DNA of 64,000 bases from Xenococcaceae cyanobacterium MO_167.B27. GTDB taxonomy: Bacteria; Cyanobacteriota; Cyanobacteriia; Cyanobacteriales; Xenococcaceae. The notes under the pieces were generated by a model that worked only from the letters and a program-made list of their open reading frames with translations, ran no database searches and was not told the DNA's origin. The stretch is from the NCBI GenBank assembly GCA_030065935.1, contig JASJCP010000005.1, positions 1 through 64,000 of the forward strand. The letters are read 5' to 3'. The stretch's first letter is position 1. Each line of letters opens with the position of its first letter. A program made the position numbers and the translations under genes. This document shows, piece after piece, positions 1 through 64,000 of this stretch.

Positions 1-200
1 ATTCCAAATTGTCTAGGTGCGTTGCTCGTACCAACTTACAGCAATTTATAGCTAGATTTCTGGTACTTGCAAGTATTATACAACGGCTGAAGTCCTTGCT
101 ATATAAAGATTTGGTGTTGAGAATATCTCTATTTTGTATACTTACACCTTGCCCTCGCGCTCGATCCTCTCCCAGAAGGTCGAGGGAATTCCCGCTCCGT
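1..200 (+). ncRNA. Structured RNA-like repeat, copy 1 (5' end may lie outside the window)
   Basis: Shares blocks with 22442-22640 (ATTCCAAATT.TCTAGGTGCGTTGCT, TTACAGCAATTT.TAGCTAGATTT, TTATACAACGGCT, GGGAATTCCCGCTC); stem GTACCA (28-33)/TGGTAC (61-66) covaries with copy 2. Confidence 0.5.
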
Positions 201-294
201 TCTTTAAGCTTACCTACTTACACCCCATAATCTACTACGACTTCTGCTTAAGTTTCAAGTAAATTAATTTTATGGTTTTAACAAGTCTTTCCCT

Positions 295-2730
295 ATGATG
301 AAGAGCTTACATTCATTGACTCAACAAATTGAGATTTGGTGGAAAAAATCTAGTCAAATTTATGTATTTCTCTGGGAAAGAGGCAGAAAAGGACATTTGT
401 TCCCTTCAAAAACCCAAAATAGAAATTTGAATCGAAAATCTAGAATTAAAAGAACTCGATTACGCCACTCTCTCTTAATCTTAATTATTGCCATATTCAG
501 TTTAACCAGTGTTGTTGGTTACAGGTTCTACAATCAACCACAACTCACAGTCGGTAAGATTTCTCCTGTCACCATCAAAGCTCCCCGTGATGCACAATTT
601 GAAGACAAAGTAACCACTCTCGAAAAAAGAAAAGAAGTACAGATAGGCATCATTCCCATACTGAAGCAAGATCGAGAAATTACTAATCAGACTAAACTAC
701 AACTGTCTAACTATTTGACTACTATTGACGAGTTAAGAAAGCTAGTTCAACCTTTTCCTTTTATAGATACTGGGATTCTCTCTTTAGAAACTCAGCAGTA
801 TCTTCGCTGTTGTGATGAATCTCAATTCAAAATCTTACTAGAATCCCTGACTCAGCAATCTCTCGACTCCCAACCTAATTCCCCAGCAAATAATACTCCT
901 GACTTTAATGTAGCGTTGCGCAAGGCAGTTACTCAATTAAAAGCTTATCGTCAGGAGACATCTCCAAAAAAATTGGAATCTCTAATGATTAAGGTAACTC
1001 TGATACGTTACCGCTATGCTCAGACTTTAAAAAAATTTCGACAACAACCAATTCCCTTTCTCAATGAGACAGAAGTTGAAACCCTTTTCAATTTTAGCGA
1101 TCGCGATTGGCAAAAAACCAAAAATGTGCTTAACCTCGCCACACAGAGGATATTAGCTCAAGGTATTGCGCCAGGAATTCCCTCAGATATTTTAGAGCAA
1201 GCAGTTAATGTACAACTTAATCCTGATATTCCCCCATCTGCTTCCCATTTAGCTACTAATCTGTTATTGGGGATTTTGCAACCTAATTTGCAAGAAGATC
1301 GAGAAGCTACGAAAAATATTGCCGAAAAAGCAGCAGAGGCGATAGCTCCAGTAATTGCATCTGTCAAAGAAGGAGAAATAATTGTTGCAGAAGGAGAGAC
1401 GATTTCTCAAACAGATTTTGTGTTACTTGATGGTTTAGGGTTAAGTCGTCGGGAGATTAACTGGTTAGGAATCAGACTATCTATTGTGGTGGTTACTTCC
1501 ATAATTGGGATATTTCTATCGATTCAACACAAAATTTATCCCTGTCTTCGTCGTCGTGATTACCTCTTGTTGTGTTTGCTCAGTTTGACCACACCGATTT
1601 TAACTCTTTTCAATATCCCTTACACCAATCTTTCTGCTGTGGCTGTGTTAATCAGTAGCTTTTACAGTCCCCTACTAGCTGTTTGTCATATTATCTTACT
1701 AGCAATTTTAGTTAGTTTCAGTGGTGTAGCTATTAGCTGGGAATATTTATTAGCAGGAAGCGCGGGAGGAATTGTCGCAGCAGCGATCGCAGGAAGATTA
1801 CGTTCTCGCGAAGCTATGTCCAGATTAGGGTTAATAGTCGGCTTAACTCAAGGAGGAATCTATTTTATTACCCATCTGATTTTAAGTGCTAGTGCAGTTA
1901 CTATTTGGTCAGCAATCTTACCAGGAGCAATTATATTCGGTTTATCGGGAGTCGCCTGGAGTATCGTTGCTATCGGAGTATCTCCATCCCTAGAAAGATG
2001 TTTCGATCTCATAACCCCAATCCGTTTAGCAGAATTATCTAATCCCAACTTACCTCTACTCAAAAGACTAGCTACAGAAGCACCAGGAACATTTCAACAC
2101 ACCATGTTTGTGGCTTCCTTAGCAGAATCCGCAGCCAGAGAACTTAACTGTAATGTGGAATTAGTCAGAGCAGGAACTTTATATCATGATATTGGAAAAA
2201 TGCACGACCCTCTAGGCTTTATTGAAAATCAGATGGGGGGACCCAATAAACATGACGCAATTAACGATCCTTGGAAAAGTGCGGAAATTATTAAAAAGCA
2301 CGTGACAGAAGGATTAGTTATGGCTCGTAAATACGGCTTACCCAAAGCAATTCGCGATTTTATCCCCGAACATCAAGGAACACTGTTAATTGCTTACTTT
2401 TATCACCAAGCTAAACAACAAACCAATGAGCCAGTATTAGAATCTGATTTCTGCTATGATGGTCCAATTCCTCAATCGAGGGAAGCAGGAATTATGATGT
2501 TAGCAGATGGTTGTGAAGCAGCATTGCGATCGCTGACAGAAGCTACTCCCGAACAGGCTTTGGCTACAATTAAAAAGATTTTTAAGGCTCGCTGGAAAGA
2601 TCAGCAACTATGTGATAGTGGTTTAAGTTATGAGGAATTACCCATTATTGCAGAAGTCTTTGTTCAAGTTTGGCAACAATTTAATCACAAACGCATTGCT
2701 TATCCCAAAGGAGCTTTAGACTCTAAGTAA
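295..2730 (+). CDS. 7TM-HD domain phosphohydrolase (PgpH/YqfF-like)
   Basis: N-terminal extracellular region, multiple TM segments, C-terminal HD motif HTMFVASLAESAARELN...YHDIGKMHDP. Confidence 0.9.
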   Translation: MMKSLHSLTQQIEIWWKKSSQIYVFLWERGRKGHLFPSKTQNRNLNRKSRIKRTRLRHSLLILIIAIFSLTSVVGYRFYNQPQLTVGKISPVTIKAPRDAQFEDKVTTLEKRKEVQIGIIPILKQDREITNQTKLQLSNYLTTIDELRKLVQPFPFIDTGILSLETQQYLRCCDESQFKILLESLTQQSLDSQPNSPANNTPDFNVALRKAVTQLKAYRQETSPKKLESLMIKVTLIRYRYAQTLKKFRQQPIPFLNETEVETLFNFSDRDWQKTKNVLNLATQRILAQGIAPGIPSDILEQAVNVQLNPDIPPSASHLATNLLLGILQPNLQEDREATKNIAEKAAEAIAPVIASVKEGEIIVAEGETISQTDFVLLDGLGLSRREINWLGIRLSIVVVTSIIGIFLSIQHKIYPCLRRRDYLLLCLLSLTTPILTLFNIPYTNLSAVAVLISSFYSPLLAVCHIILLAILVSFSGVAISWEYLLAGSAGGIVAAAIAGRLRSREAMSRLGLIVGLTQGGIYFITHLILSASAVTIWSAILPGAIIFGLSGVAWSIVAIGVSPSLERCFDLITPIRLAELSNPNLPLLKRLATEAPGTFQHTMFVASLAESAARELNCNVELVRAGTLYHDIGKMHDPLGFIENQMGGPNKHDAINDPWKSAEIIKKHVTEGLVMARKYGLPKAIRDFIPEHQGTLLIAYFYHQAKQQTNEPVLESDFCYDGPIPQSREAGIMMLADGCEAALRSLTEATPEQALATIKKIFKARWKDQQLCDSGLSYEELPIIAEVFVQVWQQFNHKRIAYPKGALDSK

Positions 2731-2815
2731 GGGACTCCGAATGAAGGATGAAGAATAAGTAATAAGTAATAATGAGCAATCAAGCATTAGCCATTAGCCA
2801 TTAGCAATACCGCAA

Positions 2816-4174
2816 GTGACTCAACAACAAAAACATTTCAATCGCTCTCGCGCCAGCTTACAGCAAGCCATTTCTTGGTACGCTAGTTTTCGCCGTCACT
2901 GGAACTATCCCCCAGATGCAAAATTACAAGCTGCGGTAAAAGAAGATTTACAAGCACTCAGGGAAGCTCTAAATAAATTAGACCGTAAAGCCATTCGGAT
3001 TGCTACTTTTGGCTTAGTGAGTTGTGGCAAATCTTCAATTATTAATGGTTTATTAGGTCAAAAAATTTTACAAACAGGACCATTTCACGGTGTTACTAAA
3101 TTTCCCCAATCTGTACGCTGGAATCCTCTCAATAGCGAAGTAGAAATCGAATTAATTGATACTCCTGGTTTAGATGAAATTTCAGGAGAAGCCAGAGCTA
3201 AAATGGCTCGGGAAGTTGCTAAAGCAGCAGATTTAATCTTGTTTGTTGTAGCAGGAGATATTACCCGTACTGAATATCAAGCTCTGAGTGGACTCCGAAT
3301 TAAGCACAAGCCTTTAATTTTAGTATTTAATAAAATCGATCTTTATTCAGAGCGCGATCGCGACAGGATTTATTATCAACTACAATTGCTTAATCGTAAT
3401 TATGACCAAGAAGATTTAGACAAGATCGTTTACAGTGAAGATATTGTAATGGTGTCTGCTAAACCCCAACCGATTCAAGTTAGGGTAGAATCTGCTGATG
3501 GAACTGTAGCTACAGGATGGGAAACACCACCCCCACAACTAGAACAGTTGAAAACAGCTTTAGTAAAAATTTTGCAAAGAGAAGGAATATCACTCCTAGC
3601 TTTAAATTCTTTGGTACAAGCTCAAGAAGCGGAAACCAATATTGCACAGAAAACTGTAAAATTGCGAGGCAAAGAAGCTCAACATATCATCTGGAAATAT
3701 GCTACCTATAAATCACTCGCTGTTGCAGCTAATCCCATCCCCTTACTAGATGTTCTTGGGGGTTTGGTAACAGATTTAGCTCTAATTCGCTGTTTGGCTC
3801 GGTTATACGGATTACCTCTTACTAATCACGAAGCAGGAAATCTGTGGCGCAAAATTGCTGCTAGCTCTGGAGCTTTACTCCTCGGGGAAGTTACTAGTAA
3901 TCTGATTCTAAGTATCGGTAAAGGTGGTGTAGCTTTGACTGATGCTTTTAGTAACCCTTCCGCTTTGACTCTCTATAGTACCACCGCCAGTTTACAAGGT
4001 GCGATCGCTGGTTATGGAGCTTACGTCGTGGGAAAAGTAGCCCAAGTTTATCTCGAACAAGGCTGTACTTGGGGTTCTCTTGGTGCTTCTACTGTAATCG
4101 CTGAGATTTTATCTCAGGTAGAACCCAACACTATTATATATCGTCTGCGTCAAGAATTAATCTCTAACCAATAA
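2816..4174 (+). CDS. Era-like GTPase with C-terminal membrane region (DUF697-like)
   Basis: GLVSCGKSS P-loop, DTPGLDE G3, NKID G4; GTG start. Confidence 0.85.
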   Translation: MTQQQKHFNRSRASLQQAISWYASFRRHWNYPPDAKLQAAVKEDLQALREALNKLDRKAIRIATFGLVSCGKSSIINGLLGQKILQTGPFHGVTKFPQSVRWNPLNSEVEIELIDTPGLDEISGEARAKMAREVAKAADLILFVVAGDITRTEYQALSGLRIKHKPLILVFNKIDLYSERDRDRIYYQLQLLNRNYDQEDLDKIVYSEDIVMVSAKPQPIQVRVESADGTVATGWETPPPQLEQLKTALVKILQREGISLLALNSLVQAQEAETNIAQKTVKLRGKEAQHIIWKYATYKSLAVAANPIPLLDVLGGLVTDLALIRCLARLYGLPLTNHEAGNLWRKIAASSGALLLGEVTSNLILSIGKGGVALTDAFSNPSALTLYSTTASLQGAIAGYGAYVVGKVAQVYLEQGCTWGSLGASTVIAEILSQVEPNTIIYRLRQELISNQ

Positions 4175-4314
4175 CTTAAGGGTTAATTTAACAGCTAGAT
4201 TTACAGATTCGATAAAAATAGCTTAAAAACTTTATATAAATTTCATGTCACTAGAATCAAGTTTTGACATAAGATAAAAGTAATAAAAAACCTATATAGC
4301 AATAAAAATGTACC

Positions 4315-4797
4315 CTATGGCACAAGAATTCTGTTAAACAAACTATTCAGACTTTTAAATTCTTTATGACTTCTAATGGGAGTGAAATCACTGTCTTGGG
4401 ATGCCATGTAGCAATACTTAGTAGGCTGAATTTGGATTGCTTCTAGAAGATTGTCAATAGCTTGAGCAACATTGTTCTGTAATGCGTGGAAACAAGCCTT
4501 ATTATATAAACTACTGGCTTCATCTGTAGCAGGAATAGCCAAGAGAACATCATCTTCAAGACTTTCTTCCAAGCTGTTAGAGAATACCCCTAAAGCTTTA
4601 TTAAAACAAGCATCAGCTTCTTCTATCTTGCCCAGTTGTTCTAGTACTTCTCCCTTTTCGCACCAAGCCTCATAATAGTTGGGCTTTATGGCGATCGCCT
4701 TATCGTAACAAGCGATTGCTGATTCGAGTTTACCCACACTGGCTAAAATCTTACCTCGGTTGAACCATTCGTGGCGATCAGTTTGTTTGATTTCCAT
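4315..4797 (-). CDS. TPR repeat protein
   Basis: Tandem TPR units (AIACYDKAIAIKPNYYEAWCEKGEVLEQLGKIEEADACFNKAL). Confidence 0.8.
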   Translation of the reverse strand: MEIKQTDRHEWFNRGKILASVGKLESAIACYDKAIAIKPNYYEAWCEKGEVLEQLGKIEEADACFNKALGVFSNSLEESLEDDVLLAIPATDEASSLYNKACFHALQNNVAQAIDNLLEAIQIQPTKYCYMASQDSDFTPIRSHKEFKSLNSLFNRILVP

Positions 4798-5198
4798 GGT
4801 TGTTAATCGTTTAAGTTGGTAGGTTGTATAGTGAGACTATTTTAAGGACTAATAAGTTTCATAGTCCTTCTAAAATTTAATCTTAGTTTCCCAATCTGGA
4901 ACTACTGATCTTGCTGTGACGCTCCTTGTACTGGAGTTTAAGGTAAAAATTATCATTGATAAATAATTTTTTATACTAATATTTTATTCCGGTTCCCTTG
5001 AAGACGAGGGCAAGATCAACAACTAAAAGAAAAGTTTACAGAAATTTATATTTTTGGGGCTACCTGAATATATATTCTCTCGCCCCTTCATGAAATAAAT
5101 ATGAAATTTTTATGAGCAGATAATGAACTTTAGGAGAGAAAATTCTGACAGCAGTTTTTAAGTACTCAGACAGAATCAATTAGTTTTTTTGGGCGATT

Positions 5199-6203
5199 TT
5201 AACTATATAGATGCCCTACATACTCTCCATATCCATTGTAGGCTAGAGTTTCCTTAATGTCCCAAGATAGACCAGGTCCTTTACTAATAAACTTCTCTGT
5301 AGCTTGTGACCAGCGAGGATGGGGTTTATTGGGGTTGACATTGGCCTCAAAATCGTACTCTCTAGAATCGATAGTATTCCAATAGGTTGCTGGTTGAGAG
5401 TCGAGAAACTCAATCTTAACGATGGATTTTGCTCCTTTAAAACCATATTTCCAGGGAATAACCATGCGTAAAGGTGCGCCATGTTGTTTGGGTAAATCAT
5501 GACCATAAATTCCCACTGCGAAAAAGGCTAATTCATTTGCCATTTCCTCAATTCTTAACCCTTCTTGATAGGGCCAAGGTAAAGAACCAATGTGGAATCC
5601 TGGTCCTGTAGTAATTTCAGGGTCATAAAAAGAAGTAAAACGAACATACTTAGCCTTAGAAGTCGGCTCTACTGCTTCAATTAATTTTTTCATAGGAAAG
5701 CCAATCCAGGGTAGCACCATAGACCAAGCTTCTACACAACGGAAACGATAAACTCTTTCTTCTAGGGGAAATTTTTGTTTTAACTCATCAATATCGTAAG
5801 TCTGAGGGTTGTTAACCAGTCCTGTTACTTCTACTTTCCAGTTTTCAGTAGGAAGCTTTTGAGCATTCAACCAAATTTTTTTGGTTCCCCCATACTCATA
5901 AAAATTATTATACTGTCCTGCTAGTTTTTCTTCTGTTATCGGTCGTTGTACCTTGGTAAATGCAGGATTTTGAGTAAGATTAGTGATTTTTGGTAAGTCT
6001 AGGCTAGCTTCTAAAGCTGTTTGCGAAGCAGATTTGCCAACAGCAGAATTAGAGGAGTCGCATCCTGCAAGAGGTAAAATACTAGCACCAATTCCAGCAC
6101 CAATAAGGGTTTTAATAAAACGACGGCGATTCCAATAAAGAGTTTCTGCAGTGATTTGGTTCTCTGAGGCTGACCAGATTTGAGGAATACGAATTAAAGT
6201 CAT
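5199..6203 (-). CDS. msrP: Protein-methionine-sulfoxide reductase catalytic subunit MsrP (YedY-like molybdoenzyme)
   Basis: Twin-arginine-type leader NRRRFIKTLIGAG; RFRCVEAWSMVLPWIGFPM and GAPLRMVIPWKYGFKGAKSIV motifs. Confidence 0.9.
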   Translation of the reverse strand: MTLIRIPQIWSASENQITAETLYWNRRRFIKTLIGAGIGASILPLAGCDSSNSAVGKSASQTALEASLDLPKITNLTQNPAFTKVQRPITEEKLAGQYNNFYEYGGTKKIWLNAQKLPTENWKVEVTGLVNNPQTYDIDELKQKFPLEERVYRFRCVEAWSMVLPWIGFPMKKLIEAVEPTSKAKYVRFTSFYDPEITTGPGFHIGSLPWPYQEGLRIEEMANELAFFAVGIYGHDLPKQHGAPLRMVIPWKYGFKGAKSIVKIEFLDSQPATYWNTIDSREYDFEANVNPNKPHPRWSQATEKFISKGPGLSWDIKETLAYNGYGEYVGHLYS

Positions 6204-6469
6204 TATTATTTAACAAAAAATTAATCTTTTATGTGTTTAGTTTAATAGAGTTAACATTTCTTGGGAATAGCACATAAAAATTCATTTATCTTTAGATAAG
6301 TTAAATTGAACCTGAGTTCCAGAAACCAAAGAATCCTTAAAAAATAGTAAAACTTTTTAAAAATCACAGCTAAAGATTGACTTATATGAGCAATCGTTAC
6401 AAAAACTTAAAGCTTTTTTGCCGTCTGAAGTTTAATAGATAATAATGATGACGATGATTTCCATCATCA

Positions 6470-7813
6470 ATGTCTATAATAAATGACCTAGAAATAAAGC
6501 CCTATAATACCACCATGTCCCTCAAAAAACCCTTTGAGTACTCTTCCAAACCACCCCAAAATCAATTAAGCTATGATCCTAGACTATCGTTAGCTGTAAA
6601 TAATAGCAATCACCAAAATGGGATAGAGTATCCTACTACTATGGGCAGTCAAGGCATCCCTAAAGAAGAGAACAGAGGTAATAAAATTATTCCCAGTAAC
6701 ATTGCTAAAATCAAGGTCGTCGGTGTAGGCGGTGGAGGCTGTAACGCAGTTAACCGCATGATCTCAAGTGGAGTAGAAGGAATTGAGTTTTGGGCAGTTA
6801 ATACAGATGCTCAGGCTTTGGATAGAGCAGCAGCAGAACAAAAATTACAAATCGGACATAAAATTACCAGAGGTTTGGGGGCTGGAGGAAATCCTGCAAT
6901 TGGACAAAAGGCTGCGGAAGAATCACGGGATGAAATAGCCCACGCTCTAGAAAATACTGACCTGGTATTTATCACTTCAGGAATGGGAGGCGGTACGGGA
7001 ACAGGAGCAGCACCCATCGCTGCGGAAGTGGCAAAAGAAATGGGCTGTTTGACGGTAGGAGTTGTAACTCGTCCTTTTACTTTTGAAGGAAGAAGACGCA
7101 CGAAGCAAGCAGAAGAAGGAATTAATGCTCTCAAAAGTCGAGTTGATACTTTAATCGTTATTCCTAATAACCAACTGTTGACAGTAATCTCTCCTGAAAC
7201 TCCAGTTCAGCAAGCTTTTCAAGTAGCAGATGATGTCTTAAGACAAGGGGTTCAAGGCATTTCGGATATTATTACTGTTCCTGGGCTGATCAATGTGGAC
7301 TTTGCAGATGTTAAAGCAGTCATGGCGGATGCAGGTTCAGCCTTAATGGGAATTGGTATAGGTTCAGGTAAATCTCGGGCTAGGGAAGCAGCCAGCGCAG
7401 CCGTATCTTCTCCTCTTCTTGAAGCTTCTATTAATGGAGCTAAAGGAGTAGTGCTTAATATTACTGGGGGCTATGACCTAACTCTCCACGAAGTTAATGC
7501 TGCTGCGGATAGTGTTTATGAAGTAGTGGATCAAGATGCCAATATTATCTTTGGTGCAGTAATTGACGAACGCATGGAAGGGGAAATTCGGATTACTGTC
7601 ATTGCTACAGGCTTTGACGGAGATGAAGCTCAAAAAGAGATGAGTAACCCAGAAGCAGAATCACAAATTTTCTCTTCTCTTCCCCAACCTCCTAATACCA
7701 GACAATTTAATCAAAAGCCATCAACCGAGCGCCAAGTACCCCACCCTCAGAGAGATCGCAGTCCCATTGAAATCCCCGATTTTCTCCAAAGAAGACGTTT
7801 TCCTAAAAATTAA
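6470..7813 (+). CDS. ftsZ: Cell division protein FtsZ
   Basis: Tubulin signature [28 protein letters not shown]-terminal peptide [11 protein letters not shown]. Confidence 0.98.
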
Positions 7814-7823
7814 AATTTAGTAC

Positions 7824-8633
7824 ATGACTCAGGTAGCTTTAACTATTGCTGGCTCGGATAGTGGGGGTGGTGCAGGAATTCAAGCGGATTTGCGGACTTT
7901 TGCTTTTCATAGAGTTCATGGCACCTCTGTAATCACTTGTGTGACTGCTCAAAATACAGTGGAAGTAACTCAAGTTACAGCTATGGAAAACTCGATAGTA
8001 GGAGCGCAAATAGCAACAGTGGTTAAGGATATTAAGATAGACGCTGTTAAAACAGGAATGCTATTTAATCAAGCAATTATTGAGGAAGTAGCAGCAAAAA
8101 TAGCTCAATACAACCTAAGCAATTTGGTGGTTGACCCCGTGATGGTAACTCGCGCAGGAGTGAAAATAATTGATGATCATGCTATTGCCAGTTTAACTAA
8201 GCTGCTGTTTCCCCAAGCTCTCATTGTCACCCCCAATCGCTATGAAGCGCAAATTCTCAGTGGCATTGAAATTAATAGTCTAGAGGATATGAAACAAGCC
8301 TGTAAGCTAATTCATCAGAACTTACAAGCTAAAGTTGTTTTGATTAAAGGAGGCTCAATGTCAGGAAAACTACAAGGGATTGATGTCTGGTATGACGGAG
8401 ATAATTGGGAAATTCTAACAGCAGAAGTAGTAAACACCAAAAATACCCACGGTACAGGTTGTACCCTATCAGCAGCAATTGCAGCTAACTTAGCATTAGG
8501 CAAAGATTTATTTACAGCAGTCAAATTGGGAAAAAATTATCTCACTTCAGCACTAAAATATGCTTTAAATATCGGTCAAGGAAATGGACCTGTTGGGCAT
8601 TTTTTTCCAATTTTGCCCCAATATAGCCCATAG
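7824..8633 (+). CDS. thiD: Hydroxymethylpyrimidine/phosphomethylpyrimidine kinase
   Basis: ALTIAGSDSGGGAGIQADLRTF and NTHGTGCTLSAAIAANLA. Confidence 0.95.
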   Translation: MTQVALTIAGSDSGGGAGIQADLRTFAFHRVHGTSVITCVTAQNTVEVTQVTAMENSIVGAQIATVVKDIKIDAVKTGMLFNQAIIEEVAAKIAQYNLSNLVVDPVMVTRAGVKIIDDHAIASLTKLLFPQALIVTPNRYEAQILSGIEINSLEDMKQACKLIHQNLQAKVVLIKGGSMSGKLQGIDVWYDGDNWEILTAEVVNTKNTHGTGCTLSAAIAANLALGKDLFTAVKLGKNYLTSALKYALNIGQGNGPVGHFFPILPQYSP

Positions 8634-8641
8634 GAACAAGC

Positions 8642-9109
8642 GTGAAACTAGCAACTAAAATTGAGGCAATTCTCTACATCAAAGGACGACCTCTTTCATT
8701 AGAAGAAATAGGAACTTTATTAGAATGCGAGCGGGAAATCGTCGAAGAAGGTTTAATTGAATTAATGAATGACTATGCCCATCGTGATAGTGCTTTAGAA
8801 ATTGTTGAAACAGATAATGGTTATAGTCTGCAACTTAAATCAGCCTATAGTACTATGCTCAAAGACTTGATCCCTGCGGAATTAGGCAAAGGAGCATTAA
8901 GAACTCTAGCTGCGATCGCTCTTAAAAATCCCATATTACAAACCGAGTTAATTGAACTGAGGGGGAGTAGTGCTTACCAACAAGTTTCAGAGTTAGTAGA
9001 ATTAGGATTTATTCGGAAAAGACCCCAAAAAGACGGTCGTTCTTATTGGTTAGAAGTCACTGATAAATTTCATCAATACTTTGAAATCGAACAAATGATG
9101 GTATCTTGA
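8642..9109 (+). CDS. scpB: Segregation and condensation protein B
   Basis: IEAILYIKGRPLSLEEI winged-helix protein; GTG start. Confidence 0.85.
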   Translation: MKLATKIEAILYIKGRPLSLEEIGTLLECEREIVEEGLIELMNDYAHRDSALEIVETDNGYSLQLKSAYSTMLKDLIPAELGKGALRTLAAIALKNPILQTELIELRGSSAYQQVSELVELGFIRKRPQKDGRSYWLEVTDKFHQYFEIEQMMVS

Positions 9110-9195
9110 CAAAAATCTGTTGTTGTGGTTCACTAGCGATTCTAGCCAATATTATGTAAAAGTAGAGAGTATGTATATCCAAAATTTGGAAAGGA

Positions 9196-9558
9196 ATGAT
9201 ATTTAACTTCGATTTTCTCGATTCTGACTCCCAAGACCGCGATTACAATAACCTTATGGAGTATCTCCGTAAACAACACCCTGAAGTGTTATCTAAAATT
9301 GCTCAATCTGCTAGCCCTGAAGTCAAGCAAATTATCTCGCAAAATGTTCAAGGATTAGTAGGGATGCTGCCTACAGGAGACTTTAACATTAAAGTTACTA
9401 CAGATAAAGAAAATCTAGCCCATCTTTTGGCTTCTGCTATGATGACTGGCTATTTTCTTTGTCAAATGGAAAAACGTCGGGATTTAGAAGAGAGTGTTTT
9501 TGGCTCTGATTCTCTCAACAAAAGTTCTGAAACCGAGGAATTACCAGAATCAGAATAA
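9196..9558 (+). CDS. DUF760-like conserved cyanobacterial protein
   Basis: NLMEYLRKQHPEVLSKIAQSASPEVKQIISQNVQGLVGMLP. Confidence 0.6.
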   Translation: MIFNFDFLDSDSQDRDYNNLMEYLRKQHPEVLSKIAQSASPEVKQIISQNVQGLVGMLPTGDFNIKVTTDKENLAHLLASAMMTGYFLCQMEKRRDLEESVFGSDSLNKSSETEELPESE

Positions 9559-9641
9559 TGTTGGGAGAAATCTACTTCAGAAGAGGGAAGAGTCTAGCCT
9601 ACTTTTTCCCTCTGGTCATTCCTTTATTGGTCTGTAGTTAA

Positions 9642-9737
9642 TTAACCGCCTTTAGAAAAGGTCAACATAATTAAGGCTGAAAGTAGCATCCCAGGACTGA
9701 GTAAAATAACTAGAGTTAATAATTCGTTGGAAGTCAT
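9642..9737 (-). CDS. Candidate 31-aa single-TM small protein MTSNELLTLVILLSPGMLLSALIMLTFSKGG
   Basis: Manual reverse-strand translation from ATG 9737 to TAA 9642; hydrophobic core with Gly/Lys C-terminal tail, like small photosynthetic/respiratory subunits. Confidence 0.5.
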   Translation of the reverse strand: MTSNELLTLVILLSPGMLLSALIMLTFSKGG

Positions 9738-9963
9738 ATTTTCAAGAATTGATAATGGATAATTGAGAGTTGTCGTATCGCTGTATTTACCCTCTAGAGT
9801 AACGCTACATCTGTTGAGCTTTAGTTTTAATCAAGAATTTATTAAGAAATCATCTGGGCTAAAGTGAGTTGGAGCTTATCCGTGTTGCTTCCCACCGTTA
9901 ATTAAAATCTACACAAATCTGTGGAGTCGCATTCCTAACGGTTAGAATGCTAGCTTGTGGCAT

Positions 9964-11406
9964 TTAACCACTTTTAGAAGTGCGTCTTTTGCGCTTGCTA
10001 CCAGACCCCTTTTTAGCTTTTGTTAAAAATTCATCTTGGAGCATGACCTCTAACTGTCCGTTAGACAAGCTAAAATAATCGTGCCTTCTCAAACACAATT
10101 TTTTATTCAGTTTTTGATTGAGCGCATTCCATGCAGTCCAGACGTGCTTTCCACTCGTCAAAAGTGGATAGGCGACCTGGAGAGGAACGCGCTCTGATAG
10201 TCTCATGGCTCGACGAGCCAGAACTAATGCGGCGGCAGTGTCGGAACTTAATCCGTACTGTCGCACATATTTAACTAATCCAATCTGCGAACTATATGCC
10301 GGATTGACCTTAATTAATTCAATTCCGGCACTCGTAGCTTTTTGGTTGAGAAATTCTGTGAATTTACCATAGGTAAAGTTAGATAACATCCGGCTATACT
10401 TTCTACCCCGTTCTTTCATTTGTGTTTTTTTAGTAGAAAAATCTAGCTTTTCAATTACAATTGGACATCTATACTTTTTACCTAAATTGATAATTTTCTT
10501 AGTAATATCGTGAATAATTGCTGTTTGTTGATTCTTTCTTTTGCTATGTAGTATAAGCTGAATTTGACCTTTTGCTGTTAAATTCCCGTCGTGGTCGCAA
10601 TAAGCCCATCCAATTACACCAGGGTTTAGATCGATTCCCAAACAACCGTACTGTCGCAGGCTACTGACGGTTTCCGCGCCCTTTATATCTGTAGAACAAG
10701 CAATAAACCACCTCAAATCTTTGGCATAGATGCGATAAGTTAACGCTCTATTATTAGCAATAGCATCTTCAATCCATTTTTGCCCTTTTTCGTACTCAAA
10801 TTTAAGAGGGGCGTGAACGTACTTACCGTATTTATTTTCTAGAGCATAAGGAACTCTAAAAACCATCTTATTTCCGTCGTATTGTGCTATTTGATTTCCC
10901 AGAGTTTCTCCGGTACTGCCAACAGTGTAATATTGAGTATTTTTGGCTCCTATTGTTACTCTAATTGGTTGATTTTTAAGATGTTCTAATTTCTTTTCCA
11001 AGAGGTAAAGCTTGCGTTTTTTGTGGTGAATAGCAAATCTTCTGTTTGTCCTCACATTCCTTTTTGTTCTGATGTCACAAACATTGGGGAGTTTTTTAAA
11101 TTTCTTCTGATTAGTTTTTAGCCACTGTTTTAAAGATTTAATTTTCTCTTTGAGGATTTTGATGTGATTAGCTCGACATTCTTTTGCCGAAGTAATTGCA
11201 CCTCTTACTTCGCTTCTGATAGCGTTAGCTTGCCTTTTATTAATTCCATATTTGGGCTGAATCTCTTTAATAATAAGAGGATCTTTATCTCCTTTTAATA
11301 ATCGATTCAAATACTCAATTCTCGCCGGATATATTAAACGAGAAACTTCACTAGCAAATTGATGCAGTGCAATTGGTAGTTCTGTAGTAACGGTTCTCTG
11401 ACCCAT
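9964..11406 (-). CDS. tnpB: TnpB-family RuvC endonuclease lacking the usual C-terminal Cys4 zinc ribbon
   Basis: RuvC-I GIDLNPGVIGWAY, RuvC-II VIEKLDFS, RuvC-III-like SSDTAAALVLARRA; no CxxC...CxxC. Confidence 0.75.
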   Translation of the reverse strand: MGQRTVTTELPIALHQFASEVSRLIYPARIEYLNRLLKGDKDPLIIKEIQPKYGINKRQANAIRSEVRGAITSAKECRANHIKILKEKIKSLKQWLKTNQKKFKKLPNVCDIRTKRNVRTNRRFAIHHKKRKLYLLEKKLEHLKNQPIRVTIGAKNTQYYTVGSTGETLGNQIAQYDGNKMVFRVPYALENKYGKYVHAPLKFEYEKGQKWIEDAIANNRALTYRIYAKDLRWFIACSTDIKGAETVSSLRQYGCLGIDLNPGVIGWAYCDHDGNLTAKGQIQLILHSKRKNQQTAIIHDITKKIINLGKKYRCPIVIEKLDFSTKKTQMKERGRKYSRMLSNFTYGKFTEFLNQKATSAGIELIKVNPAYSSQIGLVKYVRQYGLSSDTAAALVLARRAMRLSERVPLQVAYPLLTSGKHVWTAWNALNQKLNKKLCLRRHDYFSLSNGQLEVMLQDEFLTKAKKGSGSKRKRRTSKSG

Positions 11407-11628
11407 ACAATCGATTTTAAATAGTAAGTTCTTAATTAAAGAATATTAATTTAAACTTAGCCGAATTTAGATTATTTGTTCTTTTCTAATTCTGTGTATA
11501 TTTTATCTGCTTCTTCTATTAAGATTTTACAATATAAGTTAAGATTAGTCCAGATTATTGGCAACTGTTATTAACCCTTCACCGAAGATGAAACGCCTCT
11601 ACAGTAATTAGTCATTAGTAATTAGGAC

Positions 11629-13119
11629 TTAACCTAAAGCATTATTTCGAGAAGCTAAACGAGCTTTACCTGATGCTGCCCAGTTTTGTAAAAATTGGAT
11701 TTGTTCTTGGGCAGTTTTTGCCAAGGGTACTATTTGACTAGCTGCTTCTAAAATATCATCGGTAGTGAAGTCGCGATTTTGACTGAAACCAATGTGCATC
11801 GCTTCGATCAAAGTTTGCTCAATTTCTGCACCTGAAAATTCAGGAGTTTCATAAGCTAACCTTTTTAAATCGTAATTTTTGAGGTTGTGGGGGCGTAATC
11901 TTGATAAATGAACTTGAAAGATCGCTTCTCTTTCTTCCCCAGAAGGTAAACCAACGAAAAAGATTTCATCAAATCGCCCTTTACGGAGCATCTCTGGTGG
12001 TAGAGACTGAATATTATTGGCTGTAGCTACTACAAATACAGGGGATTGTTTCTCTGCTAGCCAAGTTATAAAAGTTCCAAATACACGACTGGTAGTCCCA
12101 GAATCTCCTTTTCCTGTTGCACCTGCAAAAGCTTTGTCAATTTCATCAATCCACAAAATACAAGGTGAAAGAGCTTCTGCAAGATTGATCATTTGTCTAG
12201 TACGAGATTCTGATTCTCCAACTAAACCTCCAAACAAACGCCCCACATCCAACCGTAATAGAGGTAAATACCAATGGTGAGCGATCGCTTTTGCTGTCAG
12301 AGATTTTCCTGTCCCCTGTATTCCAACTAATAATAAGCCCCGTGGATTTGGTAATCCATAAGCTCTAGCTTTTTCACTAAATGCGCCACCTCTTCTGAGT
12401 AACCAATCTTTGAGGTTATTTAAACCCCCAATATCTGATATTTGTTCTGTAGCAGGATAGAAATCTAGAATTTGGGTTTGACGAATTGATTGTCTTTTTT
12501 CTTCCAGGATTAATTCTACATCTTCTGGTTCTAGTTTACCGTGGGATGCGATCGCTCTTGTTAAGACTCTTCTAATTCTTTCTAAGGATAATCCTTGAGC
12601 AGAGCGTACCAGATCGTTAAGCAATTGCTCTGATAAAGCTTGTCCTGTAGCGGAAATTAGTCTGGTAATTTCGGTTTTGATTTCTCCTGCGGTGGGTAAA
12701 GGAAAGTCTAATACAGTAAATACTTCTGTTAACTCATCAGGAATAGTTACTTGAGGGGAAATAATAACAATATTCTTGGGTTGGGATTTCAGGCTACGAG
12801 CCAGATTGCGTAATTTACGAGAAATAGAAATATCTTCCAGAAAACGCTGAAAATCTCGCAGAATAAATACCCCTCCCACTTTTGGGGGTAACTTTTCGAT
12901 AAACTCCAAAGCTTGTAGGGGGTTGCGTTTGCCAAAACCTGTATTGTTGGGGTTATCTGCGTAACCCTCTACAAAATCCCAGATATAGACATTACGATTA
13001 CCCATAGTTTCTAGAACTGTAGCGATCGCTTTTTCTAGTCTTTCTTCTTCTGCTGTTGGGATATAGATCAGGGGATAGCAAGCACGGAGTAATAAAGTTA
13101 GTTCGTCACTAAAATTCAT
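11629..13119 (-). CDS. AAA+ ATPase, cyanobacterial Ycf46-like
   Basis: GIQGTGKSLTAKAIAH Walker A, ILWIDEIDKAF Walker B, N-terminal DELTLLLRACYPLIYIPT. Confidence 0.88.
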   Translation of the reverse strand: MNFSDELTLLLRACYPLIYIPTAEEERLEKAIATVLETMGNRNVYIWDFVEGYADNPNNTGFGKRNPLQALEFIEKLPPKVGGVFILRDFQRFLEDISISRKLRNLARSLKSQPKNIVIISPQVTIPDELTEVFTVLDFPLPTAGEIKTEITRLISATGQALSEQLLNDLVRSAQGLSLERIRRVLTRAIASHGKLEPEDVELILEEKRQSIRQTQILDFYPATEQISDIGGLNNLKDWLLRRGGAFSEKARAYGLPNPRGLLLVGIQGTGKSLTAKAIAHHWYLPLLRLDVGRLFGGLVGESESRTRQMINLAEALSPCILWIDEIDKAFAGATGKGDSGTTSRVFGTFITWLAEKQSPVFVVATANNIQSLPPEMLRKGRFDEIFFVGLPSGEEREAIFQVHLSRLRPHNLKNYDLKRLAYETPEFSGAEIEQTLIEAMHIGFSQNRDFTTDDILEAASQIVPLAKTAQEQIQFLQNWAASGKARLASRNNALG

Positions 13120-13225
13120 TAGTAATTTTATACTTGAGGAGATTTATCTAAGAGTTTTAAAGCTTCTTTTCTCATATTAAATGGGTTTTGGAAACCTTGT
13201 CTATGGGGAACTGTTTTGGAAAAAA

Positions 13226-13286
13226 GGAAAGGTTAAAGGGGGGTAAATTTATTCTTTTACCCATTTCCCCTTAACCTTTTCCCTAT
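13226..13286 (-). terminator. Long hairpin terminator downstream of recA
   Basis: GGAAAGGTTAAAGGGG...TAAA / TTTACCC...CCCCTTAACCTTTTCC inverted repeat followed on the - strand by a T-rich run (ctttccttttttcc). Confidence 0.65.
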
Positions 13287-13329
13287 TAACACCCTAGTAT
13301 TACAACTTGCTGCAAAAGAGGTGAATAAC

Positions 13330-14403
13330 CTACTCCTCTGAATCACTATCTTGAGACACTTCATGGGTTACAGAATTAGCAGATACTTCTACACCCATTG
13401 CTAGCTTTTCTCTAACCAGCTTTTCTACTTCTTCTGCGATCGCGGTATTTTCAGTAAGATATTTAATAGTATTGTCGCGACCTTGACCAATATTCTCGCC
13501 GTTGTAGCTATACCATGCGCCCTTTCTTACTACTACATCACAATCTTCTGCCATATCTAACATACATCCCATGCGAGAAATTCCCTGACCAAAGATAATG
13601 TCAAACTCAGCAATACGAAATGGTGGTGCAACTTTGTTTTTTGCCACTTTGACCTTAGCGCGGATTCCGTATTCCCCTTCGCTACCTTTTTTCAGGGTTT
13701 GAATCCGACGAATATCTAAACGTACAGAAGCATAAAACTTGAGTGCTGTACCTCCTGTAGTTACTTCAGGGCTACCATAAGTAACACCAATTTTTTGCCG
13801 TAATTGGTTGAGAAAAATCACTGTAGAGTTTGATTTTCCGATGTTACCAGCAATTTTTCTTAAAGCTTTACTCATCAAGCGAGCTTGCAGACCTACTTGA
13901 TTGTCCCCCATTTCTCCTTCAATTTCTGCACGGGGTACTAAAGCAGCTACAGAATCCACTACTACTAAATCTACTGCAGCAGAACGCACTAACTGATCAA
14001 CAATTTCTAAAGCTGACTCTCCATGATCTGGTTGAGCTACTAAAAGATTTTCAATATCTACTCCCAAAGCAGCAGAATAGGTAGGATCCAGAGCGTGTTC
14101 CGCATCTACAAAGGCTGCAACTCCTCCTGCTTTCTGGATTTCTGCGATCGCGTGTAAGGCTAGAGTTGTTTTACCACTACTTTCAGGTCCATAAATTTCA
14201 ATGACTCGCCCCTTGGGAAACCCGCCACCTAGAGCCACATCTAAGGTTAATGCACCACTGGGGATGGTTTCGACTTTCATCTGTGTTGCATCCCCTAAGC
14301 GCATAATCGCGCCTTTACCAAAATTTCGCTCAATTTGTTTTAAAACTAAGTTAAGGGCTTTTTCTTTATCAGGATTACTAGGAATATTTACTGTAGTTGC
14401 CAT
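13330..14403 (-). CDS. recA: Recombinase RecA
   Basis: [23 protein letters not shown], full-length RecA. Confidence 0.98.
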
Positions 14404-14724
14404 AAATGCCTCAATATCAAAAAAAAATGATTTTTGCTGATGCTTCTGTTATCTGTAACTTCGATCTTACGCTCTCTCTATTTAATCTTTTCCATCTAAT
14501 TTAGATTCTGTATTTTAAATACAAATATATTAATCTTAGAGATTGCTTTTAGCATCAGCCATATTGTGACACTGGTTGATAAAAAAATCAACTAATGATG
14601 TGGGACTTTATTCAAAATTTACTAAACTTAGCTTAGATTGATTACTAACATTGGGATAGCAAGCTGCTGCTTCTCGCGGTTTTGCGATAGCAATTAATCT
14701 TTCGATTGCTGCTATCCTATCGCC

Positions 14725-15030
14725 CTATGTCGTTAATTTTTGCTGTTTCATTCTCTCTTTATCGGGACAAGAAGGAGCTTTAACAGAGCGGTCTAACCAG
14801 CCTACAGCTTGAGTAAGATGTACCAAAGCTTCTGGTTGACTATCTTTCAGTAAGAAAACTAGAGCGGAAGCGATCTGCTGTCCTGCTTGAGCTTTACGAT
14901 TCCCTTTGAGACGATGCCAATCCTGATTTGCGATCGCAAGTCTTTCGGATAAGGCTTGAGCTAGTTCTAAATCGCTTAAATCAGCCAGAACTTTATTTTG
15001 AATAGTTGACGAGGGCGTTTTATCAAACAT
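14725..15030 (-). CDS. Hypothetical protein
   Basis: Uninterrupted ORF, ATG start, between recA and the feo locus. Confidence 0.5.
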   Translation of the reverse strand: MFDKTPSSTIQNKVLADLSDLELAQALSERLAIANQDWHRLKGNRKAQAGQQIASALVFLLKDSQPEALVHLTQAVGWLDRSVKAPSCPDKERMKQQKLTT

Positions 15031-15503
15031 GGGTTAATATCGAGTCGCTCCAAATTACTTGATTTTTAATTTTAACAATAGACTGGTTGCACCCACTCCC
15101 ATAAACCCTGGTTAATTTAAGGTTGTTTTCTTGTTATTTTTTTTGTCTGGATCCCACTAATCTATTGTGATGCAGAAGCGCGATCGCTTGCTTGGTAACT
15201 TAATTAAAATAATTAGTGATAAATGCCTGATAATTCCTCGGCTTTTATGAGAAAGATTCTCCTATCTTAAACAGATAGGAATAACTAGCTGACCTTGGAA
15301 TTAAATGATTTGTGGGGTTTTTTGCCTTTCTTGTTAGCCAAAACTTAAATATCTATTAACTAATACTTATTCATACAGTTAATTATGGTAATAATATATT
15401 GGGGTTAATAAATGAGAAAATTTTTAAATAATTAAGAGGTTATTTAAATTGTTCGATTTTACTTTTGGAGTGAAAGTCATTGAATTAATAAGAAAGGAAA
15501 AAA

Positions 15504-15896
15504 ATGGGGGACGAGGCTAGCAATAGAGAGCAACGACACCGAAGGGGTCAAGGATGGAAGTTTACTTTTTTGGGGGGAACGCCCGAAAAGGAAGTTGAGC
15601 AAGGAAATCGAGCGGAATTTGCTCCAGAGTTAACCGAGAGTGAATGGAGGATGAAACAAGTATTTCCCTTATCAGCCACTAAGGTAGGCGATCGCGTTGT
15701 AATTAACCAAATTCTGAGTGGCAAGGGCATGATACATCGCCTTAGCGAGATGGGTTTAACTCTAGGCTTAGAGGTTCAAGTTATTAGTAAAACTAAAAGC
15801 GGTTCTGTAATTATCGGCATTCGGAGCGAACAAATTGGCTTAGGTGCAGCAATGGCTCACCAAGTGATGGTAATTTTGGCTGCTGGGGGAAGTTAA
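15504..15896 (+). CDS. feoA: FeoA-domain protein 1
   Basis: GKGMIHRLSEMGLTLGLEVQVISKTKSGSVIIGI SH3-like FeoA pattern. Confidence 0.85.
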   Translation: MGDEASNREQRHRRGQGWKFTFLGGTPEKEVEQGNRAEFAPELTESEWRMKQVFPLSATKVGDRVVINQILSGKGMIHRLSEMGLTLGLEVQVISKTKSGSVIIGIRSEQIGLGAAMAHQVMVILAAGGS

Positions 15897-15912
15897 TTCT
15901 AAGTTAAACAAG

Positions 15913-16299
15913 TTGACGAGATTAGGGAGCAGGAGAAGGACAATGGATTGGAGAAATAGAAATAAGGGACAACACCGTCATCGACATGGGGAAGGCAATC
16001 GTCTGGCTGAAACCGAAAACCCCCGTCAAAAGCGTTCCATTATGACACTGGCAAAGGCGCGGGTAGGCGATCGCCTGTGGATTTCTGGCTATGAAAGTAA
16101 AGATGGGATTAATCGGCTGGTGGGGATGGGGTTAGCACCAGGTATGGCGATTGATGTACTTAAAAATATCGCAGGGAACTTGGTTGTTGGGGTGGGAGAG
16201 ACTCGGATTGGTATCGATGGAGGGATGGCAAAACGAATTCTAGTATCCGATCAACCCTTTGATTATTTAGTCGAAGTGGAAGACTTACCAAAAACCTAG
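15913..16299 (+). CDS. feoA: FeoA-domain protein 2 with His/Arg-rich N-terminus
   Basis: ESKDGINRLVGMGLAPGMAIDVLKNIAGNLVVGVGETRIGI. Confidence 0.85.
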   Translation: MTRLGSRRRTMDWRNRNKGQHRHRHGEGNRLAETENPRQKRSIMTLAKARVGDRLWISGYESKDGINRLVGMGLAPGMAIDVLKNIAGNLVVGVGETRIGIDGGMAKRILVSDQPFDYLVEVEDLPKT

Positions 16300-16466
16300 T
16301 CAAAGTTATCTATTTGGACAGATAAGTCGAGTTGTAGTACTATTGTAATCTATTATTACCAAAGGTTAAAGTTATTACCTTGGGGTAAGTGGCAAGCCCC
16401 GAAGCTCCTAAAATTGAAGAGTAGCTGGCATTAGCTACAAGTATTGTTGTCACATCAATCAACAAG

Positions 16467-16928
16467 ATGTTTATCAATATAGTTTTTAGGGCATTAAAAT
16501 CCTTAGTGTCGTGGTTCATCCCAGGTCTAAAGAGAGAGGGCTTGCAGACTCCCCCGTTGTTTAGTGATGAGAGACAACCTAGTCATCTACATAAAGAAGG
16601 CAATCATGGGAGTGAAACTGAAAACCCCCATCAAAAGGGTTCTATTATGACACTGTCAAAGGCGCGGATAGGCACTCGTATGTGGCTTGCTGGCTTTGAA
16701 ACCAAAGAGGGGATTAATGGGCTAGTGGGGATGGGGTTAGCACCAGGTATGGCGATTGATGTAGTTAAAAATATCGCTGGCAACATTGTTGTTGCTGTGG
16801 GGGATACTCGCATCGGTATTGGTGGAGGGATGGCAAAACGAATTCTAGTATCTGAGCAACCCTTGAATAATTTGGTATCTGACCAACCCTTTCATTATTT
16901 AGCAGAAGTACAAGAGGTAGATCGATAA
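16467..16928 (+). CDS. feoA: FeoA-domain protein 3, paralog of FeoA 2
   Basis: ETKEGINGLVGMGLAPGMAIDVVKNIAGNIVVAVGDTRIGI; near duplicate of the preceding gene. Confidence 0.82.
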   Translation: MFINIVFRALKSLVSWFIPGLKREGLQTPPLFSDERQPSHLHKEGNHGSETENPHQKGSIMTLSKARIGTRMWLAGFETKEGINGLVGMGLAPGMAIDVVKNIAGNIVVAVGDTRIGIGGGMAKRILVSEQPLNNLVSDQPFHYLAEVQEVDR

Positions 16929-17186
16929 ATGGAAAATAGTAAAACCACCTTAAGAGATTTACAAGTAAATCAGAAAGGGAAAGTAGTCAGTTATGAAGCA
17001 ACTGATGATGCTAGTAAGAAAGCTTACAGGAAAAAATTACTGGCAATGGGTTTAACTCCTGGTACAGAGTTTACCGTCACTCGTGTAGCCCCTCTAGGGG
17101 ATCCAGTAGAAATTCGAGTGCGGGGCTTTAAATTAAGTTTGCGTAAGGATGAGGCTGCTGCACTGGTGGTTGAAGAATTGGGGTAG
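16929..17186 (+). CDS. feoA: FeoA-domain protein 4
   Basis: YRKKLLAMGLTPGTEFTVTRVAPLGDPVEIRVRGFKLSLRKDEA, canonical FeoA. Confidence 0.92.
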   Translation: MENSKTTLRDLQVNQKGKVVSYEATDDASKKAYRKKLLAMGLTPGTEFTVTRVAPLGDPVEIRVRGFKLSLRKDEAAALVVEELG

Positions 17187-17258
17187 GGGGTATGTGAGGA
17201 AATGCAGGGGAGCGGGGGAAACAAAACTACTAACTACTAACCACTAACTACTAAACAA

Positions 17259-19589
17259 ATGAAAAAACAGAAAATCGCCTTAATTGGCAATCCCAACTGT
17301 GGAAAAACCACTCTATTTAACAATCTAACAGGTGCTAATCAGCGCACGGGAAATTGGCCAGGTGTAACAGTAGATCGCAAAGAAGGTAAATACATCAATG
17401 ACGGAGTTGAAATTACCGTTGTAGATTTGCCTGGGGTTTATTCCTTAGATGCAGAAGATGAAAGCACGGGACTAGATGAGTTGATTGCCCGAGATTATTT
17501 ACTCACTGGAGAAGCGGATTTAATTGTTAATATCGTGGATGCTTCTAACTTGGAGCGCAACCTATATCTAACTACTCAGATTATGGAGATGCGTGTACCA
17601 ATGGTAACGGCACTGAACATGATCGATGTGGCGCGGGAGAGAGAATTAGACATCAATACCAATGCTCTTGCTGAAAGATTGGGTTGTGTAGTCATTCCCA
17701 TCAGTGCTTTTTTAGGAGAAGGAATCGACCTCCTCAGAAGCAAAATTAATGAATTAATCGATAATCCTAGTAATCTGCCTAGGGTGGTAGCTTATCCAGC
17801 AGTAATTGAAGATACCCTGAGCCTAATTGAACAACTGGTTAGGGAAAAAGGGCGCAATCACAAGATTTCTACGCGGTGGTTCGCTCTAAAATTACTAGAA
17901 TATGAAGACCGCGTCGCCCCCGAAGTAAAAGGGAAAGAATTAGATAAAATTGTTATTGAAAATCGCCGTAAGATTCACCAACTATTACACGAAGACATAG
18001 ATATTATTATTGCGGACACCCGCTATGGCTTTATCCGTAGCTTGATCCAAAGTTCAGTAAGACAAACTAGAGATATTACTAGCACCACATCGGACAAAAT
18101 CGACCAATTTGTCCTCAATCGTTGGATTGGCATTCCTCTGTTTTTAGGGGTTATGTACCTAATGTTTTTTATTGCCATTAATATCGGTGGTGCATTTATT
18201 GATTTCTTTGATATTTCTGTTGGGACTGTCTTGGTTGATGCGCCTCAAGCTTGGTTAGAATCTCTCAATACCCCAGGATGGTTAATCGGGTTTGTGACTT
18301 CTATCGGTGGTGGTGTTCAAACTGTAGCTACTTTTATTCCCCAAATTGGCTTACTGTTTGTGATTCTCTCAATTCTCGAAGACTCTGGTTACATGGCAAG
18401 GGCAGCCTTTGTTATGGATAAATTGATGCGCTTGGTGGGATTACCAGGTAAATCTTTTGTGCCGATGTTAGTGGGTTTTGGTTGTAATGTACCTGCAATT
18501 ATGGCAACGCGAACCCTCGAAAATAAGCGCGATCGCTTGATGACCATCATGATGAACCCGTTTATGTCTTGTGGGGCGAGATTACCTGTATATGCTTTGT
18601 TTGCTGCTGCTTTCTTTCCTCGTAACGGACAAAATCTGGTTTTTGGTCTGTATTTAATTGGTATTGCTGCTGCTATCTTCACAGGGCTAGTCATGAAAAA
18701 TACCATTATGCAGGGGGAAGCCTCACCCTTTGTCATGGAGTTACCGCCCTATCATATTCCTCAGCCCAAAGGGCTATTCATCCGCGCTTGGGACAGACTG
18801 AGAGGATTTTTACTCAAAGCAGGCAAGATAATTGTACTGATGGTGATGGTCTTGAGTTTATTAAATTCTGTCGGTACGGATGGCTCTTTTGGAAAACAAG
18901 ACAGCAAAGGTTCAATTTTGTCCGCTACTAGCCAAGCTATTACCCCCCTATTTGCTCCGATGGGAGTTAGTCAAGAAAACTGGCCCGCTACTGTGGGGAT
19001 TTTTACAGGAGTGTTTGCCAAAGAAGCAATGGTTGGTACTCTCAATTCTATTTACAGTGAGTTAGCAATAGAAGAGTCAGGAGAAGTAGCCGAAGAAGCA
19101 GATTTTGATTTTTGGGGCGGTATTGGCGAAGCTGTGAGTAGTATTCCCGCTAATTTAGCCGATCTTGGCAATCAATTACTCGATCCTATTGGCTTAAATA
19201 TCGGTGATGTACAAGACCAAGAAAGTGTAGCGGAAGAACAAGAAGTAGCAGTAGGTACTTTTGGACAGATGTCAAAAAGATTTGATAGTAAAGTAGGAGC
19301 ATTTGCCTATCTCTTATTCGTGTTGATGTACTTTCCCTGTGTTTCTGCTACAGGTGCAGTTTATCGTGAAACTAATTTAGGTTGGATGTTGTTGGTTGCT
19401 GGTTGGACTACAGGTTTAGGTTATTGGGTAGCTACTATGTTTTATCAAATTGCTACTTTCCCTCAACATCCAGGTTCTTCCCTAGCTTGGATTATCGCTG
19501 GTGTGGTAGCTATGGTGGGAACAATTTTCCTACTCAAGTTATCTCACAGTCCCCATAAAATTTCCGTTGCTCGCCCTCAAGGAAGATAG
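17259..19589 (+). CDS. feoB: Ferrous iron transporter FeoB
   Basis: GNPNCGKTTLFNNLTG, DLPGVYSL, FeoB membrane region. Confidence 0.97.
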   Translation: MKKQKIALIGNPNCGKTTLFNNLTGANQRTGNWPGVTVDRKEGKYINDGVEITVVDLPGVYSLDAEDESTGLDELIARDYLLTGEADLIVNIVDASNLERNLYLTTQIMEMRVPMVTALNMIDVARERELDINTNALAERLGCVVIPISAFLGEGIDLLRSKINELIDNPSNLPRVVAYPAVIEDTLSLIEQLVREKGRNHKISTRWFALKLLEYEDRVAPEVKGKELDKIVIENRRKIHQLLHEDIDIIIADTRYGFIRSLIQSSVRQTRDITSTTSDKIDQFVLNRWIGIPLFLGVMYLMFFIAINIGGAFIDFFDISVGTVLVDAPQAWLESLNTPGWLIGFVTSIGGGVQTVATFIPQIGLLFVILSILEDSGYMARAAFVMDKLMRLVGLPGKSFVPMLVGFGCNVPAIMATRTLENKRDRLMTIMMNPFMSCGARLPVYALFAAAFFPRNGQNLVFGLYLIGIAAAIFTGLVMKNTIMQGEASPFVMELPPYHIPQPKGLFIRAWDRLRGFLLKAGKIIVLMVMVLSLLNSVGTDGSFGKQDSKGSILSATSQAITPLFAPMGVSQENWPATVGIFTGVFAKEAMVGTLNSIYSELAIEESGEVAEEADFDFWGGIGEAVSSIPANLADLGNQLLDPIGLNIGDVQDQESVAEEQEVAVGTFGQMSKRFDSKVGAFAYLLFVLMYFPCVSATGAVYRETNLGWMLLVAGWTTGLGYWVATMFYQIATFPQHPGSSLAWIIAGVVAMVGTIFLLKLSHSPHKISVARPQGR

Positions 19590-19741
19590 CAGAGGGCTAA
19601 AACCTCAACCCCTCTTTAGAATTTACTAATTATTAACCAATATTTCCCACGAGCTTTGTATTGATATTCAAGGGCTTAAATTGGGGCTTTTGTTAAATTC
19701 TTGAGCATAAGATATAGCTAATTTTTGATTTTTCTCTACTA

Positions 19742-19969
19742 ATGATCTTAAAAGCAATACAAAACTTTCTCATCAATTATAATCGTGTTTCTTTGGCAGA
19801 TATGAAACGGCACTTTCAAATCGATGGAGATGCACTTAAACCAATGCTCAACAAGTTAATTAAAAAAGGTAGGGTGCGAAAGTTATCAAACACCAAAAAA
19901 TGCAACAGTTGTACGAGTTGCGATCCTGATGCACTAGAATTTTATGAATGGATAAAAGATGAAGGATAA
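19742..19969 (+). CDS. feoC: FeoC-like winged-helix protein with Cys motif
   Basis: MILKAIQNFLINYNRVSLADMKRHFQIDGDALKPMLNKLIKKGRVRKL...KCNSCTSCDPDALEFYEW. Confidence 0.8.
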   Translation: MILKAIQNFLINYNRVSLADMKRHFQIDGDALKPMLNKLIKKGRVRKLSNTKKCNSCTSCDPDALEFYEWIKDEG

Positions 19970-19993
19970 GGCATAAAGGATGAGGAAGGATAA

Positions 19994-20248
19994 ATATTTA
20001 TTCCAGGTATTATCTTTCATGGGATTGCAAGTGCGATCGTTCTGGCACTTTGGTTGACTGGATGGCTCATGGCAATTACAGCCTCTGCATTTGGGATAGC
20101 CTTGGTGAAGTTTACCATGATTCTGTGGCAAAAGACTTGGTACTGTACAACTAAAATCCAACAGGTGGCATTACTGGAAACAGTCTCAAGCTTTGCTTTT
20201 TTAGGAATTGTAGCTTTTTCAGTGTTACCAGCCCATTTACCTGGGTGA
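19994..20248 (+). pseudogene. Small membrane protein fragment lacking an obvious start codon
   Basis: Open frame IFIPGIIFHGIASAIVLALWLTGWLMAITASAFGIALVKFTMILWQKTWYC...LPAHLPG*, preceded in frame by a stop with no ATG/GTG start. Confidence 0.4.
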
Positions 20249-20473
20249 TGAATCAATCATTTCTTCATCACTTTGACACTAGCGTTTTTGGCAGTGGAGA
20301 CATTAAAGATATTAGCTCTAACAAACAATAGCATTAAAAGCGATCGCTTTAGTTTGATTAAATGGCGATCGCTTTTCTTAATCACCAACTAGTTTTAATC
20401 GCACCCGTTGGGGTTAAATTAATTAAAGTCCTCCAATATTGGGAGAAACACGGGGGCTATATATAAGTAACCT

Positions 20474-21673
20474 ATGTCAAAGGGATTTAGTATCCTTGGC
20501 GACAAAAAAATGAAATCAACCAACATTCAATGGCAACGCATAAGCGGAATCGTAGCGGTGCAAGGCTCAATTACTTTAGCTTGGGTTATCTATTCTCTCT
20601 ACTTACCTAATTTACTGGTTCAGTTAGGGTTTTCCAAATCTTTAGCTGGAATTATCCTAATCATAGAACACGCTTTAGAAGCATTAATTGAACCAATTTG
20701 TGGAGGTTTTTCTGACCGATCTTTTCAACTTTTGGGAACTCGCGAACCCTTGATCAAGGTTGGAGTAGTTTTAGCTGCAACATTCTTTATTATTTTGCCC
20801 TGGATCGGATTTTTGATTGCTCCTGTTACAGTTTGGCGTTGGAGTTTACCTTTAATCGCGGTATTCTGGGCTTCAGCAATGGCGATATTTCGTAGCCCAG
20901 TTATTGCACTATTAAGACTAGCAACACCAGAACCAAAGCTACCCCTAGCAGCAAGCTGTTTAACTTTAGTGCAGCAATTAATTGGGGCATTTCGCTTTAC
21001 AGCATATAATTTCATTTTGTCTATGGGTCCTTTATTTGCTTTTGCCCTTGGTTCTTTTGTCTTATTAGGAGCGACAGCTTTTTTACGTCAGGTAACACCT
21101 CCAATTGCACCTCAAAACGTTTCTCAAAGTTTACCCAGGATTCCATTTCGGATCGTAGCCCTTGTAGTTGGAGTTGGTATTGCTATTGGTTGGAGTTTGC
21201 GTTTTTTAATGGCTGGACTAAGCATTTATTTCGGTCAGTCTGCTAGTTCGGGGCTGTTAGGCTTCAGTCTGCTACTGGCAATATTTGCTGTTCCTGCGGG
21301 ACATTTTGCAGTTTACGTCGGCAATACTCCCTTAGTATTGGGGGGAATGATGTTAACAGCAATCTTATTAAAACTTATTTTGTCTGCTAGTTCGATCTTT
21401 ACCTTGGTAATAGGCTTGATCTTAATGGCTTTCGCTTTTAGTACAGTACTCAATGGAATTGTACCCTTTGTCTTAGAACTAGTCCCAGAAAAGAGAGCAG
21501 GTTTAGGACTTGGCATATATTTTGGAGCTTTTGGTGGTGCAATTAGCTTTTTCGATCTATTCTTTAAAGGCTTGAATGATTTGAACTTACAGACAAGCTT
21601 CGGAGCAATTTCACTAATCGTTGCTGGTTTATTTGTGGCTATTAGCTTAAGGGTTAAAGATCGCAGAAGGTAG
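20474..21673 (+). CDS. Major facilitator superfamily transporter
   Basis: About 12 hydrophobic segments; MFS-like loop GGFSDRSFQLLGTREPLI. Confidence 0.75.
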   Translation: MSKGFSILGDKKMKSTNIQWQRISGIVAVQGSITLAWVIYSLYLPNLLVQLGFSKSLAGIILIIEHALEALIEPICGGFSDRSFQLLGTREPLIKVGVVLAATFFIILPWIGFLIAPVTVWRWSLPLIAVFWASAMAIFRSPVIALLRLATPEPKLPLAASCLTLVQQLIGAFRFTAYNFILSMGPLFAFALGSFVLLGATAFLRQVTPPIAPQNVSQSLPRIPFRIVALVVGVGIAIGWSLRFLMAGLSIYFGQSASSGLLGFSLLLAIFAVPAGHFAVYVGNTPLVLGGMMLTAILLKLILSASSIFTLVIGLILMAFAFSTVLNGIVPFVLELVPEKRAGLGLGIYFGAFGGAISFFDLFFKGLNDLNLQTSFGAISLIVAGLFVAISLRVKDRRR

Positions 21674-21777
21674 AATTAGCAGGTCTCAACTATGTAGTAA
21701 TTTCTGCAAGCTAATTAAGTTTTCTTTAAAGTTATTGCTCATAAGCTATATTAAAACTATTACGATAGCATTATAGT

Positions 21778-22209
21778 TTGATGGTAGTTGGTACTTCAGA
21801 AGCAGCGAAAATCTTAAATATCTCTTCTGCTAGACTTAGAGTTCTTCTTATTGCAGGGAGAGTAGAAGGGGCTTACAAGACAGGAAAGATGTGGTTGATT
21901 CCTTTATTCAAGGGCAAACCCATAATTGAGAAAGGGAAAAGAGGTCCTGCTCCTCGTTGGCGTAATCCTAGAAAGCCAGCTAAAACAATCATTCACGTTA
22001 ATACACACAAAATTCAAGACAATAAAAAGCACCAAAAAAAACAGGCAGTAATTACGGTGAAAAAAGGAAATACTAATGTGTATGGACACCAGGTAGAAAT
22101 TCCAGGAGGATGTCGCGTTGTGTATCGTCCTGATAATCCTATTTGTGGTGGTGCTAGGGTCTGGATTGAAACTCTTTTTGATGTTCGAGTTACTTGTTTA
22201 GACCTGTGA
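21778..22209 (+). CDS. HTH (excisionase-like) protein with basic middle region
   Basis: GTSEAAKILNISSARLRVLLIAGRVEGAYKTGKMWLIP. Confidence 0.6.
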   Translation: MMVVGTSEAAKILNISSARLRVLLIAGRVEGAYKTGKMWLIPLFKGKPIIEKGKRGPAPRWRNPRKPAKTIIHVNTHKIQDNKKHQKKQAVITVKKGNTNVYGHQVEIPGGCRVVYRPDNPICGGARVWIETLFDVRVTCLDL

Positions 22210-22441
22210 CTTCTCCCGCAGGCTAAACCCATGCGGGCTTTATCTCTCGCGAGATAAACCTTACTGCCCTACGCCACTTATCTAGAACTATGACAGCTAT
22301 CACAATTCCCCGACAGTACGACAATTTGAAAGTCAATTTCTTTCCCCGAATGTCCTTCGGTAAAGCGCGTATTAGAAAAAATACTCATACATCTAATTAC
22401 GCTTGGAATTTTACCGATGAGACTCTCTCATCGAACCCCAT

Positions 22442-22640
22442 ATTCCAAATTTTCTAGGTGCGTTGCTTTGTACGAAGTTACAGCAATTTTTAGCTAGATT
22501 TTACGTACAAAATTATTATACAACGGCTCAAACCCTTGTTATATGAAGATTCTGTATCCAAACTGTAAAACTATGACCAATAACTTATCGCGCTCGCAAT
22601 CACATCCCTGCCCCCTGAACGGGGCGGGAATTCCCGCTCG
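22442..22640 (+). ncRNA. Structured RNA-like repeat, copy 2
   Basis: Stem TTTGTACG (22467-22474)/CGTACAAA (22504-22511); terminal stem 22607-22628; conserved end GGGAATTCCCGCTC; homologous to 1-200. Confidence 0.55.
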
Positions 22641-22656
22641 CATTTTAAGATGTTTT

Positions 22657-24552
22657 TTATTTCAGCAGGCGCAAACCATTTAAAGTCACTAATAAGGTCG
22701 AACCTTCATGTCCGATTACTCCCAAGGGTAAATTAATACTACCGATTAAATTCGCTACCAACAGCAAGCAGATAAACGAGAGAGCGAAAGTGATATTTTG
22801 TTTGACGATGCGATTAGCACGACGACCAAGTTTAATCGCCTGGGATAATTTTTCTAAATTATCTGACATTAAAACAATATCCGCGCTCTCTAAAGCGACA
22901 TCCGTACCAGTAACTCCCATTGCTACTCCCACAGTAGCAGCAGCTAAAGCAGGAGCGTCATTAATTCCATCTCCTACCATTGCTACATTTTGGTACTTAT
23001 GTTGTAGGTGTCTGATGACTGTTAGTTTATCTTCTGGTAATAATTCCGCATGAACGCGATCGAGATTCAGGGTTTGAGCTACGCTTTGGGCTGTGGGTTG
23101 ATTGTCTCCTGTCAGCATCGCTGTTGTTTCGATTCCCAGTTGTTTTAAATTAGCGATCGCATTTGCTGCTTCTGGTTTTACTGTATCCGCAACGGCAATA
23201 ATACCGATAATTTCTTCAGCTAAACTCACCCAGACAACGGTTTTACCTTCTGTTTCTAACCTATTACTAACTTGCTTCAATTCAGGAGAGCAAGGGAGTG
23301 ATACTGCTTTACCCACTGTAACCTTTTCTCCTGCTACTTCTCCTATAATTCCTTGACCTGTTTGAGCTTGTATTTTAGTTGCGCTTTGCCATGACAAGTT
23401 AGCTTTATGTGCTGCTTGGATAATAGCTTCACCAATGGGGTGTTCCGAACCAGATTCGATCACAGCAGCTAATTGTAACACTCGCTTGGTAGATTGTTGC
23501 GCTGCGGGAATAATGTCTGCTACCTGTAATTGTCCTGTGGTGAGAGTACCCGTTTTATCAAAAGCGATCGCTCTTACTCGACCAATTTTTTCTAACTGCG
23601 CTCCATTTTTAAATAAAATTCCCTGTCGCGCCCCACAAGCAATACCCGATAGCAGAGTGGGCATAATTGATGCCATCAAAGCACAAGGAGAGGCTACTAC
23701 TAAAAAGATGAGCATTCGATAAATAGTCGTTTCCCAGTCCCAACCCAAAACAAAAGGAGGTAAAGTTCCTAAAATTAGACCCAATAAGACAATTACTTTG
23801 GCGTAACCTCGTTCAAAACGTTCTACAAATTGCTGAGATGGAGGGGCTTGGGTTTGGGCTTGTTCGACGAGACGAATTACTCTTTGAATCAGACTACTTT
23901 CTGGATGTTGGTGAACCTTGAGTTGTAATACGCCATTGCCATTGAGAGTACCTGCAAAAACTTCGTCCCCGATAGCTTTATCCACAGGAATAGACTCTCC
24001 TGTAATGGGAGCTTGATTGACAGTAGTTGCTCCTTCTAAAATAATTCCATCAGTGGGTATCATTTCTCCAGGCTTGACTTTAACCACATCTCCCACTTGT
24101 AATTGTGCGATCGCTATTTTGGTTTCTCGACCATTGTGGATAACCCTAGCAGTATCGGGAGTAACTGCCATTAAAGATTGAATATTGCGCTCGGTGCGCT
24201 GCATAGCAAAGCTTTCTAAAGCACCACTAATGGCAAAAATCAGAATCAAAACTGCACCATCGACAATTAAATAATATTCTCGTCGCCATAAACCCAAACT
24301 AGCTGCCCCTAAAGCAGCCACAATCATTAATAAATCTACATCTAGCTCTTTTTCTTGCCAGAGGGTAGTGAGTCCCTCTTTAGTACTTTCATAACCGCCA
24401 ATCACATAAGCTGCGGTCAAAATCAATAAAGCCAAACCAATCCAGTTGAAATGAAGGCAAAGCCAGCCGAAAAAAACCAAAATTCCACAGATAGCTGCTG
24501 CGTAGGCCTCTGTATATTTGTATAAAATTCTATCAAAGGTAAGTTGAGCCAT
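22657..24552 (-). CDS. coaT: Cobalt-efflux-type P1B ATPase (CoaT-like, SPC motif); likely start MAQLTFDRILYKY at 24552
   Basis: VVASPCALMASIMP, DKTGTLTTG, GDGINDAPALAAA; no N-terminal metal domain; divergent from a CoaR-type regulator. Confidence 0.85.
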   Translation of the reverse strand: MAQLTFDRILYKYTEAYAAAICGILVFFGWLCLHFNWIGLALLILTAAYVIGGYESTKEGLTTLWQEKELDVDLLMIVAALGAASLGLWRREYYLIVDGAVLILIFAISGALESFAMQRTERNIQSLMAVTPDTARVIHNGRETKIAIAQLQVGDVVKVKPGEMIPTDGIILEGATTVNQAPITGESIPVDKAIGDEVFAGTLNGNGVLQLKVHQHPESSLIQRVIRLVEQAQTQAPPSQQFVERFERGYAKVIVLLGLILGTLPPFVLGWDWETTIYRMLIFLVVASPCALMASIMPTLLSGIACGARQGILFKNGAQLEKIGRVRAIAFDKTGTLTTGQLQVADIIPAAQQSTKRVLQLAAVIESGSEHPIGEAIIQAAHKANLSWQSATKIQAQTGQGIIGEVAGEKVTVGKAVSLPCSPELKQVSNRLETEGKTVVWVSLAEEIIGIIAVADTVKPEAANAIANLKQLGIETTAMLTGDNQPTAQSVAQTLNLDRVHAELLPEDKLTVIRHLQHKYQNVAMVGDGINDAPALAAATVGVAMGVTGTDVALESADIVLMSDNLEKLSQAIKLGRRANRIVKQNITFALSFICLLLVANLIGSINLPLGVIGHEGSTLLVTLNGLRLLK

Positions 24553-24599
24553 TATAGATAGTATAAATGAACTACAAATTAGGATATTAATTGTTAAAT

Positions 24600-24760
24600 A
24601 GGGTGTGGGGAAATGTAGGGAAGTAGGGAAATAGGGAAATAGGGAAGATAGGGGGGGAAAAAAAAAAGTTCCCCAATTCCCCAGTTCCCCACTCGCGAAG
24701 CGACGAGTTGGGTCTCCCCAAGTCCCCAAGTCCCCAAGTCCCCATTCAGCGAAGCACTAA
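24600..24760. repeat. Low-complexity GGGAAATA / CCCCAAGT repeat tract
   Basis: gggaagtagggaaatagggaaatagggaa and ccccaagtccccaagtccccaagtcccc read directly. Confidence 0.7.
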
Positions 24761-24865
24761 TCGTTAAACGAACAGTATTGCTTACTATGACCTTTGACCT
24801 GGGAGCATAGGCTATGTGTGTCTTAATCAACAGGTATAAATTTGACTACTCACTCAAACTACACT

Positions 24866-24887
24866 TTGACATTGGTGTTAAGGTCAA
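24866..24887. promoter_or_regulatory. Candidate MerR/CoaR-type dyad
   Basis: TTGACATTGGTGTTAAGGTCAA has TTGAC/GTCAA dyad symmetry just upstream of the coaR start. Confidence 0.35.
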
Positions 24888-24889
24888 GC

Positions 24890-25984
24890 ATGATGAATCA
24901 ATACTTAACAATCAAACAACTTACAGAAAAAGTAGGCAACGGTCTAACTCCGCGCATGGTACGCTACTATCACCAGATTGGACTGTTGCCAGAAGCAGCG
25001 CGATCGCGTAGTAATTATCGTCTGTATGCAGAAAGTCATGTCCAACAACTGCGAAAAATTCTTGCTCTTAAACAACAGGGGTTTCAACTGGAACATATCC
25101 GCAAGTTACTGTCTATTGAAACCTTACCACCAGCAACCGATATTCTTATTCCTCAACTTCAGCAGCAATATCGCAACGTTATCGAACAAATTGCTAAACT
25201 ACGACAAACTGCATCTGCTTTAGAAGGGTTGTTAGGACGGGACACCCTTTGTCAAACTGTCAGAGCAAATGCGATCGCCCAACTTCAACTTGTAGAACTC
25301 GAAACCTTTTGGGATGCTCTTGATGCAGCTACTCCCTCCCACCCCGAATCTTTTGCAGAATCCTTAAAGCTTTTGTTACCAGATTTATCAGACCGCTCGG
25401 AAATTGAAGCAGATTTACTTTCCCAACTGGTATTAGCTTGTGGCGATGTGAGCTTAGTTAATTTTATCCGAGTTAGTCAAGGAGCAATTGCTGCTGCGAG
25501 AGAGGCTCTCAAATCGGGCTGTCAGATTGTAGGGGATATTCCAGCTATTGTGGCTGCTTGCGACCATACTCGACTGGCTCATCTCGGCTGCCAGATAACA
25601 ACTTTAATGGATAATCCTCATCTTACAGATGCAGCAGAAGCGGAACAAGAGTTTTGGCATTCTACCTCTTGGCACAAAGATTTACAGCAGCTAACTTCTG
25701 GCTGTATTTTGGTTATCGGCTATGCTCCTTCGGTATTAATCTCTATTTGTCGAGCGATCGAAGATGATTTGCTACATCCCGCTCTGATTATTGGTATGCC
25801 CATTGGCTTTAGTCATGCACCCGCAGCTAAACGTTTGCTGATGCGTTCTGGTGTTCCTTTTATTACTATACTTGGTTCTCTCGGTGGTGGTTTATTGGCA
25901 GCAACCGCCCTCAATGCCTTAGCCCAATCTCTAATAGACAAACCAGACTGTCACTGTTATTTGAGTGCAGGACAAAGCACATAA
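24890..25984 (+). CDS. coaR: CoaR: MerR-type HTH fused to precorrin-8X methylmutase-like domain
   Basis: LTIKQLTEKVGNGLTPRMVRYYHQIGLLPEAARSRSNYRLY plus CobH/CbiC-like C-terminus (GDVSLVNFIRVSQGAIAAAREAL...GMPIGFSHAPAAKRLLM). Confidence 0.85.
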   Translation: MMNQYLTIKQLTEKVGNGLTPRMVRYYHQIGLLPEAARSRSNYRLYAESHVQQLRKILALKQQGFQLEHIRKLLSIETLPPATDILIPQLQQQYRNVIEQIAKLRQTASALEGLLGRDTLCQTVRANAIAQLQLVELETFWDALDAATPSHPESFAESLKLLLPDLSDRSEIEADLLSQLVLACGDVSLVNFIRVSQGAIAAAREALKSGCQIVGDIPAIVAACDHTRLAHLGCQITTLMDNPHLTDAAEAEQEFWHSTSWHKDLQQLTSGCILVIGYAPSVLISICRAIEDDLLHPALIIGMPIGFSHAPAAKRLLMRSGVPFITILGSLGGGLLAATALNALAQSLIDKPDCHCYLSAGQST

Positions 25985-26239
25985 GATTAAGCTTTTATGA
26001 ACATCTATGTGGAGCGTGAGTTATTGAGGTAACTTACTAATATCATTAAATGAGAATGATTACCTATAACTAACAGTTTTATGACTAAAATTAATGCTAA
26101 TAATCTTGCAAAAGATTACTATACGGCACTTAATGTAGCTAATAAAATCTCTAATTTAAGAATCTATAGCATTTATTAAAACACTCGATCGCATAAACTA
26201 CTAAAAATGATTTTTCTAATAATGCTCACGGAGTTTTAG

Positions 26240-26490
26240 ATGATTCTCACAGAAATCCAAAACTTCCTAATCAATTGTCATTGCTTCTGTTTGGTGGAAA
26301 TGGAAAGAAACTTTTGCCAGCGATAGATATGCACTTAGACCAATGCTAAACAAGTTATAAGAATTTCAAAAATTACCGCTACACATCAATCTCCGCGTCA
26401 CCCTGTCCCCGGGTCTCCGCGTAAATCATCTGTAGCCAAGTTAAATGAAAAGGATATTAATTAAAAAAGGTAGAGGACAAATGAGATAAT
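26240..26490 (+). pseudogene. Degraded feoC-like gene
   Basis: MILTEIQNFLINCHCFCLVEMERNF... matches FeoC but with stops and frameshifts; LIKKGR-encoding block follows after inserted sequence. Confidence 0.7.
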
Positions 26491-26593
26491 TCCTAGACAT
26501 GGATTCAACCCTAATTTTTTTGAAGTCTGAAGGTCACATGAGTTCTTAAGTACCTGAAAACTCAACACACTCGATTACCATAAATTCCTAAAA

Positions 26594-26974
26594 ATGATTC
26601 TTAAAGAACTGCAAGACTTTGTACTCGATTATCATCGCGTTTCTTTAGCAGAAATGGAGTTGCACTTTCATATGGATGGAGACGCACTCAGGCAAATGCT
26701 CTTGAAGTTAATTAAAAAAGGAAGGGTACGCAAGTTACCGATTCCCGATAAGTGTCATGGCTGTACTTTCTGCAATCCCGATACTATCGAATTTTATGAA
26801 TGGGTAGATCGAGACCAACCTGATACTCCCCATCTGGCTAAAAGTTCTCTCACCAAAGCTCAAATTCACAGTATTCACGCCCCAATGGATGAACTTACAG
26901 CTTCCGACTCACCAGAGATCAAATATGCAGTAATTTTGCACAATTATGACAAAACAAAGGAAGAAGAAGGATAA
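26594..26974 (+). CDS. FeoC-like winged-helix Cys-motif protein, C-terminally extended
   Basis: MILKELQDFVLDYHRVSLAEMELHFHMDGDALRQMLLKLIKKGRVRKL...KCHGCTFCNPDTIEFYEW. Confidence 0.78.
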   Translation: MILKELQDFVLDYHRVSLAEMELHFHMDGDALRQMLLKLIKKGRVRKLPIPDKCHGCTFCNPDTIEFYEWVDRDQPDTPHLAKSSLTKAQIHSIHAPMDELTASDSPEIKYAVILHNYDKTKEEEG

Positions 26975-27001
26975 ACAATTACGATCAAAAGGAAATTAAT
27001 C

Positions 27002-27307
27002 ATGAACTGGTTCTTTAAACGTTCGCCAACCAAAGAAATTCAATTACAGGTTGAGGAGCTTCACTGTGAGATGTGCGCTCAAACCGTTAGAGAAGCTCTG
27101 CAAAAAGTTGCAGGAGTTAACAAAGTGAAAGTAAATCTGTCCCAAAAAAAAGTTACAGTGGCGCACCGCGTACACGAAGTGCGTCGAAGACTAGCGGATC
27201 TCTTCGAGATCGCTGACTGTCTAGAAGTTAGTGTTGAGTCTCTGATTCAAGCTCTAGAACCCACAGGATATCGAGCCAAGCCAATTCTTGCAGCTAAAAG
27301 CAAATAA
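27002..27307 (+). CDS. HMA-domain metallochaperone-like protein with in-frame palindrome-derived insertion
   Basis: LQVEELHCEMCAQTVREALQKVAGVNKVKVNLSQKKVTV (CxxC replaced by CEMC); insertion AHRVHEVRRRLADLFEIA. Confidence 0.8.
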   Translation: MNWFFKRSPTKEIQLQVEELHCEMCAQTVREALQKVAGVNKVKVNLSQKKVTVAHRVHEVRRRLADLFEIADCLEVSVESLIQALEPTGYRAKPILAAKSK

Positions 27308-27475
27308 GCCTTTTTAAACTTTTATCTCTCTTCTGGCAGAAGACCCTCACGTCCCGTGACGGGATGAATGACAGTCAGGGTTTAGATTAATAATCGTGAA
27401 GTTTACAATTAGTTCTTGTATTTTGTAAAAAACTGTAGTATGATAAGTATCATAACAACATAGCATGAGGTCGAA

Positions 27476-28585
27476 ATGCTTAATCTAATTTACAACTACA
27501 AGTTACATCCAACAGATAAACAGATAGAAATAATTGAACATAATCTCAATGTTTGTAAATCTGTTTGGAATCATGCTCTATACAAAAGAAAACTTTGGTA
27601 TAACAGCCGTAGTTGTGATATTAATAAGTGTTCGATAATCTCTGAATATGTTGTTGAACCATTTGAATATCCGTCTTACCATACTCAATCTTCTGAACTT
27701 ACTCAGGCTAAGAAAACTAACCCTTACTTGAAATCTGGTAACGCTCAAGCTATGCAACAAACATTACGAAAGTTGGATAGAGCATTCAATGATATGACTC
27801 GTAAAGGAATGGGATTTCCACGTTACAAAAAGAAGATGAAATCTTTTAATCTTCTGAGTAACAAGTTTGAGATTAATGGTAATTACCTCAAGATGCCTCT
27901 ACTTAAAAATATTAAGTTGAGAAAATCTAGAGATATTCGGTCAGGTTTCAAAATTAAACAAGTTCAAATCATTAAGAAAGCATCTGGTTATTATGCTAAT
28001 GTAACGATTCAACTTGATGTTAATGTACCTTTACCTTTACCTCATGGTCATGCTGTAGGTATAGATGTAGGTATTAAAAGTATGCTATCTACTTCTGATG
28101 GAAATGTAATCGCTCGACCCTCGTTCTTAGACAAAGCACTGCGTAAGATTAAATTACTACAAAGAAAGCTGAAAAAGAAACGTATTGGTTCTTCTAAATG
28201 GAACAAACTACAGAGAAAAATAGCCCTATTACATGAAGCAGTAGCTAATAGAAGAAAGGACTATCATTTCAAACTCTCCCATCAATTATGTAATGGAGTA
28301 GGAATGATATTTGTAGAAGATATAAACTTTACATCTTGGAGTAAAGGTATGTTCTGCAAACAATCCGTTGATATGGGGCTAGGTCAATTCTTCAATATAC
28401 TAGAGTATGTATGCTCAGTAACGGATACATATTTCTCTAAAGTAGATAAGAATTTCACATCTCAAATATGTCCTAATTGTGGCACTCATACAGGTAAGAA
28501 AGAACTCAATATAAGAGTACATAAGTGTAATGAGTGCGGATATGAGCAAGATAGAGATGTAGCGGAGGCACGAAGTTGTACGTAA
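27476..28585 (+). CDS. tnpB: TnpB (IS200/IS605 family), C-terminal frameshift
   Basis: GIDVGIKSMLS, VEDINF, zinc ribbon CPNCGTHTGKK...CNECGYEQDRDVAEA; the expected tail VVRNRGLTAVGAPVVKLPS lies in another frame. Confidence 0.88.
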   Translation: MLNLIYNYKLHPTDKQIEIIEHNLNVCKSVWNHALYKRKLWYNSRSCDINKCSIISEYVVEPFEYPSYHTQSSELTQAKKTNPYLKSGNAQAMQQTLRKLDRAFNDMTRKGMGFPRYKKKMKSFNLLSNKFEINGNYLKMPLLKNIKLRKSRDIRSGFKIKQVQIIKKASGYYANVTIQLDVNVPLPLPHGHAVGIDVGIKSMLSTSDGNVIARPSFLDKALRKIKLLQRKLKKKRIGSSKWNKLQRKIALLHEAVANRRKDYHFKLSHQLCNGVGMIFVEDINFTSWSKGMFCKQSVDMGLGQFFNILEYVCSVTDTYFSKVDKNFTSQICPNCGTHTGKKELNIRVHKCNECGYEQDRDVAEARSCT

Positions 28586-28589
28586 TAGA

Positions 28590-28720
28590 GGATTAACTGC
28601 GGTCGGTGCGCCCGTGGTGAAATTGCCCAGTAATGGCGTTCTGGCGGGGACTATTGCAGTCTAGCTAAGAGTCTATATGGGAATCCCTCGTCTCCGACGA
28701 TGGGAGGTTCAATTACCCCA
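28590..28720 (+). mobile_element. Right end of the tnpB element
   Basis: GGGAATCCCTCGTCTCCGACGATGGGAGGTTCAA hairpin typical of IS200/IS605 right ends. Confidence 0.6.
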
Positions 28721-28763
28721 AGCACATTTTTCTTTAACCTATAGAGTAAAAGTAAATTATTCC

Positions 28764-29378
28764 ATGACAGCTACAACTTCAACCAATAATCTCAGTAACC
28801 TTTCCCCAGAAGATGCAACCTCCAACGTTAGAGCATTTTTAAAAGAACATGGAGAGATCGAGATGATTCTCCCAGTGGCGATCGCAGTATTCGTTACTAG
28901 CCGATTTCAACTGCGAGGAGCAAATGCCTTACTAGTAAATCTGTTGGTGGCAAGTTTAGCCCGTCAACTCTTTATCCAACTAAAAAAAGAACCACCATCC
29001 GCAGTAATCGAGAGCAATAATTCTAATAATTCTCATAATTCTAATTCGACTGGAGAAGAGAGCGAAGCACCAGAAACCGATCTCCTAGGTTATGCGCACC
29101 GCGAAGCGGATCTCTTCGAGATCGCTCATGCTGTTCCTGGACGAGTTCGTTTGAAAATGCCTCAATTAGCAATTGATGCGGATTTTGCCCGTCGTTTAAA
29201 ACAGGCTTTAGATGCAGATGAATATGTCAATTGGGTTCGGATTAATCGCCCAGCAGCTTCCATAGCGATTAAATATAACAATCAAGGACTCTCTGATTGG
29301 GAGTTAGGGCTGCGTTTGATGAATATTATCAATACGGTGCAACAAGAAAACCAAGTGCCTCAACCAATATCGAACTAA
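28764..29378 (+). CDS. HMA_2-like domain protein with one hydrophobic region; ORF upstream of 28764 is transposon sequence
   Basis: HAVPGRVRLKMPQLAIDADFARRLKQALDADEYVNWVRINRPAASIAIKYNN, also seen at the N-terminus of the two P1B ATPases. Confidence 0.75.
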   Translation: MTATTSTNNLSNLSPEDATSNVRAFLKEHGEIEMILPVAIAVFVTSRFQLRGANALLVNLLVASLARQLFIQLKKEPPSAVIESNNSNNSHNSNSTGEESEAPETDLLGYAHREADLFEIAHAVPGRVRLKMPQLAIDADFARRLKQALDADEYVNWVRINRPAASIAIKYNNQGLSDWELGLRLMNIINTVQQENQVPQPISN

Positions 29379-31882
29379 GAAAGCAACAACTCTTGTCTAG
29401 CTTGCCAAATCTTAATCGTCCGATCGCTACTGCCACTTGCCAGAGTTTGTCCGTCGGGGCTAATGGCGATCGCCTTTACTGGTGCTGCATGACCGATAAG
29501 CGTCCGCAGTAATTGTTTTGTCTGAATATGCCACATTTTAATCGTCTTGTCCTCACTGCCACTGATGAGGTGCTGGTTATTGGTACTGATAGTCAAAGCT
29601 TGAACCGCCCCTGAATGTCCGATCAAGGTGTAAAGCAATTTTCCCGCCTCTAAATCCCACAGCTTGATAGTGTGGTCATCGCTGCCACTAATCAGAGTTC
29701 GTCCGTCGGGACTAATAGTGAGAGAGCGAACGCAACCTTGATGTCCTTTGAGGGTACGAATCAAATCTCCCGTAGTTAAATCCCAGATTCTGATGGTTGT
29801 GTCTTCACTGCCACTAATCAGAGTCCGAGCATCATTGCTGATGGCTAAGCAAGAAACCCACTGCTTATGACCAAAGAGAGTCTGAAATGACTCTCCTGTT
29901 GACAAATCCCAAAGTTTGATTTTGTGACTTCCACTGGCAAGGAATTGGCACTCGCTGTGGGAGTGGTAAGTACTGATAGCGAGGGAACGAATTGGTTGTC
30001 TATGACCGAAAAGCGTTCGCTGGAGGTTTCCTGTTTGTAGATTCCAAATTTTAATATAGCTTCTGTTTTCAGTGCGATCGCTACTGGCAATAGTCTTGCC
30101 GTCGGGACTAAGGGTAAAAGTCAAAATCTCGCCTTGATGGGCTGCTAGTTTGAGACTGCTAGCAGTTTGCCAGCCTCTGGGCTGGAAAGGGCATAGTTCA
30201 ATCGTGCGGCGATCGCTAATACTAATCAAGATTCCCCCGTCAGGGCTAATGGCAAGGGGAGTTGCTTTTCCCGCTCCTAAAGTAAAAGTATGTAACAGAG
30301 AACAATTTGTCAGTTGAGGAGGTCGAGTTGGTATTTTGAAGTTGTTAAGCTTTCTCAACAGCTCTTGTACCTGCCTCAAACCCGATTCATCCCCAAGCTC
30401 TGATAAACAGGTTTTGAGGGTTTCGAGGTATTCTCGGTCTTTTAGGGTTAAAGTTAACTCGACTTTATCTAAATCCTCCCTCCCTTCAATGGGAAACAAT
30501 TGATGCTGTTTGAGCCAAATCTGAAAAGAGTTATAGAGTTGCTCTCTCGCCAAAAACTTATCGGGTAGATGAGCGAGACTCTGGGCAAGTTTTAACGCGA
30601 GTAAATGTAAACCGTCCGCTCTTTGGTGAGCTAAAGCAGAGAAAACACTTTGATAGATAGCTCCCGTAACGCAAAGGGCTGCTTGTCGCGATTTTGGCTC
30701 AGATAGCTCTTGTTTAGTAAGCTGTGGCAGAATCTGTGGCAGGTGAGGGGGTAGGTCATAGTTAACTAGATAGTAAAAATCTGCTACCCAACCAGCAACG
30801 AGACAGTGACAGACAGTAACAAATTGGCATAGTGTCTCCAAATCTTTTCTATCGATCTGGTAGTCAAAAGCAAGTTCTTTGATGTCAATACCAGCAGCCT
30901 GCAATTGTTCTGCTTCTAACCAAATTGCCAGATTGATCGCATTTTTACCCCCCAAGCGCTCGATATCTTCGGGGTTTTTACCCAATGCCAGGAGTCGCTC
31001 TCTAGTATCTTTCCATTTCAAGGCACGGGCTATTACTGACTCTTCTAGCAACTCTCGGTAAGACAGCCTCAAAATAGTTTCATAGCAATATTTCTCTTGT
31101 CCTAAATCCCAGTAAGCTATCCGTAAATTGAGATAATCCCCCTCAATTTCCGACTCTAGAATCAAAGTTGGCTGTTCTTTGAGCTGCTCAAACAGCATCT
31201 TGATACTGGCTTCTCCGTGAAAATTCTGACTCTGCCAAGCACCGCCTAAAAATTCTGTTGGTCTAAATTGACAGTGGGATGAATAGTTTTGACTTAAGAA
31301 TTCTCGCAGTCCTTGAGCTAATTTTTGTTCTATCTCTTGAGTTTTAAGAGCAATTCCTTCCAATCCTTGAAAGGGAACTTTGGGAGGTATCAGAAAAATT
31401 CGCAGTGGCAGGGGAACATCGGCAGCAGAAGATTTTTGTAGTTGTGCGGGCGATAAACGCAGAGGCCAATGCTCTAGGTTTTTGTTTATTTCAGGCAATT
31501 GTCGTAGTGTGGTTTGTTGCGCTGTGGCAACCATTTGCCAAAGATTCTGCTCTTGTTGGACAATTAATTGCTGCTGTAAACTTTTATCCTGTTCCCAGGT
31601 CTGTTGTTTTTGGTTAGACAGATCCTGCTGTGAGAGGCTTCCTTTGAATTCTTCAAAATCATCTAAACCAATGGCTGAGATAACGTTTTGGAGCGAGTTT
31701 TGAATTTCTCCAAGTTGTTGCTCTTTAATTCCCACAGAGTCGAGCATTCTCTTGGTGTGATGGTTCTGCTGGTTTTTGAGTTCTGACTGAATGCTGCTTA
31801 AGAAACTGTTAGCTCCGGCATAAACTAACGTGGACAAGATTGGTTTAGAGACTCGAACTAATAAGTGAAACCACGGGTGCAT
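29375..31882 (-). CDS. WD40-repeat protein with large uncharacterised N-terminal region
   Basis: Seven or so C-terminal WD units (GHQGCVRSLTISPDGRTLISGSDDHTIKLWDLE); no recognised N-terminal domain. Confidence 0.88.
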   Translation of the reverse strand: MHPWFHLLVRVSKPILSTLVYAGANSFLSSIQSELKNQQNHHTKRMLDSVGIKEQQLGEIQNSLQNVISAIGLDDFEEFKGSLSQQDLSNQKQQTWEQDKSLQQQLIVQQEQNLWQMVATAQQTTLRQLPEINKNLEHWPLRLSPAQLQKSSAADVPLPLRIFLIPPKVPFQGLEGIALKTQEIEQKLAQGLREFLSQNYSSHCQFRPTEFLGGAWQSQNFHGEASIKMLFEQLKEQPTLILESEIEGDYLNLRIAYWDLGQEKYCYETILRLSYRELLEESVIARALKWKDTRERLLALGKNPEDIERLGGKNAINLAIWLEAEQLQAAGIDIKELAFDYQIDRKDLETLCQFVTVCHCLVAGWVADFYYLVNYDLPPHLPQILPQLTKQELSEPKSRQAALCVTGAIYQSVFSALAHQRADGLHLLALKLAQSLAHLPDKFLAREQLYNSFQIWLKQHQLFPIEGREDLDKVELTLTLKDREYLETLKTCLSELGDESGLRQVQELLRKLNNFKIPTRPPQLTNCSLLHTFTLGAGKATPLAISPDGGILISISDRRTIELCPFQPRGWQTASSLKLAAHQGEILTFTLSPDGKTIASSDRTENRSYIKIWNLQTGNLQRTLFGHRQPIRSLAISTYHSHSECQFLASGSHKIKLWDLSTGESFQTLFGHKQWVSCLAISNDARTLISGSEDTTIRIWDLTTGDLIRTLKGHQGCVRSLTISPDGRTLISGSDDHTIKLWDLEAGKLLYTLIGHSGAVQALTISTNNQHLISGSEDKTIKMWHIQTKQLLRTLIGHAAPVKAIAISPDGQTLASGSSDRTIKIWQARQELLLS

Positions 31883-32247
31883 AACAGTTTTAGTGCTGTT
31901 TCAATTGAGTAATTGAGAATAATTATGATTAGATTTATCATAAAAGCTATCATACTACCGAACTAAGTTGCAATAATTTCTCACAAGTTTCTTAGTTAGC
32001 AAGGGCGAGTTGGGCTGGCTCTGTTTCCTAGTCTAATACCAGTTATCAAAAATATTGACAAGCCATTCTTAATTCTAATAATAATACTCTGCTGAATGTC
32101 TTTTACCACTTTTGAGAAATAATATCAGCAAAAGCGCGATCGCTAATTTGACCGATCTGAATTCAGGATACAAGCCTCAATTTCCTTTCTTTTTACCGTG
32201 CGAGCTTCTTGCCCCGTCTCTTCGAACGGGCGGGGTAAAGAGCGAGT

Positions 32248-32660
32248 CTATAATGGTCGGTTCTGTTGTTCAATATACTGTTTAATTATTGATAATGGCG
32301 CACCGACCCAAGAGCCAGCAAAATAGCTAGGCGACCATAAACCACCTTTCCAATAATATCGAGGCTCATTTTGGATGTTGTTTTCGCTTCGGTGCCTAGA
32401 GGATACACCTTTTAAACTGTTAACGCGCCTTGGAAATAGATACTTTTGGTGGATAGTTAAGTAATAAATGGACATGGTCAGTTTCACCGTTCATTTCCAT
32501 TAATTCTGTTTCAAAATCTTTGCAGATATCCCTAAAAATAATTTCCATATCTTTAAGTATTACATCAGTAAAAACTTTTTTCCGATACTTAGTCACAAAA
32601 ACCAAGTGAACCTGAAGTTTAAACACGCAATGCCTGCCAGTACGAATATCAGTTGACTTC
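32248..32660 (-). pseudogene. tnpA: IS200-type Y1 transposase TnpA, frameshifted
   Basis: TDIRTGRHCVFKLQVHLVFVTKYRKKVFT...DHVHLLLNYPPKVSISK then frame change to VNSLKGVSSR...WSPSYFAGSWVGAPLSIIKQYIEQQ. Confidence 0.85.
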
Positions 32661-32784
32661 TTGATTCAACAGCGAGTGGGGGAAAGCCGATCCGCTGTCT
32701 CTTGAATTCATTTCAAGAGCTTGTAAGCGGGAGTCCAAGACCGCGCTGAATCGCTTTTTCATAGACCAATGATATTATAAATCT

Positions 32785-33990
32785 ATGATTATAAGGAAGG
32801 CATATAAATTTAGACTCAAGACCAATCAGACTATAGCCCGAAAACTGTCTCAATTTGCGGGTTGCTCACGACTGGTTTGGAATAAAGGTTTGGCATTTCA
32901 AAAAGAAAGATTGAACGCTAAACAGTCTTGTTTGTCCTATGCTGGATTAACCAAAGAATTAACTGGATGGAAAAAAGAAGAAGGCTTGTTTTTTCTTAAA
33001 CAAGTTCACTCACAAGCTTTGCAGCAATCCTTAAAAAATCTATCACAAGCATTAAAAGAAGCTTTTGATAAAACTAATCCTAAACAATTTCCTAAATTCA
33101 AAAAGAAAGGGCAAGGTGACTCATTTCGTTATCCACAAGGATTTAAAGTAGATAATGATAATGGACGAGTATTTCTGCCCAAAATAGGATGGGTTAGGTA
33201 CAACAAAAGTCAAGATGTTGTAGGTGAAGCTAAAAATGTAACCGTCTCTAAAAAAGGACAACACTGGTTTGTATCTATTCAAGTTGAAATAGATGTAGAA
33301 ATACCCAAGCATCCTTCGAGTTCGATTATTGGAGGCGATTTGGGAGTAATCAGGTTTTTAACTCTATCAAATGAAAAATATTATGAACCATTAAATATAT
33401 TTAAGAAACTGAAAACCAAGCTAGCTAAACTACAAAAAAAATTAGCTAAAAAAGAAAAGTTTTCTAATAAATGGAAAAAGTTAAAGTCTAAGATAACTAA
33501 ACTACATATCCGTATTGCTAATATTCGTAACGATTATCTTCACAAGATTTCAAGTGAACTGAGCAAAAACCACGCCATAGTAATTCTTGAAGACTTAAAG
33601 ATAGTCAATATGAGCAAGTCAGCCAAAGGAACAGTAGAAAATCCAGGTAAAAATGTTAAACAAAAATCTGGTTTAAATCGGGCAATTCTTGACCAAGGTT
33701 GGGGAGAGTTGATCCGTCAACTAGAATATAAGCTTGCTTGGAATGGTGGTCAACTAGTTCAAGTTAATCCTAGAAATACATCAAGAAAATGTCCAAAGTG
33801 CAACTATATATCGGCAGAAAACAGAAAAACTCAAGCTGTTTTTAAATGTCAAAACAGTAGTTGCAACTATACTGCAAATGCAGATAAAGTAGCAAGTTTA
33901 AATATCACAGAGGCGGGACTCGCCTTGATAGCATCTGGAGAAGACCCGTTGGGGTTTTCGATGAATGGTGAACCCACCGACGGAATTTAA
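32785..33990 (+). CDS. tnpB: TnpB (IS200/IS605 family)
   Basis: IGGDLGVIRFLTLS, VILEDLKIVNMS, zinc ribbon CPKCNYIS...CQNSSCNYTANADKVASLNI. Confidence 0.9.
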   Translation: MIIRKAYKFRLKTNQTIARKLSQFAGCSRLVWNKGLAFQKERLNAKQSCLSYAGLTKELTGWKKEEGLFFLKQVHSQALQQSLKNLSQALKEAFDKTNPKQFPKFKKKGQGDSFRYPQGFKVDNDNGRVFLPKIGWVRYNKSQDVVGEAKNVTVSKKGQHWFVSIQVEIDVEIPKHPSSSIIGGDLGVIRFLTLSNEKYYEPLNIFKKLKTKLAKLQKKLAKKEKFSNKWKKLKSKITKLHIRIANIRNDYLHKISSELSKNHAIVILEDLKIVNMSKSAKGTVENPGKNVKQKSGLNRAILDQGWGELIRQLEYKLAWNGGQLVQVNPRNTSRKCPKCNYISAENRKTQAVFKCQNSSCNYTANADKVASLNITEAGLALIASGEDPLGFSMNGEPTDGI

Positions 33991-34029
33991 TTCCTGTAGG
34001 AATCACCTTGCTTTAGCTAGGTGAGGATG

Positions 34030-36282
34030 TCAATCTTGAGTATCACCAATTAGAGGTCGAAGTCCGTTCACTCCCGCAACGATCGCAGAACCGTTGTGGA
34101 CTACAGCAGCTAGGAGGGGATTTAGTCCCACCGTTGTAGCGACAGAAAGTGCAGCCACATTGGGAATTACCGCCAGGCGAGTGTTTTGCTTGATTAGTGT
34201 TTGGGTTTGTTGAGCAAGGGCGATTGCTTTAACTAGACTGCTCAAGTCATTTTCCATCAACACTACATCCGCAGTTTCCCGCGCCACTTCTGAGCCAGAG
34301 CCAAAGGAAACGGAGACATCCGCATAAGCTAGGGCTGCTGAGTCATTAATCCCATCCCCAACAAATGCTACTGTTTTGCCCGATTCGTGCAATTGACGAA
34401 CAATAGTTGCCTTTTGCTCGGGAAAAGCTTCCGCATGAATATTGTCTGATGAAATGCCTAATTCTTTGGCAACTGTCAAAGCTCGCTGTCGGCGATCGCC
34501 AGTCAGAATGTGAATGTCTAGCCCTCGATCGTGTAATTGTTTAATTACAGTTTTGCTCTCCGAGCGTAGGGGATCGGCGTATTCAATTACTCCTACTAAT
34601 TGACCGTTACTTGCCACATAGATTGGGGAAGCTCCTTCAAGGTCTGGATGTTGTCTGTGCAGTGCTTCGAGGCTAATTCCTTCCTGATTCATCAAGCGAT
34701 CGCTTCCCACTAAAACTGCCTCTCCATTGATGTTTGCGCGCACGCCCAGACCAACTTGATAATTCCATTTGCCACGGTGCAACCGCCTTACTCCCTGTTT
34801 TCGGGCATAACGTACTATTGCGGAGGCAAGGGGATGAGTAAGACGTTTTTCTGCTGCTGCTGCTATTTCTAGCACTCTTATTATCGTATTTTCCTTTACT
34901 GTTCTGACTCCAACTACAACTATATCTCCCTGAGTGAGAGTGCCAGTTTTGTCAAAAACTACTGTATCCACCTCAGCCAATTGTTCCAAGCTGCGTCCGC
35001 TACGGATGAGAATACCCCGTTGTGCTGCTGCGGTCATGGATGCGAGAACAGTAGTCGGCACTGAGACGCGAATGCCAGTAACAAAGTCGAGGGTGAGGAT
35101 AGAAGCAGCTCGTGCCATGCTGCCAGTGGTAACTAATACCCCCGTCGAGAAGAACAAAGCGGGTAAAATTGCTTGATCGGCCAGTTGAGCAGCGTAGTTT
35201 TCCATGCGGGTATCGTAAACGGGAGCATCTTGCACTAACTTAATACTCTGTCCGGCGCGAGTATCAGACCCAGTGTGCTGTGTGAGGATGTATAGTTGTC
35301 CTTCCCGTACTAGGGTAGAAGCATAGACCGTTTGACCAACTTCTCGCGTTACAGGGATAGACTCACCAGTGAGTTGTTGCTGATCGATTAAGGCTTTACC
35401 CCGTAGAATCTCACCGTCAACTGGGATTTGTTCTCCTGGATAGACAATGACAACGTCTCCTGGATTTACCTGTTGGACAGGAATTTGTTTTTTTGTGCCG
35501 TCGCGCTCTACCCAGGCAAATTGGCTGAGAGAATCGAGGAGGTCTAAAGTTTTGCGGGTAGATTGGCGAGCGGTACTCTCGCGGATCAGATCCCCAATTT
35601 CATGCAGCAGCAGGATTGTAGATGGAGTGATAAGCTTTCCCTGTAAGCTGGTGAGAGTTAACGCCATTAAGTCGAGACAGTCAATATTTAACCGCTTATT
35701 GTTCCAGATGCTGTCGAAGGCTCTTTTAGCCACAGGGATGCTCGCAACAGCAACAGTTCCTCCAATCAGCATAGCAGGAATAGGTAGCCCTACTGATCCT
35801 GCTAATAAAGCGAGAAAGGTTGCCAAAACTGGAAGTTTCAAATTAGACCAAGAGTTTCCTGATTCTGCTGTGTCTGATTCTGAAGCAGCAGGGAAGATGG
35901 GGGTAGCAGCTAGCTGAATCAAATTTCCTAGATGACGATGCATCTGCTTATCTGAAACCTGTCCGGTTTGATATTTAACGGCAACCGACATGGCGGTTGG
36001 TTTGAGCTTAACATGGGTAACATTGGGCTCGTTTTCCAGCAACACTTGTAGGCGATGGGCATAGTCGGCATCGTAAATCAGTCGGCGCACCCGAAACCTG
36101 ACTCGTCCAGTGATGCTATGGACAATACTATATGGCACTAGCGATTCGGTTGGTCGAGCATCTACCGATTGGTAACTAGATACAGGGGAGGGATTTAGAG
36201 CAGGGGAAAATAGGGTTAATTGTTCCTTCCATGCTCCAGCTTTCTCTTGAGAGGTTTGATGTACTTCAATTGCTGCCACCAT
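34030..36282 (-). CDS. P1B-like ATPase with HMA_2-like N-terminus; CPC/SPC/TPC motif absent
   Basis: DKTGTLTQG, GDGINDSAALAYA; ASILTLDFVTGIRVSVPT where CPx would be; N-terminal HSITGRVRFRVRRL. Confidence 0.88.
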   Translation of the reverse strand: MVAAIEVHQTSQEKAGAWKEQLTLFSPALNPSPVSSYQSVDARPTESLVPYSIVHSITGRVRFRVRRLIYDADYAHRLQVLLENEPNVTHVKLKPTAMSVAVKYQTGQVSDKQMHRHLGNLIQLAATPIFPAASESDTAESGNSWSNLKLPVLATFLALLAGSVGLPIPAMLIGGTVAVASIPVAKRAFDSIWNNKRLNIDCLDLMALTLTSLQGKLITPSTILLLHEIGDLIRESTARQSTRKTLDLLDSLSQFAWVERDGTKKQIPVQQVNPGDVVIVYPGEQIPVDGEILRGKALIDQQQLTGESIPVTREVGQTVYASTLVREGQLYILTQHTGSDTRAGQSIKLVQDAPVYDTRMENYAAQLADQAILPALFFSTGVLVTTGSMARAASILTLDFVTGIRVSVPTTVLASMTAAAQRGILIRSGRSLEQLAEVDTVVFDKTGTLTQGDIVVVGVRTVKENTIIRVLEIAAAAEKRLTHPLASAIVRYARKQGVRRLHRGKWNYQVGLGVRANINGEAVLVGSDRLMNQEGISLEALHRQHPDLEGASPIYVASNGQLVGVIEYADPLRSESKTVIKQLHDRGLDIHILTGDRRQRALTVAKELGISSDNIHAEAFPEQKATIVRQLHESGKTVAFVGDGINDSAALAYADVSVSFGSGSEVARETADVVLMENDLSSLVKAIALAQQTQTLIKQNTRLAVIPNVAALSVATTVGLNPLLAAVVHNGSAIVAGVNGLRPLIGDTQD

Positions 36283-36855
36283 GATCGATCCCCCCTGTCT
36301 GCAAAGCTAACTGATTTCTAGCTAGTAACTACCACTCTTACTAGTTGCTTCGCGATCTTGCATCTTATATTATTCCCTAGTTGATTTCCGCAAAACGGTC
36401 AGTTCAATTTAAGTTAAGAGCAGATTAAGATTATCTTATCTTTATTATATGTTTTTTCTCTGCAAAAAAAATAGAAGTTAGTAATAGTTTTTAAGCTTTT
36501 TGTTTAAGAAAAAATTTTTTCATTAACTTTAAATTGCCTGCAAATAAAAATAATTAGCATCAAAAAAGAAATGATTTTCATACTAATTGCTAATTGTTAG
36601 CAATTATTTGTTGTATCTATATAGACTTTTTTATTCTCTTGAAAATTTTTCGCTTTAGTAGCTAATTTCTACACTTAATAGAAAAATTGTTGATAAATAG
36701 TAATCGCAGCTTGGAATCCAAGAACGTTGCTCACCCGCTTTATGGTTAGGTCACACACTCGCAGTTGCTAAAACTGACGAACTCAACCGCTTAAAGTGGT
36801 ATTTCAGACCTTTTTGTCACCTCAAAACCTAAATTTCTGTTAAAAAAATTTTTTA

Positions 36856-36990
36856 AGTTAGTTAATTACGGTATTAATAAATAAGGTTTTTTAAATGAGA
36901 AATATTTTAAACAACAAGTTAATTAAACAAGGTAGGGTGGGAAAATTATACCAAATCAAAAAATGGTTGCAACACCTATGAAAAACCTAT
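36856..36990 (+). pseudogene. Fragment combining a Feo upstream-like sequence and a feoC fragment
   Basis: gttaattacggtattaataa...aaatgagaaatatttt resembles 15376-15431; aacaagttaattaaacaaggtagggtgggaaaattataccaaatcaaaaaatg resembles feoC. Confidence 0.6.
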
Positions 36991-37020
36991 ACAAACTTAG
37001 TTAGCTCTAGGAATGTATTC

Positions 37021-37277
37021 TGTCATGGGTTGCAGAGTCAGATTGTTGTCTTTAAACAATCTCCCTTGGTTGAGTCATGACACCTTTGAATGAACGCTAG
37101 TTCAATGCTCTGTCGTTAGAGATTAAGGAACGGGTGAAAAGGTTTATAGCCTTAGTGTCTCTAGCCTAACAAGCTCAACAGCGCGATTCTGTAAGCCGAG
37201 GAAACCTCGGCACATCTCGCGCTCAATCAAGATTCTCGAAGCACACTTTACCTAGTTATTAGGAACTAATCAAAACC
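37021..37277 (+). ncRNA. HEARO / IscB omega-RNA
   Basis: Immediately upstream of IscB; stems TGTCATG/CATGACA, AGATTGTT/AACAATCT, AGCGCGA/TCGCGCT enclosing GCCGAGG-AAA-CCTCGGC. Confidence 0.8.
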
Positions 37278-38585
37278 ATGATTAAAAAAACCAACTATGT
37301 TTTAGTTGTAGATGCCAAGAAAAAACCATTAACCCCATGTAAGCCATCGGTAGCTAAAAAGTTACTTAAAGGGGGGAAAGCTGCGGTTTATCGGAGGTTT
37401 CCTTTTACTATTATTCTCAAAAAGCGTTGCAGCGCGGTCTTGGGGGAAACCCCCACTCGCTGTTGCGCCAAGAAAGAATGTATTCCAAACAAGCAAAAAC
37501 TAGAACTAAAAATCGATCCAGGCTCTCAAACTACGGGTTTAACTTTAGTTCTGAATGATGCTCTTATTTGGTGCGGAGAACTCAATCATCGTGGTTCATT
37601 AATCAAAAAGAAACTAGAGTCTCGTCGTCAATCTCGTCGCTTGAGACGAAGTAGATTGAGATATAGAAAACCAAGATTTTTAAATCGCAAACGACCTGAA
37701 GGATGGTTAGCCCCTAGTTTAGAGCATAGAGTTTTAACTACTATGACCTGGGTGAAACGACTAATGAATTTTGCTTCTATTAGCTCTATTGCTATGGAAT
37801 TGGTGAGGTTCGATCCCCAAAAACTAGAAAACCCTGAAATATCGGGGATTGAATATCAACAAGGGGAATTACTGGGCTATGAAGTTAGAGAGTATCTATT
37901 AGAAAAATGGGGCAGAAAATGTACTTATTGCTCTAAAGAAAATGTTCCTTTGCAACTAGAGCATATTGTTCCAAAAGCTAGAAATGGTTCAAATAGGCTC
38001 AGTAATTTATGTCTGGCTTGTGAAAAATGCAATCAGAAAAAAGGGACTAAATCTATCGAGGAATTTCTAGCCAAAAAACCTAGTTGGCTTAAGTCTATTT
38101 TGGTTCAAGCTAAAAAGCCATTACGCGATGCTGCTGCGGTTAATGCTACCAGGTGGAAGTTATTCAACACTTTAAAAGAGACTGGCAAGCCAGTTTCTAC
38201 GGGAACGGGGGGACAAACTAAATTTAATCGTTGTCGGTTTGGTTTGGAGAAAACCCATTTTTATGATGCAGCTTGTGTTGGACAGATAGATAAGTTAGAA
38301 ATTCTTGCCAACCAGCCTTTGATTATTACCTGCAAGGGACATGGAGGAAGGCAAAAAGCAGGGTTGAATAAATATGGATATCCCATTAGATACAACCCCC
38401 TTAAGCCAATTAAAGGATGGCAGTCAGGAGACTTAGCGGTAGACCAAGAGGGTAACTTCGGACGAGTTAACCCTCGTTCCAAATCTAATAGCTTTAACTT
38501 TACTGTCTTTGGACAAAAAGCAAAAAGCATTCATGTCAACAAATTAAGACGAGTTCATCAAAAGGATGGATATACTTATGGATAA
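37278..38585 (+). CDS. iscB: IscB RuvC-HNH endonuclease with in-frame palindrome insertion
   Basis: LKIDPGSQTTGL RuvC-I, Arg-rich bridge helix, HNH CTYCSKENVPLQLEHIVPKARNGSNRLSNLCLACEKCNQKKG, RuvC-III THFYDAACVG. Confidence 0.93.
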   Translation: MIKKTNYVLVVDAKKKPLTPCKPSVAKKLLKGGKAAVYRRFPFTIILKKRCSAVLGETPTRCCAKKECIPNKQKLELKIDPGSQTTGLTLVLNDALIWCGELNHRGSLIKKKLESRRQSRRLRRSRLRYRKPRFLNRKRPEGWLAPSLEHRVLTTMTWVKRLMNFASISSIAMELVRFDPQKLENPEISGIEYQQGELLGYEVREYLLEKWGRKCTYCSKENVPLQLEHIVPKARNGSNRLSNLCLACEKCNQKKGTKSIEEFLAKKPSWLKSILVQAKKPLRDAAAVNATRWKLFNTLKETGKPVSTGTGGQTKFNRCRFGLEKTHFYDAACVGQIDKLEILANQPLIITCKGHGGRQKAGLNKYGYPIRYNPLKPIKGWQSGDLAVDQEGNFGRVNPRSKSNSFNFTVFGQKAKSIHVNKLRRVHQKDGYTYG

Positions 38586-38718
38586 TGATCAAGGATATAT
38601 AGGTTTGTTTAAGAAAACTACTTCTAGAAGTTAACAGAGCGCGTTAGTAGAGGCGATTGCTCAATCGCCCTTACAGAATAAAGTGTCCTATCCTTATTTC
38701 AAATTGGTATTATCAACC

Positions 38719-38950
38719 GCACCAAAAGTGCCACGGTTGTATGAGCTGCGAGCCTAATGTACTAGAATGAATTTTATGAGTGGATTGACGAAGTCGTGCG
38801 CAGGCTCCGCCCTTGAACAGACAAACCTCTTGGTCAATCGATCGCCATTAATTATAATAATCAAGGACTGTCTGATTGGGAGTTGGGGATGGGTTTGATG
38901 AATATTATCAATAACTGTTGGACAACAGCACCAAGTTTCTGTGTGAGTGG
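38719..38950 (+). pseudogene. Decayed feoC plus HMA_2 gene remnants
   Basis: accaaaagtgccacggttgtatgagctgcgagcctaatgtactagaa matches feoC end; aataatcaaggactgtctgattgggagttggggatgggtttgatgaatattatcaata matches 29277-29335. Confidence 0.75.
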
Positions 38951-39023
38951 TTAGTGGTTAGTGGTTAGTTTTGGTAAGACATAACAAAGGACGAAGCAGG
39001 AACAACAAAATAGAAAAGACAAG

Positions 39024-39160
39024 GACTTACCAAAAACCTAATCAAAGTTATCCACTTTGACTGGTAAGTCAAGTTTAAGTCCAATAGGACTACGTTATTG
39101 GGAAGTGTTAAAGTTCTTACTTTGGGGTACGTGGCAAGCTCCAAACTCTAAAAGTAGATG
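39024..39160 (+). repeat. Diverged copy of feoA2 3' end plus downstream structured segment
   Basis: gacttaccaaaaacctaatcaaagttat...actttggggtacgtggcaagctccaaact versus 16283-16415. Confidence 0.75.
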
Positions 39161-39268
39161 ATTAAACAGGAGAGCGGGTTTTTAAAATACCAGTGTCATT
39201 TACAAAGTACCGACCAATAACATGAACGATGCCAACTTTACTCAATTTAATTGAAGACGGACTGAAAT

Positions 39269-40546
39269 ATGTCAAATTTTGTATTTGTAATTGATAGGGA
39301 CAAAACGCGCCTTAAACCAACTCATCCGGCTAAGGCTCGAAAACTGCTTGATGCAGGGTTAGCTGCGGTTTATCGTTCTTATCCGTTCACAATCATTCTT
39401 AGAAGGAAAGTAAACAATGTTAATCCCAGCAAACTCCAGCTAAAAATCGATCCAGGGGCTAGAACTACAGGAATAAGCTTGCTTTACAACAATCTTGTTA
39501 TTTGGGCAGCAGAACTAGCCCATCGAGGAGAACAGATTAAACTCAGGCTTCTTGAGAGAAGGGCTATTCGTCGTTCTCGTCGTAATCGCAAAACTAGATA
39601 TAGAAAACCCAGATTTTTGAATCGCAAGCGTCCAGATGGTTGGCTACCTCCCAGTTTAGAACATCGGGTTTTAACTACGATGACCTGGGTGAAACGATTA
39701 ATCAAATTGTGTCCTATTGGGTCTATAGCAATTGAGTTAGTCAAGTTTGACCTTCAAAAAATGCAGAATCCAGAAATCTCTGGCACTGAATATCAACAAG
39801 GAACTTTATATCAGTACGAAGTGAGAGAATATTTACTAGAGAAATTTAATCGTACTTGTGCTTACTGTGGTGCTGAGAACGTGCCATTAGAAGTAGAACA
39901 TATTGTTCCAAAATCTAAAGGTGGCTCAAACCGAGTCTCAAATTTGTGTATTGCTTGTGTAACTTGTAATCAAGCTAAATCTAACCAAGATATTAAAGAC
40001 TTTCTAGCTGACAGACTTAGTAGACTCAAGGGGATTTTAGCTCAAGCCAAAGCACCCCTATTAGATGCAGCAGCAGTTAATTCTACTCGCTGGAAGTTGT
40101 TTAACAAACTCAAAGAAACTGGATTACCTGTAACTACTGGTACAGGAGGACAAACTAAATTCAATCGAACCCAACAGGGTTTAGCTAAAACTCATTGGCT
40201 AGATGCTGCTTGTGTGGGAAAAACACCACAATTAAAGGTTTTAACCAGTCAGCCTTTGCTAATCACTTGTAAAGGTCACTGCCACCGTCAAGTTATCCAA
40301 ATGGATAAGTATGGTTTTCCCCGAAAAGGATATAAGCCAAAACAAAAAGTTCCCGGTTGGAATACTGGCGATATTGTCAGCGTAATAGCTGGAAAGAACG
40401 CAGGACTGAGAAATGTAAGGATTAAGACCGTCAGGTGTAAAGGAAATTTTGATGTCAGAAGACCAGATAAAACTGTAGCTTCTGTGTCAAAAAATCATAT
40501 TATTCCTATTCATCGCAAGGATGGATATAGTTATACATTTGCTTAA
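39269..40546 (+). CDS. iscB: IscB RuvC-HNH endonuclease, second copy
   Basis: LKIDPGARTTGISLL, HNH CAYCGAENVPLEVEHIVPKSKGGSNRVSNLCIACVTCNQAK, THWLDAACVG. Confidence 0.93.
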   Translation: MSNFVFVIDRDKTRLKPTHPAKARKLLDAGLAAVYRSYPFTIILRRKVNNVNPSKLQLKIDPGARTTGISLLYNNLVIWAAELAHRGEQIKLRLLERRAIRRSRRNRKTRYRKPRFLNRKRPDGWLPPSLEHRVLTTMTWVKRLIKLCPIGSIAIELVKFDLQKMQNPEISGTEYQQGTLYQYEVREYLLEKFNRTCAYCGAENVPLEVEHIVPKSKGGSNRVSNLCIACVTCNQAKSNQDIKDFLADRLSRLKGILAQAKAPLLDAAAVNSTRWKLFNKLKETGLPVTTGTGGQTKFNRTQQGLAKTHWLDAACVGKTPQLKVLTSQPLLITCKGHCHRQVIQMDKYGFPRKGYKPKQKVPGWNTGDIVSVIAGKNAGLRNVRIKTVRCKGNFDVRRPDKTVASVSKNHIIPIHRKDGYSYTFA

Positions 40547-40589
40547 GTTTGAGTAACTATGAATAAGAAAAATATAGGAGTATAATTAT

Positions 40590-42824
40590 TTGACAAATTC
40601 CCTATCCATAATTGACACACAAAAGATTTCCGCTTATGGCGATCTGCCTTGTTTGGTTCATCATATTCGAGGTAGAGTCAGATTTCGCATCTACCGTTTA
40701 AAAGATGACTCTGATTATGCAGCCAATCTCAAAGAATTCTTACTAGCTCAACCTAAAATCAATGGTGTAAGGGTTAATCGCGTTGCAGCTTCCATCGCGA
40801 TAAATTATTCCTACACAAGCTCTTCATTGACAGAAATTGCCTCTAATTTGACGAAGTTAATTCAACAAGCAAAGACAACTAATCTTAAGGTGGGCAATGC
40901 CCAACCTACTAAAAATAAAACTTCTGAATTGGAAAATTGGTCGAGTTTAACCTTACCTGTCTTTACTACTATAGTTAGTTGGTTGAGTAATCAAAGCGCA
41001 TTGGTTTGGTTACGACCCCTCGCCCTTGCTAGTCTTTTCACTGTAACTTTCCCCATCTTGAAAAGAGCCAGTCAAAGTCTATGGAGCGATCGCAAACTGA
41101 ATATTGATTGCTTAGACTTACTGGCGGTGGGTTTGAGTTATGGGCAAGGAAAACTAGTTACTCCTGCTTTAGTAATTACTCTCCACGAACTAGGGGATGT
41201 AATTCGTGATCGCACTGCTCGTTCTACAGAAACCCAAACTGCCGATCTCCTGGATGCCATCGGACATTTTGCTTGGGTATTAAGAGAAGGAAAACCAGTA
41301 CAAATTAAAAGCGATCGTGTGGAAGTAGGAGAAACTGTAATTGTCTATCCTGGGGGACAAATTTCTGTAGATGGAGAAGTACTCAAGGGTCTAGCTACTA
41401 TTGACCAACAGCAACTTACAGGGGAATCAATGCCCATTGTTGCAGATGTGGGAACAATGGTTTATGCTTCGACTCTAGTTCGTTCTGGACAAATTTACAT
41501 TCGTGCGGATAGGGTAGGAAAACAGACTCGTGCTGCTGCCAGTATGGAACTCTTGCAAAATGCACCAGTACACGATACCCGCATGGCAAATTATGCTTCC
41601 CAGCTAGCAGATAAGTTAATTTTCCCTTCTTTAGTTTTAGCTACTGTTGTCTTAGGCATCACTAAAGAACCAGCTAGAGCAGCTTCGATCCTCACTTTGG
41701 ATTTTGTGACAGGGATCCGTGTTTCTATGCCTACAGCATTTTTAGGGGCATTAAACCACAACACGCGCCACGGTATTTTAGTACGCAGTGGACGCACCAT
41801 CGAACAATTAGCAGAAATAGATACAGTCGTCTTTGATAAAACGGGTACTTTAACCCAAGGACAATTAACTGTAGTGGGAATTCAAACCATACCAGGCAGA
41901 ATGTCTGCCCAACAAGTGTTAACTTTGGCTGCTGCTGCTGAACAAAGAATCACTCATCCTGTAGCTGAGGCAATTACCAATTATGCCAAAAGCCAAAATA
42001 TCAATATTCCTGGTCGCCAACAATGGAACTATGAAGTTGGTTTAGGCATTCGTGCTACTGTGGAGGACAAAGAAATTTTAGTAGGTAGCGATCGCTTTTT
42101 AGTTCAAGAGGGAATCAGTTTAGAATGCTTAGAAACTAAAGCTTTTCCTTTGCGTCACACCTGCGATCTAGAACGAAAATCTGCTAGTTCAGAATGGTTA
42201 TCCTTAATATATGTAGCTTGTGATGGAAAATTACAAGGGGTAATTCAATATGCTGACCCCTTGCGTCCAGAAAGCCCTGCTTTGATAAAATCTCTCCAAG
42301 CTTCTGGTCGCGAGATTCATTTATTGACGGGAGATAACCAGCAACGAGCCAAAATAGTAGCAGAAGAATTAAATATTCCCCTAGATCGAGTCCACGCCCA
42401 AGCTTTTCCCGAACAAAAAGCAGCGATCGTTCGTGATTTAAAGCTGGCTGGTAAAACAGTGGCATTTGTCGGTGATGGCTTGAATGATTCGGTCGCCTTA
42501 GCTTATGCAGATGTCTCAGTATCTTTTGCTAACGGGTCAGATATTGCTAGAGAAATTGCTGATGTGGTGCTGATGAATAACGACCTGGCTAGTTTGCTAC
42601 AAGCTCTCAATATTGCCTCAGAAACCAAAAATCTAATCGAACAAAATACGATACTGGTAGTTGCTCCCAATTTAATGGCTTTGGGCTTGGCATCATCAGT
42701 GGGATTAAATCCACTCATCGCTACAGCAGTTCACAATGGTTCAGCGATCGCTGCTGGACTTAACAGTCTTCGTCCTCTGGTCAAACATCAGTTGGAAGAA
42801 CAAAATTACTGGTCTGTCCAGTAA
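40590..42824 (+). CDS. P1B-like ATPase with HMA_2-like N-terminus, paralog of 34030-36282
   Basis: TTG start with TAGGAG upstream; DKTGTLTQG; ASILTLDFVTGIRVSMPT; N-terminal HHIRGRVRFRIYRL. Confidence 0.87.
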   Translation: MTNSLSIIDTQKISAYGDLPCLVHHIRGRVRFRIYRLKDDSDYAANLKEFLLAQPKINGVRVNRVAASIAINYSYTSSSLTEIASNLTKLIQQAKTTNLKVGNAQPTKNKTSELENWSSLTLPVFTTIVSWLSNQSALVWLRPLALASLFTVTFPILKRASQSLWSDRKLNIDCLDLLAVGLSYGQGKLVTPALVITLHELGDVIRDRTARSTETQTADLLDAIGHFAWVLREGKPVQIKSDRVEVGETVIVYPGGQISVDGEVLKGLATIDQQQLTGESMPIVADVGTMVYASTLVRSGQIYIRADRVGKQTRAAASMELLQNAPVHDTRMANYASQLADKLIFPSLVLATVVLGITKEPARAASILTLDFVTGIRVSMPTAFLGALNHNTRHGILVRSGRTIEQLAEIDTVVFDKTGTLTQGQLTVVGIQTIPGRMSAQQVLTLAAAAEQRITHPVAEAITNYAKSQNINIPGRQQWNYEVGLGIRATVEDKEILVGSDRFLVQEGISLECLETKAFPLRHTCDLERKSASSEWLSLIYVACDGKLQGVIQYADPLRPESPALIKSLQASGREIHLLTGDNQQRAKIVAEELNIPLDRVHAQAFPEQKAAIVRDLKLAGKTVAFVGDGLNDSVALAYADVSVSFANGSDIAREIADVVLMNNDLASLLQALNIASETKNLIEQNTILVVAPNLMALGLASSVGLNPLIATAVHNGSAIAAGLNSLRPLVKHQLEEQNYWSVQ

Positions 42825-42866
42825 CTATAGATTCAACATCAATCAATTTCAGGAAAAACTAACAAT

Positions 42867-43202
42867 ATGCCACAAATGCAACCAGTCAACAATTCCATCC
42901 TCGACCAAGTTAAAAATGCTTATAGAAATAACCCTGTTCAGACTCTAGCAATTGGCATGGGAGTAGCAATTTTAGCTCCTGCGGTATTGCCTTTAGTTAA
43001 GCCTTTTGCCAAAGCAGCAATCAAAAGTGGTGTTAGCTTGTATGAAAAAACCCGAGGAGCGATCGCTGATACAGGAGAAGCAATAGGCGATATTGTTGCC
43101 GAGGCCAAAGCGGAAGTAGCAGCAGAACAAGCTAAAAAAATTAGCGTAGCAGCAGGTTTAATAGCTGAACCTAATAAAAATCAAGAGGCTCAAGAGAACT
43201 AA
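42867..43202 (+). CDS. Small protein with one Gly/Ala-rich hydrophobic helix and amphipathic tail
   Basis: NPVQTLAIGMGVAILAPAVLPLVKPFAKAAIKSGVSLYEK. Confidence 0.7.
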   Translation: MPQMQPVNNSILDQVKNAYRNNPVQTLAIGMGVAILAPAVLPLVKPFAKAAIKSGVSLYEKTRGAIADTGEAIGDIVAEAKAEVAAEQAKKISVAAGLIAEPNKNQEAQEN

Positions 43203-43516
43203 TTAGTTAATTGTTTTGAGTAAGTCTTATTGCCATTCTTTTGAGTGGCAAGTGCTGCTTGTTGCCAGATTTTAGTTAATTCAGTGCTTGATGAGTTAAC
43301 TGATAATGGGGTAATTTCTGGCTTAAGGGATAAACTATTCTTAATCGCTGCCTTGAGAAAAGGTCTGCCTAATTTTGTCACCGCAGGGACAAGGAGAGAA
43401 GTTGCTGCTAAAGCTCCTAATCCTGCTAATGCCACAGGATTACTCCCATGACCATCTTCGACGATTTCTTTGAGGTGAAACGAAAGTACGGACTTATCCC
43501 AATGAATTAATGACAT
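43199..43516 (-). CDS. Small hydrophobic-helix protein, paralog of 42867-43202
   Basis: NPVALAGLGALAATSLLVPAVTKLGRPFLKAAIKNSLSL shares pattern with the convergent neighbour. Confidence 0.65.
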   Translation of the reverse strand: MSLIHWDKSVLSFHLKEIVEDGHGSNPVALAGLGALAATSLLVPAVTKLGRPFLKAAIKNSLSLKPEITPLSVNSSSTELTKIWQQAALATQKNGNKTYSKQLTN

Positions 43517-44004
43517 AATCTTCTTCCTTAAGAGCCGATCAAGATTAAGAGTTAGAGCAGCATTGCTTTTTTTGATAATTATTTAGTTATGGGATTCTAG
43601 TTACAGGTTATCTAAGCAATACTTACTATTGAGTTGCGATTAGTTGAGCCTAATCAAACTTGATTTGGTAATGTAAACTCTAAAACTAATGATAATAAAT
43701 TTCAATAGTAATGACAACTCTGGTGACAACCTGGGTGACAACAGGCGCGTCTTCATCTGCACGCAGTAATCAACAATTTTTTAAATGAAATAGAATTAAA
43801 AATATAACTTATATTTAGCTAACTGAAAAGACAATTCCTACAGGAGTTTCTCTCGGGGGGGAGAGAGAGAGAGGAGGAGGAGCAGCAGGAGGGGGTTTTA
43901 AACAAAGTTAATCAGCTTCAATCTTAAACCGACTTTCAGGAGGTAAATGACGGGACATACAGAGAGTGCAATATTTCATCAATTCTGTCGGAGGAAATAT
44001 CAAG

Positions 44005-44457
44005 ATGAAGACAATTTTTGCCAAAATCATTCAAGGTAAAGTTCCCGCTTCCTTTGTCTATCAAGATGAAAAGGTATCAGCTTTTATGGACATTCAACCC
44101 ATTAACCCTGGTCATGTTCTGGTGATTCCTAATCAACAAGTTGCCTCTCTAAGCGACTTAGATGAAGAAACTGCAACTCATATGTTTCGTATTGGTCATC
44201 GAATTGCTAAGGCTCTGCGGAGCAGTGATCTAAAATGCGAAGGAGTCAACCTGTTCCTTGCTGATGGTCAAGCTGCCAAGCAAGATGTTTTTCACGTTCA
44301 CTTGCATGTTATTCCTCGATTCAGAGGAGATGGTTTTGGGTGGGATAGGAGTCAAAATTACTCCTTATTGCCCAAAAGAGCAGAACTAGACCAGACGGCA
44401 GCAGCAATTAAATCCGCTTTAGCTTCCCTGCGGGAAGCCCAGCACTCTGTGGGATAG
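44005..44457 (+). CDS. HIT-family hydrolase
   Basis: FAKIIQGKVPASFVYQDEKV...DVFHVHLHVIPRF (HxHxH). Confidence 0.93.
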   Translation: MKTIFAKIIQGKVPASFVYQDEKVSAFMDIQPINPGHVLVIPNQQVASLSDLDEETATHMFRIGHRIAKALRSSDLKCEGVNLFLADGQAAKQDVFHVHLHVIPRFRGDGFGWDRSQNYSLLPKRAELDQTAAAIKSALASLREAQHSVG

Positions 44458-44524
44458 CACGAGTGTCTGGATGAAAGCAGGGGCAGGATTTATTGGGATA
44501 CATTTTCGACACATAATCTTTATA

Positions 44525-44545
44525 GAACCCATTTGGGTTCTTTTT
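44525..44545 (+). terminator. Rho-independent terminator
   Basis: GAACCC-ATTT-GGGTTC-TTTTT. Confidence 0.85.
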
Positions 44546-44911
44546 AAGCATAGTTATCAATCTTTCCACTCTGCTAAGGCAGGTTAACTGTCTTTTTTTG
44601 TCTCTATTTCTGAATATCTATAAATTAGGCTTTATTTTCTCTAATTCTATTATTAAAGCTGATAATCAGGCATATTTGTTAACAGAAAAACTTATCTTTT
44701 AACCAAGCTGATTTTTGTGAATTTTCTCGCTTACTTTTTCAGCAAACCCTATTTAGAAATATTTTACTGTTACCTACTGAAGCTACTTTGCTTGGTACTG
44801 ATTTAAAGACTGGTTTAAAATCAGAGTGAGTTGTTGAGACGGACGAATGATACTAAGTCCTGTTGCCAAAACCCACTCTTTATATTTAGCACGATTTAAC
44901 GAGAGAAAACC

Positions 44912-47557
44912 TTAATGCAATAGAACCTTCTCTTGATCTGCTTCTTCAGGATGATACATTGCTGCATCTAATTTGCAACCACGATATGCCAGGGTATAAA
45001 GTTCTTTCAAATCTTTAATTAGAGGATAGCGGGGATTTGAACCAGTACACTGATCGTCAAAAGCTTGTTCCGCTAATTCTTCGATTTGTTCGTAAAACTC
45101 TCTTTCTTCTCCTGGTAAGACTTCTTTAATGGTTAGGGGGATATCGATTTCTAGCTTCAGATTGTCGATCGCCTCAACTAATTTCTCTACTTTTTCATCA
45201 AGAGTATTACCGCCTAAATGTAGGTAATCGGCAATTTCTGCATAACGTTCTTTAGCATGGGGATATTCGTATTGAGGGAAGATCGCCTGTTTGAAGGGAG
45301 CATCGGTGGAATTATAGCGAATGACGTGGCTAATCATTAAGGCATTGGCTAAACCGTGGGGGAGGTGGAAAGTCGAACCTAATTTGTGTGCCATAGAGTG
45401 ACAGATACCCAAGAAAGCATTAGCAAATGCCATACCTGCAATGGTAGCAGCATAGTGGACTTTTTCCCTGGCTTCGGGGTCTTTTGCACCCAGTTTATAA
45501 GCGCGAGGTAGATATTTTAGCAGTAGGGCGATCGCTTCTAGTGCTAGTCCATTGGTAAATTCTGTTGCCAATACGGAGACATAGGCTTCTAAGGCATGGG
45601 TTAAGGCATCAATACCGCCGAAAGCTGTGAGGGATTTGGGCATATTTAGCACTAATTCGGGGTCAACAATTGCCATGTTGGGAGTTAGAGCATAGTCGGC
45701 GAGGGGATATTTAATTCCCGTGCGATCATCGGTCACTACGGCAAAGGGGGTAACTTCTGAACCAGTACCAGAAGTAGTCGGGATTGCTACCATCTGCGCC
45801 TTATTACCTATAGTGGGTAAATCATACACCCGTTTGCGGATATCCATAAACCGCATGGCGATGCCTTCAAATTCGACTTCGGGATGTTCGTACATCAACC
45901 AGATTACTTTAGCTGCATCCATAGGCGAACCACCACCAAAGGCAATGATCACATCAGGTTGGAAAGTATTTACTCTAGCCAATCCCATTTCGATGGTGGA
46001 AAGGTTGGGATCGGGTTGAACATCGTAAAAGATTTGATGTTCGATGTTAATTTCCTCTAAAACATCGGTAACTTCTTTAATCATTCCCATGTCAAATAAG
46101 GGCTTGTCGGTAATGATAAAGGCTCGCTTTTTACCTACTAAATCTCTTAAAGCGACAGGCAAAGAACCATATTTGAAATAAATTTTGGGGGGTACGCGAA
46201 ACCAGAGCATATTTTCCCGTCGTTCCGATACGGTTTTAATGTTGAGTAGATGACAAACGCTAACGTTTTCACTCACGGAATTACCGCCCCAAGTACCGCA
46301 ACCTAAAGTTAATGAGGGGTCTAATTTAAAGTTATACAAATCTCCAATCGCCCCTTGGGAAGAAGGTGTATTAATTAACACCCTACCTGTGGAGACGTGG
46401 GAATCAAAATAGCTGATGCGATCGCTATTACTGGCAGCAGTATAGAGTACTGAAGTATGTCCACGTCCACCAAATAAAATAAGTTCTTCCGCTTTCTCTG
46501 TTGCTGCTTTAAAATCAGCTACGCGATACATTGCTAAGACGGGGGATAATTTCTCGATGGAAAATGGTTCGTGAATGCCAACTTCGTCGATTTCTCCAAT
46601 TAGGACTTTGCTTTCTTCAGGAATTTCAATTCCTGCTAATTCGGCAATTTTTGCCACTGATTGACCGACAATTTCGGCGTTGATTCGTTCGTTTTTAACT
46701 AAGATATTACTTACCTTTGCTCCTTCTTCGGTGGTCAAAAAATAAGCCCCTCTGAGGGCAAATTCTTGTTTAACTTGTTCGTAAACTTCATCAACCACAA
46801 TCACTGATTGTTCTGAAGCACAAATCATACCGTTGTCAAAGGTTTTACTCAACAAAATTGAGCTTACGGCTAATTTAATTTCCGCAGTTTCATCAATAAC
46901 TGCGGGAGTATTACCAGCACCCACACCTAAAGATGGTTTACCTGAAGAATAGGCAGCCTTTACCATCCCAGGACCCCCAGTAGCTAGGATTAAATTCATA
47001 TTGGGATGCTGCATTAAAGCTTGAGAAAGTTCTACCGATGGTTCATCAATCCAACCAATAATATCTTCTGGCGCACCCGCAGCTACAGCAGCATCTAAAA
47101 CTGTTTTCGCTGCTGCGATCGTACATTCTTTGGCTCTAGGATGGGGAGAAAAAATAATTGCATTGCGGGTTTTTAGGGCGATTAAAGCTTTAAAAATTGC
47201 TGTGGAAGTTGGATTAGTTGTGGGTACAATTCCCGCTAAAATTCCTACTGGTTCGGCGATTTTTTGAATCCCGTAATGAGGGTCGGATTCTATTACGCCA
47301 CAGGTGGGTTCTTGTTTGTATTTGTTATAGACAAATTCTGAAGCAAAATGATTTTTAATCACTTTATCTTCTACAATTCCCATACCCGTTTCTGTAACTG
47401 CTAATTTAGCTAAGGGAATGCGTTGGTCGTTAGCTGCTAAAGCTGCTTGTTTGAATATTTTATCTACTTGTTGTTGAGTAAAATTAGCATATTTACTTTG
47501 AGCATATTTTACTTTTTGAATGAGGGTGTTTAATTCTTCTAGGTTTGTAACTTTCAT
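44912..47557 (-). CDS. adhE: Bifunctional acetaldehyde-CoA/alcohol dehydrogenase
   Basis: ALDH half plus iron-ADH half (GGGSPMDAAKVIWLMYEHPEV). Confidence 0.96.
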   Translation of the reverse strand: MKVTNLEELNTLIQKVKYAQSKYANFTQQQVDKIFKQAALAANDQRIPLAKLAVTETGMGIVEDKVIKNHFASEFVYNKYKQEPTCGVIESDPHYGIQKIAEPVGILAGIVPTTNPTSTAIFKALIALKTRNAIIFSPHPRAKECTIAAAKTVLDAAVAAGAPEDIIGWIDEPSVELSQALMQHPNMNLILATGGPGMVKAAYSSGKPSLGVGAGNTPAVIDETAEIKLAVSSILLSKTFDNGMICASEQSVIVVDEVYEQVKQEFALRGAYFLTTEEGAKVSNILVKNERINAEIVGQSVAKIAELAGIEIPEESKVLIGEIDEVGIHEPFSIEKLSPVLAMYRVADFKAATEKAEELILFGGRGHTSVLYTAASNSDRISYFDSHVSTGRVLINTPSSQGAIGDLYNFKLDPSLTLGCGTWGGNSVSENVSVCHLLNIKTVSERRENMLWFRVPPKIYFKYGSLPVALRDLVGKKRAFIITDKPLFDMGMIKEVTDVLEEINIEHQIFYDVQPDPNLSTIEMGLARVNTFQPDVIIAFGGGSPMDAAKVIWLMYEHPEVEFEGIAMRFMDIRKRVYDLPTIGNKAQMVAIPTTSGTGSEVTPFAVVTDDRTGIKYPLADYALTPNMAIVDPELVLNMPKSLTAFGGIDALTHALEAYVSVLATEFTNGLALEAIALLLKYLPRAYKLGAKDPEAREKVHYAATIAGMAFANAFLGICHSMAHKLGSTFHLPHGLANALMISHVIRYNSTDAPFKQAIFPQYEYPHAKERYAEIADYLHLGGNTLDEKVEKLVEAIDNLKLEIDIPLTIKEVLPGEEREFYEQIEELAEQAFDDQCTGSNPRYPLIKDLKELYTLAYRGCKLDAAMYHPEEADQEKVLLH

Positions 47558-47810
47558 GGTTATTGTTAGTTGTTAGTTGTTAGTTGTTAGCTAGCGCAGT
47601 ATTGGGGTTTCCCCCACTGGCTGTTGGGGAATTTGAAAGGCTGATTTTTGATGGTAATCAGAATCTTTATCTGCTAAGTATCTAGACAGAATTAATTGTA
47701 TAAACAGTTTTACTGTTGCAAGAGTGCCTAGTTTCAACCAGTAAATTTAATTTTGTCCAAATACTTATAGGCTGTGGATAATTTTTCAGCAAATTAAATA
47801 GCTAAGAAAT

Positions 47811-48563
47811 CTAATTAACTTCAATGCCATACTCAGCAAAAATCTTTTTCGCTGTTGCGACTAATTCTGGTGATGCGGATGGTGTATCTTTAAGTTGGTA
47901 TTCATAACCCAGTTGTTCCCATTTATATTCTCCCATTTTATGAAAGGGTAAAATTTCTACTCGCTCAACATTTTTTAAATCTGATACAAACTCTGCTAAA
48001 CCTCTAATATTGTGAGGTGGATCGGTGAGATGGGGAACTAAAACAAATCTAATCCAAACTGGTTTCTTGATGTCACTTAAATAGCGAGCTAAGTTAAGGG
48101 TTGGTTCGAGGGAAACGCTGGTAACTTGATGATAAATTTTGGGGTCAAAAGATTTAATATCTAACAATACTAAATCTACATAATCTAAGACTGGTTTTAC
48201 CGTAGCTAATTTTACATAGCCAGAAGTATCTAAAGCTGTATGAATTCCTAACTCTTGACAACGACGAAAAATCTCTAATACAAACTCTGGCTGCATTAAA
48301 GGTTCGCCCCCAGTTATGGTTACTCCTCCTCCAGAAAACTTCATGTAAGAATGATATTTTTGGATGTCTTCAATCAGTTCATCAACTGTTACTTCTTTAC
48401 CCCCATTAGGATAGCGACAGTCCGCATTATGACAGTAAAGACATCTCAGGGGACATCCTTGGGTAAAAATTACATAGCGAATACCAGGTCCATCAACTGT
48501 ACCGCAAGTTTCAATTGAGTGAATTCTACCTTTAGTCTGAGATTGAGGAGTTTTTATTGTCAT
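47811..48563 (-). CDS. pflA: Pyruvate formate-lyase activating enzyme
   Basis: Radical SAM CPLRCLYCHN; FSGGGVTITGGEPLMQP. Confidence 0.95.
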   Translation of the reverse strand: MTIKTPQSQTKGRIHSIETCGTVDGPGIRYVIFTQGCPLRCLYCHNADCRYPNGGKEVTVDELIEDIQKYHSYMKFSGGGVTITGGEPLMQPEFVLEIFRRCQELGIHTALDTSGYVKLATVKPVLDYVDLVLLDIKSFDPKIYHQVTSVSLEPTLNLARYLSDIKKPVWIRFVLVPHLTDPPHNIRGLAEFVSDLKNVERVEILPFHKMGEYKWEQLGYEYQLKDTPSASPELVATAKKIFAEYGIEVN

Positions 48564-48865
48564 AAAAGTGAATTTATTTAACTCTATTTCATCCTAAAAA
48601 ATCTTTTGATTATTGTCCATATTTTTAAGATTTTTTAAGATTTTTTTGATAAATCAACTTAGCAATTTAATATTTATTTTTCTGTTAATTTGCGATCACG
48701 TAAAGCTTAAAATATTGTTTTATTTTTTTAAACTTTTAGATTGAGAAAGCTTATGATATATATTAATCCTAATCATAACTATTTTTCTTAAAAATTATCA
48801 TATTTTAGGGTATGGGTTTGTGATCGCAATTACTGAACCCTCCTCAAATTCGGAAAATTATTGCT

Positions 48866-49348
48866 TTGTTATTTAAACTAAAATGTATAGTTAGTGATGC
48901 TGTTTTCTGGGAGCAAGACTTGATGAGCGATGGCATTAGTATGATCTGTGGTTTTTTAGGTGGAACAATAATTGCTGTTGGATCTGGCTATAAAGTCTTT
49001 CCCCACCCGAAGCCAGAGAAAATCTATAACAGGTTGAGTGATGCTAAATGGTTTTTGGCATTGAGATGGTGCGATAGTCTCTCGACACCCGCAGGTATTA
49101 TTACTAATACGGGAGAGTTTTCTTTTTACAATCAAATTGTCCTGGAAATGGGGGAAGAAAAATTTATTCCCCAAAAATATCGACAAGATATTTTCGCTCA
49201 ATGTTTGCCCCTGAAACCTGATGAAACGGTTACTTACGACCTAATTTCTTGCGATCGCATTTTGGAGATAAGAGCTTTGTCAATAGATTCTCGCTATGGA
49301 AAAGTCGCTTTAGTTAGAGAGTTGGAAAGAGAATCTGATACAGTTTAA
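48866..49348 (+). CDS. Hypothetical protein
   Basis: Intact ORF between pflA and the TA-like pair. Confidence 0.5.
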   Translation: MLFKLKCIVSDAVFWEQDLMSDGISMICGFLGGTIIAVGSGYKVFPHPKPEKIYNRLSDAKWFLALRWCDSLSTPAGIITNTGEFSFYNQIVLEMGEEKFIPQKYRQDIFAQCLPLKPDETVTYDLISCDRILEIRALSIDSRYGKVALVRELERESDTV

Positions 49349-49466
49349 GCAATTCCTATTCCATTACTGCCATAACTATACAATTAATTTTGCTTAACTA
49401 CTTATTCCCAATTGGTTATTTCTAGCAAAGCTATAATTTACTTGAGTTTGAAAAAAAATAATAGAT

Positions 49467-49661
49467 ATGTCAACTCTTGAGCAAATTGAAGCAGCAATTC
49501 TGACACTTCCATCAGATGATTTTGAGAAACTGAGAAAGTGGTTTTTTGACCTGGATTATCAGCGTTGGGATAAGCAGTTAGAAAAAGATATTGCAGAAGG
49601 TAAGTTAGAAGCTTTCGCTGATGAAGCGATCGCAGAATTTGAGGCTGGTAACTGTCCTTGA
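49467..49661 (+). CDS. Putative antitoxin
   Basis: Short acidic ORF directly upstream of a ParE/RelE-like toxin. Confidence 0.65.
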   Translation: MSTLEQIEAAILTLPSDDFEKLRKWFFDLDYQRWDKQLEKDIAEGKLEAFADEAIAEFEAGNCP

Positions 49662-49667
49662 AATTTG

Positions 49668-49928
49668 ATGCACTATACAACACGGCGATTTTGGAAGTGT
49701 TATAACGATTTACCTGAAAGCGTACAGCGTAATGCTGACCAATGCTACAAGTTACTGAAAACCAATCCATCTCATCCGTCATTGCACTTCAAAAAGATTG
49801 GTAATAAATATTGGTCAGTTCGGATAGGATTAGATTATCGAGCATTAGGGGTTGAAGTGGAAACTGGGATTTCGTGGTTTTGGATTGGTACTCATGCACA
49901 ATACGACAAGTTAATTGGTAAGTCTTAG
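49668..49928 (+). CDS. ParE/RelE/HigB-like toxin
   Basis: LKTNPSHPSLHFKKIGNKYWSVRIGLDYRALGVE...FWIGTHAQYDKLI. Confidence 0.75.
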   Translation: MHYTTRRFWKCYNDLPESVQRNADQCYKLLKTNPSHPSLHFKKIGNKYWSVRIGLDYRALGVEVETGISWFWIGTHAQYDKLIGKS

Positions 49929-49967
49929 TAAGGTGGGCAATGCCCACCTTACAATGGGGAATAAAAA

Positions 49968-52196
49968 CTAAACTCTTTCGTGGAAGGTACGACTAATTAC
50001 ATCTAGTTGTTGTTCGCGGGTGAGTTTGATAAAGTTGACCGCATAACCAGATACCCTAATGGTTAGTTGGGGATAGAGTTCGGGATGTTCCATTGCATCT
50101 ATCAAGGTTTCGCGATTTAAAACATTGATGTTGATATGGTGTCCCGTATTGTGGAAGTAACCATCTAACATTCCTGCTAGATTATTGATTTTGTTGTCTT
50201 CAGTTTTACCTAAAGCTTCAGGTACGATGGAGAAAGTATAGGAAATACCGTCTTGGGCGTGTTCGTAGGGGAGTTTGGCAACAGATTCTAAAGCAGCTAT
50301 CGCTCCTTTGGTGTCTCTTCCGTGCATGGGGTTTGCACCAGGGGCGAAGGGTTGTCCTGCTTTACGTCCATCGGGAGTGTTACCTGTTTTCTTACCATAG
50401 ACAACGTTAGAAGTAATAGTAAGAATTGATTGGGTGGGTACTGCACCGCGATAGGTTTTGTTTTGGCGGACTTTGTTCATAAAGTCTTCCACTACTTTGG
50501 CGGTAATTTTATCAACGCGATCGTCGTTGTTACCGAATTTGGGATAATCTCCTTCTATTTCGTAATCTACTGCCAAACCTTTTTCATTGCGGATGACTTT
50601 TACTTTGGCATATTTAATTGCTGATAGGGCATCCCCTACTACAGATAATCCAGCTACTCCACAAGCCATTGTCCGATAAACATCGCGGTCGTGCAATGCC
50701 ATTTCTAGTCTTTCGTAGCAATATTTATCATGCATATAGTGGATGACGTTGAGGGTGTTAACATAGAGTTTTGCTAACCAACCCATCATCAGATCGAATT
50801 TTGCGGTTACTTCTTCATAATCTAAATATTCAGAAGTTATAGGTGCAAACATTGGGGCGATTTGTTGCCCTGCTTTTTCGTCTTTACCACCATTGATGGC
50901 ATAGAGTAGAGCTTTAGCTAAGTTTACCCTTGCGCCAAAAAATTGCATCTGTTTACCAATCCGCATTCCCGATACACAACAAGCTATACCGTAGTCATCC
51001 CCGTAGTAACTGCGCATCAAGTCGTCGTTTTCATACTGAATCGAACTGGTATCAGTAGAAACTTTAGCACAGAAGTGTTTAAAACCTACAGGTAATCTTT
51101 CCGACCAGAGTACAGTTAAATTGGGTTCGGGGGCTGCTCCTAAGTTATATAAGGTATTTAAGAAGCGGAAGCTGTTTTTAGTCACTAAAGTTCTGCCATC
51201 TTCTCCCATACCGCCAATGGATTCTGTTACCCAAGTGGGATCCCCAGAAAATAGTTCGTTATAGGCTGGATGACGTAAGAAACGTACCATCCGCAGTTTC
51301 ATGACGAAATGGTCGATTAGTTCTTGAATTTCCGCTTCAGTAGCATCGCCTTTATCTAAATCCCGTTGGCAATAGATGTCGAGGAAAGTGGAAACGCGAC
51401 CCAAAGACATTGCTGCGCCGTTTTGTTCCTTAACTGCTCCTAAATAGCCAAAATAAGTCCATTGGATAGCTTCGGTCGCACTGCTTGCAGGTTGAGAGAT
51501 ATCGCAACCATAACTAGCAGCCATCTGTTTTAATTCGTTAAGTGCCTTGATTTGTTCGGAAATTTCTTCCCGTAAGCGAATTACCTCTTCATCGATCGCA
51601 TCTACTTCTAGAGAGAATAATTGTTGCTGTTTATCTTCAATTAGGCGATCGCAACCATATAAAGCTACCCTGCGATAATCACCGATAATTCGTCCCCTAC
51701 CATAAGCATCGGGTAATCCTGTAATAATACCTGAATGCCTTGCCAACTTCATTTCACGGGTATAGGCATCAAACACACCATCGTTGTGAGTCTTGCGATA
51801 TTTAGTAAAAATCTCTTTTGTTTGCTCGTCTAACTGATAACCGTAGGCTTCAAGGGAACTTTTAACTACCCGAATGCCACCAAAAGGCATAATTCCCCTT
51901 TTAAGAGGTTTATCTGTTTGCAAGCCGACAATTTTTTCTAAGTCTTTATCAATATAACCTGGTGCGTGGGCGGTAATTGAAGAAGGTACTTTAGTATCTG
52001 TATCTAAAATACCTTTTTCCCGTTCTACTGCCATCAAGTCTTTAACTTTTTCCCAAAGCTGATGGGTAACTTCTGTGGGACTGGCTAAAAACGAGCCATC
52101 TCCTTTATAGGGAGTGTAGTTTTTTTGAATAAAGTCGCGGAGGTTAATTTCTTCATTCCATTTGCCTGAAACAAAACCTTTCCATTGTTCTAACAT
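49968..52196 (-). CDS. pflB: Formate C-acetyltransferase (pyruvate formate-lyase)
   Basis: [12 protein letters not shown] active-site Cys pair; C-terminal [28 protein letters not shown] glycyl-radical motif. Confidence 0.97.
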
Positions 52197-52726
52197 ATTA
52201 GATACACCTCCTAATATTTTTGGTTAATTTCTTGCCTCTGGTTGCTGCTCAATTAAGTTTCTACTAGCTCTAATTTACAACAAAGACAAATTTTTTGGAG
52301 AATTTATTTTATTAACCTATTTATCTCCAATCTACTAGAATTTTTGAGTACATTTAAGTATGTCTAATGGGCAACATTTTTAATTATACATCGGACTGAC
52401 TTATAGTTGATATTGATATTTGTTTATACCCTTATAACTCAGCTACATCCTTATGTTAATCAACCCCTAACAGTTTTAACATATCAGTTTACAAAAAAAT
52501 AATTTATCCTCGGCAATAAACAACTTTTAGATTATTTTAATATTTCTCCTAGAAGCGTCATTCAATCGTCATGGGAAAGGAATTTTTTGTATATTGAATT
52601 ACCAAGAATACTTGCCAGAGATTAATAAAAACTGAAAAGGAACAGCTAAAACTTTTTTTTTTAAATTAATTGCTTATAATTGGGAACGGAGAATGTCAAT
52701 TTGCACCAAACTCGTAAAGGAATTTT

Positions 52727-55495
52727 ATGACTATCTCAATGAACTTGACTGTGGATCCCGCTCATGATATAGCTAACTATCAACGGCGACCCCTCGATGT
52801 TATTTTTGCCCCCAAAACTGTAGCTGTCATTGGTGCGACAGACCGCCCTGGTAGTGTAGGAAGAACTTTACTATGGAATCTAATCACCAATCCCTTTGGT
52901 GGTACAGTATTTCCCGTCAATCCCAAGCGAGATAACGTACTTGGTATTAAAGCTTATAAAGATATAACTTCTATTCCCGAGGCGATAGACCTAGCGGTAA
53001 TTGCCACTCCAGCCGTCACAGTGCCTACGGTGATTCGTCATTGTGGGAAGGCGGGAGTAAAAGGAGTAATTATCGTCTCGGCAGGATTCAAAGAAATTGG
53101 CACAATAGGAATTGAATTAGAAAAACAAATTTTAACCGAAGTCCAGCGTCACCAAATGCGGATTGTCGGACCTAATTGTCTGGGGTTGATGAGTCCTCAC
53201 AACGGGTTAAATGCCACCTTTGCCAGTGCTATGGCGCGTCCGGGGAATGTGGGTTTTATCAGTCAGAGTGGGGCATTGTGTACGGCGATTTTAGACTGGA
53301 GTTTTCGGGAAAACGTCGGCTTTAGTGCCTTTATCTCCATTGGTTCGATGCTAGATATTAGTTGGGGGGATTTAATTTATCATCTTGGTGACGATCCCGC
53401 TACTAACAGCATTGCTATATATATGGAATCAATTGGCGATGCTGGTTCATTTCTCTCAGCAGCAAGGGAAGTAGCCTTAAGCAAACCGATTATTGTCATT
53501 AAAGGGGGGCGTACAGGTGCAGCAGCCAAGGCAGCAGCTTCCCATACAGGCACGTTAGCAGGTAGCGATGAAGTATTAGATGCAGCTTTTCGTCGTTGTG
53601 GGGTGCTGCGGGTAGATACTATCGAAGACTTATTTAATATGACTGAGTTGCTAGCCAAACAACCCCGTCCTAGAGGCAAAAGCTTAACTATTTTGACCAA
53701 TGCTGGAGGACCAGGAGTATTAGCAACGGATTCTTTAATTAAAAAACAAGGAGCATTAGCCGAATTATGCCCCGAAACCATTACCCAGTTGGATGAAGTC
53801 TTACCAACCCACTGGAGTCGCAACAATCCCATTGATATCTTAGGAGATGCCACAGCAGAACGCTACACCCAAGCCCTAAAGATAGCAGCAGCAGATCAAA
53901 ACAGTGATGGGTTGTTAGTCATCCTCACCCCTCAAGCTATGACCGATGCCAGCAAAATAGCATCTCAATTACAAGAAACTGTCAAAGAATTAAACGGCAA
54001 ACCTCTACTAGCTAGCTGGATGGGAGGAGAAAAAGTAGCACAAGGAGAAGCCATCCTCAACCAAGCAGGAATTTATACCATTCCCTATCCCGATACTGCT
54101 GCCCATCTGTTTAACTTAATGTGGAAATACAGCTATAATCTCAAAGGTTTATATGAAACTCCTGTACTAGCAGAAGACGGGGATCTCAGCTTGGGAGAAG
54201 CTCAGAGCGATCGCAACAACCGTCGTAGCACTGCAACAGCAATTTTAAAGAAAGTTAGAGATACAGGGCGCGATCTACTCACTGAATATGAATCAAAACA
54301 GTTACTAGCAGCCTATGGCATTCCCACCGTAGCTACTCATATTGCCAGCAGTGAAGACCAAGCAGTAGAATTAGCCGAAGCAATTGGTTATCCAGTTGTC
54401 CTCAAACTCCACTCCGAAACCATCACCCACAAAACCGACGTAGGCGGAGTACACCTCAATTTAAATAATGGGGATGCTGTTAGAGGTGCTTACAACTCTA
54501 TTAAAAATGCCGTGGGGACGTTTGATGATACCTCCTCTTTTCTTGGTGTTACTGTGCAACCGATGGTCAAACTCGATGGCTACGAATTAATTATTGGTAG
54601 CAGTATCGATGCACAATTTGGACCCGTTTTATTATTTGGCGCAGGGGGACAATTAGTAGAAGTATTTAAAGACCGCGCCCTAGCATTACCACCGCTAAAT
54701 ACAACCCTAGCAAGAAGGATGATGGAGCAAACCCGCATCTATGAAGCACTCAAAGGAGTTAGGGGGAGAAAAGCCGTAGATTTGACGGCTCTAGCCAAAT
54801 TAATGGTGCGTTTTAGCCAGCTAGTGGTCGAACAACCTTGGATTAAAGAAATCGATATCAATCCTCTACTAGCATCCAGCGACCGCTTATTAGCCCTAGA
54901 TGCCCGTGTAGTTCTCCATGATACAGAAGCAACTGAGAGAAACTTACCCAGTGTTGCCATCCGCCCCTATCCTACCCAATATGTAAAACCCTGGAGAGCA
55001 AAAGATGGTAAACAAGTAACCATTCGTCCTATTCGACCCGAAGACGAACCACTGATTGTTAACTTTCACCAACACCTTTCAGAAGAAAGCGTTTATTTCC
55101 GCTATTTCCACATGATGAAGTTGCAAACCAGAGTAGCCCACGACCGACTGACGCGCATTTGTTTTATCGATTATGATCGCGAAATGGCTTTAGTAGCAGA
55201 TTACCTCAATCCTGATACAGGAGAACGGGAAATCCTTGGCGTAAGTCGTTTGAGCAAAATCTATGGCACTAATGAAGCGGAATTTGGGATGTTAGTCAGC
55301 GATCGCTATCAAGGTATAGGATTAGGTACAGAATTACTACAATCTTTGATTGATATTGGTCGTCAAGAACAATTAAGTTGTATCACTGCCGAAATTCTCC
55401 CCGAAAATCGCACCATGCAACATTTGTGTACCAAACTGGGTTTTAAGCTCCAGAGAAATATGGATGTAGTTCGCGCTTATTGCGATCTTGGCTGA
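52727..55495 (+). CDS. ADP-forming acyl/acetyl-CoA synthetase fused to GNAT acetyltransferase
   Basis: CoA-binding domain, ATP-grasp domain, C-terminal [23 protein letters not shown]. Confidence 0.92.
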
Positions 55496-55552
55496 TGTTA
55501 ACAGAGAGATGAGGAATAAAGGATGAAGGATAAAAAAGACCCATCGGAAATT

Positions 55553-55698
55553 CTAATATAGGGAGAATTTTTGGTTTTCCGACCCTTTAGCCGTTGTTTG
55601 ACCGACTGGAAGACGGCTTCTGTAATAGATTCGCCAGTTAACGGAGCTAGCTGGCGTACAAGGGTATCGGTTTAGCTGTCCTTGATACTAAGAGCCAT
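55553..55698 (-). pseudogene. VapB-like (Rv0623-type) antitoxin with in-frame stop
   Basis: MALSIKDS*TDTLVRQLAPLTGESITEAVFQSVKQRLKG. Confidence 0.7.
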
Positions 55699-56344
55699 TT
55701 TTGTACCTTCTACCTGTATTTCTAGATTATAGAAAAAGCACAGAAAAGTTAAGCCAAATTCGTTCGGTTCAAGGCAGAAGCACGACGAAAATGCTTACTA
55801 GAAAAGGGTTTGAGCGAAATATCGAACCTTAAATCAACTGAACGTAGCCTCAGATTGTACCATTTCTATTTAGACTTGCTACTTTCGTTCCCCATCTAAT
55901 ACCAATCCCCTACTTCCCCACTTCCCAATCTGTAGCTTGACTTTTCAGAATTGATATTACCTGATTTTTTCCGACTTTTTCCGACTTATCCAATCTTAAA
56001 CCTGATAATTTTTTCTGTAAAACCCTGATTTTTCCCCATTGTTTTCTTAATGTTTTGCTGGAAACATAGTTGCTATAAAGAGAGTTGTCTTGAGTCAAAA
56101 CAACCTCTTTGTGACCAGCAATTGTTTTTTTAAGATTTCATCACATTAAACCCCTACACCGATTGGGTTTGATAATTCTTAACAAATCGCTTGACTGCTG
56201 GAACGAAGTCCTTTGTTTGGGATGATACCCAATGAAAAAGGCGAATATCTACAGTCGGGTCATTTTTTTGTAGGGTAACTGTAGATGCAAATGTATAAAG
56301 TCAGATTATTTATTTGAGTAGTAAGTTTTAGGAGCAATTAAACT

Positions 56345-56773
56345 ATGATTCCTGTATCTAATAAGCAAGAGTTGGAAGATTGTCTAGCTCAATGTATTGT
56401 GAGTGGCGGATTAAGGAATATTCTAGCCAAAGCAGGGATACCAGAAAGCGAACCCGCCAAACTTAACATCAAATGTGTTGATATTGATCTGGATGTAGTC
56501 AAAGATTATGAAATCCCTATGACAAGTCCCCAAGCTTCTGTTACTCCCACCGAAACTAATTGTGAACAGGAAATAAAAGATTTTCTTAATCAAGCCGAAA
56601 CTGATCATGGTTTACTTAGTTTACTTAGTGCGCTACCTAAATCTGATCCATTGCCTGACGGAACTACAAGAAGACATTTTGATTGGATTGTCGAGTCCTC
56701 GTCCGGCAGGATAAGAAGATGGAATCTTAAGACTTGTTGTGATCCCGTTACGTTAGTTTGTCGTGACTGTTGA
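56345..56773 (+). CDS. Small protein with Cys-rich C-terminus
   Basis: Ends NLKTCCDPVTLVCRDC; overlaps the start of the TPS exoprotein gene. Confidence 0.65.
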   Translation: MIPVSNKQELEDCLAQCIVSGGLRNILAKAGIPESEPAKLNIKCVDIDLDVVKDYEIPMTSPQASVTPTETNCEQEIKDFLNQAETDHGLLSLLSALPKSDPLPDGTTRRHFDWIVESSSGRIRRWNLKTCCDPVTLVCRDC

Positions 56774-58953
56774 TGGCTAAAAGCAATTATAGTTGTTTGA
56801 TTAGGAACTTAGGATTAACATTCTCCTTAGCGATTGGGGGAGTGATAAATCCCACAGACGTGATTTTGTTCAATATCTCCCCTAAGAATAGTGTCTTGGC
56901 TCAGATCGTTCCCGATCAAACTTTAGGAGCAGAAAGTTCCGTCATTAACCCCAACGTTGATATTGAGGGGATTCCGAGCGACCAAATCGAGGGAGGGGCA
57001 ATTCGGGGGACAAACTTATTTCATAGCTTTGAAGAATTTAACGTTAGTGAAGGACAAGGTGCCTATTTCGTTAATCCTGCTGGCATTGAACATATTTTTA
57101 GCCGAGTAACAGGGAATAGCGTCTCTCAGATTCTCGGAAAGTTGGGTGTTTTAGGAAATGCCGACCTGTTTTTGATTAATCCTAACGGCATTGTTTTTGG
57201 TTCTCATGCTACCCTCGATCTCAAAGGTTCATTTCTAGCAACCACTGCCAATAGTCTAATCTTTGAAGATGGAACCCAATTCATTGCTACAGATACTTCT
57301 GCTCCTCCCTTACTAACTATAAGTATTCCGGCTGGTTTGCAATTTAGAGAAACGGCGGGTAGTATCCTCAATCAATCCCAAGTTCTGACACCAACATTAG
57401 GACTTGGACTTATAGTACAACCAGGTAAAACATTAGCTCTTGTTGGAGGCAAAATCACCATGCAAGGGGGCAATATCACAGTTCCTAGAGGACGTATTGA
57501 GCTAGGTAGTGTATCAGGAACTGGTCAAGTTCGTCTCCAAGAAATCGACTCAGGATGGGCTTTGAGCTATGAAGATGTCCAGAATTTTCAGGATATTGAA
57601 CTTACTCAATCTCCAATGCCCAATGATGGACCATCACTTGGACTATCACTCATAAGTACGACCAATAATATTGATGGACGCGGAGGCGGTAGTATTCAAG
57701 TACAAGGAAGGCGTATAATTCTCAAAAATGGTTCGCAGTTTTTCGGGAGTGGAGCAAATATAGTAGTGTATGCTTCAGATACAGTGCAAGTGTCTGGCAG
57801 TGGATCAGATTTTCCTAGTTCCATAGCAGGTACAGCACCGCTTATTGGAAACCCAGGAAGTGTAGTCATTAATACTAAAAAGTTAATTGTCCAAGATAGA
57901 GGACGTGTAAACGTTCGCACTACTGGGTTTCAAACAGGAGATCAATTAAGAAATACTACAGTGTCAGCAGGAAATTTGATTGTCAATGCCTCTGAGTCTA
58001 TAGAGCTAGATGGGAACACCGAAACTGGATTATTTTCCAGCACAAGCAGTTTTGGAGCAGCAGGAAACATAATCATTAATACTGGAAAATTGATTGTTCG
58101 GGATGGGGCAATCATATCAACAGAATCCACTGGAGTAGACGCTCTCGATCAACCTATAGCAACTGGGGCAGCAGGGAATATTGATATAACTGCTAATTCC
58201 CTGTCTCTAAACCAAGGCACTATAACTGCTGAAACGTCACAGAGTGAGGGAGAAGGCGCGAATATTATCTTCAAGATATCGGACTTGTTCAAAATAGAGA
58301 ATGAAAGCCTGATCTCTGCAACAGCGAATGGTTCAGCCGATGGGGGAAATATCATTATTAATACTCCTTTACTTACTGTATTGCCCCCAACGGGAGATAA
58401 CGGCAGCGACATCATTGCTAAAGCAGAAAGAGGAAACGGCGGTATCATAGCCATTAGCTTTCAAGGTATTTCTGGTATTCAAGAACGCCAGGCAACGCCA
58501 GGAAATCAAACCAACGACCTTGATGCTAGTTCGGAATTAGGAACAGATGGTGGGATTCTACTCAACCAAATCTTAGTTGATATACCAGAAACTGTTGTTA
58601 TAGATCCCAATGCCCTCGTTGCTAACAATCCTTGTAAACGTGGTTCAGAAAGTGAATTTGTCATAACTGGACGAGGTGGCTTACCTCCCAGCGTTAACGA
58701 AGACCTCAGTAGTGAAGCAACTCAGGTGGGTTTAGTCGAACCAGCCCCGATGGAAAGCGGGGGAGCAATAGAGCAAGAGAGCAGGGAAGCAGAGGACAAA
58801 ACTATTTCTCCCCCTTCAGTACCAACCCCAATTATTCCCGCCCGAGGATGGGTCTTTAATGAGAAAGGAGAGGTTGTGCTTGTTGCTTACGATCCTACTG
58901 TTACTGGCTCCCAACGCTTGCGAAAAAATGGAGAGGGGTGTACTAGTCCTTGA
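56773..58953 (+). CDS. Filamentous hemagglutinin N-terminal (TPS) domain exoprotein
   Basis: GGAIRGTNLFHSFEEFNVSEGQGAYFVNP...LFLINPNGIVFG. Confidence 0.9.
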   Translation: MAKSNYSCLIRNLGLTFSLAIGGVINPTDVILFNISPKNSVLAQIVPDQTLGAESSVINPNVDIEGIPSDQIEGGAIRGTNLFHSFEEFNVSEGQGAYFVNPAGIEHIFSRVTGNSVSQILGKLGVLGNADLFLINPNGIVFGSHATLDLKGSFLATTANSLIFEDGTQFIATDTSAPPLLTISIPAGLQFRETAGSILNQSQVLTPTLGLGLIVQPGKTLALVGGKITMQGGNITVPRGRIELGSVSGTGQVRLQEIDSGWALSYEDVQNFQDIELTQSPMPNDGPSLGLSLISTTNNIDGRGGGSIQVQGRRIILKNGSQFFGSGANIVVYASDTVQVSGSGSDFPSSIAGTAPLIGNPGSVVINTKKLIVQDRGRVNVRTTGFQTGDQLRNTTVSAGNLIVNASESIELDGNTETGLFSSTSSFGAAGNIIINTGKLIVRDGAIISTESTGVDALDQPIATGAAGNIDITANSLSLNQGTITAETSQSEGEGANIIFKISDLFKIENESLISATANGSADGGNIIINTPLLTVLPPTGDNGSDIIAKAERGNGGIIAISFQGISGIQERQATPGNQTNDLDASSELGTDGGILLNQILVDIPETVVIDPNALVANNPCKRGSESEFVITGRGGLPPSVNEDLSSEATQVGLVEPAPMESGGAIEQESREAEDKTISPPSVPTPIIPARGWVFNEKGEVVLVAYDPTVTGSQRLRKNGEGCTSP

Positions 58954-59211
58954 AAATTGGTCAGAAAGCGGAGAATATAGGAATTTGTGACAATAACTAT
59001 TATTTTTTAGCAGAGGAAGAAGCTTATACCAATTGGAAGAAAAAATGCAACAGATAAATGTAGGGCGGGGCATCGTCTACCCTACCTTTGGATTGAATTT
59101 ATCTGTAACTGATATCTTGCACCTTGAAGCCATACCGCCTAAAACTGAAGTTTCGCAGCTTATATAATAAGTCTATTAAAATAGACTATAAATGTTATTA
59201 AAACTACATAA

Positions 59212-59261
59212 GAGTCCTCTTGAGAGGACTTGAGGTATTAGCCAAGAAATTTATTTCTTGG
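59212..59261. promoter_or_regulatory. Two adjacent perfect hairpins
   Basis: AGTCCTCT-TG-AGAGGACT and CCAAGAAA-TTTA-TTTCTTGG. Confidence 0.45.
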
Positions 59262-59437
59262 TGATTTATCTTTTACTTCCGAGAATTACCATAATATCAA
59301 ATCACTTTAACTATGCAATAGATCAATCACCGTGTCTCCGCGTCCTGAGCGTCCCCCCGTCAATCATCTCTAGCAAGCTTAAAGGGAAATCATATAACTT
59401 ATTGCCATAGCAAATTTTCTGAGCTATAAACGACTAA

Positions 59438-60235
59438 GTGCTATCTCTTCTCAGTAAAATTACTATGCTTAAGTATTATTTATGGAAACTTCGTAAAGAC
59501 CTTAAATTTCAACCTAAAACATCTACTAAAGCTAAAATACTGAACGCAATAGTTGAACAAAAATCATCAAAAATAATCAACTTAGTTGGCTATACGATTT
59601 TATTTTTAGTTTTACTAGACTATACAGCTTTATTGATTGCTCCCAAGTTTTTTAATCCAGTTTGGGGATGGGAAACCGCAGGTAAACTAGTAGAAACAGT
59701 CTGGGCTCCCTTACTAGGGTTTTTATGTATTTTCTATCGTCGCGATCAAGATTTAATCAAGCCTAGAGAACTAACTTTTTTATCATTACTTTCTTGGTTG
59801 GCACTGATTTTAGGTACTATATATCTTTTAATTGCTCCTGTACTTATTGGTAATGCTTTTAGGATTAATCGCAGTCAGAAAGCCCAAGTAACAAATCAAA
59901 TCAATCAGCAAAAAACTCAAGTTCAGCAATATAGTCAAAAACTAGATCAAGTAAGTAAAGAACAGCTAAATAATTTACTGCAAGCTTATCAACAACAAGC
60001 ACCAGATATAGCAATTTCTTCTTCTGGGCAACTCAAAGAAAACTTACTTAATCAAATTAAACAGAGACAACAAACAGCCCAAAAACAACTACAAAATAAT
60101 TTTAGTCAGCAAAAAATAAATCTGATTAAAACAACTTTTAAATGGTTAATCGGTGCAATTATTTCTGGTGTATCTTTTATCTTGATTTGGAGCTATACAC
60201 AGTGGGCTAGAGTTTTACATTTTAGCAATCATTAA
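59438..60235 (+). CDS. HpsJ-like, cyanoexosortase-associated membrane protein
   Basis: VWGWETAGKLVETVWAPLLGFLCIFYRRDQDLIKPREL plus Gln-rich coil. Confidence 0.65.
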   Translation: MLSLLSKITMLKYYLWKLRKDLKFQPKTSTKAKILNAIVEQKSSKIINLVGYTILFLVLLDYTALLIAPKFFNPVWGWETAGKLVETVWAPLLGFLCIFYRRDQDLIKPRELTFLSLLSWLALILGTIYLLIAPVLIGNAFRINRSQKAQVTNQINQQKTQVQQYSQKLDQVSKEQLNNLLQAYQQQAPDIAISSSGQLKENLLNQIKQRQQTAQKQLQNNFSQQKINLIKTTFKWLIGAIISGVSFILIWSYTQWARVLHFSNH

Positions 60236-60414
60236 CTAGTAAATTGCTTAATCTTTTAGTCGCCAGCAGATAAGTGGAGATGAGGTAAAAAGATTTGTAG
60301 CAATTGATTGCAGAATTAGTATAACAATCAACAACCACTAACCACTAACAATTAACATAATAAATTTATCTTTTGTAATTGAACCAGGATATCCTCAAAT
60401 ATAAATGCTAGAAA

Positions 60415-61263
60415 ATGATCCAGTTACCAAGCAAAACTCAATTACAATCTCATAGCTTCTGGTTATTAACTATAGCTAGCTTATTAATCACTTTAAATTG
60501 GCATTTAACTAAATACAACTCTGTATATTTAATGTTTTGGTGTGCAGCATTATCTATCACCTGGCGTAACAGAAAAAATCACGATTTTAACAGCAATATT
60601 TTATCTAGTACTTTTGGTCTATTTCTAATTAATTTGCTATTGATAAGATGTATTTTATCCGACAATAGTAATGATGTCTTAGCTCGTACTTATCCCTTAA
60701 TTTCTCTTTTAGGAATTTGTCTGCTCGCTAGTACAATTACTCGGATTCATCACTATTGGCGAGAAATTATAATTGTTAGCTTAACTAGCATTCCTTTCGA
60801 GCATCTGTTTTCCTGGTTATCTCCCACTCAAACCATGTCCATTTTCGATGCTAAAGTATCGAGACTTATGCTTTGGTATCTTGGTTTTGATGTTTATCAA
60901 ACAGATAATTTTGTCTTTCTACCTACAGGCTCAATTGAAATTGGAGGTTCTTGCTCCAGCTTTGATTTATTATGGTTAATGTGGCAATTTTGTCTAGTGA
61001 TTTATTTGTGTTTTAGTCTAAAAAAATATCAAAAAATACTGTTAGGATTTTGGGCTACTGTAATTGCATTAGTTGTTAATGGAGTGCGTCTGTGCTTGAT
61101 GGCTCTTTTAGTTGCTAATAATCATCTCTTAGCTTTTGAATATTGGCATGGTAGCAGTGGAGCAGAAATATTTACTACCATTGCCATCTTACTTTTTGCT
61201 TTAGCTTACTGGTTATTAACGAGAGATAGAAATAAAGATTTAAGTAAATTATATGAATCATAA
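60415..61263 (+). CDS. Cyanoexosortase
   Basis: Exosortase catalytic motifs GGSCSSFDLLW (Cys), NGVRLCLMALL (Arg), YWHGSSGAEIF (His). Confidence 0.85.
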   Translation: MIQLPSKTQLQSHSFWLLTIASLLITLNWHLTKYNSVYLMFWCAALSITWRNRKNHDFNSNILSSTFGLFLINLLLIRCILSDNSNDVLARTYPLISLLGICLLASTITRIHHYWREIIIVSLTSIPFEHLFSWLSPTQTMSIFDAKVSRLMLWYLGFDVYQTDNFVFLPTGSIEIGGSCSSFDLLWLMWQFCLVIYLCFSLKKYQKILLGFWATVIALVVNGVRLCLMALLVANNHLLAFEYWHGSSGAEIFTTIAILLFALAYWLLTRDRNKDLSKLYES

Positions 61264-61876
61264 ATATTGGCAACAAGCCAGACTCCTAATTTTAGGCTGT
61301 TGTAGCTTAGGTATTTTTCTGACTCTAGGAATTAAATTATTAGCTAAACCTTCTGTCTATAAGTTTCCTGAAAATTTAACTTTAGATAAATGGGAATCAA
61401 TCAGCACTGACAAGATTAAGTACTATGGTGAAAACTTGCAAGGAAAACGCTATCAACCAGAATCATCTGCTAATAGTCTTACTATAAAAGTATATTATAT
61501 TCCTAATAATAACAAAGGAAATAAAAGCTTAATTCAGCAATACCGAGAACTAGAATCTTATCCTGAAAATATAGCTATTATTAAACATAACAATCTTGGT
61601 TATTACGGCTTATTTACTGAAGATAATCATACCTCACTTACTAGCTGTATTCATCCTCAAGGAAAAACCGCTTTTACTTCGCAACAGTTTGCTAACCTTG
61701 CTAACCAAAATCTTAAAAGTAATCTGCTACCTTGGATATTAGGTGTATCAGATTTGAGGGACTGGAGTTGTTTTTGGGTAAATATATCTGTCTCTCTCGA
61801 AAACATCACTGAAGAGGAAGCTTATACTATTCTACAAAAACAGCTACTTACTCTAGTTTCAGACATTACTCAATAA
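61253..61876 (+). CDS. Cyanoexosortase-associated (EpsI-like) protein
   Basis: Overlaps the exosortase gene; YRELESYPENIAIIKHNN...SCIHPQGKTAFT. Confidence 0.75.
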   Translation: MNHKYWQQARLLILGCCSLGIFLTLGIKLLAKPSVYKFPENLTLDKWESISTDKIKYYGENLQGKRYQPESSANSLTIKVYYIPNNNKGNKSLIQQYRELESYPENIAIIKHNNLGYYGLFTEDNHTSLTSCIHPQGKTAFTSQQFANLANQNLKSNLLPWILGVSDLRDWSCFWVNISVSLENITEEEAYTILQKQLLTLVSDITQ

Positions 61877-62034
61877 AGCCCTATTGTTGGCGATCGCTAG
61901 AAAGTTAATTCTCTCCTAAGCACAGTGTACCAAATCCTCTAACTAATGAAGGATTAGCAGCTTGGAAAGAGCGATCGCACATAGTAAACTATGCTTTATC
62001 CTCACCTGAATCGAGCCAAATATTGAAGCGAAAA

Positions 62035-62382
62035 TTAACTTTCAGATTGAGAAATAATTTTTTTGATGTCTTCTGGTGCAATATCTGCTTGTTCAGATTT
62101 AGTGTAAATTGTTAGCAAAATAATACTTGTTGCTGTTTGGCAATAGTATATTAAACGATAGCCTCCGCTTTTTCCTTTAGTAACATCGCTATTTTTAACC
62201 TGTAGTTTGAAAACTGAGTAATCTATGCCAGATATTTTATCCCCTGGTAATTCTCCATTTTGCAATTGTTTAATTACTGGTTCAACATCTTAGCGAATGC
62301 TGCGATATTTTTTACCCAGAGTTTTAATATTTCGTTTGAATGTGGGTGAAGCCTCAACTTTTACAAAAGGGCGATCGGTCAT
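62035..62382 (-). pseudogene. RelE/ParE-like toxin with in-frame TAA
   Basis: MTDRPFVKVEASPTFKRNIKTLGKKYRSIR*DVEPVIKQLQNGELPGDKISG...YRLIYYCQ. Confidence 0.75.
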
Positions 62383-62385
62383 TTT

Positions 62386-62562
62386 TTAATCTTCCCAAAG
62401 TTGCTCGACAGGTATTGTATCGCCGTTTTTTGCTTCTTGCCATGCTTGACGAAAATCGTTTAATATTTCTTCTTTTGTTTGATGAGTTTCTTCTATTTCA
62501 GTTTCTTCGGGAATTAAAACAATTACTTCTACTGTAGAATAACAATAAAGTTGGTAACTTAA
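62386..62562 (-). CDS. Putative antitoxin partner of the preceding toxin
   Basis: MLSYQLYCYSTVEVIVLIPEETEIEETHQTKEEILNDFRQAWQEAKNGDTIPVEQLWED. Confidence 0.6.
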   Translation of the reverse strand, partial: LSYQLYCYSTVEVIVLIPEETEIEETHQTKEEILNDFRQAWQEAKNGDTIPVEQLWED

Positions 62563-63281
62563 CATACTTGAAACTATTATTCTGTCGTTAACTAAATTTG
62601 ACTTTTGTAAAATAAAGTTGGTAACTAGAAAAATTGTAACTAAAATTAAAGCTGAAATTAGTGACAATAAAGTTGGTAACTTTTTTAAAAGCAAAGCAAG
62701 ATCAGGCTTTTAGAGTATTATCTTTCATAATCATTATTCTTGAAGAGTGCATAACACTACTCAAGGATATCCTAACTAATAACTGTAACTTAATAATAAA
62801 GACAGATACAATTAATCTCTCTTTATTAAGAGCTTGATTAAAAGATTGAATATCTGATGTTGTACTTTCCTTAGTATCGACAGTTAAACAAATCGACCTT
62901 CGGTTGAAAATTTCAGGAGCGCAATGGAATGCGGACAATGTGCCACAAGTTTTAAAACATCGGTGTGCTTATCTCAATAATGCTTTTTGAGTATCAGGAG
63001 TATTTTTGTTCTTAAGAAATAGAAACTAATATTAATTGAGGTCAGAAAGGAAGTAAAAAAAAAGGGCGCAAAGGGAGCTTTTAAACAAAATTAATAAGTT
63101 TAATTTTCTATAATTATCTGCATCTACAATGTCCACAATATTTCTGAAAATGAACATTTATATATATCTTATAGCAATATCCATCAAGTAATTCAATCGC
63201 CTTTATGAAGTCATTTTCAGCCCTTGTTAACTACCCTGCTAATAGGTAATCTAAAAGTAGAGCAATAATCGGGAGACGGAA

Positions 63282-63824
63282 GTGGCAATTTCAAATTTAG
63301 ATACACACGATATTTTTGTGATTGTACATTTGGCAGGAATTTTATCTGCTTGGTTGGGGGCAACATTAGTTTGGCAATTTCTTGCAACTCGTAAACAAAA
63401 GCGTCAACAATTAATCAGAAATTTCAAATATTTAACTAAATCCACAAGCTCAGTGGTAACAGTAGCGGATTTAGTCTTTGAAACAGGCTATTCTCCCAAG
63501 GAATGTCAGAAATTCTTAAATAAACTAGCAATTGAATTAGATGCTGATATTGATTATACTGAATCAGGAAAGCTCTACTATAAGTTTCCTGTTACAAGTA
63601 ATCTAGGACTTAAGGAAGAAGAAAAATATAAAAAACTTGTTAGATGGACTGAGTTTTGTGCCAATCATAATAACGGAATAGTGACTGCGGTGGATTTATC
63701 CCTAAAAGCTGAAGTATCTCCTAAAGAGTGCAAAAAGTTTCTTGATGATTTTATCGCAGAAGTCAGAGGGGAAATTGAGTGTACAGAAAAAGGACAGTTT
63801 TTATTATCAACTCCCTACAGCTAA
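63282..63824 (+). CDS. Membrane-anchored protein with two tandem winged-helix-like repeats
   Basis: N-terminal TM; repeat units VTVADLVFETGYSPKECQKFLNKLAIEL and VTAVDLSLKAEVSPKECKKFLDDFIAEV; GTG start. Confidence 0.65.
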   Translation: MAISNLDTHDIFVIVHLAGILSAWLGATLVWQFLATRKQKRQQLIRNFKYLTKSTSSVVTVADLVFETGYSPKECQKFLNKLAIELDADIDYTESGKLYYKFPVTSNLGLKEEEKYKKLVRWTEFCANHNNGIVTAVDLSLKAEVSPKECKKFLDDFIAEVRGEIECTEKGQFLLSTPYS

Positions 63825-64000
63825 AAATATAGAACTTAATAAAATAAATCGTAGCAACAAACTATAAGGAAACAAAATTAAGGGCATGAAGGAGGCTGTT
63901 AAACAAAATTAATAATTTTGAATTTCTAGTCCTAGATCTGATAAGCCCCTTTTCACCAATGATTTTTTTCTCTCTCGTCAATTGAACAGTAATTTTAATA

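Follow-up and report, generated by a model that had tools for sequence, protein, structure and literature searches.

The window, by which we mean the whole 64,000-nucleotide stretch of Xenococcaceae cyanobacterium MO_167.B27 analysed here, opens at the first base of contig C262 and inside a repeat that recurs some 22 kb downstream. The original prediction took the two copies for a structured RNA, possibly connected with IS200/IS605-type elements. This raises the question of what unit the repeat belongs to, what its paired segments serve, and how it persists in the genome.

Extent and copies of the element

The sequence blocks claimed to be common to the two copies are real, with 83% identity over 112 aligned columns. 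The 7.0-Mb genome contains 35 matches to positions 1-200 and 51 matches to positions 22205-22650, numbers that place the repeat far from chance. A profile built from ten copies spans about 440 nt and is matched over its whole length by the second copy (439 nt), which, like the other complete copies, is a tnpB-less element of the IS200/IS605 type, as had been suspected.

22206-22644, minus strand: copy 2, complete element between TTAA and GTCAC (boundaries from the copy alignment and the empty site of a sister copy)
1-203, minus strand: copy 1, left half only, cut by the contig start (profile positions 8-205; contig C144 ends at the same point)

Contig C144 terminates in the repeat of copy 1 with 98% identity over 200 nt. 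Since the start of C262 and the end of C144 lie at one point of nearly identical repeats, the truncation of copy 1 is an effect of the assembly, which was broken by a recently duplicated repeat. Right halves that begin at a contig edge, in C58 and C139, are probably the missing other sides. Along the sense strand a full element presents TTTAA or TTAA, a left-end hairpin, a promoter, a leader RNA of about 140 nt, a scaffold of about 155 nt and the right end GTCAC. Its copies adjoin unrelated genes in both orientations. A further fragment of the family's left end and promoter lies at 44464-44527 (profile E 9e-5), and in G009 (contig C248, locus L160) a copy is interrupted by two large insertions, one of which starts exactly after profile position 203.

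Ends, target site and mobility

Similarity among the aligned copies drops sharply at both boundaries, before TTTAA or TTAA at the left end and after GTCAC at the right end. TTAA is found at 33 of 39 left-end junctions against a background of 13%, and TTTAA at 22 of 39 against 4%.

22645-22648, minus strand: TTAA in the left-end flank of copy 2, target motif and putative TAM (TTTAA in most copies)
204-207, minus strand: TTAA target motif of copy 1 (copy alignment)
22605-22628, minus strand: left-end hairpin of copy 2, CCTGCCCC/GGGGCGGG after GGGAATTCCC (sequence)
152-198, minus strand: left-end hairpin region of copy 1 with GGGAATTCCC (sequence, copy alignment)
22214-22238, minus strand: right-end hairpin, identical with omega-RNA stem 4 (helix 9 of the covariation analysis; copy alignment)

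Subterminal palindromes thus described occur at both ends, without terminal inverted repeats, and the left-end hairpin is presumed to be the recognition site of a Y1 transposase. The terminal stem of the original prediction, CCCTCG at 152-157 with CGAGGG at 181-186, exists, but it is a hairpin of the left end at the DNA level, which the promoter follows and the predicted RNA does not include. The ending said to be common to both copies, GGGAATTCCCGCTC, was found at 185-198 and 22626-22639. The same left end precedes tnpB genes at four loci (L214, L225, L226 and L231).

Insertion can be followed at a sister copy on contig C163, whose flanks, joined in silico, correspond to one uninterrupted stretch in two relatives (G003 and G007). 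The empty site reads CTAAATTTAA-GCAATTGCTTGC in G003, and TTTAA stands likewise in G007. At this junction TTTAA passes directly into the right flank (AATTGCTTGCA...) and the target is not duplicated, which is the mode of insertion of IS200/IS605 elements. For the site of copy 2 (22655) no clean empty site was found; relatives with the same downstream gene carry unrelated DNA or other elements upstream. The element holds no transposase gene, and Y1 TnpA genes lie elsewhere in the genome, which has 43 Y1 transposase matches, some of them fragments, including at least 10 full-length open frames. One Y1 transposase match within the window, at 32263-32629, is split over two frames and adjoins a divergently oriented second tnpB at 32788-33939.

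A scaffold shared with the 3' ends of tnpB genes

The last part of the element resembles the guide-RNA scaffold of TnpB nucleases.

22206-22363, minus strand: TnpB-type omega-RNA scaffold ending at GTCAC (models R1 and R2; homology to tnpB 3' ends)
22344-22361, minus strand: scaffold stem 1 with loop GGAC (covarying in 5 of 5 pairs)
22186-22205, minus strand: right flank, predicted guide segment with predicted start at 22205 (from its position relative to GTCAC and from TnpB biology)

In three relatives (G013, G017 and G022) the last 160 nt or so of the element correspond to the 3'-terminal part of tnpB together with its right end: the same DNA there codes ...QEIGSQVVLSGNLVLDKW and then forms the right end. 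The tnpB sequence, ...GAAATTGGCTCTCAAGTCGTACTGTCGGGGAACTTGGTTCTAGATAAGTGGC..., can be aligned with that of the solo element, ...GAAATTGACTTTCAAATTGTCGTACTGTCGGGGAATTGTGATAGCTGTCATAGTTCTAGATAAGTGGC..., from end to end. The scaffold abuts GTCAC, and from there the flank diverges.

Covariance model R1, built from 22 copies of which one is tnpB-linked, has 77 matches at E<=7e-4 in the genome. Among the matches listed, 26 of the 77 follow a TnpB Zn-ribbon match of the same orientation at a distance of 17-91 nt and 51 are without such a partner, while the control, with the partner on the wrong side or the wrong strand, yields a single pairing. Model R2, made only from copies with no tnpB found alongside, likewise gives 77 matches (E<=0.001), among which most of the tnpB-linked places found with R1 appear again. 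The search of cyanobacterial genomes that the original prediction had proposed finds R1 matches in 37 of 293 genomes of the phylum, with many best matches behind a TnpB of the same family. This family carries the Pfam domains OrfB_IS605 and TNB and matches the RNA-guided DNA endonuclease TnpB (PDB 8bf8/8ex9, E 5e-26). Among viral contigs there was one scaffold match, adjoining a TnpB C-terminal fragment, and no match to TnpB protein patterns.

Sequence comparison gives good support to a common origin of the scaffold and the tnpB 3' end, and with it to assignment to the TnpB omega-RNA type. The proposed omega-RNA reading accordingly fits the family, whose complete copies end in such a scaffold, but not copy 1 itself, which comprises the left end, the promoter and the start of the leader and stops short of the scaffold. 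The suspicion that the repeat might be the coding end of a gene has a similarly divided outcome: frame analysis found no ORF conserved across the copies, although the scaffold does descend from the coding 3' end of tnpB.

In the omega-RNA of ISDra2, nucleotides -5 to -3 form a pseudoknot with stem 1, and there are additional stems as well as a UUUA tetraloop (PMC10097598). The scaffold described here resembles it in having a stem 1 and a UUUA-type loop in the last stem, and the element likewise has a target motif upstream of its left end. A corresponding pseudoknot is possible and would join the GGAC loop to GUC at 22210-22208 (-5 to -3); this pairing is available in 97% of cells, in an alignment where it is nearly invariant and two of the three pairs never vary, so that covariation does not prove it.

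Promoter, leader and covarying fold

In this genome the space between left end and scaffold is taken by tnpB in the tnpB-linked loci, and by a promoter and a leader in the solo copies.

22512-22556, minus strand: conserved predicted promoter module, with -10 TATAAT at 22520-22515
75-80, minus strand: -10 hexamer TATAAT of copy 1 (sequence)
22364-22511, minus strand: leader RNA of solo elements, with the hairpin 22511-22467 first and nested hairpins after it (covariation, model R3)
28-66, minus strand: leader hairpin GTACCA/TGGTAC of copy 1 (sequence; helix 1)

The -10 hexamer, TA[TCA][AG]AT, is kept in 64 of 67 distinct copies, and the module gives a sigma-70-like match that by itself does not rise above shuffles. 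A leader profile finds 51 matches, some of them counted twice, in the loci retrieved for solo copies; in 34 tnpB-linked loci it has no match below E 0.6. The leader covariance model R3 has 22 matches in the genome, at least 19 of which precede a scaffold match by no more than about 180 nt, most of them abutting it (coordinate lists compared by eye). Matches to R3 are strong (E<1e-15) in 9 of the 27 genomes of the family and weak elsewhere; a genome of another family (G204, contig C68) shows one weak leader-scaffold pair, abutting and in the right order. Two distant cyanobacteria, G084 and G146, have multi-copy weak matches (11 and 6 copies), which may represent a related leader or chance. A second type of leader (GGTAAAAACC...TTGACCCAGGATTGGGAACTACCCAACCTAGATG) stands before the same scaffold at L113, L104, L106, L108, L110 and L175, of which L106 is cut by a contig end before the scaffold is reached.

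The sense strand is the minus strand, because the alignment read in that direction contains 154 G-U cells against 8 C-A cells in the consensus structure, and its consensus energy is -59.6 kcal/mol against -32.6 kcal/mol for the other strand. Single-sequence folding of copy 2 does not decide the strand, with -98.7 kcal/mol (z -4.5) for minus and -79.6 kcal/mol (z -5.3) for plus. Sixteen full-length copies share 61 pairs in 11 helices, and 36 of these pairs display two-sided changes, which supports the functional-RNA reading for the family. Paired cells amount to 94.5%, against 80.3% in shuffled and about 42% in slid alignments, the structure being derived from the same alignment and so favouring it over the slid versions; none of 500 shuffles, a control that ignores relatedness, reaches any of five covariation measures.

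The paired segments from which the original prediction started are present as GTACCA at 28-33 with TGGTAC at 61-66, and as TTTGTACG at 22467-22474 with CGTACAAA at 22504-22511. This stem is helix 1, and its pairing is indeed kept through base changes in the 16 copies: the three innermost pairs are 100% paired, each with two-sided changes. Homologues that break the stems had been named as the counter-evidence to look for, and in the homologues the stems are kept. The leader contributes the covarying helices 1, 4 and 5. Covariation of the scaffold could partly predate the loss of tnpB, an objection from which only the leader covariation is free. As the leader covaries and is not seen with tnpB, selection has probably acted on the RNA after tnpB was lost.

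These observations bear on the simplest account of the element, that of a passive miniature (MITE or PATE) in which only the ends matter, for mobilisation by TnpA, and the scaffold is a fading remnant of the tnpB 3' end. PATEs are known as IS605 derivatives with only ends (PMC3119063), and the ends are the best-kept boundaries here. Internal helices far from the ends nevertheless covary strongly and hold many G-U pairs. The absence of leader and promoter from the tnpB-linked loci, moreover, marks the element as more than an end-only deletion product, and we regard the passive account as unlikely. As an identification, a non-autonomous element of the IS200/IS605 type with a standalone TnpB omega-RNA under its own promoter is well supported.

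Possible supply of TnpB in trans and a proposed mechanism

The element keeps a guide RNA and a promoter but has lost tnpB, and therefore probably borrows TnpB from other sources in the cell. The genome encodes at least five TnpBs (L214, L216, L218, L225 and L231) that are full-length, have the RuvC D/E/D residues and are accompanied by this type of scaffold, so that a partner in trans is available. At least 150 TnpB Zn-ribbon matches, many of them truncated, make for an unusually heavy load. TnpB favours the retention of its element by cutting element-free loci (PMC10278001), and this role, together with the available partners, argues for a use in trans for retention. We assign a probability of about 0.7 to the reading in which a non-autonomous IS200/IS605-type transposon has had its tnpB replaced by a promoter and a structured leader, fused to a TnpB-type scaffold, and uses TnpB in trans for its retention.

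Transcription would start just 3' of TATAAT, run through leader and scaffold, and cross the right end GTCAC, copying about 16-20 nt of the host flank as a guide. TnpB from autonomous elements of the same genome would bind the solo RNA in trans and cut copies of the locus free of the element, in which TTTAA is followed by the guide sequence. Cutting would favour repair from the occupied copy, by which the element would be retained, and Y1 TnpA, likewise supplied in trans, would move it. We infer expression, loading into TnpB in trans, guided cutting, a benefit to the element and the use of those TnpA genes from the features above. The guide is the flank by definition, and its match to the empty site follows from transposition and is no proof of use. 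The leader might also make the RNA unsuitable for TnpB.

A decoy or regulator would work in the opposite sense: the solo RNA would withhold TnpB or, through its leader, make it a non-cutting regulator, and lower TnpB activity. The very high number of TnpB matches would suit such a role, segments of TnpB mRNA can inhibit TnpB cleavage (PMC10278001), and the element has an extra leader domain. A decoy would, however, need neither the guide position at the right end nor the TTTAA-type junction, both of which are kept, and we consider it somewhat less probable still than the passive miniature.

Neighbouring genes, other bodies and other RNA families

Copy 1 lies about 90 nt upstream of a PgpH-type gene (7TMR-HD, 295-2730). 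Its placement in front of that gene, as originally described, is right in position, but the element faces away from it and does not form its leader. That the repeat is a cis-regulatory leader or riboswitch for neighbours such as this gene, a reading for which that proximity is the argument, is hardly credible given the RNA's direction, the diversity of neighbours and orientations noted above, the lack of an Rfam match and the sister copy, an insertion whose site is empty in relatives. We searched Rfam with the whole window at the gathering threshold and with positions 1-300 at E<=5, and found no match to the repeat, only HEARO elsewhere. Equally improbable is a degenerate protein-coding repeat with a conserved IIQRLKPLLYKDSVSKL-like frame on the plus strand, which we rejected: the core does read as such a peptide in several copies, but the frames are not conserved upstream or across copies, stops vary between copies, the core is the minus-strand promoter, and base pairs covary.

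The window also contains a HEARO RNA (RF02033, the IscB omega-RNA) at 39024-39241 with an intact IscB gene (RRXRR and HNH) at 39269-40543, a second stretch similar to IscB at 37290-38579 and a remnant resembling HEARO at 16282-16403. HEARO differs from the element in having its guide at the 5' end and its scaffold before the gene. An origin from HEARO or IscB was rejected, as the RF02033 model does not match the repeat and the one core found near IscB (L036/L107) looks like an adjacent insertion. At L107 (1859-1991) a solo left end and promoter is aimed at an IscB about 290 nt downstream (from about 2300 onwards) and may drive an IscB omega-RNA.

Several other bodies occur behind the same left end and promoter. 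The window contains, as part of an autonomous-type element that is related to the present one but distinct from it, the gene

27476-28585, plus strand: tnpB (Pfam OrfB_IS605 and TNB)

behind which a weak R1 match at 28597-28756 (22.5 bits) represents a distant relative of the scaffold. The body of solo copy L116 (contig C237) matches the 3' end of this very tnpB (E 1e-18), and those of L115 and L131 resemble other TnpBs (E about 1e-6); further bodies match only weakly. Guide-only derivatives may thus exist for several TnpB families. At L029/L103, L031, L033 and L117 the same left end and promoter are joined to a conserved body of another kind (TGGGTTCTACTGAAAAGTCTCCCAGTTGCAGTCCGTTCAGTAGG...), which may be the guide-only counterpart of a further TnpB family.

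Relation to known systems and significance

With the omega-RNAs (reRNAs) of TnpB, such as that of ISDra2, the element has in common a scaffold derived from the tnpB 3' end and right end, and a guide position, here predicted, 3' of the right end; unlike them, it lacks tnpB, has its own promoter and adds a covarying leader of about 140 nt. The palindrome-associated transposable elements (PATEs) of Haloquadratum, which derive from IS605 and consist of little but ends, are similarly short and transposase-free, with near-terminal palindromes, IS605-type ends and no target duplication (PMC3119063). In contrast to PATEs, the present element keeps a complete omega-RNA scaffold and has gained a promoter and a leader. 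TnpB omega-RNA elements that lack tnpB but carry a promoter did not turn up in a literature search, an absence that is weak evidence. Standalone, trans-acting omega-RNAs were reportedly described for IscB by Altae-Tran and colleagues in 2021. Those, too, are omega-RNA loci without a nuclease gene, but they belong to another nuclease family with the guide on the other side, whereas here the RNA is part of a multi-copy transposable unit with a dedicated promoter.

More tentatively, and at somewhat less than even odds, cyanobacteria may host a whole class of selfish stand-alone guide-RNA elements, in which one left end and promoter is joined to leaders and scaffolds of several TnpB families, parasitising TnpB for retention and TnpA for movement; the covarying leader would then be a novel functional domain of the RNA, acquired once tnpB had been lost. 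Such elements may account for part of the short structured repeats of cyanobacteria. They yield a set of covarying TnpB scaffolds, together with a conserved leader domain that may alter the behaviour of TnpB, and offer a natural multi-copy test of TnpB working in trans. Should the solo RNAs be in use, TnpB would be a public good on which guide-only parasites draw, a step comparable to the separation of nuclease and guide loci in CRISPR systems.
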